From Niallia alba (GTDB lineage: Bacteria > Bacillota > Bacilli > Bacillales > Cytobacillaceae), in the NCBI RefSeq assembly GCF_012933555.1, contig NZ_JABBPK010000001.1, positions 3,512,001-3,576,000 of the forward strand: a DNA stretch of 64,000 nt, given 5' to 3'. Made by a program: the position numbers and the translations under genes. The notes beneath the pieces are model-generated. The model did no database searches. It saw only the letters and a list, made by a program, of their open reading frames with translations, and was not told the origin of the DNA. This document shows positions 1 to 64,000 of the stretch, one piece after another; within the stretch, counting starts at the first letter, position 1; each line of letters begins with the position of its first letter.

Positions 1-653
1 GTTCGCAGCAAAAACTCCATATCCTCGTGCATCTTTTTTTTCCAATCTAGTGAAATGGAATCAGCAATAAGCTTAACACATGCTAACACATATGGCTGGT
101 TAATAGATTGATAGAGACTAGATACATTCAAAACTCCTATCATTTCTTTATGCTGGTTAAAAATTGGCGCGGCAGAACAATTCCATTGTTGAGATGCTTT
201 CGAAAAATGTTCATACCCTCTAACCATCATGGGTTTTTTATATCTTGCCGCGAGACCAATTGCATTAGTTCCCACTTCTATTTCTCCCCATTTTGCTCCT
301 TCTTTAAATCGGATCGTTTCTGCTGCAATGCTAATAGAATTTTCCCCTTCTTTATATAATATGTACCCATCTTTATCTGTTAAAATAATGACAAAACGCC
401 AGCCTCGTAAAAATTTTTGTAAACGCTTAACATTTTGCTTAGCTAAAGTAATTAATAATTCATTTTCTGCCAATCTTTCTTCGAATTCCTCTGGGGTCAA
501 GATACAATCAGTTATGCCATCATGTGGGTTTAAGCCTTTTTGCCGGCAAAGATGCCAAGATTCTTCAATCTCTGGAATTAAATTTGCTGGTTCTAAAGAT
601 CCTTCTTGAATAAATCGTGTCCACACTTCCTTTGTATCTACTTTACCAGTCAT
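1..653 (-). CDS. GAF-domain transcriptional activator, AcoR type (N-terminal part, cut by window edge)
   Basis: Read on the minus strand from an ATG at 653; the frame stays open to base 1, giving 217 residues with the C-terminus outside the window. Residues about 10-45 (WTRFIQEG then PEIEESWHLCRQKG) and the GAF block (EVGTNAIGLA at 127-135, AAPIFNQHKEMIGVLNVSS at 161-179) are the signature layout of AcoR-like sigma-54-dependent activators, which sense a small molecule through GAF and drive a target operon through an AAA+ domain. The AAA+ and HTH parts would lie left of the window, so the sigma-54 link is inference from the family. A strong Shine-Dalgarno (AAGGGGG) sits 6-8 bases before the ATG. 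Target operon unknown. Confidence 0.8.
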   Translation of the reverse strand, partial: MTGKVDTKEVWTRFIQEGSLEPANLIPEIEESWHLCRQKGLNPHDGITDCILTPEEFEERLAENELLITLAKQNVKRLQKFLRGWRFVIILTDKDGYILYKEGENSISIAAETIRFKEGAKWGEIEVGTNAIGLAARYKKPMMVRGYEHFSKASQQWNCSAAPIFNQHKEMIGVLNVSSLYQSINQPYVLACVKLIADSISLDWKKKMHEDMEFLLR

Positions 654-913
654 TAGTATCCCCCTTATTCTCGTTATTACATCGAATCTTTATTTGTATT
701 ATAACAGGAGTACTTTTTTAGTAAAAGGTTTCCGTTCTTACTCTTTGTAACTTATTTACATTAAAAAAAGGATTTGTTACCAAAAAATATTCTTATTTTA
801 AGAATGATCTTTGGGCCAATTGTTATTAAAACGTAATTTCCTTTCAAGCTTCTAATCCACAAGTTTTGGAACCTTGCAGAACATCAGCATGTATGTATAG
901 AGCAATCTATATT
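654..913. other. Intergenic stretch, nothing recognised
   Basis: AT-rich DNA between the start of the AcoR-like gene and the terminator of the ABC cassette. I see no ORF with a ribosome binding site and no clear repeat. It presumably holds the promoter of the AcoR-like gene, but I could not pick one convincingly. Confidence 0.4.
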
Positions 914-982
914 GAAAAAAAGAGAGAAATTTCCCATCAATGGAGACTTTCGTTTCCCCCACTGATGGATAACTTCTCTTTC
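914..982 (-). terminator. Terminator of the GntR/ABC cassette
   Basis: A long imperfect hairpin: AGAGAGAAATTTCCCATCAA on the left pairs with the reverse complement of the CACTGATGGATAACTTCTCT segment on the right. A run of seven A at 914-920 becomes a U-tract in minus-strand RNA. It lies about 80 bases past the stop of the ABC permease gene. Confidence 0.6.
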
Positions 983-1062
983 ACTTACTGGTGGCTTCTC
1001 CAGTTTTTCAGTCTGTTATAGTGATGTACCTACATCTTTTGTTGGCAGTGAAGAATTTTATA

Positions 1063-1668
1063 TTAAAACACTTTTCGCTGGTAAATCACTGTCGCAACTC
1101 CCCATGAGGCTAAATAGACAACAAGAATAAAAATGGTCGCTCCTGTATATAAAGTTGGAAGGGATAAATTGATAATAAAATCTGTTATACTGGTTAAATG
1201 TTCCGCTAGAAAGGTAACGACTCTAGGCCCTATGGCTGATAAAACAAGAAAACTGATAATAACAACTGTTGTAATATAGCCAGGCTTAAGCATATAGAAC
1301 AATGGAAAGGTGAAAGCAGCAAACAGCAAGAAAAAACCACTCCCAACGGCAATATCTGTAAGTGTAAATGGTTTATTAAAAAGAAACAAGGCTGCACTTG
1401 TCAGTAGAATAGACGCTAACATATACACAACTGCTCCAATATAGCGTGATGCAATGATTTCCTTTCGTGTATAAGGTAAGGAATTTAATAATATATTTGT
1501 CTCTGCTTTTTCATCATATGCATATGCATTAAACGGGATAAAAATACTAGCGACGAGAAAAATGAAAACAGAGTCTATATTCATCACAATAAAAAATACG
1601 ATAAAAGGGATAAATACTAAGAGTTGCCTTTTCTGAAGGATTGCATCACGTCTTATTAAATTAAACAT
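1063..1668 (-). CDS. ABC-2 type transporter permease
   Basis: A 201-residue integral membrane protein with about six hydrophobic segments and no signal peptide. It is the membrane half of a small ABC-2 exporter. The opening FNLIRRDAILQKR and the motif LLNSLPYTRKEIIASRY resemble permeases paired with YtrA/YhcF-type GntR regulators in Bacilli. Its start overlaps the end of the ATPase gene by 8 bases, so the two are translationally coupled in a three-gene operon (regulator, ATPase, permease). Substrate cannot be read from sequence; related cassettes respond to cell-envelope stress or antibiotics (inference). Confidence 0.75.
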   Translation of the reverse strand: MFNLIRRDAILQKRQLLVFIPFIVFFIVMNIDSVFIFLVASIFIPFNAYAYDEKAETNILLNSLPYTRKEIIASRYIGAVVYMLASILLTSAALFLFNKPFTLTDIAVGSGFFLLFAAFTFPLFYMLKPGYITTVVIISFLVLSAIGPRVVTFLAEHLTSITDFIINLSLPTLYTGATIFILVVYLASWGVATVIYQRKVF

Positions 1669-2536
1669 ATTGCATTCCTCCTTTTGTGTAGTACATAATA
1701 TCTTCTAATGTCGCATGTTCGATCACAACACTATCACCAAATACCTGATCCACTTCTTTTCGATTATCTGTTAATGCCACAAACCCCGTCGGACCACGAT
1801 TTAGATGAACAAAGCTTTTTTCTGTGTCTCTATCCAGTAAATCTAGTCCTCCCTTAACAACTGCATAGTTCTCTGCGATATCTAGTATTGATTGATTAAA
1901 AATCAATTCTCCTCTTTGTATGAAGGCAATATAATCGGCAATACGATCTAAATCAGTTGTAATATGAGTGGAGAAAAACAAAGTTCGATTACCATCGACC
2001 ATTAACTCTTGTAACAGATTCAACAGTTCTCTCCTAAAGATAGGATCCAAGCCTGCTGTAGGTTCGTCCATAATGATTAATTCGGCATGATGGGATAAAG
2101 CTATTGCTAAAGATGCTTTCATCTGCATTCCTTTTGAAAAAGTCTTAATAGCCTTTTTTTGTGGTAACTCAAATTTTTCTACATAATGATAAAATAATTT
2201 ATCATCCCATTGTTTGTATGCAGGTCCCACAATGCGTTTTATATCGATTAAGTTCAGCCCTTCAAAAAATACATTACCATCATATACAAAGCCAATCCGT
2301 TCCTTTATTGCCTTTTCATGTGTTTGATAATCCAACCCAAAGAGTTTCACTTGGCCAGCATCTGGTTTTAATAAATTCATCATCATCTTAATTGTAGTTG
2401 ATTTCCCAGCTCCATTTTCGCCAATAAAACCCGTTATAAAGCCTTTTTTCACTTCTAAATTTATATTATTAACAGAAAAACCCTTGAATTTCTTCGTGGC
2501 ATTCCTTAACTCCACCACATTTTCCATCCTTCTCAC
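1661..2536 (-). CDS. ABC transporter ATP-binding protein
   Basis: A 291-residue ABC ATPase. Visible motifs are Walker A GENGAGKSTT (residues about 39-48), a variant ABC signature TFSKGMQMKASLAIAL, Walker B LIIMDEPTAGLD, and the H-loop STHIT. The degenerate signature (FSKGM rather than LSGGQ) is common in YtrB/YhcG-type exporter ATPases. The C-terminal ~70 residues are a family-specific extension. The ATG overlaps the stop of the GntR gene by 4 bases; a second in-frame ATG lies 9 bases later (2527). Works with the downstream permease. Confidence 0.85.
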   Translation of the reverse strand: MRRMENVVELRNATKKFKGFSVNNINLEVKKGFITGFIGENGAGKSTTIKMMMNLLKPDAGQVKLFGLDYQTHEKAIKERIGFVYDGNVFFEGLNLIDIKRIVGPAYKQWDDKLFYHYVEKFELPQKKAIKTFSKGMQMKASLAIALSHHAELIIMDEPTAGLDPIFRRELLNLLQELMVDGNRTLFFSTHITTDLDRIADYIAFIQRGELIFNQSILDIAENYAVVKGGLDLLDRDTEKSFVHLNRGPTGFVALTDNRKEVDQVFGDSVVIEHATLEDIMYYTKGGMQYV

Positions 2537-2904
2537 TCCTCATACAAAATATTGAATAACTGCAGTAAATCCTCATATGGCAAGCCGATTTCTTTACTAT
2601 TGGCAATAACAGCACTTAGCTGTTCTTCAATAACCTTTAATTTCTTCTCTCTGATTACATCTAAATTCTGCTCGGCTACAAACGATCCTTTACCAACAAT
2701 CGAGTAAATAAAACCAGCTTTCTCTAATTCTTCATATGCTCGTTTTGTTGTAATCACACTTATTTGCAAGTCTTTAGCTAAGTTGCGTATGGAAGGCAGC
2801 GCTGTTCCTTCCTTTAGTTCCCCTGCTAAGATAGACGATTTAATTTGATTGGTAATTTGTTCATAAATTGGCTCCTTTGAACTGTTCGAAATAATTATTT
2901 GCAT
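2533..2904 (-). CDS. GntR-family transcriptional regulator (YtrA/YhcF-like)
   Basis: A winged-helix GntR DNA-binding domain fills the first ~75 residues: EPIYEQITNQIKSSILAGEL, then LPSIRNLAKDLQISVITTKRAYEELEKAGFI, then GKGSFVAE. A short helical tail follows, as in YtrA-subfamily repressors, with no large effector domain. I place the start at 2904 (MQIIISNSSKEP) because GAGGG lies 6 bases upstream; an in-frame ATG at 2931 is less well placed. It probably represses its own operon through the palindrome at 2937-2969. Confidence 0.85.
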   Translation of the reverse strand: MQIIISNSSKEPIYEQITNQIKSSILAGELKEGTALPSIRNLAKDLQISVITTKRAYEELEKAGFIYSIVGKGSFVAEQNLDVIREKKLKVIEEQLSAVIANSKEIGLPYEDLLQLFNILYEE

Positions 2905-2936
2905 GCTTATCCCTCTTTTTTTATCTTTCATACTTA

Positions 2937-2969
2937 GTATAATGTATATATACTATATATACATTATAC
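2937..2969. promoter_or_regulatory. 33-bp perfect palindrome, likely GntR operator overlapping the promoter
   Basis: Two 16-base arms (left GTATAATGTATATATA) match exactly around a single central C. The arms contain TATAAT on both strands, so the site overlaps a possible -10 box for the minus-strand operon whose first gene starts at 2904. Perfect dyads just upstream of self-regulated GntR genes are usual operators; this role is inferred. Confidence 0.75.
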
Positions 2970-3104
2970 ACAAAATCACCTTATAGTGCAACCGCCATTT
3001 AGATTATTTATGTTATATGGCCACTTACTAAGAATTAACGAATTTTTAAACACCTACATTTAGGCTAATGTGACCGTCAAGTAGAATGAAACAATTTTTG
3101 CTCG

Positions 3105-3869
3105 TTATTTTGAAACACTTTGTTCCCCAAATATGGTAGAACGATGCTTCATACGATAACTATCTTCATTTAAATGAATGATTTCTACTCGATGAAGAAT
3201 TCTATCTAGAATTGCTGTTGTTATAGCTTGATCACCCAATAATTCTCCCCATTCTTTTGGTGCCTTATTAGAGGTCAAGATAATGGAAGACTGATTATAC
3301 AAGTCATTAATTAAATGAAAGAACATATTAGCTTCTTGTTGATCCATTGCCATAAACATTAAGTCATCTATTATGACTAAATCAGCCTCTCTAATTCTTT
3401 TCATTCTTGCCTTTGACTTTCGTGTGATTTCTTCTGTTTTCAGGTTATGAATTAAATCTCCCATTGATGTGAATATCGCTTTATACCCTTGGTTAATAGC
3501 CTCTATTCCTAGGCCTACGGCCAGGTGAGTTTTACCTACACCTGGTGGCCCTAATAAAATTAAATTGTACAGCTGTTCTATCCAAGTTAAATCTTTTAAT
3601 CTATTTAGTTGTTTGTTGCTTAAAGACTTTTGTTCTTTTAAATTAAACTCCTCAAGTGTTTTGCTGAAAGGAAAAGTTGCCCACTTTAATCGGTTGTTTA
3701 GTTGCTTTTCTTCTCTTCGAGTTTGCTCATAAGAAGTGACATCTAACAGGAATTGAGTAAATGAAAGGTCTTTTTGCTCAGCTTCTCTGATCAAATGAGG
3801 GAGATGCTTGGCAGTTTCAACGAGTCTTAACCCTTTCATTATGTCTTGTAATTGTTGGATTTGGCTCAT
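3105..3869 (-). CDS. istB: IS21-family helper ATPase IstB
   Basis: A 254-residue DnaC/IstB-type AAA+ ATPase that assists IstA in transposition. Walker [12 protein letters not shown] lies near residue 108, Walker B ADLVIIDDLMFM near 164-175, and sensor-1 SSIILTSN follows. Length is normal for IstB. The gene is separated from the istA remnant by 2 bases. With IstA truncated it has no partner here unless another IS21 copy supplies one. Confidence 0.9.
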   Translation of the reverse strand: MSQIQQLQDIMKGLRLVETAKHLPHLIREAEQKDLSFTQFLLDVTSYEQTRREEKQLNNRLKWATFPFSKTLEEFNLKEQKSLSNKQLNRLKDLTWIEQLYNLILLGPPGVGKTHLAVGLGIEAINQGYKAIFTSMGDLIHNLKTEEITRKSKARMKRIREADLVIIDDLMFMAMDQQEANMFFHLINDLYNQSSIILTSNKAPKEWGELLGDQAITTAILDRILHRVEIIHLNEDSYRMKHRSTIFGEQSVSK

Positions 3870-3871
3870 CG

Positions 3872-4444
3872 CTATTCAACCTCCATTAAAACCGTGTAAG
3901 TATCTACTTTTCTTTTGTATGCTTCTGTTTCTAAAACCCATTCTGATAGCCTGTTCAAAGTCTTAACTTCTTTCTTTTTATCAATAACTGTTCCATGTAC
4001 CTGGCGCTGACGTTTCACATATGCAATGATATCGCCAAAATCAGTTGCACTGTATAATTTCCTTTTTAAACACTCTGCTAACGCTTTAGTCAGTACTTCG
4101 TTATCGATACCTTTTGTTTCGCGCAAGATGATTTGCAACTGGTCTTTAATGTAACGAGGATTTTTTTCCCTAACCTTCTCTAAATATTTAAAGGCTAGTT
4201 CCTTATCTTCAAATCTCTCAGCCACTGTATTAATGAATGCTCCAACACCTTTTGTACGATCCCTACTATGTTTTTTATCTTTTATTAACATCCCTTTCCC
4301 TTCGGGAATTGAATGTTTTGCAATAATTTCGCCAGTATCAGGTATATAAATAACTAATTCTTTAGTCTCCGTTTCCTTGATACATACTTTTTCATATTTG
4401 TTATAAGTTCCAAGTGGAAGAGAGTACCGATTAGATTGGTAACG
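3872..4444 (-). pseudogene. istA transposase, C-terminal remnant
   Basis: An open frame of about 190 codons reads from near 4444 (YQSNRYSLPLG, then KYEKVCIKETE, then IPDTGEIIAKH, then IKDKKHSRDRTKG) down to 3872. These match the C-terminal third of the intact IstA at 58080-59648. The HTH and the DDE catalytic core are missing. An internal ATG at 4291 is not a real start, because homology continues upstream of it. Confidence 0.85.
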
Positions 4445-4477
4445 GTATGAGTAAAATGTTTGTGGGAGAATAAATAT

Positions 4478-4523
4478 CCTTTTTGTCTAGTTGGGGGACT
4501 CGTCCCCCAACTAGACAAAAAGG
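4478..4523. repeat. 46-bp perfect inverted repeat
   Basis: The arm CCTTTTTGTCTAGTTGGGGG continues two more bases (AC) and is mirrored exactly on the right, with a 2-base loop (22-bp arms). The C/G-rich core next to AAAAAGG runs gives terminator-like character in both directions. It sits at the broken end of the IS21 remnant, between two pieces of mobile DNA. Origin unknown. Confidence 0.85.
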
Positions 4524-4629
4524 CCACCAAGCGAAAGCGCGGTAGCTGGAAAAAATTAAGTATTAAAAAAGAGAGCTTCCTTTTGTAAAGTAGAGTTTGA
4601 CTAGAAAACTACGAAAAGGAGAGGCTCTC

Positions 4630-4698
4630 ATGAATCAATGTAACATAAAAATGCCATCATTAAAAGAATTGGAAAAAACTTATAGGCGTCAAGATTAA
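4630..4698 (+). pseudogene. 22-codon ORF, possible transposase N-terminal remnant
   Basis: A short ORF (MNQCNIKMPSLKELEKTYRR then QD and stop) follows a good Shine-Dalgarno (AAAAGGAGAGG) and a structured leader in which GAGAGC near 4571 pairs with GCTCTC before the ATG. The motif 'MPSLKELE' resembles the start of ISLre2/UPF0236-type transposases, but the resemblance is weak and from memory. The frame stops after 22 codons. I read it as the leftover 5' end of a deleted insertion sequence. Confidence 0.35.
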
Positions 4699-4708
4699 AT
4701 TTAACCAT

Positions 4709-4734
4709 AAAAAAAGAACTTCCTAAGGAAGTTC
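4709..4734 (-). terminator. Terminator of the GGDEF gene
   Basis: Nine-base arms GAACTTCCT and AGGAAGTTC flank a single A. They are preceded on the plus strand by seven A, which become the U-tract of minus-strand RNA. It lies 8 bases after the stop of the GGDEF protein. Confidence 0.85.
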
Positions 4735-4741
4735 AAAACAT

Positions 4742-6457
4742 TTACTTCACATAACTAGCAACTCGGTTTCGCCCAGCTCTTTTCGCCCCTACATATAACG
4801 CTCTATCTGCATGTCTAATTAAAGCTAACGGTTCATCGGCATCTTCAGGAGCACAGGCTAATCCGAGCGATGCGGTAATACTTATCTTTTTTATTTGATT
4901 ACGATCTTCTATAGTTTGTTTAATAACAAATGGTCTAGAAGCAATCATCTTGCGGATAAATTCGGCAAAATCAAGCGCTTCTTTCTTCGCTATATTGCTT
5001 AATAAGATAACAAACTCTTCACCGCCATATCTTGCAACTACTCCATGGTCACCAATGAGATTTTCAATCCTTTTGGCAAAAGCTTTTAAAATCTCATTTC
5101 CTGCCTGATGACCATATTGATCATTTACCGATTTAAAATGGTCAATATCTAACATGATTAGAGCAAGATTGTCCAATTTCTTTTCATTCAATTCAACAAA
5201 CTGTTCACTTAATATTTTTTCAAAATAGCGGTAATTATACAGCTTTGTTAAAGCACATCTTTCACTATTTTCCTTCGTCTGCTCAAAGTATTTGGCATTT
5301 TCTAAAGCAATCGCAAACTGGGTACATAATAAATCTAATACCATTAATTTTATGTCGGCAAATGCCTTCCTTTGTTTGCTCCCAAGTAATAGGACACCAA
5401 TTACTTTATTATTTTTAATAAGCGGCATACATAATACACTTTGAATTCCTTCAGGCATATACCCCTTATTTATTTTCTGCCAATCCTTCTCCGAATGGTA
5501 GGTGCATATTTTCTTTGTGGCTAAAACGGTTCCGCTAATTCCTTCATTTTCTTGCAACGTCTCTGTAAACACAGGTAGCTTCTCTTGTTGCTCTACTCTA
5601 GAAATCATTTCTAATTGATTATTTGCATTTACTTGATGAATAAACACAAAATCAACTTTAAATAATTCATATAGTTTGGCAATGAAAAAATCGACCGTTT
5701 CATTTACATATAAATTTTGCGAAAGTTGATGACCAATTTCTGCCGTTTTCTTTAAATAATCGTTAGCCGTCTGGCTGGAATGATAAAGTTTTAAAATTAG
5801 AGAGATGGAGATAAATGGCACACCAATTAAAATCAGAGCAGCAGGTCCAATATATTGATACATAATATATAACGCTATCCCAACTGGATAGGTGATAATT
5901 GTGGTGAATATTTCCCAGACCAAATCTTTTGTAAGAAAAGGTTGCTTTCTTTTATATATGAACCGATCAATAAAAAAGATACATAAAGTGTTAAGTAATA
6001 AATAAGATATGAGATAAATACTTATTAATCCAAAAGATTTTAGATCGAAGGCTAAATTAAATCCATTTTGACCACCAAGCGTATAGTAAATAACGCCACT
6101 AAAAAAGGAAACAAGGAAAAACATGGTCGAATTCATTGGCATGCGAAAGAGTGTCTTTTTATCTAATTTCGCTTGATATAGGACTGCTAATAACGCGATT
6201 TGTACGAGGATGATTTCGATAAATAATCCAAATATTAAAAAAACAGATAGGGTAGCCCATTGTAAGAAAAATACGGGGGTACCATTTATCATCATCGGCA
6301 TACTTGCAACAACTGTCATAAATAATAAAAAGGCAAGAATTTCCCATTCATTTCCGCGAATTTGCGGTGAATACATATGATAAGAGAACCACAAACCGAA
6401 AGAGAGAACAAGTGTCCAAACTATCCATATTAATTTTTTATCGCTTGGTTTAGCCAT
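4742..6457 (-). CDS. Membrane-anchored GAF-GGDEF diguanylate cyclase
   Basis: A 571-residue protein. Residues 8-225 form about six to seven membrane segments, 245-390 a GAF domain, and 400-565 a GGDEF domain. The catalytic loop is RYGGEEF (476-482) and the metal-binding segment is MLDIDHFKSVND (435-446), so the cyclase looks active and should make c-di-GMP from two GTP at the membrane. The inhibitory I-site arginine/aspartate pair expected just before the GGEEF loop is absent (the segment reads LIGDHGVVARY), so product inhibition through this site is unlikely. The start is supported by AAAGGGGAG upstream. Single-gene unit with its own terminator. Ligand of GAF unknown. Confidence 0.9.
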   Translation of the reverse strand: MAKPSDKKLIWIVWTLVLSFGLWFSYHMYSPQIRGNEWEILAFLLFMTVVASMPMMINGTPVFFLQWATLSVFLIFGLFIEIILVQIALLAVLYQAKLDKKTLFRMPMNSTMFFLVSFFSGVIYYTLGGQNGFNLAFDLKSFGLISIYLISYLLLNTLCIFFIDRFIYKRKQPFLTKDLVWEIFTTIITYPVGIALYIMYQYIGPAALILIGVPFISISLILKLYHSSQTANDYLKKTAEIGHQLSQNLYVNETVDFFIAKLYELFKVDFVFIHQVNANNQLEMISRVEQQEKLPVFTETLQENEGISGTVLATKKICTYHSEKDWQKINKGYMPEGIQSVLCMPLIKNNKVIGVLLLGSKQRKAFADIKLMVLDLLCTQFAIALENAKYFEQTKENSERCALTKLYNYRYFEKILSEQFVELNEKKLDNLALIMLDIDHFKSVNDQYGHQAGNEILKAFAKRIENLIGDHGVVARYGGEEFVILLSNIAKKEALDFAEFIRKMIASRPFVIKQTIEDRNQIKKISITASLGLACAPEDADEPLALIRHADRALYVGAKRAGRNRVASYVK

Positions 6458-6655
6458 TCTCTCTCCCCTTTCATTTATACAAATTGGCTTATTATTTTAT
6501 ATTTTAGTCGACTAATAACAAATTCTATCCTTCTATTATTTCTTTAAAGAGAATATTTTACCATATTCTTAAAATTCCCAAATTTCAAACCTGATAAATA
6601 TATACTACTCTACTCTTTTCTATTCTAATAATCTATATATTTTTTTGCGGTATAA

Positions 6656-7957
6656 TTATTTCTTGAAATTTTTCCAAAATGCCTTCACTTCTGAAATAAA
6701 GTATAAAGAACCGGTTATAAGTAACATATTTTCTTCTTCTAATCTTTCTAATTGCTTGAGTATTGCTTCTTTCCAGTTATCGTTCTGCTCCTTCAATAGA
6801 TGGTTGCTTTCTTCATATAATAGAGTGCTTGGAGAAGCTCTTGGATAATCAAATGTCACAAATGTAATAGTTGTTGCAACTTGATCCAATTTCGCAATCA
6901 TTTTATCTGTTTTTTTATCAGAAAGCGCAGCAAATATAATGTTTATGTTCTTTTCAGGATAGCGCTTGACTAGGACATCTACTAACGCTTCTACTCCCTC
7001 TTCATTATGAGCACCATCTACTACGACAAAAGGACTTTTTGAAATAATTTCAAAGCGACCAGGCCACTTAGACTGAAATAATCCTTTTCGAATACTATCT
7101 TCATTAATAGATTCGAACATATCACGCAATAATTGTGCACCGATAACTGCCAACGATGCATTTTCTACTTGGTGCTTACCAAACATAGTTATTTGCAAAT
7201 CTGTCCATCGGAAGAGCGGTGACTTTAACACAAAAGACTCACAGGATGGTTTTGAATAGTATTCATCAATAGTAAAATCCTTATCTAATAAATAGATAGG
7301 AGCTTCCATTTCATTTGCCTGTTTTACAATTACATTTTGGGCATCTATTTGTTTAACTGCTGCAATAATCGGTGTTTTCTTTTTAATAATTCCAGCTTTC
7401 TCAAATGCAATTTGGGCATAAGTGTCTCCCAAAATTGCTGTATGGTCTAAACCGATACTTGTAATAATAGAAAGTAATGGCGAGATAATATTGGTTGAAT
7501 CAAATCGACCTCCCAATCCTACCTCATAAATAACGATATCCATTTTATTCATGTAAGCAAAATAATAGAAAGACATTGCGGTAATAATTTCAAATTCTGT
7601 TGGTCCGCCAATTTCCATTTTGTCCATTTCTTCTACGATCGGAAACAATTTATTTGCTAATGATAAAATTTCTTCATCGCTAATTGGTTTCCCGTTCACA
7701 CTGATTCTTTCATTGAATTGTTCTATGTAGGGAGATGTAAAAGTTCCAACTGTTAATCCTGCCTGTTGAAGAATATTTCTTAAGTAGGTAACAGTAGATC
7801 CCTTTCCATTTGTTCCACCTATATGAACTGTTTTTATCTGTTTTTCTGGATGGTTTAACTTCTCCATCATCATTTCCATTCTTGTTAACCCAGGCTTTAT
7901 TCCAAAACGCAAACGAGAATGAATCCAATTTAATGCTTCTTCATAACTATGAAACAT
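6656..7957 (-). CDS. folC: Bifunctional folylpolyglutamate synthase/dihydrofolate synthase
   Basis: A 433-residue Mur-ligase-fold enzyme that adds glutamate to dihydropteroate and folates, using ATP in the cytoplasm. The P-loop is GTNGKGST (residues 47-54). Other family markers are FTSPYIEQFNERI, PTEFEIITAMSF, EVGLGGRFDSTN and VVDGAHN. Length is normal. In B. subtilis it is directly downstream of valS; here an IS4-family element (7999-9403) has inserted 42 bases before its ATG, so read-through from valS is probably lost and folC may depend on its own or an IS-borne promoter (inference). Confidence 0.97.
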   Translation of the reverse strand: MFHSYEEALNWIHSRLRFGIKPGLTRMEMMMEKLNHPEKQIKTVHIGGTNGKGSTVTYLRNILQQAGLTVGTFTSPYIEQFNERISVNGKPISDEEILSLANKLFPIVEEMDKMEIGGPTEFEIITAMSFYYFAYMNKMDIVIYEVGLGGRFDSTNIISPLLSIITSIGLDHTAILGDTYAQIAFEKAGIIKKKTPIIAAVKQIDAQNVIVKQANEMEAPIYLLDKDFTIDEYYSKPSCESFVLKSPLFRWTDLQITMFGKHQVENASLAVIGAQLLRDMFESINEDSIRKGLFQSKWPGRFEIISKSPFVVVDGAHNEEGVEALVDVLVKRYPEKNINIIFAALSDKKTDKMIAKLDQVATTITFVTFDYPRASPSTLLYEESNHLLKEQNDNWKEAILKQLERLEEENMLLITGSLYFISEVKAFWKNFKK

Positions 7958-7998
7958 TGCTACACCCTCTTATAAGATTAATGATTGTTATTGTACAT

Positions 7999-9403
7999 CA
8001 CTAGCGTCGCATTAAAATAATACAACGCCTTCCGGAAATCTGAATTTTCTGTAATATTAATGATACACAAAAAAATCCTTTATAATGGTTGGACGGTAGT
8101 AAACCATCCAAATCCAACATAAAGGACATAAGCATGGATAAGTTTACACGAAAAACATCATTTGAACAATGGTTTTCACCGATTTCCTCCACAAAACTTG
8201 AAGAATTGGTTGAAACCCATCAATTAAATTACTATACAAAGAAGCTACACATCGCTTCATTCCTGAAATTACTGCTGTTTGCGCAGCTGAATGAAACCGA
8301 AAGTCTGCGTGCTGTCAGTGATACATTGTTTTCAGACGACCTACAAAAAGCAACGAATTTGGAATCGATTAGCTTTTCACAATTAGGACGTCGATTAAAT
8401 CAAGTACCGACAGAGGTGTTCCAGCAGGTGTTTCTAGATTTAGTCGCGCAAATTCATGAGAAAACGGATTTTGATAAGCGACGTAAAATGACAACACCAC
8501 TGAAAATCATCGACTCGAGTACGTTGCCACTGAATTTGAACAATCATAAATGGGCTAAGTTCCGCAAAACAAAGTCAGGCATTAAGCTTCATTTACGTCT
8601 TGTTTACTTAGAAAAGGGTTGTTCCTATCCAGACAAAGCGGTGTTAACGAATGCGATCGAACATGATCGAGGTCAGCTAGAAGTACTCGTTGACGACAAA
8701 GAGTGCATGTACGTCTTTGACCGTGGCTACTTGGATTACGAGCGATTCGACCGCATGACCGACGATGGTTACTTCTTCGTTTCACGCTTGCGGAAAAACG
8801 CTGTAACTCATCAAATCGAGGAATTTGATCTTCCAAAAGATTCAACCGTTTTATCAGATGAAATGATTTCCTTGGGCACAGCACAAAGTCGAGCAGGTAA
8901 TGAATTCAGACAATTGAAAGTGTTGGATTCAAAAGGAAATGAGTTACACCTCATAACGAATCGCTTCGACTTGAGTGCAGATGAAATCGCTGAATTGTAT
9001 AAATCACGCTGGGCAATCGAGCTGTTTTTCAAGTGGATGAAGCAACATTTAAACATCAAAAAGTTCTACGGACAAAGCGAACAAGCTGTGCATAATCAAG
9101 TGTACATCGCGATGATCGTCTACTGTTTACATGTACTGGCTCAGCTGAGTACAAATAGTTCACGGACGTACTTACAAATCAGTCGGTGGCTAAAAGCAGC
9201 ACCCTGGAAACCAGCACGTATTTGGATTCGAAAAATAGCAGGAAGAGCTGTCCCGTAAAGGTTTAACCGTTTCTGTCGCCCTCGCCAAAGGTTATAGTAA
9301 AAAAATGGATGATTACTACCTCTGTTCGCGTGTCTTCGTTTTTCTTCTCAAACGGGAATATCAGAAAACAGAATATTCAGTTAGAATTTATGCGACGTTA
9401 GTG
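7999..9403 (+). mobile_element. Complete IS4-family insertion sequence with 9-bp target duplication
   Basis: Terminal inverted repeats CACTAGCGTCGCAT (7999-8012) and ATGCGACGTTAGTG (9390-9403) match at 13 of 14 positions. The flanks carry an identical 9-bp duplication, ATTGTACAT, at 7990-7998 and 9404-9412. It encodes one intact transposase. The intact ends, gene and duplication indicate a recent, potentially active insertion. Confidence 0.93.
8134..9258 (+). CDS. IS4-family transposase (IS4Bsu1-like)
   Basis: A DDE transposase of 374 residues counted from the ATG at 8134 (MDKFTRKTSFEQWF), which has AAAGGA at a suitable distance; an in-frame ATG at 8089 lies too near the IS end. Catalytic region markers are IIDSSTLPLN (first Asp), VFDRGYLDYERFD (second Asp) and the YREK-like block YKSRWAIELFFKWMKQHL (catalytic Glu). 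It ends in KIAGRAVP, close to the C-terminus I recall for IS4Bsu1-type transposases, so the protein looks full length. Confidence 0.9.
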   Translation: MDKFTRKTSFEQWFSPISSTKLEELVETHQLNYYTKKLHIASFLKLLLFAQLNETESLRAVSDTLFSDDLQKATNLESISFSQLGRRLNQVPTEVFQQVFLDLVAQIHEKTDFDKRRKMTTPLKIIDSSTLPLNLNNHKWAKFRKTKSGIKLHLRLVYLEKGCSYPDKAVLTNAIEHDRGQLEVLVDDKECMYVFDRGYLDYERFDRMTDDGYFFVSRLRKNAVTHQIEEFDLPKDSTVLSDEMISLGTAQSRAGNEFRQLKVLDSKGNELHLITNRFDLSADEIAELYKSRWAIELFFKWMKQHLNIKKFYGQSEQAVHNQVYIAMIVYCLHVLAQLSTNSSRTYLQISRWLKAAPWKPARIWIRKIAGRAVP

Positions 9404-9434
9404 ATTGTACATCTATAATTACTTTCTAAAAACC

Positions 9435-9834
9435 GCAGACTGAATACACTTTGCTTTCCGCGGGGTCGCGCCAAGCCTCCTCATTATTTCATTGAGGACA
9501 CTGAAAAACTGGCTAACTAATGATGGTGGACAATCGTCATGTTTCAAACATAAGATAATGGATTTGTTTTCCGAGGCGTCCGCTCGCTTTCCATGGGGCG
9601 AGCGCCAAGCCTCCTCGTCACTACGTTCCTGCGGGGTTTCGGACTTTCTCGCAGCTCCCATAGGAGTCGAGCGGACGCCTCTCCAAACCAACCTTATTTT
9701 TACTTTCAAACATGCTTGGTCTTAATTTCGTTCGAAAAAAAGACTTTTTCAGTGGCCTCAGTGGTCTCATTTCATTCCTGCGGGGTCTCGTCTGTCTCGC
9801 TTTTCTCGCAGGAGTCTACATGTATTCAATCTGC
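9435..9834. repeat. MITE-like palindromic element, outer copy split by a second copy
   Basis: The left edge GCAGACTGAATACAC (from 9435) is mirrored by ATGTATTCAATCTGC (ending 9834). Family words TTTGCTTTCCGCGGGG, AAGCCTCCTC and, on the right, GGGGTCTCG, CTGTCTCGC and GCAGGAGTCTAC are present. The two halves are separated by the inner copy at 9552-9703. It lies between the IS4 element and valS. Confidence 0.75.
9552..9703. repeat. MITE-like palindromic element, inner (nested) copy
   Basis: The core is bounded by GAGGCGTCCGCTCG (9573) and its exact mirror CGAGCGGACGCCTC (ending 9681). It shares the words CTTTCCATGGGG, AAGCCTCCTCGTC, GCGGGGTTTCGGACT and CCCATAGGAGTC with the other copies. TTTCAAACAT occurs directly before (9542-9551) and after (9704-9713), which looks like a target duplication and shows that this copy inserted into the outer one. 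Confidence 0.7.
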
Positions 9835-9901
9835 TAGATAGTGTATTCTCTAATAAACTTTATCTAGTATCATTTTAAAAGTAAAGATTCCATCAACAGA
9901 A

Positions 9902-9941
9902 GAAGGGTGCCTCAAAGGTTTTGATAGTGGAGACACCCTTC
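9902..9941 (-). terminator. Probable valS terminator
   Basis: GAAGGGTG and CACCCTTC form an 8-bp stem about 15 bases past the valS stop codon. The U-tract on the minus strand is weak (CTTCTTCTGTT), so the assignment rests mainly on position. Confidence 0.45.
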
Positions 9942-9955
9942 GTTCTACTATGAAA

Positions 9956-12601
9956 TTAACCTTTTAGTTCGTTAATACGTGCTTCTACTGCTGCACGCTT
10001 TTCTAAATAGTCTTGCTCTTTTGCTCTTTCTTCGTTAATTACCTTTTCTGGCGCTTTCTTCACAAAGCCTTCATTGCTTAGTTTCTTTTGAACACGTTCT
10101 ACTTCTTTATTCCATTTCTCTAGCTCTTTTGTTAAGCGAGCAATTTCTTCTTCCATATTAATTAATCCTTCTAATGGAAGAATAATTTCAACACCCGTTA
10201 CAACAGCAGTCATTGCTTTATCCGGTACAGCAATATCTATATCAATGCTTAATGTTTCTGGGTTACAGAAGCGTTCAATAAAAGATTTATTCTCTATAAG
10301 AGTTGTTTTGATTTCTTCATCTTTAGCTTTTAATAAAATGCTGATTTTTTTACTCATTGGTGTGTTTACTTCCGCACGGCTATTACGAACAGAGCGGATG
10401 ATCTCAACAAGCAATTTCATATCATTTGCAGCCTTATCATCTGAGAAGGCTGGATTAACTTCTGGCCACTTCGCAACTGTAATTGATTCCCCAGCATGCG
10501 GAAGGTTTTGCCAGATTTCTTCTGTGATGAATGGCATAAATGGATGTAATAAGCGCATTGTATTATCAAGTACATAAGCTAAAATAGACCGAGTTGTTAG
10601 CTTTGCTGCTTCGTCATCCCCATATAATGGAAGCTTCGCCATTTCAATATACCAGTCACAAAAATCATCCCAGATAAAGTTATAAAGAACTCTTCCAACT
10701 TCTCCAAACTCATAACGATCTGAAAGACGTGTAACTGTTTCAATTGTTTCATTTAATCTCGTTAAAATCCACTTATCTGCAACTGATTTTTCGCCTGTTA
10801 AATCAATTTGATCATATGTTAAACCATCCATATTCATTAACGCAAAGCGGGAAGCATTCCAAATTTTATTAGCAAAGTTCCAAGTCGATTCTACCTTTTC
10901 AATGCTGAAACGTAAATCTTGACCTGGTGAGCTTCCTGTTGATAAGAAATAACGTAAGGAGTCTGCTCCATATTTAGCAATAACATCCATTGGATCTACG
11001 CCATTTCCTAAAGATTTACTCATTTTGCGACCTTGCTCATCCCGAACAAGCCCATGGATTAATACATCTTTAAACGGTCTTTCTCCAGTGAACTCAATTC
11101 CTTGGAAAATCATACGGGATACCCAGAAGAAAATGATATCATAACCAGTTACTAACGCAGCAGTAGGATAATAGCGCTTATAGTCTTCCGCCTCTACGTC
11201 TGGCCAATTTAATGTAGAGAATGGCCATAGTGCGGAACTAAACCATGTATCTAATACATCTGTATCTTGTGTCCAATTTTCAATATCTGTCGGCGCTTCA
11301 TCGTTTACATAGATTTCGCCTGTTTCCTTGTGATACCAAGCAGGAATTCGATGTCCCCACCAAAGCTGACGAGAAATACACCAATCACGAATATTTTCCA
11401 TCCAACGCATATACGTATTTTCAAAACGATTTGGTACAAAGTTAACTTTTTCTGCTTCTTTATCTTGCAACGCGATTGCTGCATCAGCTAATGGTTGCAT
11501 TTTAACAAACCATTGCGTTGATAAATATGGTTCCACTACTGCACCGCTTCGTTCAGAGTGACCAACAGAATGCATATGCTCTTCCATTTTGAATAGAACG
11601 CCCAATTCCTGTAAATCTTTGACGATTTGCTTACGACACTCAAAGCGATCCATTCCCTCATATTTACCAGCACGCTCATTCATTGTTCCGTCTTCGTTCA
11701 TTACAAGAATTCTTTCTAAATTATGACGGTTACCTACTTCGAAATCATTTGGATCATGTGCAGGAGTCATTTTAACAGCACCCGAACCAAAGTCCATTTC
11801 TACATAATCATCAGCAACAATCGGGATTTCTCTTCCTATGATTGGCAGAACGACTTTCTTGCCAATTAAATGCTGATATCTTTCATCTTTCGGATGAACA
11901 GCAACACCTGAATCACCAAGCATCGTTTCTGGACGAGTTGTTGCTACTTCAATATAACCAGATCCATCTGCTAAAGGATATTTCATATGATAAAATGCAC
12001 CTTGTACATCTTTGTAGATTACCTCAATATCAGAAAGTGCTGTTTTTGTTGCCGGATCCCAGTTAATAATGTATTCCCCGCGATAGATAAGCCCTTTATT
12101 ATATAAAGAAACGAAAACTTCACGAACTGCTTTTGAAAGACCTTCATCCAATGTAAATCTTTCTCTAGAATAATCTAGGCCAAGACCTAATTTCGACCAT
12201 TGGGCACGAATATGGCTTGCATATTCCTCTTTCCATTTCCATGTTTCTTCTACAAACTTTTCACGACCAAGATCATATCTACTAATATTTTGGGCACGAA
12301 GTTTTTCTTCTACCTTAGCTTGCGTTGCAATACCAGCATGGTCCATACCAGGCAGCCATAATACATCATAGCCTTGCATTCTTTTCATTCTTGTTAAAAT
12401 ATCTTGTAACGTAGTATCCCATGCATGACCTAAATGCAATTTACCTGTTACGTTTGGTGGTGGGATTACAATTGTATATGGTTGTTTTCCTTCGTCCTGA
12501 TTAGCCTCAAAAAACTTGCCTTCTAACCACCAATCATAGCGACCCTTTTCAATACTTGCTGGATCATACTTTGTCGGCATGGAGATTTCTTTCATATCCA
12601 T
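9956..12601 (-). CDS. valS: Valyl-tRNA synthetase
   Basis: About 881 residues, normal length for a Firmicute ValRS (class Ia), which charges tRNA-Val and edits Thr-tRNA-Val. The nucleotide-binding motif is HLGH (in [13 protein letters not shown], near residue 57) and the second is KMSKS (in [14 protein letters not shown]). The C-terminal ~70 residues form the expected coiled-coil tail ([19 protein letters not shown]). I prefer the ATG at 12601: the Shine-Dalgarno AGGAGG is 8 bases away, whereas the ATG at 12607 is only 2 bases from it. Controlled by the T-box leader at 12640-12895. In B. subtilis followed by folC, here separated by an IS. Confidence 0.97.
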
Positions 12602-12639
12602 CCTCATTTCCTCCTAATCCTGTCCTTTGTACTTTTTAA

Positions 12640-12895
12640 AGCAAATAAAAAAACTCCACTCGTCTTAAAAGGACGAATGGAGTTTTTTCGCGGTACCACC
12701 TTTTTTCCAAACACAATAAAATGTATTGGCTCTTTAAAAGATGATATCGGATACTGTCCGTCTTTTACTAATAAGCAAACCGTTCGCAAAAGAAGCTCGA
12801 GGGCTACATTCCAATGGGTTGAATGGAAATCTCTCAGCAACTGATTTCCTCTCTTTGAAACAACGGACATTGTACTACTCCCTGTCATTGCCTTA
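12640..12895 (-). promoter_or_regulatory. T-box riboswitch, valine-specific (GUA specifier)
   Basis: On the minus strand the T-box sequence GGTGGTACCGCG lies at 12689-12700, just before a terminator with stem AAACTCCATTCGTC / GACGAGTGGAGTTT and a T-run (about 12645-12686). Upstream, Stem I landmarks are visible: GGAGTAGTAC, AGAGAG, GCTGAGAG, and the specifier context GAAT-GTA-GCC with GTA (Val) at 12805-12807. Uncharged tRNA-Val would stabilise the antiterminator and allow valS transcription. Known mechanism; identity read directly. Confidence 0.93.
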
Positions 12896-12916
12896 ATAAT
12901 TTATTTTATATATGTT

Positions 12917-12946
12917 ATACTACCGAAAATATCTTATTCTCGTCAA
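12917..12946 (-). promoter_or_regulatory. Sigma-A promoter of valS
   Basis: TTGACG and TAGTAT are separated by 18 bases on the minus strand. This places the transcription start just before the T-box leader. Confidence 0.65.
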
Positions 12947-13042
12947 TAAGGATTGCCTAATTTTTTTTATTTTATTCATTTCTATTTTTATGTTTGTCAT
13001 TACAATATGTATAGGAAAAAACAATCGTGCCTATTTAGACAC

Positions 13043-13076
13043 AAAATAATAGACCCAAGTTTTTAATCCTGGGTCT
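13043..13076 (-). terminator. Hairpin overlapping the end of ysxE
   Basis: AGACCCA (13051-13057) pairs with TGGGTCT (13070-13076), followed on the minus strand by ATTATTTTG. The stem overlaps the last codons of ysxE. It separates the spoVID-ysxE unit from the valS promoter. Confidence 0.5.
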
Positions 13077-14151
13077 CTGCTTGTTCGGCAGCTTCTTGCT
13101 GCGCCTTTTTTTGTCGTTCTATTTCATCGACTCGCATGACGACATATTCTGTATTTTTTAATAGCCAATACTGTTTAAGTAGCTTTTGAGCATATTTCCG
13201 TTCATTAATGTCTTTCTTATCTGCTTTCATATATTTCTCGCAAATCCGAATGGCAGGTCCGGGATGGGCTAAATAACTTAAGAACAATAGCATTTCATCA
13301 TACTTTAATGGATTATGATTAAAATACGTATAAAGCCACTCAATACATTCCTCATTTTGCTTTGGAGCAGTTTTTAATGAACGGGAGAGAAATGGTAGTA
13401 AATCATGGCTCGCTGATCCATATTTGGCATTTTCAAAATTAGTAAAGTAGCCATAGCCTCTATCATCATATAGAAAATGCTCTGGGGATAGTTTGCCATG
13501 AATGATGGAAACTCTTGCTTTTTCATCTTCCTTTGTTTCTTCATACCATTCTTTTAATTTAGTCTCCGAATATATCAACGCCTGACGAATGTCATGATAA
13601 TACATGCAAAACATCAATTCAAATGGAGACAAATATTCCTTATTTTCACATTGCTCAATAAAACCATCTAAAAACTCTTGTTCTTTTTCAATATCTAATT
13701 GCGTATTTTCGAAATGCTCTTGTCGATCTTCCTTATCAATTTTCACTTCTTTAGAAGTTAAAATATGAAGTCTTGCAAGCTCACGAAACATTTGTTGATG
13801 TTTTTTGAAATATGTTTCTCTTTCCTCATTTGGCAGCCAAGGCATTAAATAATACAGTTTGTTGTCATAAAGAATAGCATATCTGCCATCCACAGCTGGA
13901 TAAATCGGAACAATCCTGTTATAGCCTTTTTGATAAAGTGTTCGTATATGACGTGTGAAATCAGCACCATTATGAGGATCAATCCGTTTTAATGCAAAAG
14001 TGCCTTTATTGCTGTATATCTTGGCTACTTTGCCAAACTCTTCTACGAAATTTGGCTCTACTGCATATGGTTTTAAAATAGGTGTATATTTCTTTAATAT
14101 GTTTTTTTCATTCATATCCGCCCACACTTTCTTATAAAGTGAAACAGCCAT
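13063..14151 (-). CDS. ysxE: Spore coat protein, YsxE/CotS kinase-like family
   Basis: A 362-residue protein with the aminoglycoside-phosphotransferase-like fold used by the CotS/CotI/YsxE spore-coat family. Visible pieces are a glycine-poor N-lobe (GTFALKRID), the loop segment VSIIHGKLSPEHFLYDDRGYGYFTNFENA and a helical C-lobe. The catalytic loop reads HGKLSPEHFL, in which the usual Asp of HxD is replaced by Lys, so it may be a pseudokinase. The charged C-terminal tail is variable. AAAGGGAT supports the ATG at 14151. The neighbour order spoVID-ysxE-valS is as in B. subtilis, supporting expression in the mother cell and a coat role (inference). Confidence 0.85.
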   Translation of the reverse strand: MAVSLYKKVWADMNEKNILKKYTPILKPYAVEPNFVEEFGKVAKIYSNKGTFALKRIDPHNGADFTRHIRTLYQKGYNRIVPIYPAVDGRYAILYDNKLYYLMPWLPNEERETYFKKHQQMFRELARLHILTSKEVKIDKEDRQEHFENTQLDIEKEQEFLDGFIEQCENKEYLSPFELMFCMYYHDIRQALIYSETKLKEWYEETKEDEKARVSIIHGKLSPEHFLYDDRGYGYFTNFENAKYGSASHDLLPFLSRSLKTAPKQNEECIEWLYTYFNHNPLKYDEMLLFLSYLAHPGPAIRICEKYMKADKKDINERKYAQKLLKQYWLLKNTEYVVMRVDEIERQKKAQQEAAEQAETQD

Positions 14152-14315
14152 CTTATCCCTTTCTATAGATGGTTAGGTGAACAAATTGGGCCTTTACTTA
14201 CAACATGAAAATAGCTTATTTGATAAGCTCTGGAATAGTTCCTATTCAATTTTCAATTTGCTCTGTAAAACACTCGTTTTTCCCCCTCTAAAACAGTTGA
14301 AAAAGCCAAAAGAAA

Positions 14316-14347
14316 ACAGTCAAGCAGGAAAGCCCCTGCCTGCTGTT
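14316..14347 (-). terminator. Possible terminator after spoVID
   Basis: AGCAGG and CCTGCT form a stem within a larger ACAG/CTGT pairing, 7 bases beyond the spoVID stop. On the minus strand the tail is TGACTGTTTTCTTTT, a modest U-rich tract. Confidence 0.5.
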
Positions 14348-14353
14348 TGTTTT

Positions 14354-15976
14354 TTATTTCTCTACAAAGTCTCCTGGAATATATAAAACTTGCCCCTCAT
14401 ACACATCTTGATTGGCTTCCATTCTATTTTCCTTCAACAATGCATGAATATTTACATTATAGCGATTGCTTAATTTTTCTAATGTATCACCTTGCTGAAC
14501 AATGCAAACCTTCACTTTCGTATGCTTCTCTTCTTCTTTTCTAGCAAAGAATTCTGTAAAGGTGAGTGATTTCTTTTTGCTAAATAGTCCTTTTTTCTTT
14601 TTAGGCTCTTCATTAGGAGAAGATGATGATTCTAGTTCTTCTTCCAGAGCTACCTCCTCTTGCTTGGCTAAAGAGGAAGATTCTTGTTGCGGCTTTTGAA
14701 AAACTTCTTCTGCAGAATATACACTTTCCTCACTTCTGCATAAAGAAATTTTCATCTCTGGAGCTGTTGAAGTAGATTCTTCTTTTAGTGCTGGCTCTAT
14801 AGAAGTAAGCTCCTCTTCTCTAGAAATCTCAGGAGAAGATGATAATTCTAGTTCTTCTTCCAGAGCTACCTTCTCTTGCTTGGCTAAAGAGGAAGATTCT
14901 TGTTGCGGCTTTTGAAAAACTTCTTCTGCAGAATATACACTTTCCTCACTTCTGCATAAAGAAATTTTCATCTCTGGAGCTGTTGAAGTAGATTCTTCTT
15001 TTAGTGCTGGCTCTATAGAAGTAAGCTCCTCTTCTCTAGAAATCTCAGGAGAAGATGATAATTCTAGTTCTTCTTCCAGAGCTACCTTCTCTTGCTTGGC
15101 TAAAGAGGAAGATTCTTGTTGCGGCTTTTGAAAAACTTCTTCTGCAGAATATACACTTTCCTCACTTCTGCATAAAGAAATTTTCATCTCTGGAGCTGTT
15201 GAAGTTGATTCTTCTTTTAGTGCTGGCTCTATAGAAGTAAGCTCCTCTTCTCTAGAAATCTCAGAAAAATAAGGCACATTTGCATTTTCGTTTGTGCTCC
15301 ATTCGTCGTCTTCTTCTGGTGTCTTTCTAACTTCCAATTCAAATGGAGTATATAAATCATCCTCCGCTTCCTTTTCTGCACGCTGTTCTTCCAATAACGG
15401 GCTAACATTTTGGAATGGACTAACAGCAATTTCAACAGGTTCTTCTAGTGAATCTGCTTCAGCCTCCTCTGCCACTGGACTGCGCCAAACTAGTTCCAAT
15501 TCCTCTTCTACTTCCTCTGCTGCTACATCTTCTTCTACTTCCTCCTCTTCAGAAGCGAGACCTGAAATAGTTAAATCGGCTGTTAAATTTAAACAACTTC
15601 TTTCTGGAAAGACATAATCAAACGTATCAATCTCTATTTCTACATCATTGATACTTGTGACTCTTGTAAGGGGAATCGTAATATCTACAGGGAAATGATG
15701 TAAAAATTCACATACCCCTTCCTCTCTCTCCATTACAGAATGAATTAATTTAGGTGCCTTAAAGGCCTCCTCTTCTTCTTGTTCTCCCTCATTATAGCGC
15801 TTGTATTCACCACTTAGCTCTAAAGAGCCCTGAATGATAATATACTGATCGTTCTCTTGGATTGTTATATTGGGATCAAGTGAAATGGAAAGCAGATCTG
15901 CTACTTCCTGTCCTTTTTGAAACCAGACTGACTCTTCCAACGAAAACCGTAAGATAGACGAATTTTCTTGAGACAA
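14354..15976 (-). CDS. spoVID: Spore coat morphogenetic protein SpoVID with C-terminal LysM domain
   Basis: Needed for spore encasement in B. subtilis, where it recruits coat proteins through SafA. The N-terminal domain (LRFSLEESVWFQKGQEVADL then LSISLDPNITIQ and IIIQGSLELSGEY) matches SpoVID, and the last ~50 residues are a LysM repeat (QQGDTLEKLSNRYNVNIHAL then YEGQVLYIPGD). The middle is very acidic and contains three near-identical 72-residue repeats. I choose a TTG start at 15976: AGGAGG lies 7 bases before it, while an in-frame GTG at 16003 would place that Shine-Dalgarno inside the gene. Predicted length is 540 residues. Confidence 0.9.
   Translation of the reverse strand: MSQENSSILRFSLEESVWFQKGQEVADLLSISLDPNITIQENDQYIIIQGSLELSGEYKRYNEGEQEEEEAFKAPKLIHSVMEREEGVCEFLHHFPVDITIPLTRVTSINDVEIEIDTFDYVFPERSCLNLTADLTISGLASEEEEVEEDVAAEEVEEELELVWRSPVAEEAEADSLEEPVEIAVSPFQNVSPLLEEQRAEKEAEDDLYTPFELEVRKTPEEDDEWSTNENANVPYFSEISREEELTSIEPALKEESTSTAPEMKISLCRSEESVYSAEEVFQKPQQESSSLAKQEKVALEEELELSSSPEISREEELTSIEPALKEESTSTAPEMKISLCRSEESVYSAEEVFQKPQQESSSLAKQEKVALEEELELSSSPEISREEELTSIEPALKEESTSTAPEMKISLCRSEESVYSAEEVFQKPQQESSSLAKQEEVALEEELESSSSPNEEPKKKKGLFSKKKSLTFTEFFARKEEEKHTKVKVCIVQQGDTLEKLSNRYNVNIHALLKENRMEANQDVYEGQVLYIPGDFVEK
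14621..15268 (-). repeat. Three tandem 216-bp repeats inside spoVID
   Basis: Copies at 14621-14836, 14837-15052 and 15053-15268 differ at only a few bases. Each encodes 72 residues (…EELTSIEPALKEESTSTAP…, …CRSEESVYSAEEVFQKPQQE…, …LEEELELSSSP). The period is exactly 216 and divisible by three, so changes in copy number keep the frame. Confidence 0.95.
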
Positions 15977-16003
15977 AGCGACTCCTCCTCTCATTCCTTT
16001 CAC

Positions 16004-16261
16004 GTATATATCACTATTGTCTTTAAAAACTTATGATTGTCTGTAACACTTTATGAATATTTCTTTCATTTGTTTGTCTCAACAAGAAAGGAATTTAAAG
16101 AATCACCATTCAAATAAACTTATTTTTCTGAATTCATACACCAAATTGTTAAAACTAATTGCATTTTCTACCGCTTTTTTTAATAAATGTCTTATATAAT
16201 AAAAGCAGATTTCCAAGTTAACAAAATTAAATAAATTGGAAATGTAGACCAATTTATAATT
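16004..16261. other. Intergenic region upstream of the deacetylase-like gene
   Basis: AT-rich spacer with divergent genes on either side. A TATAAT at about 16194 could be a -10 box for the plus-strand genes, but no good -35 lies 16-18 bases upstream. Nothing else recognised. Confidence 0.3.
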
Positions 16262-16269
16262 TTTATCTA

Positions 16270-16369
16270 GGCTGGTTTCTACAAGATTGTTGCTTTTTCA
16301 ATAGGAAAAATAAATTAAGCGAAGTTTATTCTGGCTGTAGATCATAGCAACAAACTTTACAAAACAGCC
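16270..16369. repeat. MITE-like element, 100-bp deleted form with perfect 8-bp target duplication
   Basis: It starts GGCTGGTTTCT and ends ACAAAACAGCC. Inside are family words in reverse orientation: TTTTTCAATAGGAAAAAT, and GCGAAGTTTATTCTGGCTG, which corresponds to GCGAAGTGTATTCCGGCTGC. The flanking bases TTTATCTA occur at 16262-16269 and again at 16370-16377. It lies immediately upstream of the ribosome binding site of the gene at 16394 and therefore inside its leader. Confidence 0.85.
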
Positions 16370-16393
16370 TTTATCTAAAAAGGAGGTTCTAAA

Positions 16394-17143
16394 ATGGCTT
16401 TTTCCGTGCTAATGTATCACGAAATAAGAAAAGAGGAAGATTTTCAAGCATCCGAGCAGCATCCAATCGATGTAAAGCAAGATTATAATGATTTCTTGCC
16501 TTCCCCCCTTTTCATTACATTAGAAAAATTTGAACAGCAAATGGAGTATTTATTTAACAATGATTTTCACCCTTTAACTTTAGATGAAGTAAAGGCATAT
16601 TACGAAGGAGGTCCTTTACCAAAAAAATCAGTATTACTTACTTTTGATGACTGCTTTCAATCTATAAAAGAATATGCGTATCCGATTCTAAAAAAATATC
16701 AATTTCATGCAACAGCATTTGTTGTAACAGGCTGGTTGCATGATAGTAAAAGCAAGTTTGAAAAAGAAAAATCTGTCTGTTTATCTATAAACGATCTAAG
16801 TGAAATGACGGATGTTTTTGAATATGCCAACCACACTCATTATATGCATGTCCGAACAAGCGAGTCAGAAAGTCTATTAATGACATCCAGAAAAGAAGAC
16901 TTTGCTAAAGACCTAGATGTATGTAATAACCATTCGCTAATCAAACATAAAAATGTATTCGCCTATCCATTTGGTTTATTTAACGAATCCAATGTTTCTA
17001 CTTTAAAAGAAAAAGAGTTTAAACTTGCCTTCACTTGTGAAAATGGTCACAATAATAAGCAAACTGATCCACTTTTATTAAAAAGAAATGCTATTCCCTA
17101 TTTAATGGACATAGAGACATTCAAAAAAATTGTAACAAACTAG
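16394..17143 (+). CDS. Polysaccharide deacetylase (NodB-like) family protein
   Basis: A 249-residue protein with the NodB fold. It begins SVLMYHEI; motif 1 is LTFDDCFQS (residues about 81-89) and motif 2 is NHTHYMH (about 147-153), giving the Asp-His-His metal triad of carbohydrate esterase family 4. A later segment, FAYPFGLFNES, fits motif 3. No signal peptide is visible, so a cytoplasmic role or another substrate is possible. AGGAGG precedes the ATG. It is followed 11 bases later by a lipoprotein ABC gene, so the two are probably cotranscribed. Substrate unknown. Confidence 0.8.
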   Translation: MAFSVLMYHEIRKEEDFQASEQHPIDVKQDYNDFLPSPLFITLEKFEQQMEYLFNNDFHPLTLDEVKAYYEGGPLPKKSVLLTFDDCFQSIKEYAYPILKKYQFHATAFVVTGWLHDSKSKFEKEKSVCLSINDLSEMTDVFEYANHTHYMHVRTSESESLLMTSRKEDFAKDLDVCNNHSLIKHKNVFAYPFGLFNESNVSTLKEKEFKLAFTCENGHNNKQTDPLLLKRNAIPYLMDIETFKKIVTN

Positions 17144-17154
17144 GAGAAAAAAAG

Positions 17155-18117
17155 ATGAAAAAAATAATGACGCTAACCTTATTATTAGTATTTGTTTTAT
17201 TTACTGCTGCTTGTGGAAATACCACTACAACCAAAACAGATAATAAAGAAAGCAATAACACAGAAAAACCATCTGGTGAAGAGCTAACCATCGGAATATT
17301 ACCGGCAGAATCTGCGATACCTATTATTTTAGCAAAGGAAAATGGATACTTTGCCAAAGAAGGAATAAACGTATCAATAAAGTCCTTCTCCGCTCCAACA
17401 GATCGTAATGTTGCAATCCAAGCGAGTGAATTAGATGGTACAATCGCTGATGTAATGACAGCAGCAGCATTTATGGAAAATGGTATTAAGATGAAGATTA
17501 CTTCCGATATAAGTGAAGATTTCAAAATTCTCTCCTCTCCCAATTCAGGAATTACAGAGATGAAAGATTTAAATGGAAAAAATGTTTCATTAGTGCCGAA
17601 CTTTATCTTGGAATATATTATGGATGATTTCGCAGCTAAAGAAGACTTCACTTATAATATCGTTGAAATTCCTTCTTTTTCTGGTCGTGCAGAGGCACTG
17701 ATTGCAGATAAAGTAGATGGAGTTGTCTTTACAGAACCACAGGCTAGTATGCTAGTTAGCCAAGGAGCCCACCTTTTAGGAAGCTCAGCAGATGCAGGAA
17801 TTAAAGGAGGAACGATTCTTTTTTCAGAAGAAATGGTTTCTTCCAAGTCAGCAGATATCAAAGCTTTCTATAAAGCTTATAATAAAGCCATTGACTATAT
17901 GAATAATAGGAAGGCTGAAGAATACGGCGATATACTAACTAAATATCAATTCCCTGATGCTATGAGCAACTATTTATCTACAAAGGAAAACTTTCCATAT
18001 GCAGGTGCAGTTCTAAAGGACTCCTTTGATTCGATTGTTCAATGGACAAAAGCTAAAGGGCAAATTAAGAAAAACTATTCTTATGAAGAATTAACAGACT
18101 TCACTTTGTTACCATAG
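17155..18117 (+). CDS. ABC transporter substrate-binding lipoprotein (YtlA-like, NMT1/SsuA-type)
   Basis: A 320-residue protein with a signal peptide and lipobox (LFTAACGN, Cys at about residue 20), so it is a membrane-anchored lipoprotein. The two-lobe binding protein begins with LTIGILPAESAIPIILAKEN, then GYFAKEGINVSI, typical of the NMT1/ThiY/SsuA superfamily. The matching permease and ATPase lie just downstream but on the opposite strand (18222-19702), resembling B. subtilis ytlA/ytlC/ytlD. Possible substrates are thiamine precursors, sulfonates or other small organics; sequence alone does not decide. Its TAG stop lies at the edge of a repeat remnant. Confidence 0.8.
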   Translation: MKKIMTLTLLLVFVLFTAACGNTTTTKTDNKESNNTEKPSGEELTIGILPAESAIPIILAKENGYFAKEGINVSIKSFSAPTDRNVAIQASELDGTIADVMTAAAFMENGIKMKITSDISEDFKILSSPNSGITEMKDLNGKNVSLVPNFILEYIMDDFAAKEDFTYNIVEIPSFSGRAEALIADKVDGVVFTEPQASMLVSQGAHLLGSSADAGIKGGTILFSEEMVSSKSADIKAFYKAYNKAIDYMNNRKAEEYGDILTKYQFPDAMSNYLSTKENFPYAGAVLKDSFDSIVQWTKAKGQIKKNYSYEELTDFTLLP

Positions 18118-18162
18118 ACTCAGGAACTAGCGAGACAGGCGACAACATTTCGAAAAACAGCC
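18115..18162. repeat. Remnant of the MITE-like family
   Basis: TAGACTC…TAGCGAGACAG corresponds to the inner part of the full elements (reverse complement of CTGTCTCGCTA…GAGTCTA), and TTTCGAAAAACAGCC matches the GAAAACAGCC end. About 48 bases remain. It supplies the stop codon of the preceding lipoprotein gene. Confidence 0.55.
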
Positions 18163-18176
18163 TTTACCGTTTAAAT

Positions 18177-18224
18177 CAAAAAAGGTTTATTTCAACAGAT
18201 TCTATCTATTGAAATAAACCTTTA
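18177..18224. terminator. Bidirectional terminator between convergent ABC genes
   Basis: Perfect 15-base arms AAAGGTTTATTTCAA (18181-18195) and TTGAAATAAACCTTT (18209-18223), with A-runs to the left and T-rich DNA to the right. The right arm overlaps the stop codon of the permease gene. Confidence 0.88.
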
Positions 18225-18962
18225 TTTATGATTCCAAGGTGTAACTTTTAATTCTAATTTATCTAATAAGATAAATAATAATAAACCAATACATCCTAAG
18301 GTCACAATCCCTGCAAACATTTCTTCATAATTCATTTTCGTCCATGCACTGATTATATAGTAGCCAATCCCATAAGTTGTTGCATAGTTTTCTGCAAAAA
18401 ATAATGTCGCTAAACTAATCCCTATACTAATTCTTATTCCCGTAAATATCGCTGGAAGCACACTTGGGAAAATTAAATAGATTAGTTGCTGATATATGGG
18501 GGCCTGAAAACCTTCCATCACCTTGTAATAACTTGATGGTATTTGTAATACCCCATCTCTAACCGATAAAATGATCTGGAAAACAATAATCCAAATTATT
18601 AGCGTTATTTTAGACTGGTTTCCCAGCCCATATAAAATCATAAATATCGGTAGAAACGCTACTTTGGGTATTGGATATATATAATATAAAAAAGGTGATA
18701 ACAAGGTATTGATCCTCTTGTTTTTCCCTAAAATAATTCCCAATGGGACTCCTATTAACAAAGAAATAAAAAGGGCAATGATAATTCTCAATAAACTAGC
18801 TCCTGCATGCAGAAGCAACATATATTTTTCGTTCCACATATAAATAACTGTTAAAAATGGTGATGGGATGGTATGGGACTGTAACAAAAAATAGACAATA
18901 TACCAAAATAAACTGACACTTATAAAACCTATGATCAATTGATTTCTAATGATTCTCTTCAT
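18222..18962 (-). CDS. ABC transporter permease (SsuC/YtlD-like)
   Basis: A 246-residue inner-membrane permease of the BPD_transp_1 type with about six membrane segments. The EAA-like cytoplasmic loop reads [20 protein letters not shown] then [16 protein letters not shown], where FQAP replaces the usual GASP-like motif but position and context fit. It overlaps the ATPase gene by 4 bases. It should work with the ATPase upstream and the lipoprotein at 17155-18117 as an importer. Confidence 0.85.
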
Positions 18963-19702
18963 TCCTGTACCACCGCTAATCTTTTTCGAACATCAATACA
19001 TGCTTTATAAAAGGACAAATTTTCTTTCGCTCTATCGACTCCAAATAGCGGATTAGCGATAGTCTCGATGTCTCCATTATCCCGTAGCAATAAAATATAC
19101 TCCCCAAGAAGTACTGCTTCTTCTATATTATGAGTAACAAAAAGTAACGTCGTTTGCCTTTTTTCAACCTGCTCGGATATTAACTGTTGAATTTGTTCTT
19201 TTGTCATCTCATCTAATGTAGAAGTCGGCTCATCCATTAACAACAACTCAGGTTCAGTAATTAATGTTCTTGCTAATGCCACCCTTTGCTTTTGTCCTCC
19301 ACTTAACTCTGCCGGATATTTATGCTCCATTCCACTTAATCCAACTTCTCTTATTAACGCTGTTACTTTTTCCTTTATTTCCTGTTTCGACTTCCGTTTA
19401 TCTAATTTTATTGGCATCGAAATAGCATCACAAACTTTTAGCCAAGGAAAAAGACCTAAGTCTTGAAACATGAATCCAATATCCTTGCTTGGATGCTGAA
19501 TTCGGTTCCCTTCGATTAGCACTTCTCCTTCAGTTGGTATCAGTAAACCAGCGAGAAGGTGGAGGAGTGTACTTTTACCAACTCCAGACTTACCGATTAA
19601 TGCATATGATTTACTCTTTTTTAGCGTCAGATTTATCTTATTTAAAATTGTATTATTATCATAAGTAAAAGTAACTTGCTCCATCTTTACAAATGAATCC
19701 AT
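18959..19702 (-). CDS. ABC transporter ATP-binding protein (SsuB/YtlC-like)
   Basis: A 247-residue importer ATPase. Walker A is [12 protein letters not shown], the Q-loop is [11 protein letters not shown] (the FPWL form typical of nitrate/sulfonate/taurine-type importers), the signature is [13 protein letters not shown], Walker B is [12 protein letters not shown] and the H-loop is VTHNIEEA. First gene of a two-gene minus-strand unit. Substrate class is inferred only from the SsuB-like features. Confidence 0.9.
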
Positions 19703-19865
19703 GAAATATCCCTTCTTGTCCTTATTACTAGTTGCATCATATCATAATAACCATATTTTCATAAAGGGGCAAAAAATCGACAGTTCTGAATGATTCATTG
19801 GAAATAAGAAAATATCTTTAGTTAAAATTGCTCAACCTAAAGAAAACTTCCATCAGTGTAATAAA

Positions 19866-19911
19866 TGAAAGCAGCCTAAATCCAAGTAGACGTCCCAGGA
19901 TTTAGGCTGCT
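19866..19911 (-). terminator. Terminator of the heme operon
   Basis: Perfect 14-base arms AGCAGCCTAAATCC (19870-19883) and GGATTTAGGCTGCT (19898-19911). The minus-strand tail TTCATTTATT is moderately U-rich. It lies about 65 bases after the hemL stop. Confidence 0.8.
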
Positions 19912-19974
19912 CAGTATTTCTAAATAATGAATTTTCTATTGAAAACAATAATCTCCTAGAAAATTGCCTATTAT

Positions 19975-21264
19975 TTAAGCTTTCAACGTAGAAAAAGCTT
20001 GTTCTGCAGCACGAATTGTGTGTTCAATATCCTCATCTGTTAATGCTGTGGACAAGAACATTCCTTCAAATTGAGAAGGAGGCAGAAATACTCCTTGTTC
20101 TAACATGCTATTATAAAAGGCAGAAAAGTAATCAAGATTAGACGTTTTAGCACTTTCATAATCTTTTACATCTTCATTGGTAAAGAAGAAACCAATCATA
20201 GAACCAGCGCGATTTACTGTGAACGGAATATCATATTTTCCAGCAGATTCTTTCAAGCCTTCTTCCAAACGATCTGCTTTTTCAATAAATATTTTATACG
20301 TATCTGGTGTTAATTGAGATAATGTCTCAAATCCAGCTGTCATGGCAAGTGGATTACCTGATAATGTACCTGCTTGATAAATTGGTCCACTTGGTGCAAT
20401 TTGATTCATAATTTCTGCTTTTCCTCCATATGCACCAACAGGTAAGCCTCCACCAATTACTTTACCTAAACAAGTAATATCAGGGCTAATACCAAAATAG
20501 CCTTGGGCACAACCGTAGTCCACACGGAAACCGGTCATTACTTCATCAAAAATAAGCAAAGCCCCATATTCTGTCGTAACATCACGCAGACCTTGCAAAA
20601 ATCCTGGCTTCGGAGGAACTACCCCCATATTTCCTGCAACTGGCTCAGCAATAATTGCCGCAATGTCTTCTCCATACATAGAGAATGCATATTTAACACT
20701 TTCTAAATCATTATAAGCAACCGTAATTGTATTTGCAGCCACGCTTTCGGGAACTCCAGGGCTATCTGGTAAACCAAGTGTTGCTACACCAGAACCAGCC
20801 TTAATAAGCAAGGAATCGCCATGACCATGGTAACAACCTTCAAATTTAATAATTTTATTTCTACCTGTATAGCCACGAGCTAAACGGATCGCACTCATTG
20901 TAGCCTCTGTACCAGATGAAACCATGCGAATAATTTCAATGCTTGGTACCCTCTCTTGTACAAGAGCAGCAAGTTGATTTTCAATTAGGGTAGGAGCACC
21001 AAAGCTAGTCCCTTTTTCTGCAACTTTTTTGATAGCTTCGACTACTTGATCATCCGCATGTCCTAAAATAAGTGGACCCCATGATAAGACATAATCAATA
21101 TATTCATTGCCATCAATATCATAAATTTTAGATCCTTTACCCGCATCCATAAAGACAGGGTTTCTTTTAACTGATTTAAATGCACGTACAGGGCTATTTA
21201 CCCCTCCTGGCATTAATTCTACTGCTTCTTTATATGCAGCTTCAGATTTTTGATAGGAACGCAT
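19975..21264 (-). CDS. hemL: Glutamate-1-semialdehyde 2,1-aminomutase
   Basis: A 429-residue PLP enzyme that converts glutamate-1-semialdehyde to 5-aminolevulinate. It shows the conserved N-terminal [13 protein letters not shown], the [14 protein letters not shown] block, [10 protein letters not shown], and the PLP lysine in [16 protein letters not shown]. Last gene of hemAXCDBL, ending in the terminator at 19870. The ATG at 21264 has GGGAGG upstream. Confidence 0.97.
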
Positions 21265-21278
21265 ATGAGTTTCCTCCC

Positions 21279-22253
21279 TTATTGTTCTTTTAACATACGT
21301 GCAACATCTTTAGCAAAATAAGTTATGATTAAATCTGCTCCTGCACGTTTCATACTAATCATTGTTTCCATAATAATTCTATCTTCATCAATCCAGCCAT
21401 TTTTTGCTGCCGCTTTGACCATGCTGTATTCTCCACTAACATTATAAGTAACAATCGGCAAATTCCATTCATTCTTCATGTCTCGAACAATATCTAAATA
21501 AGGGAGACCCGGCTTAACAATTAGGAAATCTGCTCCTTCTACTACATCACTTTCTGCTTCTCGGAATGCCTCCAGGCGATTTGCAGGATCCATTTGATAA
21601 GCTTTACGATCCCCAAATTGCGGTGTACTATCAGCCGCTTCTCGGAATGGACCGTAAAAAGCAGATGCGTATTTCACGCCATAGCTCATGATTGGAACAT
21701 CAAGAAAACCTGCTTCATCTAATCCTTTTCTAATTGCAGCAACAAATCCATCCATCATATTAGAGGGGGCAATAATATCTGCTCCTGCAGCAGCTTGACT
21801 TACAGCTGCTTTTACAAGCAATTCTAGTGATTCGTCATTTAATACTCTTCCTGCTTCAATTACCCCACAATGTCCATGGCTTGTATACTCACATAAACAT
21901 GTATCAGCAATAACAACCATTTCTGGATAGTTTGCTTTGATATACTTAATTCCTTCTTGGACAATCCCATGGTCATGAAATGCTTGTGTCCCACATTCAT
22001 CTTTTTCTTTTGGAATTCCGAATAATAACACTGATTTAATTCCTAATGCTTGAACCTCATCCAGTTCCTCTTGCAAACGATCAATGGAAAATTGATAAAT
22101 TCCCGGCATAGAGGAAATCTCCGTTTTGACATTTTCCTCTTCTGTAATAAACAATGGGTAGATTAAATCATCAATATGTACATATGTCTCTCTTACTAAT
22201 GCTCTCATATTTGCAGATTGTCTTAATCTGCGGTGACGCTTAAATTCAGCCAT
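21279..22253 (-). CDS. hemB: Delta-aminolevulinic acid dehydratase (porphobilinogen synthase)
   Basis: About 324 residues. It condenses two 5-aminolevulinates to porphobilinogen. The Schiff-base lysines are in [16 protein letters not shown] and [11 protein letters not shown]; the zinc-type cysteine cluster reads [15 protein letters not shown] choose the ATG at 22253 ([11 protein letters not shown]): GGAGG lies 8 bases away, and an ATG at 22268 would overlap that site. The 150 bases upstream are a MITE-like element, so hemB is spaced from hemD more than in B. subtilis. Confidence 0.96.
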
Positions 22254-22281
22254 CTTCTTTACCTCCATCTTTATTTGTTAC

Positions 22282-22437
22282 GACTGTTTTCGTATCGTTG
22301 GTGTTATTACCCGTAGCTTCGGTCTGCTATCGCTTGCAAGGTCTCAAGACTGTCTCGCTATTATCACAGAAGTATTCGCGTATTCCGGCTGCTCCATTTT
22401 TCCTATTGAAAAAACAACAGTCTTTTAGAAAACAGTC
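22282..22437. repeat. MITE-like element inside the heme operon, overlapping the hemD 3' end
   Basis: Ends GACTGTTTTC (from 22282) and GAAAACAGTC (to 22437) are exact mirrors. The flanks TTTGTTAC (22274-22281) and TTTGTTAA (22438-22445) agree at 7 of 8 positions, a probable target duplication. Internal family words include AAGACTGTCTCGCTA and GTATTCCGGCTGCTCC. The right end overlaps the last 13 bases of hemD, including its stop codon. Confidence 0.8.
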
Positions 22438-23198
22438 TTTGTTAAATAGTGCACTAAATGTTTCAGGATGCTGTCAGTTGTATACGGTTTTGCCGTAATT
22501 GTTACATGTAAGCCGTAGCTATGCAATGTATCAGTCGTAACTGGTCCAATACTAACAACAATACAGCTTTCCAGTTTCTCTATTAAGTGATGTTTTTTCA
22601 TTACCTTCATGAAATGATGAGCTGTGGAAGAACTTGTAAAGATCAATACATCTAAATCTTTCTTCCTTACTTCTTTTACAAGCAGTTCTTCACTTTCTGT
22701 CGGAAAGTATGTTTCATATAATACCGCTTCATCAACTAGAAGGCCAGCTTCTTTTAATTCCTCCGCTATATAGTCCCTTGATCTATTTCCTTTTATAAGC
22801 AGAATTTGCTGACCTCTTTCAAGTTCTGGAATAAATTCTTCGATAAACTGCTCGGCAACAAATTCACTTGGAATAAAATTAGCCTGGAACCCATAATGGG
22901 AAACAGCAGCTGTCGTTTTTTCACCAATTACTGCAATTTTAGCAGTAATTGGGACATGCATTTTTTCTATTTCTTTAAAAAAAGCCTCTACTCCATTACG
23001 GCTCGTAAAGACAAGCCAATCATATGCTTTTTCTTTTAAAGAAGTCATTACTTCATCTGGAAGTTGTTTTTCTCGAAACGCGATTAAAGGCACTTCAACA
23101 GGAAATCCGCCTAAATCAAAAATTCGCTTTGATAAGACACTCGCTTGTTTCTTTGCGCGGGGAACGAGAATTTTCTTTCCGAGAAGCAAATTAGCCAT
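22425..23198 (-). CDS. hemD: Uroporphyrinogen-III synthase
   Basis: About 257 residues. It cyclises hydroxymethylbilane with D-ring inversion. The two-domain HemD fold is recognisable from [56 protein letters not shown] and [12 protein letters not shown]. The ATG at 23198 overlaps the end of hemC by 8 bases; AGGAG lies 10 bases upstream. The final three residues (TVF) and the stop codon come from the MITE-like element at 22282-22437, so the native C-terminus has been replaced. Confidence 0.94.
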
Positions 23199-24126
23199 CA
23201 ATAATGTTCTCCTCTTTTAACTGATCAATTAATGCTTTCGCACCCTTTTCCGTTAAAATTGTTGCTGCTTGTTCTCCTACTTCTACAGGGTTTTTTCCTG
23301 TTACTTCTTCTTTAAAAATAAGTTTCCCATCTGGAGAAATGACTAAGGCAGTTAGTGCTACTTCATCATCTTTTACTTGTGCAAAACCTGCGATTGGCAC
23401 TTGGCAACCGCCTTCCATGCGCTGTAAAAATGCTCTTTCCGCATAAACGGTACGAGTAGTATCTTGATTAGACAACTTACTTAAAAGTTCTAATACTTCT
23501 TTATCATCTTCTCGACACTCAATAGCAAGGGCGCCTTGGCCAACTGCCGGCAAGCATATTTCTGGATCTAAAAATTCTGTAACAACGTCGCTTGTCCATC
23601 CCATTCTTGCTAATCCAGCAGCAGCTAAGATAATAGCATCATATTCTTCTGTTTCTAACTTATTAAGACGGGTATCAATATTTCCGCGAATCCATTTGAT
23701 TTCAAGATCAGGTCTAACCGCCAGTAATTGCGCCCCTCGACGCAAACTACTTGTCCCAATTATTGCACCTTCTCGTAAATCTTTTAAAGAAATATGATTT
23801 TTACTAATTAAGGCATCTCGATAATCTTCACGCTCAGGAATACAGCCAATTGTTAACCCTTTTGGAAGCTCGGCTGGCATGTCCTTCATACTGTGGACAG
23901 CAATATCTATCTCCTTATCAAGCATGCTTTGTTCTATCTCTTTAACAAATAGCCCCTTTCCTCCAACCTTGGATAAAGTGACATCTAAGACAACATCTCC
24001 CTTTGTAACAACTTCTTTTACTTCAAATTCAAAAGAAGAATCTAATTTCTTGAGCTGATTAATTACCCAGTTCGTTTGAGTAATTGCTAGCTTACTTTTC
24101 CTTGAACCAACAATTATTTTACGCAT
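23191..24126 (-). CDS. hemC: Porphobilinogen deaminase (hydroxymethylbilane synthase)
   Basis: About 311 residues. It polymerises four porphobilinogens. It shows [39 protein letters not shown] and the dipyrromethane-cofactor cysteine in [12 protein letters not shown] choose the ATG at 24126 because GGAGG lies 8 bases upstream; the in-frame TTG at 24141 overlaps that site. Third gene of the heme operon. Confidence 0.97.
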
Positions 24127-24163
24127 AAAAAGTACCTCCAACCTAATTCCGGTAAGTCTTCAT

Positions 24164-24988
24164 TCAATAATGAAAGTTTGAAAAATTACCTACTAAAAAG
24201 AAATTAATTAGCATAATTAAAAAACTAGCAATATTTAAGAGGGCACCATTTTTCCCTCTTAATTTTTTTAAAACTCGTAAATACAAAAAACTGCTGTATA
24301 CAAACAGTACAATAAAGGAGCTAATAATTTTCGGATCATACCAAAGAAAGTCTTGTCTTTGAATAACTGCCCATTGAACACCAAGAATTAACCCAATCAA
24401 TAACAATGGTACACCAATCACGCATAATAGATAAGATATATGTTCTAATTTGGCTAAATCCGCAATCCTCATAACTCGCTTTCCCCATTTTTTCTGTTTT
24501 AATAAATCATACTGTAGGCAATAGAGGACAGAAAAAATAAAAGAAATAGTAAACATTCCATAGGCCAAAAGAGCTGCTGTCACGTGAATAAACAATAACT
24601 CAGATACAACCTGCGCTGCATGAACTTGGGCAGAATCACGTGCAGGTGCAAATGTATGTATTGCCATAATAACAAAGCCAAAAACATTGGTAAAAAATAC
24701 AATAAAATCAATTTTCAACCACTTATTTATTATCAGAGAAAAGGTAACCAATACCCATGAGTAAAAGTAAAGCCCTTCCATGATTGTGAGAATTGGGAAC
24801 CGTTTCATCTCTACAATATAGATAAATAAAAAAGATGATTGCAAAACCCAGACAAATAAAAGTAACCAGAAAGCTACTCGATTTGCTCTCTGGTTATTAT
24901 GCATAAAATCAAAAAAATAAAATAGCACAGATAACGCATAAAGAATAATCGTGAATTCATGAAGTCTAGTCATAAATATATCCTGCAT
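24164..24988 (-). CDS. hemX: HemX, membrane protein of the CcsA/CcmC-like cytochrome c assembly family
   Basis: About 274 residues with eight hydrophobic segments and a C-terminal region matching the cytochrome c assembly (CcmC/CcsA) fold. In B. subtilis, HemX lowers the steady-state level of glutamyl-tRNA reductase. I choose the ATG at 24988 (MQDIFMTRLHEFT): AAGGGG lies 8 bases upstream and the sequence then matches the usual HemX start; the ATG at 25048 would add 20 residues. It lies between hemA and hemC, as expected. Confidence 0.92.
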   Translation of the reverse strand: MQDIFMTRLHEFTIILYALSVLFYFFDFMHNNQRANRVAFWLLLFVWVLQSSFLFIYIVEMKRFPILTIMEGLYFYSWVLVTFSLIINKWLKIDFIVFFTNVFGFVIMAIHTFAPARDSAQVHAAQVVSELLFIHVTAALLAYGMFTISFIFSVLYCLQYDLLKQKKWGKRVMRIADLAKLEHISYLLCVIGVPLLLIGLILGVQWAVIQRQDFLWYDPKIISSFIVLFVYSSFLYLRVLKKLRGKNGALLNIASFLIMLINFFLVGNFSNFHY

Positions 24989-25195
24989 CAACGGGTCCCC
25001 TTCGAACAAAAAAGATCCTAATATGAAGTCTTTTACAAAACTTAACATAGCTTTTAATTCGTAATCCCCAACTATATTTTAACCTATGAAAAAGAAAGTG
25101 AAACTACCATTTGAAGAGTTTTTATTCTCAAACAGTTCATAACGAATCATACTTTCCTGTCAAAAGAAACAAAAGCATTTAAGTAGTTAGACTAA

Positions 25196-26545
25196 TCACA
25201 CTTGAATGGATGGCCGTACAATTGGAGAAAACGCTTCTTTTTCTTCTTCCTTTGCCCCATCATTGGATTCTTTTTTTGCATCGGATTCTAAATTGAAGAT
25301 TTTCATAAATAATTGCATCGATTGGTCTGCATCAGGAAGTGCAGCTAATTCCTTCGCTTGAAGTATTGGATCTTTCAACATTTGATTTACAATGCTTTTC
25401 GTATGTTTATTTAAAATCTTTCTTTCTCTTTCACTTAGATTAGGAAGTTTTCTTTCTAGACTTTTCATTGTTTCACTTTGAATAGCAAGTGCCTTTTCAC
25501 GAAGGGCAGAAATGACTGGCACGACGCCTAATAAATGAAGCCATTGATTGAACTCACTAATTTCTGCCTCGATCATAATCATGATTTTTTCGGCTTCTTT
25601 TTGACGCTCCTGAAGATTTGCTTCCACAATCCCTTCCAAATCGTCGATATCGTAAAGAAACACACTATCTAGTTCAGCCATTTCAGGTTCTAAATCTCGT
25701 GGTACCGCAATATCAACCATAAATAGTGGATTACCTTTGCGGATTTTATCGACTGCTTTCATCATTGCCTTTGTTATAACAAATGTATTAGAACCAGTGG
25801 AGCTAATAACAATATCCGCATCAAGTAATGCACACTGCAACTCATTCATCGGTTTTGCTTGGCCTTCAAAACGATGAGCAAGTGTTTCAGCTTTCTCAAA
25901 TGTGCGATTTATCACAGTTACGTTTTTCGCACCATTGCTATACAAATTCTGAATGGCAAGCTCGCCCATTTTCCCTGCACCTAATATTAGTACATTTTTA
26001 TTTTGCAAAGTACCAAATATTTTTTTTGCCAATTCTACGGCTGCGTAGCTTACAGACACAGCGTTTGCACCAATATCTGTTTCTGTGTGTGCTTTTTTTG
26101 CCAGCGTAATAGCTTGCTTAAATAACTGATTAAATACCGAACCGGTAGATTTAATCGCTTGTGCCGTTAAAAAGCTCGAACGTATCTGTCCGAGAATTTG
26201 TGTTTCCCCAACAACCATAGAATTTAAACCACAAGTAACTTGGAATAAATGATTCAAAGCTCCATCTTGTTCATACACAAATAAATAAGGAACAAATTCA
26301 TCTTGTTCCAACTGAAACCATTCTGCTAAAAATTGTTTAATATAATAGCGACCAGTATGAAACTGATCTACGACTGCATATATTTCCGTACGATTGCACG
26401 TTGAGATAATAACATTTTCTAATATACTTTTTTTAGTTTGTAATTGATTCATAGCTTCCCCTATTTGCTTTGAATCAAATGTTAAACGTTCACGAATTTC
26501 AACTGGGGCCGTTTTAAAGTTTAATCCGACAACTATAATATGCAT
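25196..26545 (-). CDS. hemA: Glutamyl-tRNA reductase
   Basis: About 449 residues. The first committed step of heme synthesis: NADPH-dependent reduction of Glu-tRNA to glutamate-1-semialdehyde. The catalytic cysteine is in [12 protein letters not shown]; other markers are [15 protein letters not shown] and the NADPH-binding [13 protein letters not shown] choose the ATG at 26545 ([14 protein letters not shown]), the family start; an upstream TTG (26566) is less likely. First gene of hemAXCDBL. A PerR-like box lies about 85 bases upstream. Confidence 0.97.
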
Positions 26546-26629
26546 TTTACCTAATGACACCCCCAAAGTAAGTTCTTACCTATATATTCATAAAGATCAT
26601 TTATAAACCATTTATATAAATAGATTAAA

Positions 26630-26660
26630 TTATAATAATTATTAACATGTAGTTATTATA
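26630..26660 (-). promoter_or_regulatory. PerR-like box at the hemA promoter
   Basis: TTATAATAATTATTA at 26630-26644 matches the PerR consensus TTATAATNATTATAA at 13 of 14 defined positions. A TATAAT on the minus strand (26655-26660) with an upstream TTGT places a start near 26648, so the box would cover the first transcribed bases. PerR repression of hemAXCDBL is established in B. subtilis; conservation here is inferred from this site. Confidence 0.65.
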
Positions 26661-26911
26661 ACAAATTCATTTCAAAAATGGGAAACAATTTGCCCTATAA
26701 ATGTGAACAAATTGTGAATTCATATGGTAAGATATAGTATTAATAACAGTAAAAGAATTATACTTACGTTATTTACTAGTAATAGTTTATACTTCTTTTG
26801 CAAAATTATTTTTAAATGCTAGTTTTTGTACAAAAAATGTACTTTACTCATTGTACAGTAACAAAAATCTTCTATGTATTCAAGCTAAGTTTTTTGGAAG
26901 TGGAGGAAATA

Positions 26912-27400
26912 ATGAAAACACAAAAATGGTTCTCTGGTATCGTATTAATTGGTTTTGGATTTTATTTCATCTTAAAGGAATTTAATATTACCATTCTACC
27001 CAATCTATATACTTGGCCAACCCTATTAATCATCATTGGGATTGCTTTTCTTTTTCAGGGCTATGGTGGAAAGGATTATGGTGTAATTTTGCCAGGCGTA
27101 ATTTTAACTGGATTTGGTTTACATTTTCATTTAGTGAATAAGCTTGCTATTTGGCCGGATCACACGGGAACTTTTATCTTAATTATTGCACTTGGCTTTA
27201 TTCTTCAAAATCAGAAAACGGGACAAGGCTTGTTAAATGGGCTTTTATTTTTATTGCTAGCAGTTTTATTGCTTTTCTATCAAGAAATTCTTGGCTCACT
27301 AACATTCTTAAAAATTAGTCCCCATACTTTAAATAACTTGATCCCTATTCTATTTATTATTGTTGGCGGGTATTATTTAGTTTCGAAGAAGAGGAAATGA
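26912..27400 (+). CDS. LiaF/LiaI-type transmembrane protein
   Basis: A 162-residue protein counted from the ATG at 26912, which has GGAGG 6 bases upstream. Six hydrophobic segments occur in short pairs (GIVLIGFGFYFILKEF; TWPTLLIIIGIAFLFQG; GVILPGVILTGFGLHF; TFILIIALGFIL), the pattern of the LiaF transmembrane domain found in envelope-stress systems. The C-terminal cell-wall-active domain of LiaF is absent. It is a single gene, divergent from hemA, with no LiaRS-like two-component genes nearby. Function unknown. Confidence 0.65.
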   Translation: MKTQKWFSGIVLIGFGFYFILKEFNITILPNLYTWPTLLIIIGIAFLFQGYGGKDYGVILPGVILTGFGLHFHLVNKLAIWPDHTGTFILIIALGFILQNQKTGQGLLNGLLFLLLAVLLLFYQEILGSLTFLKISPHTLNNLIPILFIIVGGYYLVSKKRK

Positions 27401-27491
27401 AAGTTTATACATAGTATATGGGGTTTTGGAACATAACCTTCAGTGGGAATATTTGAAACAATAAGGATTCCTCACCTTATTAAACTCCAAC

Positions 27492-27544
27492 AAAAAAGAC
27501 TCACTTTCCTTTAACGTTAGTTAGAGGCAGTGAGTCTTTTTTTT
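27492..27544. terminator. Bidirectional terminator between the LiaF-like gene and ysxC
   Basis: AAAAAAGACTCACT and AGTGAGTCTTTTTT mirror each other over a loop of about 23 bases, with an A-run on one side and a T-run on the other. It serves the convergent genes ending at 27400 and 27543. Confidence 0.9.
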
Positions 27545-28130
27545 ATTTATTTGCTAAATGTTCTAGCAAGGACCAGACTTTGTCTTTTCCTTCTCCTGTT
27601 TCGGATGAGAATAGGATTAGGTAATCTTCTTGGCTTAATCCTAATGTCTCTTTTGTTACTTTTAAGTGTTTTTGCCATTGAGATTTTGATATTTTATCTG
27701 CTTTTGTAGCAATTACTACACAAGGTATTCCATAATGCTTCAAAAAGTCATACATTAAAATATCATCTGTAGTTGGCGGATGACGCAGATCTGTTATCAA
27801 TACAACTGCTTTTAATTGTTCTCTTGAGGTAAAATACGTTTCAAGCATTTTCCCCCATGCTTCTCGTTCCTTCTTAGAAACTTTTGCATATCCATAGCCA
27901 GGTACATCTACAAAATGCATAATTTCATTAATTAAATAAAAATTTAATGTTTGTGTTTTCCCTGGTTTGGACGAAATGCGAGCTAACGCTTTTCGTCCGA
28001 GCATCCGATTAATGAAGGAGGATTTACCAACATTCGATCTACCTGCTAAAGCAAATTCCGGTAGATTCCCTTCTGGATATTGACTTGGCTTTACGGCACT
28101 AATTACTATTTCTGCTTGATTAACTTTCAA
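27543..28130 (-). CDS. ysxC: Ribosome-biogenesis GTPase YsxC (EngB/YihA)
   Basis: A 195-residue GTPase needed for 50S subunit maturation. G1 is [15 protein letters not shown]3 is [13 protein letters not shown]4 is ATKADK and G5 is FSSETGEG. The gene starts within the last codons of lonA (4-base overlap), and the lonA-ysxC order matches B. subtilis. Confidence 0.97.
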
Positions 28131-30454
28131 AGATTTACACTTCCGTTCAACGCGTGTTTTAATACTTCATCTACATGTGAAACTAAAATAAAGTCTAGCT
28201 CTTCTCTTACACTTTCAGGAACATCATCGATATCCTTTGCATTATCTTTTGGAATGATGATGGTTTTTAAACCGGCACGGTGAGCACCAAGAGATTTTTC
28301 CTTTAATCCTCCAATTGGGAGAACTCTCCCTCTCAATGTTACCTCTCCTGTCATTCCAACCTCTTTCTTAATTGGTTTTCCAGAAAGAGCAGACACAAGC
28401 GCGGTTACCATTGTAATCCCTGCAGATGGACCATCCTTCGGTACTGCACCTTCTGGGACATGAATGTGAATGTCATATTTCTCATGGAAATTCGCATCGA
28501 TGCCTAACTCTTCTGATTTGGAACGTATATAGCTGAATGCTGCTTGAGCAGATTCCTTCATCACGTCACCTAATTTTCCTGTTAAGACTAACTTGCCTTT
28601 CCCAGGAGCCAAGGATACTTCAATTTGTAAAGTATCGCCGCCAACTGTAGTGTAGGCAAGACCAGTTGCAACGCCAACTTGATCCTCTTCTTCGGCCTGA
28701 CCGTAATGAAAAATTGGTTTACCAAGGAAGTCCTCTACATTTTTAGCAGTTATAACGACTTTTTTCTTTTCAGCAGTTACAATCATTCTAGCTGTTTTGC
28801 GGCAAATGGTTGCTAATTGTCTTTCTAAAGTACGTACTCCTGCTTCTCTTGTATATAATCGGACAATTCTTTGGATACTATCTTCTCTAATCTGCAGCTG
28901 AGATTTAGATAATCCATGCTCTTTAATTTGTTTAGGCAATAGATGATCTTTCGCAATATGAATTTTCTCGATTTCTGTGTATCCAGCAATTGAGATAATT
29001 TCCATTCTATCACGTAATGGTCCAGGAATGGTCGACAAATTATTGGCTGTTGCAATAAACATAACCTTCGATAAATCATAAGTTTCTTCAATATAATGAT
29101 CGCTAAAATTATGGTTTTGTTCTGGATCCAATACCTCTAGCATTGCAGAAGATGGATCCCCACGAAAATCATTGGACATTTTATCGATTTCATCTAACAA
29201 AAATACAGGATTTATCGTCTCTGCTTTTTTCATTCCTTGAATAATTCTACCTGGCATTGCTCCTACATATGTTCGTCTATGTCCTCTAATTTCTGATTCA
29301 TCGCGCACTCCCCCTAATGAGATGCGGACAAAATTCCGGTTCAAGGAGCGAGCTATCGAACGTGCCAGACTTGTTTTTCCTACTCCAGGAGGGCCAGCCA
29401 GACAAAGAATAGGACCTTTTAAAGAGTTTGTAAGCTTTTGTACAGCAAGATACTCTAATACTCTTTCTTTAACCTTTTCTAAGCCATGATGGTCGTCATT
29501 TAAGATTTTTTCCGCTTTAATAAGATCCAAATCATCTTCTGTTGCATTTGTCCATGGTAAAGCTAAGAGCCAATCAATATAATTACGAATGACGGAGCTT
29601 TCTGCTGAAGTAGAGGGAATTTTTTCGTAACGATCTAATTCCTTTAATGCGGTTACTTTTACATGGTCAGGCATACCGGACTCTTCAATCTTTTCAAGCA
29701 GTGTACTTACTTCACCAGTTTTGCCATCTTTGTCGCCTAATTCTTTTTGGATGGCTTTCATTTGTTCGCGTAAATAGTATTCCTTTTGTGTTCTTTCCAT
29801 TGATTTTTTTACGCGCTGACCAATTTTTTTCTCGAGGTTTAAAACCTGTTTTTCATTTTGAATGATATCAATAACATAGTTCATTCTTTGTTTATTATTT
29901 AATGTTTCTAAAATCTGCTGTTTTTCTTTTAATTTTATAGGCAGATGGGAAGCAATAATATCAGCCATTCTGCCTGGCTCTTCCATATCGGAAACTGTTG
30001 CATATGTTTCTTGCGATATTTTTTTAGAAATTTTTATGTATTGCTCAAAATACTGAAGCATTGTTCTCATTAATGCCTCATCTTCTACATCTTTAGTATT
30101 CTCTTCTTCATATATACGTAGTCTTGCCGCAAAATAACTTTCTTCCTCAATCAATTCTTCCAGCTCTGCTCTTTGTATTCCTTCAACCAGGACTCTAATT
30201 GTTCCATTTGGTAACTTTAGCATTTGTTTCACTTTTGTCAAAGTTCCCATTTTGTATAGATCTTCTTCTTCAGGTTCGTCTATATCCATATCCTTTTGCA
30301 TTGTAAGAAAAATTAAATGGTCTTCTACCATTGCTTTTTCGAGAGCCTGCACTGACTTATCACGACCAACATCTAAATGAAGCACCATCGTCGGGTAAAC
30401 CAGTAAACCTCGAAGCGGCAGGAGGGGGACTATTGTTTTTTTATTTTCCTCCAT
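28127..30454 (-). CDS. lonA: ATP-dependent Lon protease (LonA)
   Basis: A 775-residue cytosolic AAA+ protease. It has the N-terminal LAN domain ([20 protein letters not shown]), a coiled-coil linker, Walker [16 protein letters not shown], Walker [12 protein letters not shown], and the Ser-Lys dyad in [11 protein letters not shown] and [14 protein letters not shown]. Length is normal. Cotranscribed with ysxC. An extra 580 bases with a terminator separate it from lonB. Confidence 0.98.
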
Positions 30455-30890
30455 GACGTTGCACCTCCAGCTTTAAAAAATCCCTTTCCATTTATCGCCT
30501 ATTTAAAATAGTTTTTGCGATATAGGCAACCTTTGCATTCTAATGCTTTGTACAATTCTATCTTATTTATGAAAATGTGTCTATTAACTAGAGTTATTAG
30601 ACAAGCAGTAAAAATAGAACTACTTCCTAACTTCCATTTTTTACTCATTCTAATGCATCATGTCTACTTAAAGAAAAACACGAGAAGAGAAAAATGAAAG
30701 GTTACACTCAAAAACAAACCTTCCTTAATAAAATGGCTTATTTAGGCGATTTCCATTCAAAAAAGAAAAAGATCAATGCCTATTCTTATTTACTCAATTA
30801 TATAATAATATTTGTATTTAATAAAATGTAGCATTCTTTTAAGGGTAAATTGTATTCCAGAATCATGCCTCTTATTCAAATTATATTCAC

Positions 30891-30936
30891 AAAAAAACTG
30901 CCGACTAACTTTCACTTAACAGAATTAGTCGACAGT
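30891..30936 (-). terminator. Terminator of lonB
   Basis: ACTGCCGACTAAC pairs with TTAGTCGACAGT (one mismatch) and is followed on the minus strand by seven T (30891-30897). It lies about 100 bases past the lonB stop. A second small hairpin (ACAATGCT/AGCATTGT, 30938-30962) lies between. The rest of 30455-31033 shows no credible gene. Confidence 0.85.
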
Positions 30937-31033
30937 GACAATGCTTTAATGACAGCATTGTTTAAAATTTATCCCACTCTTTACGGGCTAGAGTTGAGGA
31001 AAACCCCTCTGAAGGAAGTTTTCTTTTATGAAA

Positions 31034-32707
31034 TTAAATGCTCTCTTTCTTTGTTAATGCAATCGTGGAAGCTGGAATTGCTTCTTCTCCCCATTCTTCC
31101 TTAAGCAATGCATGCTCTAGCACTTCAGTTAAAGATTCGACAGGAATAATTGTAATATCCTTTATTTCCTCTAAAATAGCTTGCATATTCTCTTGTGGAA
31201 TGATAACTTTTTGCACACCAGCAGCCTTTGCGGCTTTCACTTTCGCGATTACCCCTCCGATAGGCTTTACTTTGCCATGAATACTTATTTCTCCTGTCAT
31301 CGCCACTTTCCGATCCACAGGTTGCTTGTAGATGGCAGAATAAATACCTGTAGCCATTGAAATGCCTGCAGAAGGTCCGTCAATTGGAATACCACCTGGA
31401 AAATTAACATGAATATCAAATTGGCCGGCAGGAACATCCATTGATCGTAAAACAGTGATAACATTTTCGATGGAGCCCTTCGCCATGCTTTTTCTTCTAA
31501 TGGATTTCCCTTGTCCACCAATGCTTTCTTCTTCTACAATTCCGGTTATATTAATGCTTCCTTTTCCATCCTTTACGGGAATAACCGTCACTTCGATTTC
31601 CAGTAAAGCCCCTATATTCGCACCGTACACAGCTAAGCCATTAACGAATCCAATTGCGGAATGATCGTTAATTTTTCTTTCCATCCTTGGTGAGAGCTGA
31701 CTGGAGTGAATGACCCATTCTACTTCATCATCTTTAATAAAGTCACGATCTTCTCCAATTGCAAGTCCAGCAGAAATCTGTACCATATTAACTGCTTCTC
31801 TCCCGTTTCTGGCATATTCAGAAAGTGTATCAAGGGCTTTCTCACTTATTTTCATCTTCACTTTATCAGCAGCTTTTTTGCCAATTTGGATAACTTCTTC
31901 TTTTGTTAATTCTCGGAAAAACACTTCCATACATCTAGAACGAATGGCTGGAGGTATTTCATTTGGTGTACGAGTCGTCGCCCCTATTAATCGGAAATCG
32001 GCTGGTAATCCATTTTTAAAAATATCATGGATATGGGATGGAATCTGCGTATTCTCTTCATTATAGTAGGCACTTTCTAGAAAAACTTTTCGGTCTTCTA
32101 ATACTTTTAATAACTTATTCATTTGAGTTGGATGTAATTCTCCAATTTCATCAATAAACAGTACCCCACCATGTGCATTTGTAACTGCTCCTTGTTTTGG
32201 TTGTGGAATACCAGCTTGTCCCATTGCTCCAGCTCCTTGATAAATTGGATCGTGAACCGAGCCGATTAATGGATCTGCTATACCTCTTTCATCAAACCTA
32301 GCTGTCGTCGCATCTAATTCCACAAACACAGAATTCGGCTTAAATGGGGATTTCTGATTCTTCTTCGCTTCTTCTAATACAAGTCTAGCTGCTGCTGTTT
32401 TCCCCACCCCTGGCGGTCCGTAAATAATAACATGCTGTGGATTTGGACCACATAACGCGGCTCTTAATGATTTAATTCCATCCTCTTGTCCCACAATATC
32501 CGAAAAGCTTGTTGGACGTACTTTTTCAGAAAGTGGTTCTGTTAATGAAATCGCACGCATTTTTCTTAATTGATCCATTTCTTTTTTTGATTCCCTGTCT
32601 ATCGAAACCTTCTGTGTTCTCTGACTCTTTAATAAGTTCCAGAAATAAAGTCCGATAATAATCCCAAAGAATAATTGTACAAATAAAGCGATCTCCGCCC
32701 AACTCAT
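31034..32707 (-). CDS. lonB: ATP-dependent Lon-type protease LonB (membrane-anchored)
   Basis: A 557-residue AAA+ protease with an N-terminal membrane anchor (EIALFVQLFFGIIIGLYFW), Walker [17 protein letters not shown], Walker B GVLFIDEIGELH and the Ser-Lys dyad in IPIDGPSAGISM and IGGVIAKVKAAKAAG. In B. subtilis LonB is forespore-expressed and localised to the spore membrane. The clpX-lonB-lonA order is conserved. Confidence 0.95.
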   Translation of the reverse strand: MSWAEIALFVQLFFGIIIGLYFWNLLKSQRTQKVSIDRESKKEMDQLRKMRAISLTEPLSEKVRPTSFSDIVGQEDGIKSLRAALCGPNPQHVIIYGPPGVGKTAAARLVLEEAKKNQKSPFKPNSVFVELDATTARFDERGIADPLIGSVHDPIYQGAGAMGQAGIPQPKQGAVTNAHGGVLFIDEIGELHPTQMNKLLKVLEDRKVFLESAYYNEENTQIPSHIHDIFKNGLPADFRLIGATTRTPNEIPPAIRSRCMEVFFRELTKEEVIQIGKKAADKVKMKISEKALDTLSEYARNGREAVNMVQISAGLAIGEDRDFIKDDEVEWVIHSSQLSPRMERKINDHSAIGFVNGLAVYGANIGALLEIEVTVIPVKDGKGSINITGIVEEESIGGQGKSIRRKSMAKGSIENVITVLRSMDVPAGQFDIHVNFPGGIPIDGPSAGISMATGIYSAIYKQPVDRKVAMTGEISIHGKVKPIGGVIAKVKAAKAAGVQKVIIPQENMQAILEEIKDITIIPVESLTEVLEHALLKEEWGEEAIPASTIALTKKESI

Positions 32708-33106
32708 AAAAATTTACCTCCTGAAATCATGTTGTTTAAAACAGCTTACAAGTATTAGCTTCCTTCACAATCCACTTAGAAAGCTTGCTAATAACTTGGA
32801 GCGTTTCCTTCAATGGTTAGCGATTATGTATCTATCTCTATTGCTTTGAACAAGAAGGAATCATTCTCAATCCCACCCACGTCCAGCTTGAAGATAGAGA
32901 AGCTAGGTGACTATTTGAGAAAATACACAAATAGCCCTTTAACTAAAGACTCTATACATAATGGTGCCTTGTCTTTAAAAAATAGTATCTCCTTCCCTTT
33001 GTTGGAATAAACAAGATTTCATGGAAAAAAATAAGGAGAAGTAATGGAGGTGGAAAGAAATGAAGAGGAGAATCATCTAATATCGTTTTTCATCCTACTT
33101 TGTCAC
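32708..33106. other. Intergenic region between lonB and clpX, nothing firm
   Basis: About 400 bases without a supported gene. A 65-codon plus-strand ORF (32813-33010) has no convincing ribosome binding site and no recognisable sequence. The segment CCAGCTTGAAGATAGAGAAG then CTAGGTG (around 32883) shares words with 46850-46950 and may be part of a degenerate dispersed repeat; this is weak. The lonB promoter should be here; none chosen. Confidence 0.3.
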
Positions 33107-33148
33107 AAAAAAAAGAACCAACGATAAATGATATATCGATTGATTCTT
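33107..33148 (-). terminator. Terminator of clpX
   Basis: Imperfect stem AGAACCAACGAT / ATCGATTGATTCT with a run of A at 33107-33114, which becomes the U-tract on the minus strand, 15 bases after the clpX stop. Confidence 0.75.
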
Positions 33149-33162
33149 TCACATAACTGTTG

Positions 33163-34428
33163 TTAAGCAGAAGTTTTTGTTTCTTTATCCACTACTGTTC
33201 CGTCTTCTAGAACAAGCTTAGGAGAAGCATTATCTGTTACTGTTTCTTTTGTAATGATACATTTAACAATATCATCTCTTGAAGGCAGTTCAAACATCAC
33301 GTCTAACATAATTCCCTCAATAATAGAACGTAATCCACGTGCACCTGTTTTTCTTTCAATTGCTTTTTTCGCAATTTCATTAAGTGCCTCTTGTTCAAAT
33401 TCTAATTCGACATTGTCCAATTCAAGCATTTTCTTAAATTGTTTAACTAACGCATTTTTTGGTTTTGTTAAAATTTCCATCAATGCTTCTTCGTCTAATT
33501 GACCCAGACTAGCAATAACAGGAAGACGACCAATAAATTCAGGAATTAACCCGAAGCGTAATAAATCTTCTGGAAGTACTTTAGCTAATAGATCTTTATC
33601 TTCTACTTCAGCCTTTTTACCATCAGAACCAAACCCAATTACTTTTTGGCCTAGACGTCTTTTAATGATTGGTTCAATACCATCAAATGCACCACCACAA
33701 ATAAATAGAATATTCGTTGTGTCAATTTGAATAAATTCTTGATGAGGATGTTTTCTGCCACCCTGAGGCGGAACACTTGCTACTGTACCCTCTAGAATTT
33801 TTAATAATGCTTGTTGAACCCCTTCACCAGAAACATCTCTCGTAATAGAAGGATTCTCTGATTTACGTGCTACTTTATCAATTTCATCAATATAAATAAT
33901 ACCTTTTTCAGCTTTCTCTACATCATAATCTGCAGATTGGATTAATTTTAAGAGAATATTTTCTACATCTTCCCCTACATATCCAGCTTCTGTTAAACTA
34001 GTTGCATCTGCAATAGCAAACGGTACATTTAAAATTCTTGCTAGTGTTTGTGCAAGAAGTGTTTTACCACTACCAGTTGGCCCAATTAACGCAATATTAC
34101 TTTTAGATAATTCCACATCATCAATTTTGCTATTTGAATTAATGCGCTTGTAATGGTTATACACGGCAACAGAAAGTGCTTTCTTCGCTTGATCCTGACC
34201 AATTACATATTCGTTAAGGATATCGCGAATTTCTGCTGGTTTCGGTACATCTTTAAATTCTACTTCTTCTTCTGTACCTAATTCTTCTTCAACGATTTCT
34301 GTACATAGTTCTATACATTCATCACAAATGTATACACCAGGACCAGCAACTAATTTACGAACTTGATCCTGTGTCTTTCCGCAGAATGAACACTTTAACT
34401 GGCCTTTTTCGTCATTAAATTTAAACAT
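33163..34428 (-). CDS. clpX: ClpX, ATP-binding unfoldase subunit of ClpXP
   Basis: About 421 residues counted from the ATG at 34428 ([17 protein letters not shown]), preceded by AAGGGGTG; the frame continues upstream but homology does not. The N-terminal zinc domain has the four cysteines of CSFC and CDEC. Walker A is [16 protein letters not shown], Walker B is [11 protein letters not shown], and the pore/IGF-type loop region is [10 protein letters not shown]. It unfolds substrates for ClpP. Downstream of tig, as in B. subtilis. Confidence 0.98.
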
Positions 34429-34745
34429 GCCTTCACCCCTTAAAACTTCTTTTTGTATATTTTTACCGTTACGGATTATTATTTGTTCAGAAACAAATTT
34501 TACTTTTTTCAACAGTTATGTATTGAATTGTATCACATGATAGTAATGTACAGGAAATAATACAACTCGGGTAATCAGTCCTCTATCATCCAATAACGGT
34601 AAAATGTATGTACTTCCTTAAGCATAACCAGATTTTGCTTCTTTAAATCTGGAAATATTATCTCTTTCGTTAGTTGTATATTCCTGTACGGTTAGAGTAA
34701 CTTATATTATAGTTACCCATATTATATGTTATTTAACACTAATAT

Positions 34746-34780
34746 AAAACTAAGGCACGAAATAGTCGCGCCTTAGTTTT
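34746..34780. terminator. Terminator of tig
   Basis: AAAACTAAGGC and GCCTTAGTTTT form an 11-bp perfect stem with a 13-base loop, 15 bases past the tig stop. T-tracts exist on both strands. Confidence 0.85.
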
Positions 34781-34794
34781 TTTACTTACTTCTA

Positions 34795-36081
34795 TTATGC
34801 AACAGTTTTGCTGTTTTCTACAAGGAAATCGATTGCTTTTCTCATTTTTATGTCCATTTGTAAGTTTTCTACGCCACCAAGTGCTTGTTTAATAGCATCT
34901 ACTGGCATATTGTACATTTGAGACATGTTTTCAAGTTCAGCATTAACTTCTTCTTCTGTCACTTCGATGTTTTCTGCAGCAACAATTGCTTCAAGAGTTA
35001 AGTTAGAACGAACACGTTTTTCAGCATCTTCTTTCATTTGATCTTTAAGAGCTGCTTCATCTTGTCCTGAGAACTGGAAGTATAACTCAAGATTCATACC
35101 TTGCATTTGTAAACGTTGTTCAAATTCGCTCATCATGCGATCAATTTCTGTATCAACCATAGCAGATGGAATATCAATTGTTGCATTTTCAGAAGCTTTT
35201 TCTACAACTGTATCACGAACTGTATGCTCTGCTTGATGTTTTTTATCGTTTTCTAAACGAGTTTTAATTTTTTCTTTTAAATCAGCCAATGTTTCAGCTT
35301 CTTCATCTACATCTTTAGCAAACTCATCATCTAATTCAGGAAGTTCTTTTCCTTTAATTTCATGAACTGTTACTTTAAATGTAGCAGGTTTTCCAGCTAA
35401 ATCTTCAGCATGGTATTCTTCTGGGAATGTAACTTCAACTTCTTTTGATTCGCCAGTAGCAACGCCTACTAATTTTTCTTCAAAACCAGGAATAAATTGA
35501 CCTGAACCAAGTTCTAATGAGAAGTTTTCAGCAGTTCCGCCTTCAAAAGCAACTCCATCTTGGAATCCTTCGAAGTCCATAACAACTGTATCTCCTAATT
35601 CAGCAGTACCGTCTTCTTTTACTACTAATTCAGCTTGTTTTTCTTGCAATGCTTTAATTTCAGCTTCTACTTCTTCATCTGTAACAGTTGTTTCTACAGC
35701 AGGTACTTCTAAACCTTTGTATTCGCCTAATGTTACTTCAGGCTTAACTGTAACAGTCGCTTTGAAGATTAATGCTTTTCCTTTTTCGATTTGTTCTACA
35801 TCAATTTCAGGACGATCAACTGGCTCAATTCCAGCTTCTTCAATTGCATTTGCATAAGCTTCTGGTAAAAGAATATCAATTGCATCTTGGTATAAAGATT
35901 CAACACCAAAACGTTGTTCGAACATTCCACGTGGAATTCTACCTTTACGGAATCCTGGAATATTTACTTGCTTAACTACTTTTTTAAATGCAAGATCTAA
36001 ACCTTCGTTTAGTTTTTCTGCATCTAATTCAATTGTAAGAACGCCGCGGTTCCCTTCTAAAACTTCCCATTTAGCTGACAT
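34795..36081 (-). CDS. tig: Trigger factor (ribosome-associated chaperone and prolyl isomerase)
   Basis: About 428 residues counted from the ATG at 36081 ([13 protein letters not shown]). The ribosome-docking signature is [17 protein letters not shown] (around residue 43). The FKBP-type PPIase domain follows ([19 protein letters not shown]), then the C-terminal helical chaperone domain. GGAGGG precedes the start. Monocistronic, upstream of clpX. Confidence 0.97.
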
Positions 36082-36296
36082 ACTATAAATTCCCTCCAAC
36101 AATCTATTCTACTTTTTCATTACTTCTACTAATGTATAGATTAACTTCTTTATTATTGTTTGGCTACTGTTTTTAATGAAACAGAAAGAACCTCCTAATG
36201 GGAAAAAAGTTATCTAGTAAGAAATATACATCTTCGCATTTTCTAAATGCAACCATTACATTATATCATACGTTCCAGTTGTTTCAACATCCTTGC

Positions 36297-37319
36297 CTAA
36301 ATATTAGGATAAGAAATTTGCTCCAGTTGATTAATAAACGTTTTTGCTTGTTCTAAATCATCCTCTTTGACTCCATATAATACAAGGATTTCTTCTCCCT
36401 CTTCTTGTCCAAAATACTGATTTACAACCGAATGATAAGCCGCTGCCCATGTTTCTTCACTGTAATCGTCTAGCGTGAATGGGTAAAGCAAAAAAATTTG
36501 TCGATCTATTAACATTTTAATATTTTCGAACAAAATAGGGTCATTGCTTTCCACATAATCGATAAGAATACTAGTTATTTTTTGGTATTGCTCCTGTTCT
36601 TTCATATCCTTTAGTGCAGTTGGTTTAATCACAATTGTTCGATTAAACTTCTGAATCACTACTTCTTTCTCATATTCTTGCTCTTGTAAAATATTGATTA
36701 ACATCGTTTTTAAAAATGGATTTTTTTCCTCATCTCGAAGGTATAGTTCTACTTCTTCTATATATGCTCGAATGTTTTGAGTGGACATTTTAGCTATAAG
36801 AAGCATCTGTTCCTGCGGATTTTCTAATTCCATTAAATTCGTATGTGCATCTAATGGTTCTTCTTCGCTATAATCGTCCTTATCCACCGGGGAAGAAGAA
36901 TCAGCCATCTTCCTGCTAAATATAAGCATTTTAGAAAAGTGTTCGATTTTATTTGCCGGAATTTGGTGTTCTTCTAGCAGCACTTCAATAGTAGTAACTA
37001 TCTCTTCATATTCATGTAGCTGTACGAGAATCATGATATACAAATCTAGGACTTGGATATAGTCGCCCTGATCCTCTTTAAGCATTTCTTTCGCTATCTG
37101 TTTTGCCTGATCCAATAAACCTAATTCATAGTAAGAGAGAATAAGGCCAATGTTTATATCACTATGGACTGGATTTCTCTCTTTTGCTTCTTCTAAAAAT
37201 GAAACAGCCTCTTTAAAGCGCTTTTCTTGAATAGCGTCTAATCCTTTTTGCAATAAACGTTTATCTAAATCGGGGAAAAAAATAACGTTATCCTTTTTTT
37301 CCTGCTCCCGTTTCTTCAT
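36297..37319 (-). CDS. ysoA: TPR-repeat protein YsoA
   Basis: A 340-residue soluble protein with two clear TPR-like helical repeats near the N-terminus (GLDAIQEKRFKEAVSFLEEA; NIGLILSYYELGLLDQAKQI). The remainder is acidic and helical. Length and position between tig and leuD agree with B. subtilis YsoA (a DUF3196-type protein). Function unknown; TPRs suggest a scaffold. Confidence 0.8.
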   Translation of the reverse strand: MKKREQEKKDNVIFFPDLDKRLLQKGLDAIQEKRFKEAVSFLEEAKERNPVHSDINIGLILSYYELGLLDQAKQIAKEMLKEDQGDYIQVLDLYIMILVQLHEYEEIVTTIEVLLEEHQIPANKIEHFSKMLIFSRKMADSSSPVDKDDYSEEEPLDAHTNLMELENPQEQMLLIAKMSTQNIRAYIEEVELYLRDEEKNPFLKTMLINILQEQEYEKEVVIQKFNRTIVIKPTALKDMKEQEQYQKITSILIDYVESNDPILFENIKMLIDRQIFLLYPFTLDDYSEETWAAAYHSVVNQYFGQEEGEEILVLYGVKEDDLEQAKTFINQLEQISYPNI

Positions 37320-37433
37320 CCTATTAACCGCCTATACATTCTTTTTGTTGCTAGTGTAGCTTTTTTTCTTATTGGATGCAACCTGCATTTTCATTTATAC
37401 GTTAAATATAAATGACCGAACCAAGCGCAAAAG

Positions 37434-37464
37434 AAAAGACCCTTAAGACTAGAAAGGGTCTTTT
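37434..37464 (-). terminator. Terminator of the ilv-leu operon
   Basis: Perfect arms AAAAGACCCTT and AAGGGTCTTTT. The minus-strand tail is TTTTCTTTTG. It lies 14 bases past the leuD stop. Confidence 0.9.
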
Positions 37465-37477
37465 AACATTTTATAAA

Positions 37478-38068
37478 CTATTTTGGAACAGCTATATTTT
37501 CGTATTCTGCTATTTTATCACTGTATTGAAGTGTGATTTCGATCTCATCCCAGCCATTTATCAGCATCTTTTTCCAATAAGGATGGATAGAAAAAGTTGC
37601 GGAAAAGCCTAAGTCATCCTCTACTTTTTCTTCTTCAAGATTAATATGAAGGAAATAGGGTTGATTTTGTGCAGCTTTCAAAAGGTATTCCACTTCATCT
37701 GTCTGTAATTGAATTGGAAGCATCCCATTTTTTAAACAATTTTGATAAAAAATATCTGCAAAAGACGGGGCGATGACAACAGAAAATCCAAAGTCCTGGA
37801 GAGCCCAGGGAGCATGCTCTCTTGACGATCCGCAACCAAAGTTTTTATTGGCGATCAAAATAGATGCCCCTTGATTTTCAGGTAAGTTTAGTTCAAATTT
37901 AGGATTCGGTTCTCCATTTTTCAAATAGCGCCAATCGAAAAAAGCAAATCTGCCGAATCCAGTCTTTTCAATACGCTTCAAAAATTGCTTCGGGATAATC
38001 TGATCTGTATCCACATTTACTCGATCCATCGCTACTGCTTTTTCGTAAAGCTTTTTAAAACCACTCAT
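37478..38068 (-). CDS. leuD: 3-isopropylmalate dehydratase small subunit
   Basis: A 196-residue swivel-domain subunit that pairs with LeuC to isomerise isopropylmalate. It shows VNVDTDQIIPKQFLKRI, NFGCGSSREHAPWAL and FADIFYQNCLKNGMLPI. Last gene of the operon, 14 bases after leuC. Confidence 0.97.
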   Translation of the reverse strand: MSGFKKLYEKAVAMDRVNVDTDQIIPKQFLKRIEKTGFGRFAFFDWRYLKNGEPNPKFELNLPENQGASILIANKNFGCGSSREHAPWALQDFGFSVVIAPSFADIFYQNCLKNGMLPIQLQTDEVEYLLKAAQNQPYFLHINLEEEKVEDDLGFSATFSIHPYWKKMLINGWDEIEITLQYSDKIAEYENIAVPK

Positions 38069-38082
38069 TGCAAATTCCTCCT

Positions 38083-39495
38083 TTACGTTGTTGCTTGTAA
38101 TTCTGCATTCATTTTTCGAATATCAACAAATCGTCCATTTAACGCCGCAGCAGCTGCCATTGCTGGGCTGACTAAGTGCGTTCTAGCACCAGCTCCTTGT
38201 CTACCTTCAAAATTACGATTGGAGGTAGATGCACAATGCTCACCACTTGGTACCACATCATTGTTCATACTTAAACACATACTGCAGCCTGCATCTCGCC
38301 ATTCAAAGCCCGCTTCTACAAAAAGTTTATCTAATCCTTCTTCCTCTGCCTGTTTTTTTACTTTTTGCGACCCAGGAACAACTAGTGCTCTTACTCCTGG
38401 ATATACTTTCTGTCCTTTGATTACATTTGCGGCTTGTCTTAAATCTTCTATTCTAGAATTCGTACAAGAACCGATAAATACATGCTGAATGGCAATATCA
38501 GTAATTGCCATTCCCTCTTTAAGATCCATATACTGAAGAGCACTATATAAAGCTCGACGGTCTGTTTCCTCTTGATAATAATCTGCTGTTGGAATTGTTT
38601 CATCCACTTTAGCTGTCATTGATGGATTGGTCCCCCAGCTTACCATTGGGGCAATATCGTATCCATCAATTGTAATGACTTTATCGTAATATGCATTCTC
38701 ATCAGAAGCTAACTGGCTCCATTCTTGAACGGCGCTTTCCCAATTTTCCGGTGCGTATTTTCTTCCTTTTAAATAAGCAAAAGTTATTTCATCTGGACAA
38801 ATTAACCCTGCACGTGCTCCGCCTTCAATAGACATATTACAAATCGTCATTCTTTCTTCCATTGAAAGATTACGAATCACATCTCCTGTGTATTCAATAA
38901 CATGACCAGTTCCAAAATTCACACCGTATTTAGAAAGTATATAAAGAATGACATCTTTTGCATTTACACCATTTTCCAATTTCCCATTGACCTCTACTTT
39001 TAACGTTTTTGGTCTAGTTTGCCATAGTGTTTGTGTTGCAAGGACGTGTTCTACTTCGCTTGTGCCTATCCCAAATGCCAATGCTCCAAAAGCTCCATGA
39101 GTCGATGTATGGCTATCACCACAAACAATTGTTTTTCCAGGCTGTGTTAATCCAAGTTCTGGCCCAATTACATGAACAATCCCTTGTTCAGGACTTTGTA
39201 AACCAGCCAATGGAATATTAAACTCTAAGCAGTTCTTCTCTAAGGTAGTCATCTGATTTAAGGCAATTTCATCATCTATTTTAAAGCGGTTAATAGTTGG
39301 TACATTATGATCCATCGTTGCAAACGTCCGATCTGGTCTTCTCACTTTCCGATTTTTCATTCTCAATCCGGAAAATGCCTGAGGAGAGGTAACTTCATGA
39401 ACGAGATGTAAATCAATATATAATAAATCCGGCTTCCCCTCTTCTCTATGTACTACATGTTTTTCCCAAATTTTATCGATAATGGATTTCCCCAT
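38083..39495 (-). CDS. leuC: 3-isopropylmalate dehydratase large subunit
   Basis: About 470 residues, aconitase family, with a 4Fe-4S cluster held by cysteines in FIGSCTNSR and [11 protein letters not shown]. Other markers are [19 protein letters not shown] and [14 protein letters not shown] choose the ATG at 39495 with GGAGGG 7 bases upstream; the in-frame TTG at 39510 overlaps that site. Confidence 0.97.
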
Positions 39496-39537
39496 TACTT
39501 TGCCCTCCAATCCATATTCTTTTTCCCTGTTGTAGTT

Positions 39538-39573
39538 AAAGGGCTGTCAAAGTATTCTTTTGACAAGCCCTTT
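39538..39573 (-). other. Hairpin between leuB and leuC
   Basis: AAAGGGCTGTCAAA pairs with TTTGACAAGCCCTTT around a short loop, 43 bases before the leuC start. There is no strong U-tract on the minus strand, so it may be an mRNA processing or stability structure rather than a terminator. ilv-leu mRNA is processed in B. subtilis; the link here is inference. Confidence 0.55.
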
Positions 39574-39689
39574 AACGGTATATTTCTCTCTATTAATAGT
39601 CCTCTATATCCAATCACTGCCGCTTTTGACAAGCTATTTTTATTCTAAAAGCTGTTTTGTAAAGTGTTTATATAAACTTGAACCGGTTA

Positions 39690-40030
39690 TCAGCCAAACT
39701 TTCGACTTTTCAGCCAAATTAGACCAGATATCAGCCAAACTTTCATCTTTTCAGCCAAATCAGACCATATATCAGCCAAACTTTCGACTTTTCAGCCAAA
39801 TTAGACCAGATATCAGCCAAACTTTCATCTTTTCAGCCAAATCAGACCAGATATCAGCCAAACTTTCGACTTTTCAGCCAAATTAGACCAGATATCAGCC
39901 AAACTTTCATCTTTTCAGCCAAATCAGACCAGATATCAGCCAAACTTTCATCTTTTCAGCCAAACCCGACCAGATATCAGCCAAACTTTCATCTTTTCAG
40001 CCAAACCCGACCATATATCAGCCAAGCTTT
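39690..40030. repeat. Tandem array of a 41-bp repeat between leuC and leuB
   Basis: TCAGCCAAACTTTC recurs at 39690, 39731, 39772, 39813, 39854, 39895, 39936 and 39977, and once more as TCAGCCAAGCTTTC at 40018; every interval is exactly 41. Each unit holds two TCAGCCAAA words 20-21 bases apart. Units alternate in the first six copies between a CGACTTTTCAG…AATTAGACC form and a CATCTTTTCAG…AATCAGACC form, giving an 82-bp higher-order period. There are no unique spacers, so it is not CRISPR. It occupies the operon's internal gap. Confidence 0.95.
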
Positions 40031-40048
40031 CGAAGCAGTCCTTTTTTA

Positions 40049-41146
40049 TTAAACATGTGCCACTTTAACAAGCTGTCGAATTTCTTTCTCTACTTCTTCT
40101 ACCATTTCAGTCGTCGAAACGATCGTGCAGTTTGGTGCAAGAATATCCCTTGTTCGAAAGCCTTTATTCAAGACATTATTAACAGCCTCTTCAATAATCG
40201 TTGCTTCGTTCTCCATTTGAAAAGATAAACGCAGCATCATACTTACAGATAAGATGGTTGCAAGTGGATTGGCGATGTTTTCCCCTGCAATATCTGGTGC
40301 AGAACCATGGATTGGTTCGTAAAGGTAAGGTCCACCAGCTGATAAACTGCTTGATGCCAACATTCCTAACGAACCGGTTAACACTGATGCTTCATCACTT
40401 AAGATATCGCCAAACATATTTTCTGTAACAATCACATCAAATTGTTTTGGGTTTCTAACCAGCTGCATCGCTGCATTATCAACAAGCATGTGCTCTAGAA
40501 TAACATCTGGATATTTTTCTGCTACTTGACTTGCAATCTCCCTCCATACTCTACTAGTCTCTAAAACATTGGCTTTATCTACGGAAGTAACCTTTTTCGA
40601 TCGTGTTTTTGCGATTTCAAATGCTTTTTCGACTACACGTTCTATTTCTTCATTCTCATATTGAAGTGTATCGACAGCACCTGGTTTTCCATCTATTAAC
40701 CTACGTTCGCTCGGCTTTCCAAAATAGATGCCTCCTGTCAATTCACGGACCACAATTAAATCTACTCCTGCGATAATATCCTCTTTAAGTGGAGACGAGG
40801 CTGCTAAACTTTCATAACAGGTTGTTGGCCTGATGTTCGCGAACAGGTTCAATTCTTTTCTTATTTTCAATAGTCCTTGCTCTGGGCGTTTTTCCACGGG
40901 AAGGGAATCCCATTTCGGTCCTCCAACTGCTCCTAAAAGAATCGCATCACTATTTTTACAAATCGTAATCGTTTCATTAGGTAAAGGAGTCCCTGTTTTA
41001 TCTGTTGCACAACCGCCAATATCAGCATATGTGATTTCGAACTGATGTCTATATAATGTTTCAATTGTTTGCAAAATCTTCATTGCTCCTGCTACTATTT
41101 CAGGTCCAATTCCATCACCTGGCAATACGGCGATTCTTTTCTTCAT
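40049..41146 (-). CDS. leuB: 3-isopropylmalate dehydrogenase
   Basis: A 365-residue Mg/NAD-dependent decarboxylating dehydrogenase. It shows IAVLPGDGIGPEIV, VRELTGGIYFGKPSERR, the catalytic lysine in TSVDKANVLETSRVW, and the metal aspartates in NMFGDILSDEASVL. The NAD-binding loop is YEPIHGSAPDIAGENIANP. Downstream comes the 41-bp repeat array before leuC. Confidence 0.97.
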   Translation of the reverse strand: MKKRIAVLPGDGIGPEIVAGAMKILQTIETLYRHQFEITYADIGGCATDKTGTPLPNETITICKNSDAILLGAVGGPKWDSLPVEKRPEQGLLKIRKELNLFANIRPTTCYESLAASSPLKEDIIAGVDLIVVRELTGGIYFGKPSERRLIDGKPGAVDTLQYENEEIERVVEKAFEIAKTRSKKVTSVDKANVLETSRVWREIASQVAEKYPDVILEHMLVDNAAMQLVRNPKQFDVIVTENMFGDILSDEASVLTGSLGMLASSSLSAGGPYLYEPIHGSAPDIAGENIANPLATILSVSMMLRLSFQMENEATIIEEAVNNVLNKGFRTRDILAPNCTIVSTTEMVEEVEKEIRQLVKVAHV

Positions 41147-41190
41147 TTCTATTCGCTCCCTATATCAAAGCTTGATGTGGATCTTAAAGC

Positions 41191-43771
<2,581 letters not shown>

Positions 43772-43776
43772 TTAAT

Positions 43777-43949
43777 GGCTATTTTCATAAAGTTTGCTAT
43801 TAGTCAACCGCAACCTAAATACATTTCACTTTCTATAGGGCGAGCGGTGGATTCTTCTTAGTAATACCTTGTGGGGGTCTCACCTTTCTCGCTTATCCAA
43901 TAGACGTCTTCACGTATTCAGACTGCTCAATAAATCTATGAAAATAGCC
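43777..43949. repeat. MITE-like element inside the ilv operon with perfect 8-bp target duplication
   Basis: Terminal inverted repeats GGCTATTTTCATA and TATGAAAATAGCC match exactly (13 bp). The flanks are TATTTAAT at 43769-43776 and again at 43950-43957. Internal family words are partly decayed: CCGCAACCTAAATACA, GGGGTCTCACCTTTCTCGC and ACGTATTCAGACTGCTC. It separates ilvN from ilvC inside one transcription unit. Confidence 0.9.
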
Positions 43950-43965
43950 TATTTAATATTGATGT

Positions 43966-44484
43966 TTAGACGATAGAATAGTTACTTTTATGAGCTGCTG
44001 TTTTTTGAGATCCACGAGGGAATGCTGTTGTACCAGTTCTAGCCAATTCTTTAATTCCATAAGGTCTTAGCAGTTCTATAAAAGCTTCAATTTTTGTTGA
44101 TTCTCCTGTAATTTGGATAACGAGACTTTCTTTACTTACATCGATTACAGAAGCTCTAAATGGTTCAATAACTGAGTATAGCTCGTGCCTAGTCTGCGGT
44201 GTAGCAAGTACTTTTATTAAGGCAAGCTCTCTTGCAACTATAGCCTGATCAGTGATGTCTACTACTTTCAAAATATCAATTTGCTTATTTAACTGTTTCG
44301 TGATTTGTTCTATGACGCCATCACTTTCTACATGCACAACACATGTAATTCGAGAGACTCCTTCATGCTCCGTATGTCCCACTGATATGCTTTCAATGTT
44401 GTAGTTTCGTTTTGAAAAGAGATTAGTGATCCGATTTAATACACCAGATTTATTCATAACAGTTAAGCTAATTATTTTCTTCAT
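43966..44484 (-). CDS. ilvN: Acetolactate synthase small (regulatory) subunit
   Basis: A 172-residue ACT-domain protein ([20 protein letters not shown] then [10 protein letters not shown]) that gives valine feedback control of IlvB. The C-terminal half is the usual ALS_ss_C domain. Overlaps ilvB by 4 bases. Also called ilvH. Confidence 0.96.
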
Positions 44485-46196
44485 GGCTTCATCCCTACCA
44501 TTTCATGCAATCCTTTACCTGGAGCAATCATTGGATACACATTCTCACCAGGATCAATGCGGAAATCCAATAATACAGGTTCTCTTACCGCTAACACTTC
44601 GTCCAGAATGCTTGCAGCTTCTACTGCGGAAGATATTTGATAGCCTTTTATTCCATACGCTTCTGCTAATGCAACAAACGATGGTTGGTAAGATTCCTTA
44701 CTATGAGAAAAGCGAGATTCATAGAAAAACTCTTGCCATTGTCTTACCATCCCTAATGCTTGATTATTAAAAATAATAATCTTAATCGGTAAATTCAATT
44801 CTCTTATTAGCGCAAGCTCCTGGCTGCACATTTGAAAGCCCCCATCACCGCTAATAGCAAGTACCGTTGCTTTTGGATCAGCTAATTGAGCTCCAATACT
44901 TGATGGAAGTCCAAATCCCATTGTACCTAGTCCTCCAGATGTTACCCAGCGATTGGACTCTTTAAATTGATAGTATTGGGCAGTCCACATTTGGTGCTGT
45001 CCAACATCTGTAGTTACAATTGCTTCACCTTGCGTCTTTTCGTATAACATCTCCAATACTTGCTGTGGTTTCAGAAGATTGGATTCTTCATAATAATACG
45101 GATATTCATTTTTCCAATTTTCAATCTTTTCTAACCATGCATTATGGTCTGACTGTAAGCCTTTTTGCTTTATCAACATTGTAAGTGCTTCTTTAGCATC
45201 TGCAACAATCGGTATTTTCGTTGGAATAATCTTACCAATTTCTGCAGGATCGATATCAATATGTGCTTTAATGGCATTTGGTGCAAAATGGGCTAAGTTT
45301 CCTGTTAAACGATCATCAAATCTTGCCCCAACATTAATTAATAAGTCTGCTTCATATAAAGCCATATTAGCGGCATAACAACCGTGCATTCCTCCCATAC
45401 CAACAAACAACTTGTTATCAGCTGGAAAACCTCCTAAACCAAGAAGTGTATGTACGACTGGGATTTGTTGCTGTTCTACATATTGAAGTAACTCGGTACT
45501 CGCTTTTGCAAAATTGACACCTGCTCCTGCTAAAATTACTGGTTTTTTTGCAGCACTTACAGCTTCTGTCAATTTGCGAATCTGCAAATAATTCGGTTGT
45601 GTTGTCGGTTGATAACCTGGAAGGTCTACTTCCTTCTCAGCTGGAACATCTGAAATAGTTGCAGCAATATCTTTTGGAAAATCAATTAATACTGGTCCTG
45701 GTCTTCCACTTGTAGCAATATAGAACGCCTCTTTAATGATTCTAGGAATATCTTCAAGGCTTCGAACCTGACAATTATATTTTGTTATCGGTGTAGTAAT
45801 CCCTAAAATGTCTGCTTCTTGAAAAGCATCTGTTCCAATCACACCTGTTGCTACTTGACCTGTAAAAACAACTAGTGGCAGAGAATCCATCATAGCATCA
45901 GCAAGCCCTGTTACAATATTTGTAGCACCGGGACCTGATGTTGCAATGACTACACCTGGTTTTCCAGAGATTCTCGCATATCCTTCTGCTGCATGAATAC
46001 CGCCTTGTTCATGTCTTGGCAATACATGAAAAATTTTCGAATCGTAAATCTTATCATAAATTGGTAACACAGCTCCACCTGGATATCCGAAAATAAATTC
46101 AACATTTTCTTTTTCCAAAGCTTGCAGTAAGAGATCAGCACCAGTTAACGGTTTTACTTGGGCCTTTGTATTTTCAAAGGCAGTCTCCTGTAACAT
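44481..46196 (-). CDS. ilvB: Acetolactate synthase large (catalytic) subunit
   Basis: A 571-residue ThDP enzyme, the first common step in valine/leucine/isoleucine synthesis. It shows [13 protein letters not shown], the catalytic glutamate region [15 protein letters not shown], the FAD-binding [12 protein letters not shown], and the ThDP motif [18 protein letters not shown] then [12 protein letters not shown]. First gene of the operon, after the Leu T-box leader. Confidence 0.97.
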
Positions 46197-46260
46197 TTGT
46201 ATAACCTCCCTAAATTCTTTCCTTTTACTTATTCACTGGATGTTACCAAGAAAGGCTATA

Positions 46261-46560
46261 TCCATAAAAAAAGCCTTTCCACCTCCAATGGTTACTAATG
46301 TTTTTTAGTAAACAAAGGGGTGAAAAGGCATTTCCTTTCCACGGTACCACCCTCATTCATACACTGTAAATAAATGTATGCGCTTTATGAACGGTTCGTT
46401 CTCTTTTGATAACGAGTGGAAACACTCGGTTAGCTCTACTTGCTTACCTTTCAAGCTAACACTCTGAGGTGAGTTCATTAACTATTGGTTCACTGGTTCA
46501 CACCAACCACCAGCTCTCTTTGGAATCCAAATAGAAAACTACTTATCCTCATCATCGAAT
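46261..46560 (-). promoter_or_regulatory. T-box riboswitch, leucine-specific (CUC specifier), ilv-leu leader
   Basis: The minus strand shows the T-box GGGTGGTACCGTGG (46339-46352) before a terminator with stem GCCTTTTCACC / GGTGGAAAGGC and seven T (46266-46329). The Stem I specifier context is GAA-CTC-ACC, with CTC (Leu) at 46471-46473, and AGAGAG lies distal to it. This matches the known ilv-leu leader of B. subtilis, which responds to uncharged tRNA-Leu. Confidence 0.93.
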
Positions 46561-46642
46561 TACTTATATTTATTCAGTTTGTCATGTTGTTATGTTACTA
46601 GTTTTAGCAAGTAACATGTTGTGTTTTTCATTTGTTGAGGTT

Positions 46643-46671
46643 ATCTTACGCTGAATTTAAACAAGAGTCAA
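46643..46671 (-). promoter_or_regulatory. Sigma-A promoter of the ilv-leu operon
   Basis: TTGACT (46666-46671) and TAAGAT (46643-46648) are separated by exactly 17 bases on the minus strand, giving a leader start near 46636, upstream of the T-box. Confidence 0.85.
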
Positions 46672-46718
46672 CAGTATTTTTGAGAATTATTTGATTATTT
46701 AAACAACGAGGACAACTT

Positions 46719-46734
46719 TAGGAAACGCTTACAT
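46719..46734. promoter_or_regulatory. cre site (CcpA operator) upstream of ilv-leu
   Basis: TAGGAAACGCTTACAT fits WTGNAANCGNWWNCAW with one mismatch. Its centre is about 90 bases upstream of the predicted start, where CcpA activates ilv-leu in B. subtilis. Confidence 0.75.
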
Positions 46735-47070
46735 TATTGTCATATAAAGAATGCATGTACTTTTTAAACCTTCAAAAAAATTTAAAAAATTCTTTTTTTA
46801 CTGAAAATAATCTATAAAGAAAACTTCTAGGAGTGAAGATTTTCTCATCCCCATTTCTGATAGGTTGCGCTTATCGGACCTTTACGGGAGAGTTCCAACA
46901 CCTAGCTCTAGCTTCCTCGATTTTTCTCAGCTTGAGGTGAGGGTCTTACTGCCCGTTATGATTGTGATAAAAATACATGGTGGATCTTCTTATAGACTTC
47001 ATTATAATAAAATAATTCTTTCTATTAAACTAAAATGTCAAAAAATCTAACATTGTTTTTTTATTTTATA
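46735..47070. other. Intergenic region, possible degenerate dispersed repeat
   Basis: No supported gene. The GC-richer segment 46860-46960 (GCGCTTATCGGACCTTTACG; CTAGCTCTAGCTTCCTCG; CAGCTTGAGGTGAGGG) stands out from AT-rich flanks and recalls dispersed Bacillaceae repeats with CTAGCTC words. Weak. Confidence 0.3.
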
Positions 47071-47112
47071 AAAAAATACAATCACTACAAAAGAAAGCGA
47101 TTGCATTTTTTA
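47071..47112 (-). terminator. Terminator of the YolD-like gene
   Basis: An A-run plus CAATC (left) pairs with GATTG and a T-run (right). It lies just after the stop of the small gene at 47122. Confidence 0.7.
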
Positions 47113-47121
47113 GAAATTAAA

Positions 47122-47313
47122 TTAATGTACAGCACATATATCTTGTATCCATGACAAACGAATTTGATACGTATTTTCGTTGTCATCTTTTAGATCAATC
47201 GTTTGATCGATCAGATTGAGCTTCTGAACCTGCCCCTTAATTGTTTCTAACAAACCATTCTTATAATAATTAATAACAATAAGCCTACTTCTTCCTAATT
47301 CTTTGAGAATCAT
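47122..47313 (-). CDS. Small YolD-like protein
   Basis: A 63-residue protein: ILKELGRSRLIVINYYKNGL then LETIKGQVQKLNLIDQTIDL and IRLSWIQDI. The pattern 'yy.nG.l..i.G.v.kln......i.L......i.l.wI..i' is the C-terminal half of the YolD family, which often accompanies Y-family DNA polymerases; no such polymerase is here. AGAAGGAGA lies 9 bases before the ATG. It may be a naturally short member. Function unknown. Confidence 0.65.
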   Translation of the reverse strand: MILKELGRSRLIVINYYKNGLLETIKGQVQKLNLIDQTIDLKDDNENTYQIRLSWIQDICAVH

Positions 47314-47900
47314 GGTGCATATCTCCTTCTACATATTTTTGTTATGTTCATCTATTCACATTACTTCATTTCTTGTTTGTTTTTTACTTAAATCTATTAT
47401 ACACAATAACAGTAAGCGTTTTCAAGTAATGCAAGTGATTTTCTGAACATTATTTTTTCTTAATGAAATTATTACCTAAATCGTACCTTATTATACCTTT
47501 ATAGGAAAATATATGAGAGAAACTTTTAATTATAGGTTTCTCTCATGACAAGGTAGCAGTACACTATTTTATTTTTTTCTTAGTCTTACATTCTTTGTAA
47601 CAAAAAATAACTACTTTCGCTTTAAGCCTGTGCCAAACCGTGCATTTCATTAAACTTTTCTACCCATCGTTATTTCAATATAAGAAGCCACTATTACCTC
47701 TTGCTATTAGAATAAAATTCCAAATAGCTAAAAACCTGAATCCGTGATAAAAAATAATTCTTCCGATAATTTTAGGAATTCCTTATTTTCTTGCCATTCG
47801 TACTAATTTAAGTTGGATTGATTGTTTTTTGTGTACACTAAATAAAACCTGCTTACCTATAATTTTTTTCAGGTCTTATTACCTATTCAGTTTCCTAGGC
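47314..47900. other. Intergenic region between YolD-like gene and IS1380 element
   Basis: AT-rich and without a credible ORF. It contains a cre-like word at 47411. The IS1380-family left end should lie in the last ~80 bases, but I could not fix the inverted repeats. Confidence 0.3.
47411..47424. promoter_or_regulatory. cre-like site upstream of the YolD-like gene
   Basis: AGTAAGCGTTTTCA differs by one base from TGTAAGCGTTTTCA-type CcpA sites. It lies about 100 bases upstream of the small gene at 47122-47313. Function inferred. Confidence 0.45.
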
Positions 47901-49247
47901 TTATGTTGTAAATGAAAGATACAGTCGTTTAAAAGTAGGAAACCAAGGACTATGATTTCCAAACTTTAAGTAAATTCTTCGGGAATGCTTTACCAATTTT
48001 GCAGCTAATGTAATCAAATTCTGGATAACCGTTTTTACTCGGCGACGGAAGACCTTTCTTTTAAGCGGCGCATCCCCTGATTTCAGGCTTTCTTGGCCAA
48101 TAATCCGAAGGAGATTGTAGGTTAAACATCCAAGATGTAAGATTAATTCATTGGTGGCAAATTTCCCAGAAGGGAAACGTTCTAGGTCTAAATCCGTTTT
48201 TAATTCACTGTGGAATTGTTCACAAGTGGCATGTTCGTGATAAAGGCTAATTATTTCCTCTGTTTCATTAGGTAGGGTAGTCCAATAGCTCTCAAACTCA
48301 ACATCTGGGATTAAGAGGATTTGGCCGTTTTTATCAATCGTTCTTTCTGTTACTTTATAGACTTGGCGAATGGCTTTTTTCATTCCCTTTGGAGTTGTTT
48401 CTAAAGCACCATAGAATACACGTTTTCCTTCTCGCTCCTGAACGCATTTACCGAATTGTTCAGCTACCATGAGCCAGTTTTCAGGCTTTTCACGGCGAGG
48501 ATTTCGTTTAATTATGAAATCGGCCTTTTCATTCACACAAACTTTTAGGTTTTCGACACTATCGTTTCCTGCATCCATACGGACCAATAACGATAGATCA
48601 GTAATCATCCGAGAATATATAATACTTTTCTCGAGAAATTTCTCAGTATCCTTTTGAACGTGTGTGCTTCCCTCCCGAAGTTCCACATTTACAACGTAGC
48701 CTTCTTGACCCAAATAGGAGAAGTTAGGGGAATACCCGTCACATCCTTTGTATGTGCGACTAACCCCTTCTTTCTTAGTATTTGAGTTATCAAATGGCGA
48801 TACATCAATATCCAGAGGTACGTATGATTTTTTGTCACTAGTAATTGTTGGAGTGACAGGAGAATCAAATTGCCGTATTAGTTTAGCCGATTCTTCCAGA
48901 ACAATGGATTTCCATCCAGTCACCTTGGCAATTTGATCGAGTCGTTGCCGTAGTGTGGGACTTGATGGAACCACTTGAATATCCAATGCACGATAAAAGA
49001 AGGGATCATCTCGAAATTCTTCGATATGGTCGAAATCATTCTTACCTTGGCACAATAGACCCACATAAGAAGTGGTAACATCCCCATTAAGAATGGCCGG
49101 AGACGACTTGATTTCTGGGACCTTTAAGGATGAAAAACGTTTGTAAAATTTTGTTTTTGATAAAAGCAAACCTATTAAACCTAGACCCGAATGGGTCGTT
49201 AATGTATCATCGGAATCTTCTAAAATAAACTTAACCAATTTCAACAC
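47901..49247 (-). CDS. IS1380-family transposase
   Basis: A 448-residue DDE transposase of the IS1380 type: N-terminal LTTHSGLGLIGLLLSKTKFY, SPTLRQRLDQIA, the first Asp in YVPLDIDVSPFDNS, the glycine/tyrosine block KGCDGYSPNFSYLGQEGYVV, the second Asp in LLVRMDAGNDSVENL, and YHEHATCEQFHSELKTDLDL near the C-terminus (catalytic Glu). It appears full length and intact. Terminal inverted repeats and target duplication could not be identified by eye. It inserted between a YolD-like gene and a SigB-type stress gene. Confidence 0.88.
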   Translation of the reverse strand: MLKLVKFILEDSDDTLTTHSGLGLIGLLLSKTKFYKRFSSLKVPEIKSSPAILNGDVTTSYVGLLCQGKNDFDHIEEFRDDPFFYRALDIQVVPSSPTLRQRLDQIAKVTGWKSIVLEESAKLIRQFDSPVTPTITSDKKSYVPLDIDVSPFDNSNTKKEGVSRTYKGCDGYSPNFSYLGQEGYVVNVELREGSTHVQKDTEKFLEKSIIYSRMITDLSLLVRMDAGNDSVENLKVCVNEKADFIIKRNPRREKPENWLMVAEQFGKCVQEREGKRVFYGALETTPKGMKKAIRQVYKVTERTIDKNGQILLIPDVEFESYWTTLPNETEEIISLYHEHATCEQFHSELKTDLDLERFPSGKFATNELILHLGCLTYNLLRIIGQESLKSGDAPLKRKVFRRRVKTVIQNLITLAAKLVKHSRRIYLKFGNHSPWFPTFKRLYLSFTT

Positions 49248-49363
49248 CTGCCTGGTGAAATAAAATTATCAACATAAATCAGCTGATAACATTATTATAT
49301 CAGGATTTGTGGGCACATTTATTATTAATTACGTCACGGACTCAGGAAAAAGGAAATTGCCCT

Positions 49364-49389
49364 GTTTATTCCCTTTCAATAATGGGAAT
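49364..49389 (+). promoter_or_regulatory. SigB-type promoter of the YflT-like gene
   Basis: GTTTAT (49364-49369), 14 bases, then GGGAAT (49384-49389), close to the general stress consensus GTTTAA-N12-15-GGGTAT. It lies 45 bases before a gene of a SigB-controlled family. Confidence 0.7.
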
Positions 49390-49434
49390 ATATACAATAT
49401 GCAACAATCAATTGTTTAAAGGAGGAATAGGTAT

Positions 49435-49833
49435 ATGACAAACAGTGTAGTAGGTATATATGATTCTCCTGAAGCAACAGTAGATGCTATTGAGGAATTA
49501 CTCTCTAAAGGGTATTCTCCAGATCATATTTCCGTCATCACTAGAAATGAACAAGTTGCTTTAATCGAACAAGAAACAGAAGTGAATACAACCTCAGCAA
49601 TTAACGAGGGTGAGCCAGTATCATTTTTAGATCGATTAAAGAATTTCTTCGCTGGTACGGACTTAGAACCATATGAGGAAGAACTGCAAGCAGGAAAATA
49701 CATTGTTCTTTTAGATAATGATGCGGAAACGGAAGAAGAAAAGTTGAACAAATTAAGTTTTGATAATAGTGAAGTAGATGTCATACCATCCCAAACGATG
49801 AATACAACAGTAGAACGAAAAAAAGTAGAGTAA
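49435..49833 (+). CDS. General stress protein, YflT/GSP17M family
   Basis: A 132-residue cytoplasmic protein. The GSP17M domain is seen in the first ~100 residues: VVGIYDSPEATVDAIEELLS, HISVITRNEQVA, FLDRLKNFFAG and AGKYIVLLDND. The acidic, disordered tail ends ERKKVE. AAAGGAGG precedes the ATG. The SigB-type promoter and the hairpin terminator make it a one-gene unit; family members are induced by general stress in B. subtilis. Biochemical role unknown. Confidence 0.85.
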   Translation: MTNSVVGIYDSPEATVDAIEELLSKGYSPDHISVITRNEQVALIEQETEVNTTSAINEGEPVSFLDRLKNFFAGTDLEPYEEELQAGKYIVLLDNDAETEEEKLNKLSFDNSEVDVIPSQTMNTTVERKKVE

Positions 49834-49834
49834 G

Positions 49835-49869
49835 AAAAAAGCTTAAACCATTGTGGTTTAAGCTTTTTT
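49835..49869. terminator. Terminator after the stress gene
   Basis: Perfect 16-base arms AAAAAAGCTTAAACCA and TGGTTTAAGCTTTTTT around a 3-base loop, working in both directions. Confidence 0.93.
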
Positions 49870-49874
49870 GTAGA

Positions 49875-49948
<74 letters not shown>

Positions 49949-50114
49949 ATAATGTATTAATTATTTCAGAAATGTTTACCAAAAAATATTATATCATACC
50001 CTATAGGATATGCATAGTTTTTCTATTCCAACTAATAGACTATTTTATTATAATAATATAGGCAATTCATATAACCTGAAAAAATACTAAGTAATCATAA
50101 AAACAAATAAAATA

Positions 50115-50188
<74 letters not shown>

Positions 50189-50272
50189 ATGTTATGTATT
50201 TCTTTACTCTTTATGAGGACAATAGTTATTATATGATTATAGGGACATAAAGTCAATAGTTTATTGAAGTTT

Positions 50273-50314
50273 TTTTTCCTAATGAGGAATTTTTTTCTTC
50301 CTCATTAGGAAAAA
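50273..50314. repeat. 17-bp perfect hairpin downstream of ysnB
   Basis: TTTTTCCTAATGAGGAA and TTCCTCATTAGGAAAAA mirror each other over an 8-base loop, immediately past the ysnB stop. On the minus strand the tail is A-rich, not U-rich, so it is not a textbook intrinsic terminator for ysnB, although its position suggests a 3'-end role. Confidence 0.7.
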
Positions 50315-50319
50315 GCCTA

Positions 50320-50829
50320 CTAGAAGGGAAATTCACTTTTTAATTCTGGAAGTAACCCATTATGAAAATCATAAACTTCTGTTACAAATCGATTACTTTC
50401 AATGGTTAAAATGACATATGTTTGTTCTTTTCTACCTCTAGGCAATCGTAAACTACCCGGATTAATGAAAAGAACATCATCAACCACTTCCATCCCTAAG
50501 AAATGAGAATGCCCGAAACAGGCAATATTAGCCCCTATCTCCTTTGCTTTGTACAATAAATTATTAAGAGAGGATTTCACCCCATATAAATGCCCATGTG
50601 TTAAAAAAATCTTTTTTCCCGCAATTTCTTGAATTGTTTCCGTTGGATATCTGTCCTCATAATCACAGTTCCCTTGAACCGTAATATATCCCGCCATCAC
50701 TTCTTCACTTGCTGAAAGCTCTGAATCTCCACAATGCAGAAACAAATCTACATCCTCTTCATGCCTTTTTTTTAAAACACCTAACTCGGATACCAATCCA
50801 TGACTGTCACTTACAATCAAAATTTTCAT
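50320..50829 (-). CDS. ysnB: YfcE/MJ0936-type metallophosphoesterase YsnB
   Basis: A 169-residue calcineurin-like phosphoesterase. Metal ligands are in LIVSDSHG (D, H), LHCGDSE (GD), VQGNCD (GNxD/H-type), LTHGHLYG (GH) and CFGHSHF (GHxH). Length is normal for the family. Likely cotranscribed with rdgB, 6 bases apart. B. subtilis has the same ysnA-ysnB pair. Substrate unknown. Confidence 0.92.
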   Translation of the reverse strand: MKILIVSDSHGLVSELGVLKKRHEEDVDLFLHCGDSELSASEEVMAGYITVQGNCDYEDRYPTETIQEIAGKKIFLTHGHLYGVKSSLNNLLYKAKEIGANIACFGHSHFLGMEVVDDVLFINPGSLRLPRGRKEQTYVILTIESNRFVTEVYDFHNGLLPELKSEFPF

Positions 50830-50835
50830 CCAGGT

Positions 50836-51441
50836 CTAGTTCCTTTCCTTAAAAACAGTTGGTAACTGTTCTTTTAGTTTTTTTAATGCATTTGCACGGT
50901 GACTAATTTTATTTTTCTTCTCTGGCGGCAATTCAGCCATTGCCTTTTGTTCTACCTCTACATAAAAAATCGGATCATAACCAAAGCCGTAATCTCCTCT
51001 TCTTTCCGTTAAAATAATCCCTTCACAAGTACCGGTAAATGTTAAGGAGGATTCATTAGGAATTGCAACTGCTAATGTACAACAAAAGCGAGCTGTTCTT
51101 TTTTCTGTTGGAACTCCCTTTAATTCATCCAAAACCTTGTCCATATTATCTTGATCATTCTTTTGTTCACCTGCATAACGTGCAGAATACACTCCAGGTC
51201 TACCGTTCAATGCATCTATAACAAGACCAGAATCATCTGAGATAACAACACGATTTAGTAGCTTAGAAATCGTTTCTGCTTTTAGGAGAGCATTTTCTTC
51301 AAATGTTGTCCCTGTCTCCTCTACATCTGGTACATCTGGAAAATCTAATAGTGTTTTTACTTCATAGCCAAGTGGTGAAAACATTTGTACAAATTCTTTT
51401 GTCTTGCCTGTATTCTTTGTTGCAATAATAATCTCTTTCAT
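50836..51441 (-). CDS. rdgB: dITP/XTP (non-canonical purine NTP) pyrophosphatase
   Basis: About 201 residues (Ham1/RdgB family). It hydrolyses ITP, dITP and XTP to monophosphates, cleaning the nucleotide pool. Markers are [55 protein letters not shown] and [10 protein letters not shown]. Two ATGs in a row at the start (51444 and 51441). In B. subtilis (ysnA) it follows rph; here rph is missing and a palindromic composite lies upstream instead. Confidence 0.96.
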
Positions 51442-51700
51442 CATAAATCTCCTTAATTAGCTAAAAATATTTTTTTACGCTGAAACATATGTAGTTGCTA
51501 TTCTTTCTTTTAGTTTACTACGATTGAAAAAATGCGTCTAATAAAAGTATATACCCTTTCTTCCTTATTTCCAAAGACAGTTTTGTGAAGTTTATAACGT
51601 CATTTCATCGGTTTCTTCTGTTTTTATGGAAATCCTTATATAATTCACTATAAATATCGGTATGGATAAATTATTACCATCAACACTCTGGACTAAAAAA

Positions 51701-52086
51701 ATAAAGAGGCTGGGACATAAGTATTCCAGCCAAGGATAATTCCGAACAATTATACGAAGATGCTAATGAATGTTCCGTATAATTGTTCGGGCTTTTATTT
51801 GTTTTTCAAAGGATGTTTCCATGAAGTTTGGTGCGATTCCCCGCAGCCGGAATACACTTCGCTTTCCATGGGGCTCGCGCTGAGCCGCTTCGGCCTGTGG
51901 CCTGCAGGGTCTCAGACTGTCTCGCTAATCCCATAGGAGTCTTCGTGTATTCCGGCTGCTCTGTTTTTCCAACTAATTATATTTCCTCTTGTAAAAAGTA
52001 TGCGAAAGCAGCCGCTATTTACTAGCTATATTAGAAATTGTTCGTCTTTACAGAGTATCTATTTAGTTATGTCCCATCCTCTTTAT
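51701..52086. repeat. Composite palindromic element between gerM and rdgB
   Basis: Outer arms ATAAAGAGGCTGGGACATAA (from 51701) and TTATGTCCCATCCTCTTTAT (to 52086) pair with one mismatch over ~385 bases. Inside, CCGAACAATTATACG (about 51743) pairs with CGTATAATTGTTCGG (to about 51791), followed by a MITE-like element. AGAGGCTGGGACATAA-type ends are widespread dispersed repeats in Bacilli (from memory). Confidence 0.75.
51811..52013. repeat. MITE-like element (copy between gerM and rdgB)
   Basis: The core runs from GCAGCCGGAATACACTTCGC (about 51844) to its mirror GTGTATTCCGGCTGC (about 51960). The degenerate outer ends GGATGTTTCC (51811) and GCGAAAGCAGCC (52013) remain recognisable. No target duplication is visible. 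Internal words such as GGGTCTCAGACTGTCTCGC are shared with the other copies. Confidence 0.8.
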
Positions 52087-52097
52087 CAATTAACTTA

Positions 52098-53165
52098 TTA
52101 GAAACTACCTGTATTCACATTTTCCGGACGAGTAACTGGTTTAGTTAAACTTTCTCCTTCTGCATTCACTAAATCAGCTTCTCCATTAACAGTAACAGAA
52201 ACACTTTCAATGCCTTCTTGCTCTGTCAATGACAGTACTAATGAATTTAATACTTCATCGGCTAGTACTTTTTCTTCTCCGTTTAGCCCACTAGAATATA
52301 TGTTTTCGTTAAAGTTTAACGTAACTTTACCATCTTCTACTACTGGTTTATCTAACAGCTTCACATCGTTAGGTAATAAACTTGTTAATGCTGTTGCGCC
52401 TCCCATACCTGGGCCTTCTATTAATTCACCTACTGCGGCTGCCACATTATTTTCTTCTGCATTGCTAACACGCTTTGTTACTGGTACATAATAGTATGAA
52501 TCTAAATCTCCGCCAATATAATAAACGGTTAACGGTTTAGTGTTTGTAATATCTGTAACATCATCCGTATTAACGTTAATGCCATCTGCTCTTGTTAAAG
52601 CACCTTGGATCGGGGTTTTATTAACTGGCATTTCTGTCAGCTCATGACCATTTAAAGAGAGCTTAACAGCATCAATTGAATCAAATTGTGTCAATGTCCA
52701 CGTAATAGATTGTAAAATTTTCTCTTCATCTTTAGCCTCGTACTCTTTGAATTCATTTGAAAAATCGACTGTAGCCACTTTATCCTCATCTACATTAATA
52801 CTAATTTTCGTATCTTGCGGAATTACTGCCTGAAAATCATTTGGCAGCATTTCAGAAACTTTTCCACCTTTAACTAAATATTCTAAGCTTTCTTTTGCAA
52901 TCGAATTTGTTTTTGGCAGATTTAATGTTTGAGGAACGACATACCCATATTTATCCATTAAATATAATTCAATAGGCATTGCATCCTCTGTAGCAACTTC
53001 TCCCGCTGTTTCTTTGTCCGCATTTTCTTTCACTGCATCATCTTCATAGGATGTAGTTTGGGGTGGATCTACTTTTTCTTTATCTCCCAATAAGCTACAA
53101 CCAGAGATCAACACAGATGATATTAAAACCGCAGAAACTATGGTCAATTTGTTATTCTTAGACAT
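52098..53165 (-). CDS. gerM: Spore germination lipoprotein GerM
   Basis: A 355-residue protein with a signal peptide and lipobox (VLISGCSLL, Cys about residue 23), then two GerMN domains of ~110 residues each (first from MPIELYLMDKYGYVVPQTLN, second from PLTVYYIGGDLDSYYYVPVT). In B. subtilis GerM is needed for normal sporulation and germination and helps localise the SpoIIIA/IIQ channel. Acts outside the membrane. Next to racE, as expected. Confidence 0.93.
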   Translation of the reverse strand: MSKNNKLTIVSAVLISSVLISGCSLLGDKEKVDPPQTTSYEDDAVKENADKETAGEVATEDAMPIELYLMDKYGYVVPQTLNLPKTNSIAKESLEYLVKGGKVSEMLPNDFQAVIPQDTKISINVDEDKVATVDFSNEFKEYEAKDEEKILQSITWTLTQFDSIDAVKLSLNGHELTEMPVNKTPIQGALTRADGINVNTDDVTDITNTKPLTVYYIGGDLDSYYYVPVTKRVSNAEENNVAAAVGELIEGPGMGGATALTSLLPNDVKLLDKPVVEDGKVTLNFNENIYSSGLNGEEKVLADEVLNSLVLSLTEQEGIESVSVTVNGEADLVNAEGESLTKPVTRPENVNTGSF

Positions 53166-53253
53166 TCTTCATCACTCCTAAGACAGTTTGTACTAATATA
53201 TATACGAGCCTATCTTTTTTTTAGACCGTCTTTAGAAGATTTTTTTTCAAAAA

Positions 53254-53460
53254 GGCTGTTTTCGTAAAGTTTTTTGCGATTACCCGCAGCCGGAATTCAC
53301 TTCGCTTTCCGTGGGGCTCGCGCTGAGCCTCCTCACCTCGCCTCCGGGGTCTCAGACTGTCTCGCTAATCCCACAGGAGTCTACGTGTATTCCGGCTGCT
53401 CCATTTTTCCAACTAATTCTTTTTTTCGATAGAAAAACAACAATCCTTTAGAAAACAACC
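53254..53460. repeat. MITE-like element between gerM and racE (best-preserved core)
   Basis: Left end GGCTGTTTTCGTAAAG, right end CTTTAGAAAACAACC. The core runs from GCAGCCGGAATTCACTTCGC to its mirror GTGTATTCCGGCTGC. Internal blocks are GTGGGGCTCGCGCTGAGCCT, GGGTCTCAGACTGTCTCGCT and CCCACAGGAGTCTACG. The flanks TTCAAAAA and CACAAAAA agree at 6 of 8 positions. It lies upstream of gerM. Confidence 0.85.
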
Positions 53461-53463
53461 CAC

Positions 53464-53552
53464 AAAAAAGACTGTCTCACTATTTCATCCACAAAAATGT
53501 CTCGATTAGAACTGATCTAGATATTTTTGTTAATGGAACATAAGACAGTCTT
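53464..53552 (-). terminator. Terminator of racE
   Basis: A long hairpin: AAGACTGTCT (53469) pairs with AGACAGTCTT (ending 53552), with an inner ACAAAAAT / ATTTTTGT pairing. The A-run at 53464-53469 is the U-tract on the minus strand. Confidence 0.8.
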
Positions 53553-53557
53553 ATTAC

Positions 53558-54355
53558 TTATGACAATTTAATTGTTTCAACAGAATGTATTTCTTGATTT
53601 AGCCAGTTTGATGCTATTCTAGCAAAAATTTCTTTCGATCCAGTTGTATAAAAATGATGTTCTACTTGATTCTCTTCTGAAGCAAGTTGGTCATGATGGT
53701 TTAGAATGGTACTAACTTCTCTTGCCGTTTCTGCACCAGAACTAATCACTTTTACCTTTTCCCCTATCTCTTCTTGTATTACTTTTGCCAACAAAGGGTA
53801 ATGGGTACAACCAAGTATTAGAGTATCTATCTCTTTATTCTTTAATGGCCAAAGCGTTTCTTTCACAATTTTCCTTGCGACTGGTCCATCATATTCGCCG
53901 CTCTCCACTAAAGGAACAAATTTCGGGCATGCTAAACTAACTGTTCTTACTCGATTATTAATCTTTTTTAATGCTTTTTCATACGCTCGACTTCGAACAG
54001 TACCAATTGTTCCAATCATGCCTATATAATTATTTTTTGTTACCTTAATTGCTGTTCGTGCCCCCGGAATAATTACTCCAATTACAGGAATAGATAGCTG
54101 CCCGCGAATTTCCTCTAATGCCACTGCAGTAGCAGTATTACAGGCAATCACAAGCATTTTAATATTTTTCTTCAACAAGAATCTAGTCATTTCCCAAGTG
54201 AATTTCTTCACTTCTTCTCCCGTTCTTGGTCCATATGGACATCTTGCCGTATCCCCTAAGTATACGATATTTTCAAAAGGAAGCTGGCGCATAATCTCCT
54301 TCGCGACCGTTAATCCACCAACTCCAGAATCTATAACCCCTATTGCTCTTTCCAA
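53558..54355 (-). CDS. racE: Glutamate racemase
   Basis: A 265-residue enzyme that makes D-glutamate for peptidoglycan. The catalytic cysteines are in [12 protein letters not shown] (about residue 74) and [11 protein letters not shown] (about residue 185); the N-terminal motif is [15 protein letters not shown]. The start appears to be TTG at 54355, with GAGGCGG upstream, 10 bases after the ysmB stop. Likely an operon with ysmB (murI in other species). Confidence 0.95.
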
Positions 54356-54364
54356 AAAACCGCC

Positions 54365-54823
54365 TCATTTTTCTCGCATTACTTGATGTAAACGCATGAA
54401 ATTTTTCTTTAATTCCTCGATATCTCCGGTTGTATACTCATTTAATACTTCTTGAAGATAGTTTTGACGTTTTTTAATTACTTCGTCAATTAATCTTTTT
54501 CCTTCTTCTAGCATATGAATACGAACCACACGTCGATCATTCGGATCCTTCACTCTTTGAACTAAATGATTCTTTTCCATCCGATCAACTAAGTCGGTCG
54601 TTGTACTAAAGGCAAGGAACATTTTATTTGATAATTCCCCTATTGTCATATCGCCCTCTTCAAATAGCCATTGCAAGGCAACGAATTGAGGAGGAGTCAT
54701 TGTATAATCGCTTAATATCTCTCTCCCTTTTTGTTTAATGATCCCCGATATGTATCGCATATCCTTTTCTATCGTAGCTATATTCTCCAAATATTCCTTT
54801 GCATTTTTCTCTTCAGTCATCAT
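54365..54823 (-). CDS. ysmB: MarR-family transcriptional regulator YsmB
   Basis: About 152 residues with a winged-helix MarR fold. The recognition region reads MTIGELSNKMFLAFSTTTDL then VDRMEKNHLVQRVKDPNDRR, with helical dimerisation segments at both ends. I choose the ATG at 54823; GGGAG lies 9 bases upstream and overlaps the alternative ATG at 54838. Sits between racE and the gerE locus, as in B. subtilis. Ligand and targets unknown. Confidence 0.9.
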   Translation of the reverse strand: MMTEEKNAKEYLENIATIEKDMRYISGIIKQKGREILSDYTMTPPQFVALQWLFEEGDMTIGELSNKMFLAFSTTTDLVDRMEKNHLVQRVKDPNDRRVVRIHMLEEGKRLIDEVIKKRQNYLQEVLNEYTTGDIEELKKNFMRLHQVMREK

Positions 54824-54935
54824 GATTACAACTCCCATATATAAATATACAAATATAATTAATTTCCGACAATTTTCTACGAATCAGTACCTTTAATTAT
54901 AATCTACAATTCTTCCCTCGTAAATGTATAAGGCG

Positions 54936-55187
54936 AAAAGTTAATGGAGTATTAATTTAGATGTAAAATTTATGAACAAGAGCAGTTTTGACAATATTAT
55001 TTACACATCCCTCATTTAGCCATGTATCCTCATTAAAAGAAGATGACCCATATAAGCGGCAAAGGAGTGGAATTTCCTCCCCGCTTATACGAGATCATCT
55101 TCTTTATTATAGCTCTAGTTCTCCCATTCTAAGGAGTTCTACAACAGCCTGTGAACGCCCCTTCACGCCCAGCTTCTGCATAGCATT
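54936..55187. repeat. 252-bp direct repeat, left copy (gerE 3' end and downstream)
   Basis: By eye identical, base for base, to 59784-60035 (offset 4848). It contains the last 26 codons of gerE plus stop, the gerE terminator and about 100 bases downstream. The left copy is joined to the native ysmB-proximal DNA and so is probably the original position. Confidence 0.95.
55107..55187 (-). pseudogene. gerE 3' fragment
   Basis: It encodes SNAMQKLGVKGRSQAVVELL then RMGELEL and stop, in the same frame as intact gerE. Upstream the sequence changes at 55188 into DNA next to the recombinase gene. A 66-base hairpin terminator (55038-55103) follows. Reading: the downstream half of a gerE gene once split by the adjacent recombinase element. 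Confidence 0.85.
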
Positions 55188-55220
55188 TGAAATGCATACC
55201 TTTTGCATGCTAAAAACACA

Positions 55221-56714
55221 CTACTGTATTTGTTCAAAAGTGTATTTAATATCTAGTGTTCCATCTTGGCTAACTTCCATTGAATCTAATAACTGCTGGA
55301 AAGCATAATGTAAGTCACTTTCTTCATTTTCCAGCTGCTTAAAAGCCTGTTTAATGGTCTCTATATTAATACTTGTATTATCTTCTTGCGACAATAGAAA
55401 AAGCTTATCATTTAATTTACCAATCTGCTTTTCCAGTTCATCTCTTTTCACTTTAAATTCCGCTTTAGATATCAGTCGATCATTTAAATAAAGATCCAGA
55501 ACATCTTTTTTCTGTTCTTCTAACCGGTCTATTTTATTTCTAATGCCGCGGGCTGTCCTCCAGCTGCTTCTTTTTATATTCTGTATCAAAGTTTAACCGA
55601 ATGCTTTCTCCCTTTTCTGTTAAAAGTCTTAACATAAACTCCCTAAATTGTTCGTAACGAATCGGTTCATGATTTAAGCAGCCATGTTCACCATATCTTC
55701 TGTACTTGCTGCATTTTAAGTATTTCCATTCAATTCTGGAACCATCTTTTTTTCGTTTATAACTTTGCATAATCACCATATTAGAGCCACAATGAGCGCA
55801 TTTTAATATATCTCTGAATTCATTCCATGGAGTAATTTTTGTTTTTTTACTTTTATAGTCTCTGTTATTAGCTTTTTCAAATTGAGTAGAAGTTATGATT
55901 GCTGGATGATGATCTTTAAAGATCAACCATTTTTCTTGAGGATTACGGATTTGCTTCTTTCTTCCACCAACTTTTACAGTTGTGTACTGATTAAGTATGA
56001 AGTTTCCATGATAGATAGGATTTTGAAGTATTCTCTGAACGGATGTAACCTGCCATTTATCCTTTTGTTTCGGTTTTAAGCCTAAATCATTTAACTCTTT
56101 TGTAATGCGCTTAAAACCCATTTATCGAAGTTATACCAATGGAATATTTGTCTTACTACTTTAGCTTCTTCTTCATTGATAACAAGTTTTTGGTTTGGAC
56201 GATCATATCCAAAAGGAATCTTACCGATATGTTCGCCACGTCGCACTTTAGCTGCAAGAGCAGCAGAAATCGAGCTTGATAGAGTTCTAGAGTATTGAGC
56301 AGCAAACAAGCTCCATAATTCAAAAACCATGTCGTTCTTACCAACTTTAAAACTGTCAAAACCTTCTTCAATGGATATTACACGAACATTATGTGCTAGC
56401 AGTGTTTCTCTAATTTCTAAGCTATCTTTTAGATCCCTGGCTAAACGTGAAATGGATTTAAAGATAATCATTTCTATTTCGCCTTTTTTCGTTTTATCTA
56501 ATAATAATTGGATTGCTGGGCGATCTAAGAAGACTGTTCCAGATATTCCTTCGTCTTTAAAAACAGATTCTTCGTTCCATTCGTAGCCATTTCTTTCTAG
56601 CCAGTTACGGCATATATCGATTTGGTTTTCGACCGATGAGACTTGTTCGTCTCGGTCGGTGGATACACGGACGTAGACTGCGTATTTAGATTTGGGTTGC
56701 ATAAGTTGTACCAT
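55221..56714 (-). pseudogene. Large serine recombinase, disrupted by two frameshifts
   Basis: Together about 500 residues of a site-specific recombinase. The resolvase domain (56091-56714) has the catalytic serine in YVRVSTDRDEQVSSVENQ and FKSISRLARDLKDSLEIRE. The Recombinase domain (55540-56121: GFKRITKELNDLGLKP, NPIYHGNFI) has a zinc ribbon (LKCAHCGSNM… CSKYRRYGEHGCLN). The C-terminal coiled coil lies at 55221-55589. Frame 1 is lost near 56121 (GATAAATGGG, consistent with one missing A) and frame 2 near 55550-55560. It lies 33 bases from the gerE fragment, as an integrase next to its attachment site would. Confidence 0.88.
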
Positions 56715-56732
56715 CCTTTATTGAATATAAAA

Positions 56733-57041
56733 TTATTCATCAACTGCACCATTAGAATATAAATCTTTCTCTACTTGTACCCATTTGATTAAATCCTTTC
56801 TTTCTGGGTAAGATTCTTCGTATTTTTTATTATTATTTAGTAATTCATGTCCTTTATTTGTTAACCGTGCTGGCTTAATTGAAAAATAATCGTCCAACCT
56901 TAATACTCTTTCTAAATATCCTTCATTTTCTAAAAATTTTATAAAATTCTCAAATTCTCTGGTTCTTAAACCATAATCTTTTTCTGTAGGTAAAAATTCC
57001 CCTCTATTTATCTCTCTTAAAATACTATAACCAACTCTCAT
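56733..57041 (-). CDS. YjcQ-family winged-helix protein
   Basis: A 102-residue protein. YSILREINRGEFLPTEKDYG, then FENFIKFLENEGYLERVLRL and ARLTNKGHELLNNN match the YjcQ pattern (B. subtilis YjcQ and phage/ICE relatives), a small winged-helix domain. It ends 18 bases before the recombinase start, so the two form one minus-strand unit, consistent with a mobile element. GGAGG lies upstream. Possibly a regulator of excision; inference only. Confidence 0.7.
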   Translation of the reverse strand: MRVGYSILREINRGEFLPTEKDYGLRTREFENFIKFLENEGYLERVLRLDDYFSIKPARLTNKGHELLNNNKKYEESYPERKDLIKWVQVEKDLYSNGAVDE

Positions 57042-57132
57042 AATATTCCTCCTAACTAGAAATCACTTAATTCACTATATTTTATCATTAATTGTAAATT
57101 TATAGAAATATCATTTACTAATCTACTAATTT

Positions 57133-57176
57133 AATGTTAATATTATCTAGAGAGCTCTCTGTATAATATTAACATT
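57133..57176. repeat. 44-bp near-perfect palindrome between divergent element genes
   Basis: Arms AATGTTAATATTAT (57133-57146) and ATAATATTAACATT (57163-57176) match exactly. The centre AGAGAGCTCTCT is itself a perfect 12-bp palindrome; only two base pairs in between fail. GTATAAT lies in the right arm, 14-20 bases before a ribosome binding site. It sits midway between the YjcQ-like gene (minus) and a secreted protein gene (plus). Confidence 0.9.
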
Positions 57177-57189
57177 AATGGAGGTTATT

Positions 57190-57594
57190 ATGAATAAAAA
57201 AATTCAGCAAATCTTTTTAGTAATAATATCTACAATTTTATTATGTTTTAGTTTACTTCCAATCAATACTTTTGCAGAAGAAAAGTCCCTCATCCAAGAA
57301 AACATATCTGTAAATACTACTCAATTGCAAATTAAAATTGCATCAATCGATGAAGAAACCTCGAAATTGATTATTGGGGAAGAAATCACAAGCCTATCAC
57401 TAAACGGATATCTAGATAATTTAATTAAGTATAGTAATGACTCCAATGCTTCTTACACTTTAGAAGAAGTTGAGGATAACGATCTTATTAATTTATCAAA
57501 TTATGATTCAACTTTTAAACCCAATTATGTAGTTACTTTAAGTTACTCAAATGATGTCCATCGCCATAAACATCAAATCATCAATAATAACTAA
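57190..57594 (+). pseudogene. Secreted small protein, 3' end cut by the IS21-family junction
   Basis: It starts at the ATG at 57190 with GGAGG just upstream. Residues 1-30 are a Sec signal peptide (FLVIISTILLCFSLLPINTF then AEE). The mature part is acidic (SIDEETSKLIIGEEI; TLEEVEDNDLINLSNYDS) with no domain I recognise. Native coding ends at about 57555; the last 12-13 codons (IHRHKH-like) are read from antisense istB, so the true C-terminus is missing. It may be a cargo gene of the gerE element. Confidence 0.6.
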
Positions 57595-58083
57595 GTCAGC
57601 GTCTCTTATTCTTTTCATTCTTGTCTGTGATTTACGTGTGATTTCCTCCGTTTTCAATACATTGATAAGGTCTCCCATCGTAGTAAAGATCACCTTGTAA
57701 CCTTGGTTTAACGCTTCGATACCTAACCCGATTGAAATGTGGGTTTTCCCGCAACCTGGTGGCCCCAATAGAATGATATTGTGTAATTGTTCTATCCAGG
57801 TTAAATCTTTTAATCTATTTAGCTGTTTGTTGCTTAATGACTTCTGTTCTTTTAAATTGAATTCTTCTAATGTCTTCTGGAAAGGAAATGTAGCCCATTT
57901 AAATCGTTTCTCTAATTGCTTTTCTTCTCTTCGAGTTTGTTCATATTTTGCTACATCGAAGAGGAACTGAGTAAAGGACGAATCCTTTTGCTCAGCCTCT
58001 CTTATTAATGCAGGAAGGTGATTTGCTGTTTCTGTTAAACGTAATGTCTTCATCAAATCTTGTAATTGATTTAGCTGACTCAT
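57556..58083 (-). pseudogene. istB, C-terminally truncated
   Basis: It matches the intact IstB at 3105-3869 from MSQLNQLQDLMKTLRLTETA through Walker A GPPGCGKTHIS to DLVIIDDLMFMAMD, then diverges into unrelated sequence (two codons, then stop). About 75 C-terminal residues are lost, including sensor-2 elements. It overlaps istA by 4 bases. Confidence 0.88.
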
Positions 58084-59648
58084 ACAGGTTCACCTTCCAA
58101 TATGGCAGTGTAGGCATCCACTTCTCTTTTTTGAGCCTCCGTCTCCATAATCCAACCAGAAACTCCTTTTATGTGTGTTACATTCTCAGCGGTATCATGC
58201 ACCGTATCTCCAACTTGTCGGTGTCGTTTTAAATAGGCAACGACATCGCTAAAATCTGTCGCACCATAAAGGCTCCTTTTTATACATTCATTTAATGCTG
58301 CCGATAGAATTTCCCTGTTATTTACTTTTGTCTCTTTTAATATCATTTGGAGCTGATCCCTAATATATCGAGGGTATTTATCTTTTACTGTCTGTAAATA
58401 ATCATAAGCTATCTCACTGTCATTAAATTGTTGGGCAACGGTATCCATAAATGCATCAATACCTTTTGTTCTATCTCGGCTATGTTTTCTGTCTTTAATT
58501 AATAATCCCTTCCCGTCAGGGATAGTATGTTTTGCGATGATTTCTCCTGTTTCATGGCTATAAATGATTAATTCCTTTTCTTCGGTTTTCTTAATGCAGA
58601 CAGTTTCATATTTGCCAAACGTCCCCAATGGAAGAGAATAACGATTCGATAAATAACGAATAGTATTGTCCTTATGGACGCATCTTGATATACTAGTTTC
58701 ATAGTTATATTTTACATCTAGATTTTTGGTGACTGGTCGTAAGTGTTGTCTTTCCAGGGAAAACACTTCGACCGGTCTCTTTTTTGTTGTATGATGAACT
58801 TTATAGTTGCCGGTTCTATTAAGCCATTCCCATCCTTGTTCATTCCAGGAATCAATGTTATGAAAGACTCGGTGTTTAGCGAAGTTATGTTTAATGAAAC
58901 CAACTACATTTTCAATTTTTCCTTTACTTTCTGGATCCGACTTACGGCAAACACGAAGGGTTAGATTCCTAGATTCTTTATATTGTTGGAACTCTTGCGT
59001 TAGAATTAAATCTCCTCCATTTTCACTTACCACAATTAAACTATCTTGGTCATATACTAATTCTCCTGGTATCCCTCCGTACCACCTAAATGCATTCTCA
59101 TGTGCTGCAATCACATCTTGGGTAGTAAAAGGCCTATCTAACCACTCCTTATACTTATACCTAGAATTGGATAATACAAAGGCAATAAAGTTAAGTTTAA
59201 CTTCTTTATTATCACTAGTTTTTTGCTTAGTATGACCAAAGTCAACTTGAATTTGCTCACCCATTGGTGTATCTGGTATAGCTTCATAGATTCGTGGTGA
59301 AGTTTCCTTTTTTATTTTATATTCGTCTCGAAGCTCTTTAACATAGGAGCGAACCGTACTTTCACCTACTTTAAAATCTTCATACTTCTCTTTTAACCAG
59401 TCTTCTACTTGTGCAGCTGACATATCTGGATGTTCTCTCAGCCAGGATAAAATTAGTTCTTTATAAGGATCTAATTTCTTACTTCTCGACTGAAGAGAGT
59501 CTACCCACTCAGACATATCCGAAGGATTCTTTTTTAGATAACGATGAACGGTTGATCTTGAGATTCCTAGTTTTTCTGCTACCTTTTTCTTGCTAAAACC
59601 CTTTTTTATTAGCTGATGTATTTCCATATACATTTCCCACTTATCCAC
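58080..59648 (-). CDS. istA: IS21-family transposase IstA
   Basis: A 522-residue transposase. N-terminal HTH (IHQLIKKGFSKKKVAEKLGI then SRSTVHRYLKK). DDE core with first Asp in EQIQVDFGHTKQ, second Asp in LVYDQDSLIVV and Glu in KGKIENVVGFIKHNF. The C-terminal IS21 domain contains RYLSNRYSLPLGTFGKYE. Apparently intact, but IstB is truncated, so autonomous movement is doubtful. Confidence 0.92.
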   Translation of the reverse strand: MDKWEMYMEIHQLIKKGFSKKKVAEKLGISRSTVHRYLKKNPSDMSEWVDSLQSRSKKLDPYKELILSWLREHPDMSAAQVEDWLKEKYEDFKVGESTVRSYVKELRDEYKIKKETSPRIYEAIPDTPMGEQIQVDFGHTKQKTSDNKEVKLNFIAFVLSNSRYKYKEWLDRPFTTQDVIAAHENAFRWYGGIPGELVYDQDSLIVVSENGGDLILTQEFQQYKESRNLTLRVCRKSDPESKGKIENVVGFIKHNFAKHRVFHNIDSWNEQGWEWLNRTGNYKVHHTTKKRPVEVFSLERQHLRPVTKNLDVKYNYETSISRCVHKDNTIRYLSNRYSLPLGTFGKYETVCIKKTEEKELIIYSHETGEIIAKHTIPDGKGLLIKDRKHSRDRTKGIDAFMDTVAQQFNDSEIAYDYLQTVKDKYPRYIRDQLQMILKETKVNNREILSAALNECIKRSLYGATDFSDVVAYLKRHRQVGDTVHDTAENVTHIKGVSGWIMETEAQKREVDAYTAILEGEPV

Positions 59649-59783
59649 CTTTTGCTACCTCCACTGATGAGTATGTTTTGATATAAACATTTTACAATGG
59701 ATGGTACTTATATTTGTATATTTGGGTAAATAAGTGTTTCTTTTTATCTAGCAAAAACTGTCTACTCTAGTTTAGCAGTCACA

Positions 59784-60035
59784 AAAAGTTAATGGAGTAT
59801 TAATTTAGATGTAAAATTTATGAACAAGAGCAGTTTTGACAATATTATTTACACATCCCTCATTTAGCCATGTATCCTCATTAAAAGAAGATGACCCATA
59901 TAAGCGGCAAAGGAGTGGAATTTCCTCCCCGCTTATACGAGATCATCTTCTTTATTATAGCTCTAGTTCTCCCATTCTAAGGAGTTCTACAACAGCCTGT
60001 GAACGCCCCTTCACGCCCAGCTTCTGCATAGCATT
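59784..60035. repeat. 252-bp direct repeat, right copy (inside the intact gerE locus)
   Basis: Second copy of 54936-55187. The perfect match ends at 60035/60036, within gerE codon 48/49; the left copy then runs into recombinase-proximal DNA and this copy continues as intact gerE. The other end coincides with the IS21-family terminus at 59783. Confidence 0.95.
59886..59951 (-). terminator. Terminator of gerE
   Basis: A long stem: AGAAGATGA with ATAAGCGG (left) pairs with CCGCTTAT and TCATCTTCT (right). The minus-strand tail is TTTTAATG. It lies 3 bases past the gerE stop and is duplicated at 55038-55103. Confidence 0.85.
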
Positions 60036-60179
60036 AGAAATATGATTTCGAACTGTTTTTTCGCTTATGAATAAATCACTCGCGATTTCCTTAGTCGTTT
60101 TATCTTGGACTAACAGTTCAAATACTTCTCTTTCTCTTTTGGTTAATAATGGCTTGTGAGTAAATTCATTCTCCTTCAA
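59955..60179 (-). CDS. gerE: Sporulation regulator GerE (LuxR/NarL-type HTH)
   Basis: A 74-residue protein, the same length as B. subtilis GerE, consisting only of a LuxR-type HTH: LLTKREREVFELLVQDKTTK then EIASDLFISEKTVRNHIS and AMQKLGVKGRSQAVVELLRM. In the mother cell it controls late coat genes after SigK. The start is a TTG at 60179 with GGAGGG 9 bases upstream; the frame is open further upstream but lacks homology. A SigK-like promoter lies at 60244-60271. The gene is intact here although a broken 3' copy remains at 55107. Confidence 0.95.
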   Translation of the reverse strand: MKENEFTHKPLLTKREREVFELLVQDKTTKEIASDLFISEKTVRNHISNAMQKLGVKGRSQAVVELLRMGELEL

Positions 60180-60243
60180 GTAGTGTAACCCTCCTTGCCT
60201 TTGCCAGCTATGAACTTTGGGATGGGTATAGTTATAGTCTGAA

Positions 60244-60271
60244 TATATTATGTAAGATGACACCTTGGAGT
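60244..60271 (-). promoter_or_regulatory. SigK-type promoter of gerE
   Basis: On the minus strand AC (60270-60271), 17 bases, then CATAATATA (60244-60252), fitting the mother-cell SigK pattern AC-N16/17-CATANNNTA. It lies about 60 bases before the gerE start. gerE is SigK-dependent in B. subtilis. Confidence 0.65.
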
Positions 60272-60461
60272 GACTGGATTTATAGAAATTAGGGAAGGTT
60301 TTTTCTGTTTTTAAAATTTCTTTCCATTACAATCATTTAACAAAACAATTAAGCATTTATTAACCTTCCCCATTAACAGATAGTGTACATTTGATATTTA
60401 GATGGTCGAGTGAAAAATCCACTATATTCTCCCTCCTTTTTCCTAACTTCTTAAAAATCCA
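60272..60461. other. Intergenic region between gerE and the QueC-like gene
   Basis: AT-rich, no gene seen. In B. subtilis a thioesterase gene (ysmA) lies between gerE and sdhB; no trace of it is visible here. Confidence 0.35.
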
Positions 60462-60470
60462 TGTTATAAT
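60462..60470 (+). promoter_or_regulatory. Extended -10 promoter of the QueC-like gene
   Basis: TGTTATAAT at 60462-60470 is a perfect extended -10 box, 65 bases before the ATG. No good -35 lies 17 bases upstream. Confidence 0.5.
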
Positions 60471-60534
60471 TTAAGCAACGAGTAATTATGCAGTAGTTTA
60501 ATTTCTGTTATCAAAGGAAGTTTTGGTGATATAA

Positions 60535-61683
60535 ATGGACTTAAACATAGATTTTCTAACAAACCTACATAAAGAATTACTTCAGGATATGTACTTTGAT
60601 TATGATCGGATAGGCACTCCCTATATTGATATCGTAACGATTATGGGTGGGCTATTTTACTTTGAACAACAAACGAAAAAGGCAAGAAAGAATAACTGCT
60701 TAATCATTCCCGTTTTCCATGTAAGTCACTGGGAAAAAAATAGGGATGTCTTAGAAATGCTTCTTGATTGGTTAATGGAAGAACCTGTTTATCTTCAGTT
60801 CCAACAAATTGATGTGGAATTAATGTCTCCTTCTTTTTATCTTCCTAATAATTATGAAGTAACATTATTTTTCGATGATATGGAATCATTAGTCGGTGTT
60901 GCGAAAAATAATTGCTCAGCTTCACCTATTGCCTCTGATTATCTTCGACTTATAAACAAAGAGAATGAGCGGGGTAAGCAAGAAAAATTAGCTGTTTTTC
61001 TAAGAAGTAACGTCTCTGCTTCTGGTGAGATTATTGCATTAGATTCAACAATCTATAAGAAGATCTCTAAAAAATTATCAACCGTTAGCACTTGTTTACT
61101 CGTATCGATTGCTGCAGTGAAAACGTACTTTAACGGTGGAAGCACTGTATATGTCTATCAAAATAGCAAAATCAATAGAAATGTTTGTATCGATTGGAAT
61201 GTATTGCACAAATCTACTCATCCGAAAACTTTTAAACTATTAAATGATCTCTATACAAGCTTGGATCTTAATTTAACTATCAAAACTCCTGTATTGCATA
61301 AACCTTTACAAATAGGCATAAACGAAATACCAAAAGAATATAAACTACAAATCAAAAATACTATTGACTGTGTGCGAATAAAAAGAAAAGGAAAAGCAGC
61401 TGTTACCTTACCATGTGGAATTTGTTTGCCATGCTTGCAAAGAAAAATCACTTTATCTGCAAGTAATAATGAAGTATATGATACATTGTATGAGTATGAT
61501 TATGGTCAAAAGGTTGCAAATCTGGAAAAAGAGGAAGATAAACGAATCTTAACAGAGACTTTGCAGCATCTAGAAGCTACTATAATTTATTTAGAGAATA
61601 ACTTAAGCGAACTGGCTAGCGAGGAAAAATCAGTAGCAACTGAATTTATTTTCGCCTATCGTCAATTCAAAGAAAAATATTAG
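60535..61683 (+). CDS. QueC/QatC-like protein with a degenerate PP-loop
   Basis: A 382-residue protein. The C-terminal half follows the QueC/QatC pattern: STVSTCLLVSIAAVKTYFNG then STVYVYQN (182-210), HKSTHP (225-230), and a zinc site of Cys279 plus CGICLPCLQR (294-303). In QueC relatives an ATP-binding SGGxDS loop opens the N-terminal core; here the aligned segment is VTLFFDDMESLVG (109-121), without the Ser-Gly-Gly-Asp-Ser residues. A 110-residue N-terminal extension (IMGGLFYFEQQTKKARKNN, IIPVFHVSHW) resembles the N-terminus of QatC-type proteins. Possibly a pseudoenzyme or partner subunit. It stands alone between gerE and sdhB, with GGTGAT before the ATG. Function unknown. Confidence 0.6.
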   Translation: MDLNIDFLTNLHKELLQDMYFDYDRIGTPYIDIVTIMGGLFYFEQQTKKARKNNCLIIPVFHVSHWEKNRDVLEMLLDWLMEEPVYLQFQQIDVELMSPSFYLPNNYEVTLFFDDMESLVGVAKNNCSASPIASDYLRLINKENERGKQEKLAVFLRSNVSASGEIIALDSTIYKKISKKLSTVSTCLLVSIAAVKTYFNGGSTVYVYQNSKINRNVCIDWNVLHKSTHPKTFKLLNDLYTSLDLNLTIKTPVLHKPLQIGINEIPKEYKLQIKNTIDCVRIKRKGKAAVTLPCGICLPCLQRKITLSASNNEVYDTLYEYDYGQKVANLEKEEDKRILTETLQHLEATIIYLENNLSELASEEKSVATEFIFAYRQFKEKY

Positions 61684-61684
61684 C

Positions 61685-61716
61685 CGAAAAAAGACCACCA
61701 AATGGCGGTCTTTTTT
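61685..61716. terminator. Bidirectional terminator between the QueC-like gene and sdhB
   Basis: AAAAAAGACCACC and GGCGGTCTTTTTT form a stem with one mismatch and a 4-base loop, with A- and T-runs on the two sides. It serves the convergent genes ending at 61683 and 61719. Confidence 0.9.
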
Positions 61717-61718
61717 GA

Positions 61719-62477
61719 TTAATGATCACTTCCAAAGAAGTTTTTAAATGCTTGGAACGTTGTTTCACGGTTCAAGGCAGCAATAGATGTTGTCAATGGA
61801 ATTCCTTTTGGACAAGACTGCACACAGTTTTGAGAGTTACCACAGTTAGCTAGTCCACCATCTCCCATTATCTCTTGTAGTCTTTCCTCTTTATTCATTT
61901 CACCTGTTGGATGAGAATTGAATAGACGAACTTGAGAAAGCGGTGCTGGTCCCATGAAATTAGATTTACTGTTTACATTTGGACATGCTTCTAAGCAAAC
62001 TCCACATGTCATACATTTAGATAACTCGTATGCCCATTGGCGTTTTTTCTCTGGCATTCTTGGACCAGGCCCTAAATCATACGTTCCATCGATTGGAATC
62101 CATGCTTTGACTTTCTTTAAGCTATCAAACATGCGGCTTCGATCTACTTGGAGATCGCGGACAACAGGGAATGTTCTCATTGGTTCCAAACGAATCGGTT
62201 GTTCTAATTGATCAATTAGAGCTGTACAGGATTGTCTAGGCTTTCCATTTATGACCATTGAACATGCCCCACATACTTCTTCTAAACAGTTCATATCCCA
62301 AGAAACTGGAGATGTTTTTTCTCCCTTGGTTGTTACAGGATTTCTGCGAATTTCCATTAGGGCAGAAATCACATTCATATTAGGTCGATATGGCAAAGTG
62401 AATTCTTCTACATAAGATGGTGAATTAGGGTCATCTTGTCTTGCAATTTGAAAAGTAACTGTTTTTTGTTCCCCCAT
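61719..62477 (-). CDS. sdhB: Succinate dehydrogenase iron-sulfur subunit
   Basis: A 252-residue subunit of complex II. The 2Fe-2S cysteines are in CLEEVCGACSMVINGKPRQS then C; the 4Fe-4S cluster is CMTCGVCLEACPN; the 3Fe-4S cluster is CGNSQNCVQSCPKG. It passes electrons from SdhA FAD to membrane menaquinone. The ATG lies 1 base after the sdhA stop, so the two are translationally linked. Confidence 0.98.
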   Translation of the reverse strand: MGEQKTVTFQIARQDDPNSPSYVEEFTLPYRPNMNVISALMEIRRNPVTTKGEKTSPVSWDMNCLEEVCGACSMVINGKPRQSCTALIDQLEQPIRLEPMRTFPVVRDLQVDRSRMFDSLKKVKAWIPIDGTYDLGPGPRMPEKKRQWAYELSKCMTCGVCLEACPNVNSKSNFMGPAPLSQVRLFNSHPTGEMNKEERLQEIMGDGGLANCGNSQNCVQSCPKGIPLTTSIAALNRETTFQAFKNFFGSDH

Positions 62478-62478
62478 T

Positions 62479-64000
62479 TTATTTCACTCCCTCTTTTTGC
62501 TTTGAATAATCTCTTTTTCTAGGTTTGATTAATGAAGTATCGACTTCTTGATAATGGAGATCAGGAGCCTTATCTTCCCCAACAAATTTAGCCATTGTTG
62601 TTTTTAAGAAATCCTCGTCATTTCTTTCTGGGAATTCTGGTTTATAGTGCGCTCCACGGCTTTCGTTTCGATTGTATGCACCGAGTGTGATAACACGTGC
62701 AAGATGAAGCATATTCTGTAATTGACGAGTGAATACTGCCCCTTGGTTAGACCATTTTGCTGTATCATTAATATTAATATGTTTATATCGCTCTAACAGC
62801 TCTTGAATTTTATCGTCTGTTGCTAATAATTTATCGTTGTAACGAACAACTGTAACATTATCGGTCATCCATTCTCCTAATTCCTTATGTAGAACATAAG
62901 CATTTTCTGTTCCATCCATTTTCATAATATCCTGCCATTTAGATTCTTCTTCTTTAATAGCGGAATCATATAAGGAAGTAGATAAATCTTCTGCACTTTT
63001 GCTTAATCCACTTATATATTTAACTGCATTCGGGCCTACAACCATTCCACCATAAATCGCTGAAAGTAAGCTGTTTGCTCCTAAACGGTTTGCTCCATGC
63101 TGAGAGTAATCACATTCTCCTGCTGCAAATAGACCTGGAATATTGGTCATTTGATCATAATCCACCCATAATCCCCCCATTGAGTAATGAACTGCAGGGA
63201 AAATTTTCATCGGAAGTTTACGTGGATCTTCGCCAGTGAATTTTTCGTATATCTCAATAATGCCACCTAATTTAATATCTAATTCTTTAGGATTTTTATG
63301 AGATAAGTCTAGATACACCATATTTTCCCCATTGATGCCGAGCTTTTGGTCAACACAAACATGGAAAATCTCACGTGTCGCAATATCCCTAGGCACAAGG
63401 TTTCCGTAGGCTGGATATTTCTCTTCTAAGAAATACCACGGCTTCCCATCTTTATATGTCCAGATACGTCCGCCTTCCCCACGAGCTGATTCACTCATTA
63501 AACGCAGTTTATCGTCACCAGGAATAGCAGTTGGATGAATTTGGATAAATTCCCCATTAGCATAATAGGCTCCCTGTTGATACACAACAGATGCTGCTGA
63601 ACCAGTGTTTATAATAGAGTTCGTAGATTTTCCGAAGATAATTCCAGGGCCTCCAGTTGCCATGATAACAGCATCTGCAGGGAAGGATTTAATCTCCATT
63701 GTTTTTAAGTCCTGTGCTTTAATCCCTCTACATACACCTTCTTCATCTGTGATAATACCAAGGAATTCCCAGCCTTCATACTTAACTACAAGCCCATCAA
63801 CTTCATATCTTCTAACTTGTTCATCTAAAGCATATAGAAGCTGTTGTCCTGTCGTTGCCCCAGCAAAAGCTGTTCGATGATACTGTGTTCCTCCAAAACG
63901 GCGGAAATCAAGTAACCCTTCTGGTGTACGGTTAAACATTACACCCATTCTATCCATCAAATGAATAATTCCAGGGGCTGCTTCAGCCATCGCCTTGACA
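62479..64000 (-). CDS. sdhA: Succinate dehydrogenase flavoprotein subunit (N-terminus outside window)
   Basis: The C-terminal ~507 residues of SdhA; the frame is open to base 64000 (VKAMAEAAPGIIHLMDRMGV), and about 80 N-terminal residues with the FAD dinucleotide motif and histidyl-FAD lie outside. Active-site segments seen are FIQIHPTAIPGDDKLRLMSE, SARGEGGRIW, VHYSMGGLWVDYDQMTNIPG and GANRLGANSLLSAIYGG. It oxidises succinate to fumarate on the cytoplasmic face. Upstream of sdhB, as usual; sdhC would be beyond the window. Confidence 0.98.
   Translation of the reverse strand, partial: VKAMAEAAPGIIHLMDRMGVMFNRTPEGLLDFRRFGGTQYHRTAFAGATTGQQLLYALDEQVRRYEVDGLVVKYEGWEFLGIITDEEGVCRGIKAQDLKTMEIKSFPADAVIMATGGPGIIFGKSTNSIINTGSAASVVYQQGAYYANGEFIQIHPTAIPGDDKLRLMSESARGEGGRIWTYKDGKPWYFLEEKYPAYGNLVPRDIATREIFHVCVDQKLGINGENMVYLDLSHKNPKELDIKLGGIIEIYEKFTGEDPRKLPMKIFPAVHYSMGGLWVDYDQMTNIPGLFAAGECDYSQHGANRLGANSLLSAIYGGMVVGPNAVKYISGLSKSAEDLSTSLYDSAIKEEESKWQDIMKMDGTENAYVLHKELGEWMTDNVTVVRYNDKLLATDDKIQELLERYKHININDTAKWSNQGAVFTRQLQNMLHLARVITLGAYNRNESRGAHYKPEFPERNDEDFLKTTMAKFVGEDKAPDLHYQEVDTSLIKPRKRDYSKQKEGVK

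What the first reader, a model, noticed from the sequence alone, without database searches (positions are those of the whole stretch)
54936..60179. Fossil of a gene-intervening element in gerE, now repaired
A gerE 3' fragment (55107-55187) is directly joined to a frameshifted large serine recombinase, a YjcQ-like gene and a cargo-like secreted protein, while a complete gerE lies at the far side. Large serine recombinases that split sporulation genes and excise in the mother cell are known (skin in sigK, SPbeta in spsM; as I recall, a non-prophage element in gerE of a Bacillus cereus strain). This window looks like such a gerE element caught after decay.
Basis: partly seen in the sequence, partly recalled or inferred. 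Interest (0 to 1): 0.72.

Follow-up and report, generated by a model that had tools for sequence, protein, structure and literature searches.

The report
Dead gerE-splitting element beside intact gerE
This is the broken half of a mobile element that inserts itself into the spore regulator gene gerE, stranded next to a complete gerE, so it seems to record a bacterium that no longer needs the element's recombinase to make its GerE protein.

Summary
Confirmed. Window 54936-55187 repeats, base for base, 252 bp of the complete gerE locus at 59784-60035. The fragment is fused at codons Ile47-Ser48-Asn49, the insertion point of the known B. cereus gin element, to a serine recombinase broken by two frame changes. 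That recombinase belongs to a clade found in gerE: of 16 genomes carrying it, the window's included, 14 have it within 3 kb of a gerE half; in the other two the contig ends. A junction consensus from ten other elements hits one place in the 64-kb window, this junction. The element's far end (second attachment site, separate gerE 5' half, and a small conserved protein seen in nine related elements) is missing; a truncated IS21 copy joins the remnant to an intact gerE. Shown: remnant, attachment junction, recombinase clade, complete gerE. Inferred: recombination with an element-free copy of the locus gave back gerE; import of half an element beside a never-split gerE remains possible. A dead member of a known kind; a remnant beside whole gerE was not found in print.

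The parts
54936..55187 (-). Repeat copy A: gerE codons 49-74, terminator and downstream spacer; flank towards marR is the ancestral arrangement
   Evidence: 252/252 identical to 59784-60035; same gerE-spacer-marR order in G001, G002, G010
55107..55187 (-). gerE 3' fragment
55185..55209 (-). Attachment junction, element arm plus gerE core
   Evidence: 20 of 25 to a consensus of ten other elements; only site of 18 or more on both strands of the window; alignment
55221..56714 (-). Large serine recombinase pseudogene in three ORF pieces (56091-56714, 55540-56121, 55221-55589)
   Evidence: Pfam; relatives; trees
56733..57041 (-).
   Evidence: weak Pfam; 56-63% relatives in G001, G002, G192 beside the same partner
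57178..57555 (+). 5' part of an accessory secreted-protein gene, cut at the IS junction (ORF runs on to 57594 in IS sequence)
57556..59783 (-). IS21-family copy lacking its istB end: istB part to 58083, istA 58080-59648, left end at 59783
59784..60035 (-). Repeat copy B, end of the complete gerE with terminator and spacer
59955..60179 (-). Complete gerE, 74 aa
59883..59953 (-). Hairpin behind gerE, present in both copies (54936-55187 has the same sequence)
   Evidence: MFE -41.6 kcal/mol, z -7.7 against shuffles

Best explanation
54936-57555 is the stranded end of a gerE-intervening element. Its large serine recombinase recombined the element's attP with gerE at Asn49, which left a gerE 3' half beside the recombinase gene and a 5' half at the far end. 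Two lesions made excision impossible: two frame changes broke the recombinase, and the far part (second attachment site, separate gerE 5' half and, judging by relatives, a 41-50-aa candidate directionality factor) was replaced by a truncated IS21 copy joined to an intact gerE with its own upstream region and terminator. Most likely the replacement was recombination with an element-free chromosome of the same species (an excised sister or transformed DNA) that had IS21 downstream of gerE, and it gave the host a permanently intact gerE. Shown: remnant, attachment junction, recombinase clade, complete gerE, missing far part. Inferred: order of events, donor, and that GerE is made normally.
For: Repeat 252/252 identical against at most 95.7% over 164 bp in other species, so the second gerE came from the same species, recently. 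Left flank is the ancestral gerE-marR order. Junction at codons 47-49 with an element-type arm found once in the window. Recombinase within 3 kb of a gerE half in 14 of 16 genomes, two being contig ends. Outside recombinases: six of the nine others of the own genome with PF07508 fall outside the clade. One complete gerE and one 3' fragment, no other 5' half in the genome. IS left end at the repeat boundary, other end lost. Small conserved protein in nine related elements, not in the window.
Against: One genome only: neither a split gerE nor an IS21-bearing element-free sister of this species was seen. The first frame change lies among short runs of one base, so a base-calling error there is not excluded. 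Donor and order of events are not shown. The small protein was not found in the 20.5 kb held of the Shimazuella locus either, and most other clade loci were held only with 1.5-kb flanks. Excision was not tested for this clade. In the N-piece tree the place inside the clade is unresolved and the program warned of long branches among the controls.
Confidence: 0.62

Rival explanations
1. Import, not repair: gerE was never split in this lineage. A piece of DNA from an element-bearing cell (spacer, gerE 3' half, recombinase, accessory genes) entered an intact locus that already had IS21 downstream of gerE, by homology at the marR side and an illegitimate join inside istB.
For: Needs the same number of events and predicts the same final structure: IS end at the repeat boundary and a non-homologous join of the accessory gene to istB.
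Against: Nothing here speaks against it. It gives no reason for the loss of the recombinase, though none is needed once gerE is whole.
Confidence: 0.28
2. The element is built to carry its own gerE 3' end, so that insertion leaves gerE whole, as some elements do with the genes they enter.
For: The final structure (full gene at one end, displaced 3' end at the other) looks like that.
Against: Relatives with the same recombinase have truly split gerE: both halves on one contig and strand in 10 of the 16 clade genomes. The extra 3' end carries 170 bp of the species' own spacer and is separated from the recombinase part by a cut IS21. The free attP of the B. altitudinis record has no gerE 3' end.
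Confidence: 0.04
3. Assembly or base-calling artefact: the repeat or the frame changes are errors, for instance from a culture with excised and integrated states.
For: The first frame change lies among short runs of one base; in G403 contigs end at the attachment site, so such mixtures can disturb assemblies.
Against: The join runs through an IS21 copy whose other relatives in the genome are only 71-74% identical, and through a cut istB and a cut accessory gene, which a repeat mis-join would not make.
Confidence: 0.06

Closest known systems
gin, the gerE-intervening element of Bacillus cereus ATCC10987 (PMC5595907; section 4 part 1, sections 8 and 11 read, other passages by search)
   Same: Serine recombinase element in gerE at the same codons 47-49 (nt 138-146); crossover predicted at a diadenine; a recJ gene in the element, as next to the clade's recombinase in G045 (DHH, DHHA1 and RecJ_OB domains) and G133 (DHH).
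   Different: gin is 28.6 kb with three recombinases and a working girC/girX pair, and gerE is split in vegetative cells. Here half an element with a broken recombinase lies beside a whole gerE. Orthology to GirC not tested.
Split-gerE elements with unbroken recombinases of the same clade, found here (for example G037, G045, G133, G201, G246, G424)
   Same: Same clade, same junction codons, recombinase beside the gerE 3' half.
   Different: Recombinase in one frame, gerE in two halves; those six also have the small conserved protein.
SPbeta in spsM and skin in sigK of B. subtilis (recalled; PMC4191935 seen in search listings only)
   Same: Recombinase element that splits a sporulation gene and is excised during sporulation.
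   Different: Other target genes, functional elements, no spare whole gene.
Chromosomal curing of prophages by transformation (PMC12637031, outline and abstract seen)
   Same: Loss of an integrated element through recombination with element-free DNA.
   Different: Shown in pneumococci as deletion of prophages; here half the element stayed behind.

Membership tests
gerE-intervening element (gin-like) | Insertion at gerE codons 47-49 by site-specific recombination | tested here: met
   Junction alignment, attP of a relative, single consensus match in the window
gerE-intervening element (gin-like) | Recombinase of a lineage that sits in gerE | tested here: met
   14 of 16 genomes within 3 kb of a gerE half, two contig ends; trees
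gerE-intervening element (gin-like) | gerE split into two halves at the two ends of the element | tested here: not met
   3' fragment present, but the only 5' half belongs to a complete gerE; hence filed as a remnant
gerE-intervening element (gin-like) | Unbroken recombinase and a directionality factor | tested here: not met
   Two frame changes; the clade's small protein has no relative in the window. What serves as the factor in this clade is itself not proven
gerE-intervening element (gin-like) | Excision during sporulation | not testable with these tools
   needs the living organism
GirC orthologue | Closer to GirC than to other serine recombinases | not testable with these tools
   GirC's sequence was not in the collections that could still be searched
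Large serine recombinase | Resolvase, Recombinase and zinc-ribbon domains in this order | tested here: met
   over two of the three pieces; same order in the unbroken relative
IS21-family insertion sequence | istA and istB between two terminal ends | tested here: inconclusive
   istA (rve, Mu-type C-terminal domain) and istB (PF01695) present; one end at 59783, istB and the other end cut off

The most novel reading that the evidence does not exclude
The window records a natural escape from dependence on a gene-splitting element: after the recombinase died with gerE locked in two, the host recaptured a whole gerE from an element-free copy of its own chromosome and left the element stranded. Beyond the window, gerE is a convergent hotspot, entered at one codon triplet by two distant recombinase lineages (31-36% identical over the N piece), the present one with its own 41-50-aa directionality factor.
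Probability: 0.45. Interest if true: 0.65.

Novelty: new member of a known kind. Interest (0 to 1): 0.5.

Why it matters
Elements that split sporulation genes are usually described as working partners of the host, kept because their recombinase is needed to rebuild the gene. A dead half-element beside a whole gerE shows that a host can leave that dependence, and shows an intermediate state. The comparison also turns gerE from one worked case (gin, plus one prophage that its paper mentions) into a recurrent target: of 193 genomes of the family, 11 have a gerE 5' half that ends near residue 50, 9 of them with a 3' half found, and two recombinase lineages use the same codons. Natural elements of 4.1 to 5.3 kb (G246, G201, G424) would be handy for finding the smallest set of genes that excision needs.

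Tried and rejected
Species: the genome's second contig (8,049 bp) gave one weak plasmid match and no name. Rfam on 50000-62500 gave only a tRNA. The one scan of genome contigs, with the N piece, gave one relative, Shimazuella; it works from short exact peptides and reaches close relatives only. Protein searches with the G045 recombinase gave 17 phage records (15 listed) and 1 plasmid record at E<=1e-40; the CBP1 phage record ends with the recombinase gene, so its attachment site could not be read. The accessory secreted protein has no family above cut-off and is not special to gerE elements: with the winged-helix gene it lies apart from gerE in G001, G002 and G192. G248 (complete gerE on one contig, recombinase and gerE 3' half on another) looked like a second case of the window's state; I do not count it as one, because the two contigs have different gerE neighbours, its assembly is listed at 6% contamination, and the recombinase contig's marR resembles that of another family. 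It is still counted among the 14 of 16. G403 has contig ends at the attachment site and in gerE and is counted as uninformative. In one search, 17 of 397 genomes had no gerE match at E<=1e-18 and were not followed; genus g111 scores low throughout, and of its eight low rows one (G351) was checked and has a full-length divergent gerE. For the trees I used 6 of the 9 other PF07508 places of the own genome (three short or overlapping ones dropped) and left out two cut-off clade members (L080, L097). A target-site duplication of the IS could not be tested, one end being lost. Rejected: chance repeat; own-3'-end design; artefact (see rivals).
Full report
What is there. The window holds a perfect 252-bp direct repeat, 54936-55187 and 59784-60035, 4848 bp apart. 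Copy B is the end of a complete gerE (59955-60179, minus strand, 74 aa) with a strong hairpin behind it and a spacer. Copy A has the same gerE codons 49-74, hairpin and spacer, but is fused at codon 49 to other DNA. Beyond copy A lie marR and murI (names by eye); this is the ancestral order, since G001, G002 and G010 of the same genus have intact gerE followed by the same spacer sequence and marR. Beyond copy B lies the end of an IS21-family copy, at 59783/59784. Of 13 genomes of the genus, the own one included, 12 have a complete gerE and in G004 the contig ends inside it.

The junction. In the gerE frame the break lies in Ile47-Ser48-Asn49. The first difference between the two copies is 55188, the third base of Ser48; the five bases after it still agree and then the copies part. 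That fits a crossover at the AA of Asn49, copy A carrying the element's base in Ser48. The gin element of B. cereus ATCC10987 sits at nt 138-146 of gerE, the same codons, and its authors predict cleavage at a diadenine (PMC5595907: section 4 part 1, sections 8 and 11 read, other passages by search). A consensus of the arms of ten other elements of the recombinase clade, slid along both strands of the window, reached 18 of 25 or more at one place, this junction, with 20. A circular B. altitudinis record with phage genes shows the matching free site, an inverted repeat about the same core.

The recombinase. Three ORF pieces carry, in order, Resolvase, then Recombinase and zinc-ribbon domains, then a part without a Pfam hit. 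Two frame changes part them; in the relative L068 the same stretches are one ORF of 488 aa. Searched piece by piece, the nearest relatives in the split-gerE loci lie beside gerE 3' halves in G045 (81.0% for the N piece, 62.7% for the middle piece), G133 (80.5%, 61.8%) and G037 (66.8%, 59.7%). With the G045 protein as query at E<=1e-90, 5 of 193 genomes of the family and 13 of 397 of an order sample have a match, 16 different genomes. In 13 of them a gerE half lies in the 1.5-kb flank, 11 times the 3' half (window and the doubtful G248 included) and twice the 5' half; in G454 the 3' half is 2.8 kb away; in G079 and G403 the contig ends in the recombinase or 55 bp behind it. Beyond this set, Shimazuella kribbensis has a gerE 3' half preceded by a C-terminal relic of the same recombinase, and an IMG/VR contig has the recombinase beside a gerE 3' half. 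In trees of 29 rows the N piece and the middle piece each fall in a 17-row clade (100/99 and 99/99) that leaves out six other recombinases of the own genome and the second lineage below; the middle piece groups with G045, G133 and G572 (95/94), while the N piece is unresolved inside the clade, and the program warned of long branches among the controls.

A second lineage on the same site. Six other split gerE loci (G031, G036, G065, G100, G108, G131) carry a recombinase only 31-36% identical to the window's N piece, also beside the 3' half and at the same codons. In the family, of 193 genomes, 11 have a 5' half that ends at residue 50-58; for 9 a 3' half was found, for 5 of these on the same contig and strand. 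G028, G166 and G189 show no gerE and G078 a divergent, nearly full-length one. Of 15 handles picked from the order sample, 12 have both halves on one contig and strand, 4.1 to 51.6 kb apart; G248, G403 and G351 do not. Ten of the 16 clade genomes have both halves on one contig (G037; G201, G246, G367, G424, G425, G451, G454, G486, G572).

What was lost. The small elements of G201 (4.7 kb) and G246 (4.1 kb) have a 48- and a 41-aa ORF before the recombinase. Relatives of it are found in G037, G045, G133, G424, G454, the B. altitudinis record (inside a gene annotated as a hypothetical protein) and an IMG/VR contig, so in nine elements, with E-values from 2e-9 to 5e-4 outside the two queries; it has no Pfam family. 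It was not found in the 20.5 kb held of the Shimazuella locus, and several clade loci were held with 1.5-kb flanks only, so it cannot be called general. In G045 and G133 it lies just inside the gerE 5' half. The gin directionality factor GirX is a 42-aa protein, so this is a candidate for the same role; the sequences could not be compared. The window has no relative of it. The second attachment site and a separate gerE 5' half are gone too: the genome has one complete gerE, one 3' fragment and otherwise LuxR-type relatives at 33-52% identity.

What replaced it. The accessory gene at 57178 is cut at about residue 126 and joined to istB, itself cut at residue 176 of about 254. This gene and its winged-helix neighbour are a pair also seen apart from gerE in G001, G002 and G192. 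The IS21 copy's relatives in the genome are at 71-74%, so a mis-join through an identical IS is unlikely.

How it probably came about. A chromosome with the element in gerE and one without it recombined within the species, since the two repeat copies are identical while other species differ by 4% or more over the longer alignments. Either the element-bearing chromosome received IS21, spacer and gerE from an element-free one (repair), or an IS21-bearing intact chromosome received half an element (import). I favour repair, because a dead recombinase in a split gerE would withhold GerE and favour any cell that regained it; this is inference. Recombination between the two repeat copies would restore the ancestral locus and remove what lies between, so the state is probably young (inference).

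Place among known things. It worked like gin; as a member it fails two tested features (gerE split, unbroken recombinase), so it is filed as a dead remnant of that kind. Searches of the held papers (open-licence full texts only) gave gin, with its mention of a prophage in gerE of B. glycinifermentans, and no remnant beside a whole gerE.

Noticed in passing
L132:2448-2594, L133:2249-2374, L065:1427-1537, L067:7884-7988, L062:4351-4473, L134:4052-4162, L141:5714-5833, L085:2594-2707, L112:4404-4535: A conserved small protein (41-50 aa) in nine elements of this recombinase clade, near the recombinase or the gerE 5' half in several; candidate recombination directionality factor.
   Followed up: partly
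L055, L057, L058, L059, L064, L070: A second, distant recombinase lineage lies beside gerE 3' halves at the same codons, so two lineages converge on one short target.
   Followed up: partly
L132, L133, L134: Very small split-gerE elements (4.1 to 5.3 kb) with a recombinase, the small protein and few other genes.
   Followed up: partly
L010:18496-18826: Shimazuella kribbensis has a gerE 3' half preceded by a C-terminal relic of the recombinase, with an unbroken copy about 7 kb away.
   Followed up: partly
L139 end, L137 start, L138 start (G403): Three contigs end at the attachment site or in gerE, as might be if excised and integrated states were both in the culture.
   Followed up: no
L066:1044-1760 and L068:1140-1862: A Sel1-repeat gene (PF08238) lies between the recombinase and the gerE 3' half in G133 and G045, in place of nothing in the window.
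   Followed up: partly
window:53261-53440 and 51824-51984 (parts at 22340-22403 and 9777-9835): A G+C-rich intergenic repeat, 87% identical between the two long copies, also once elsewhere in the genome (L006, 82%); the two long copies lie in the stretch where Rfam found only a tRNA.
   Followed up: partly
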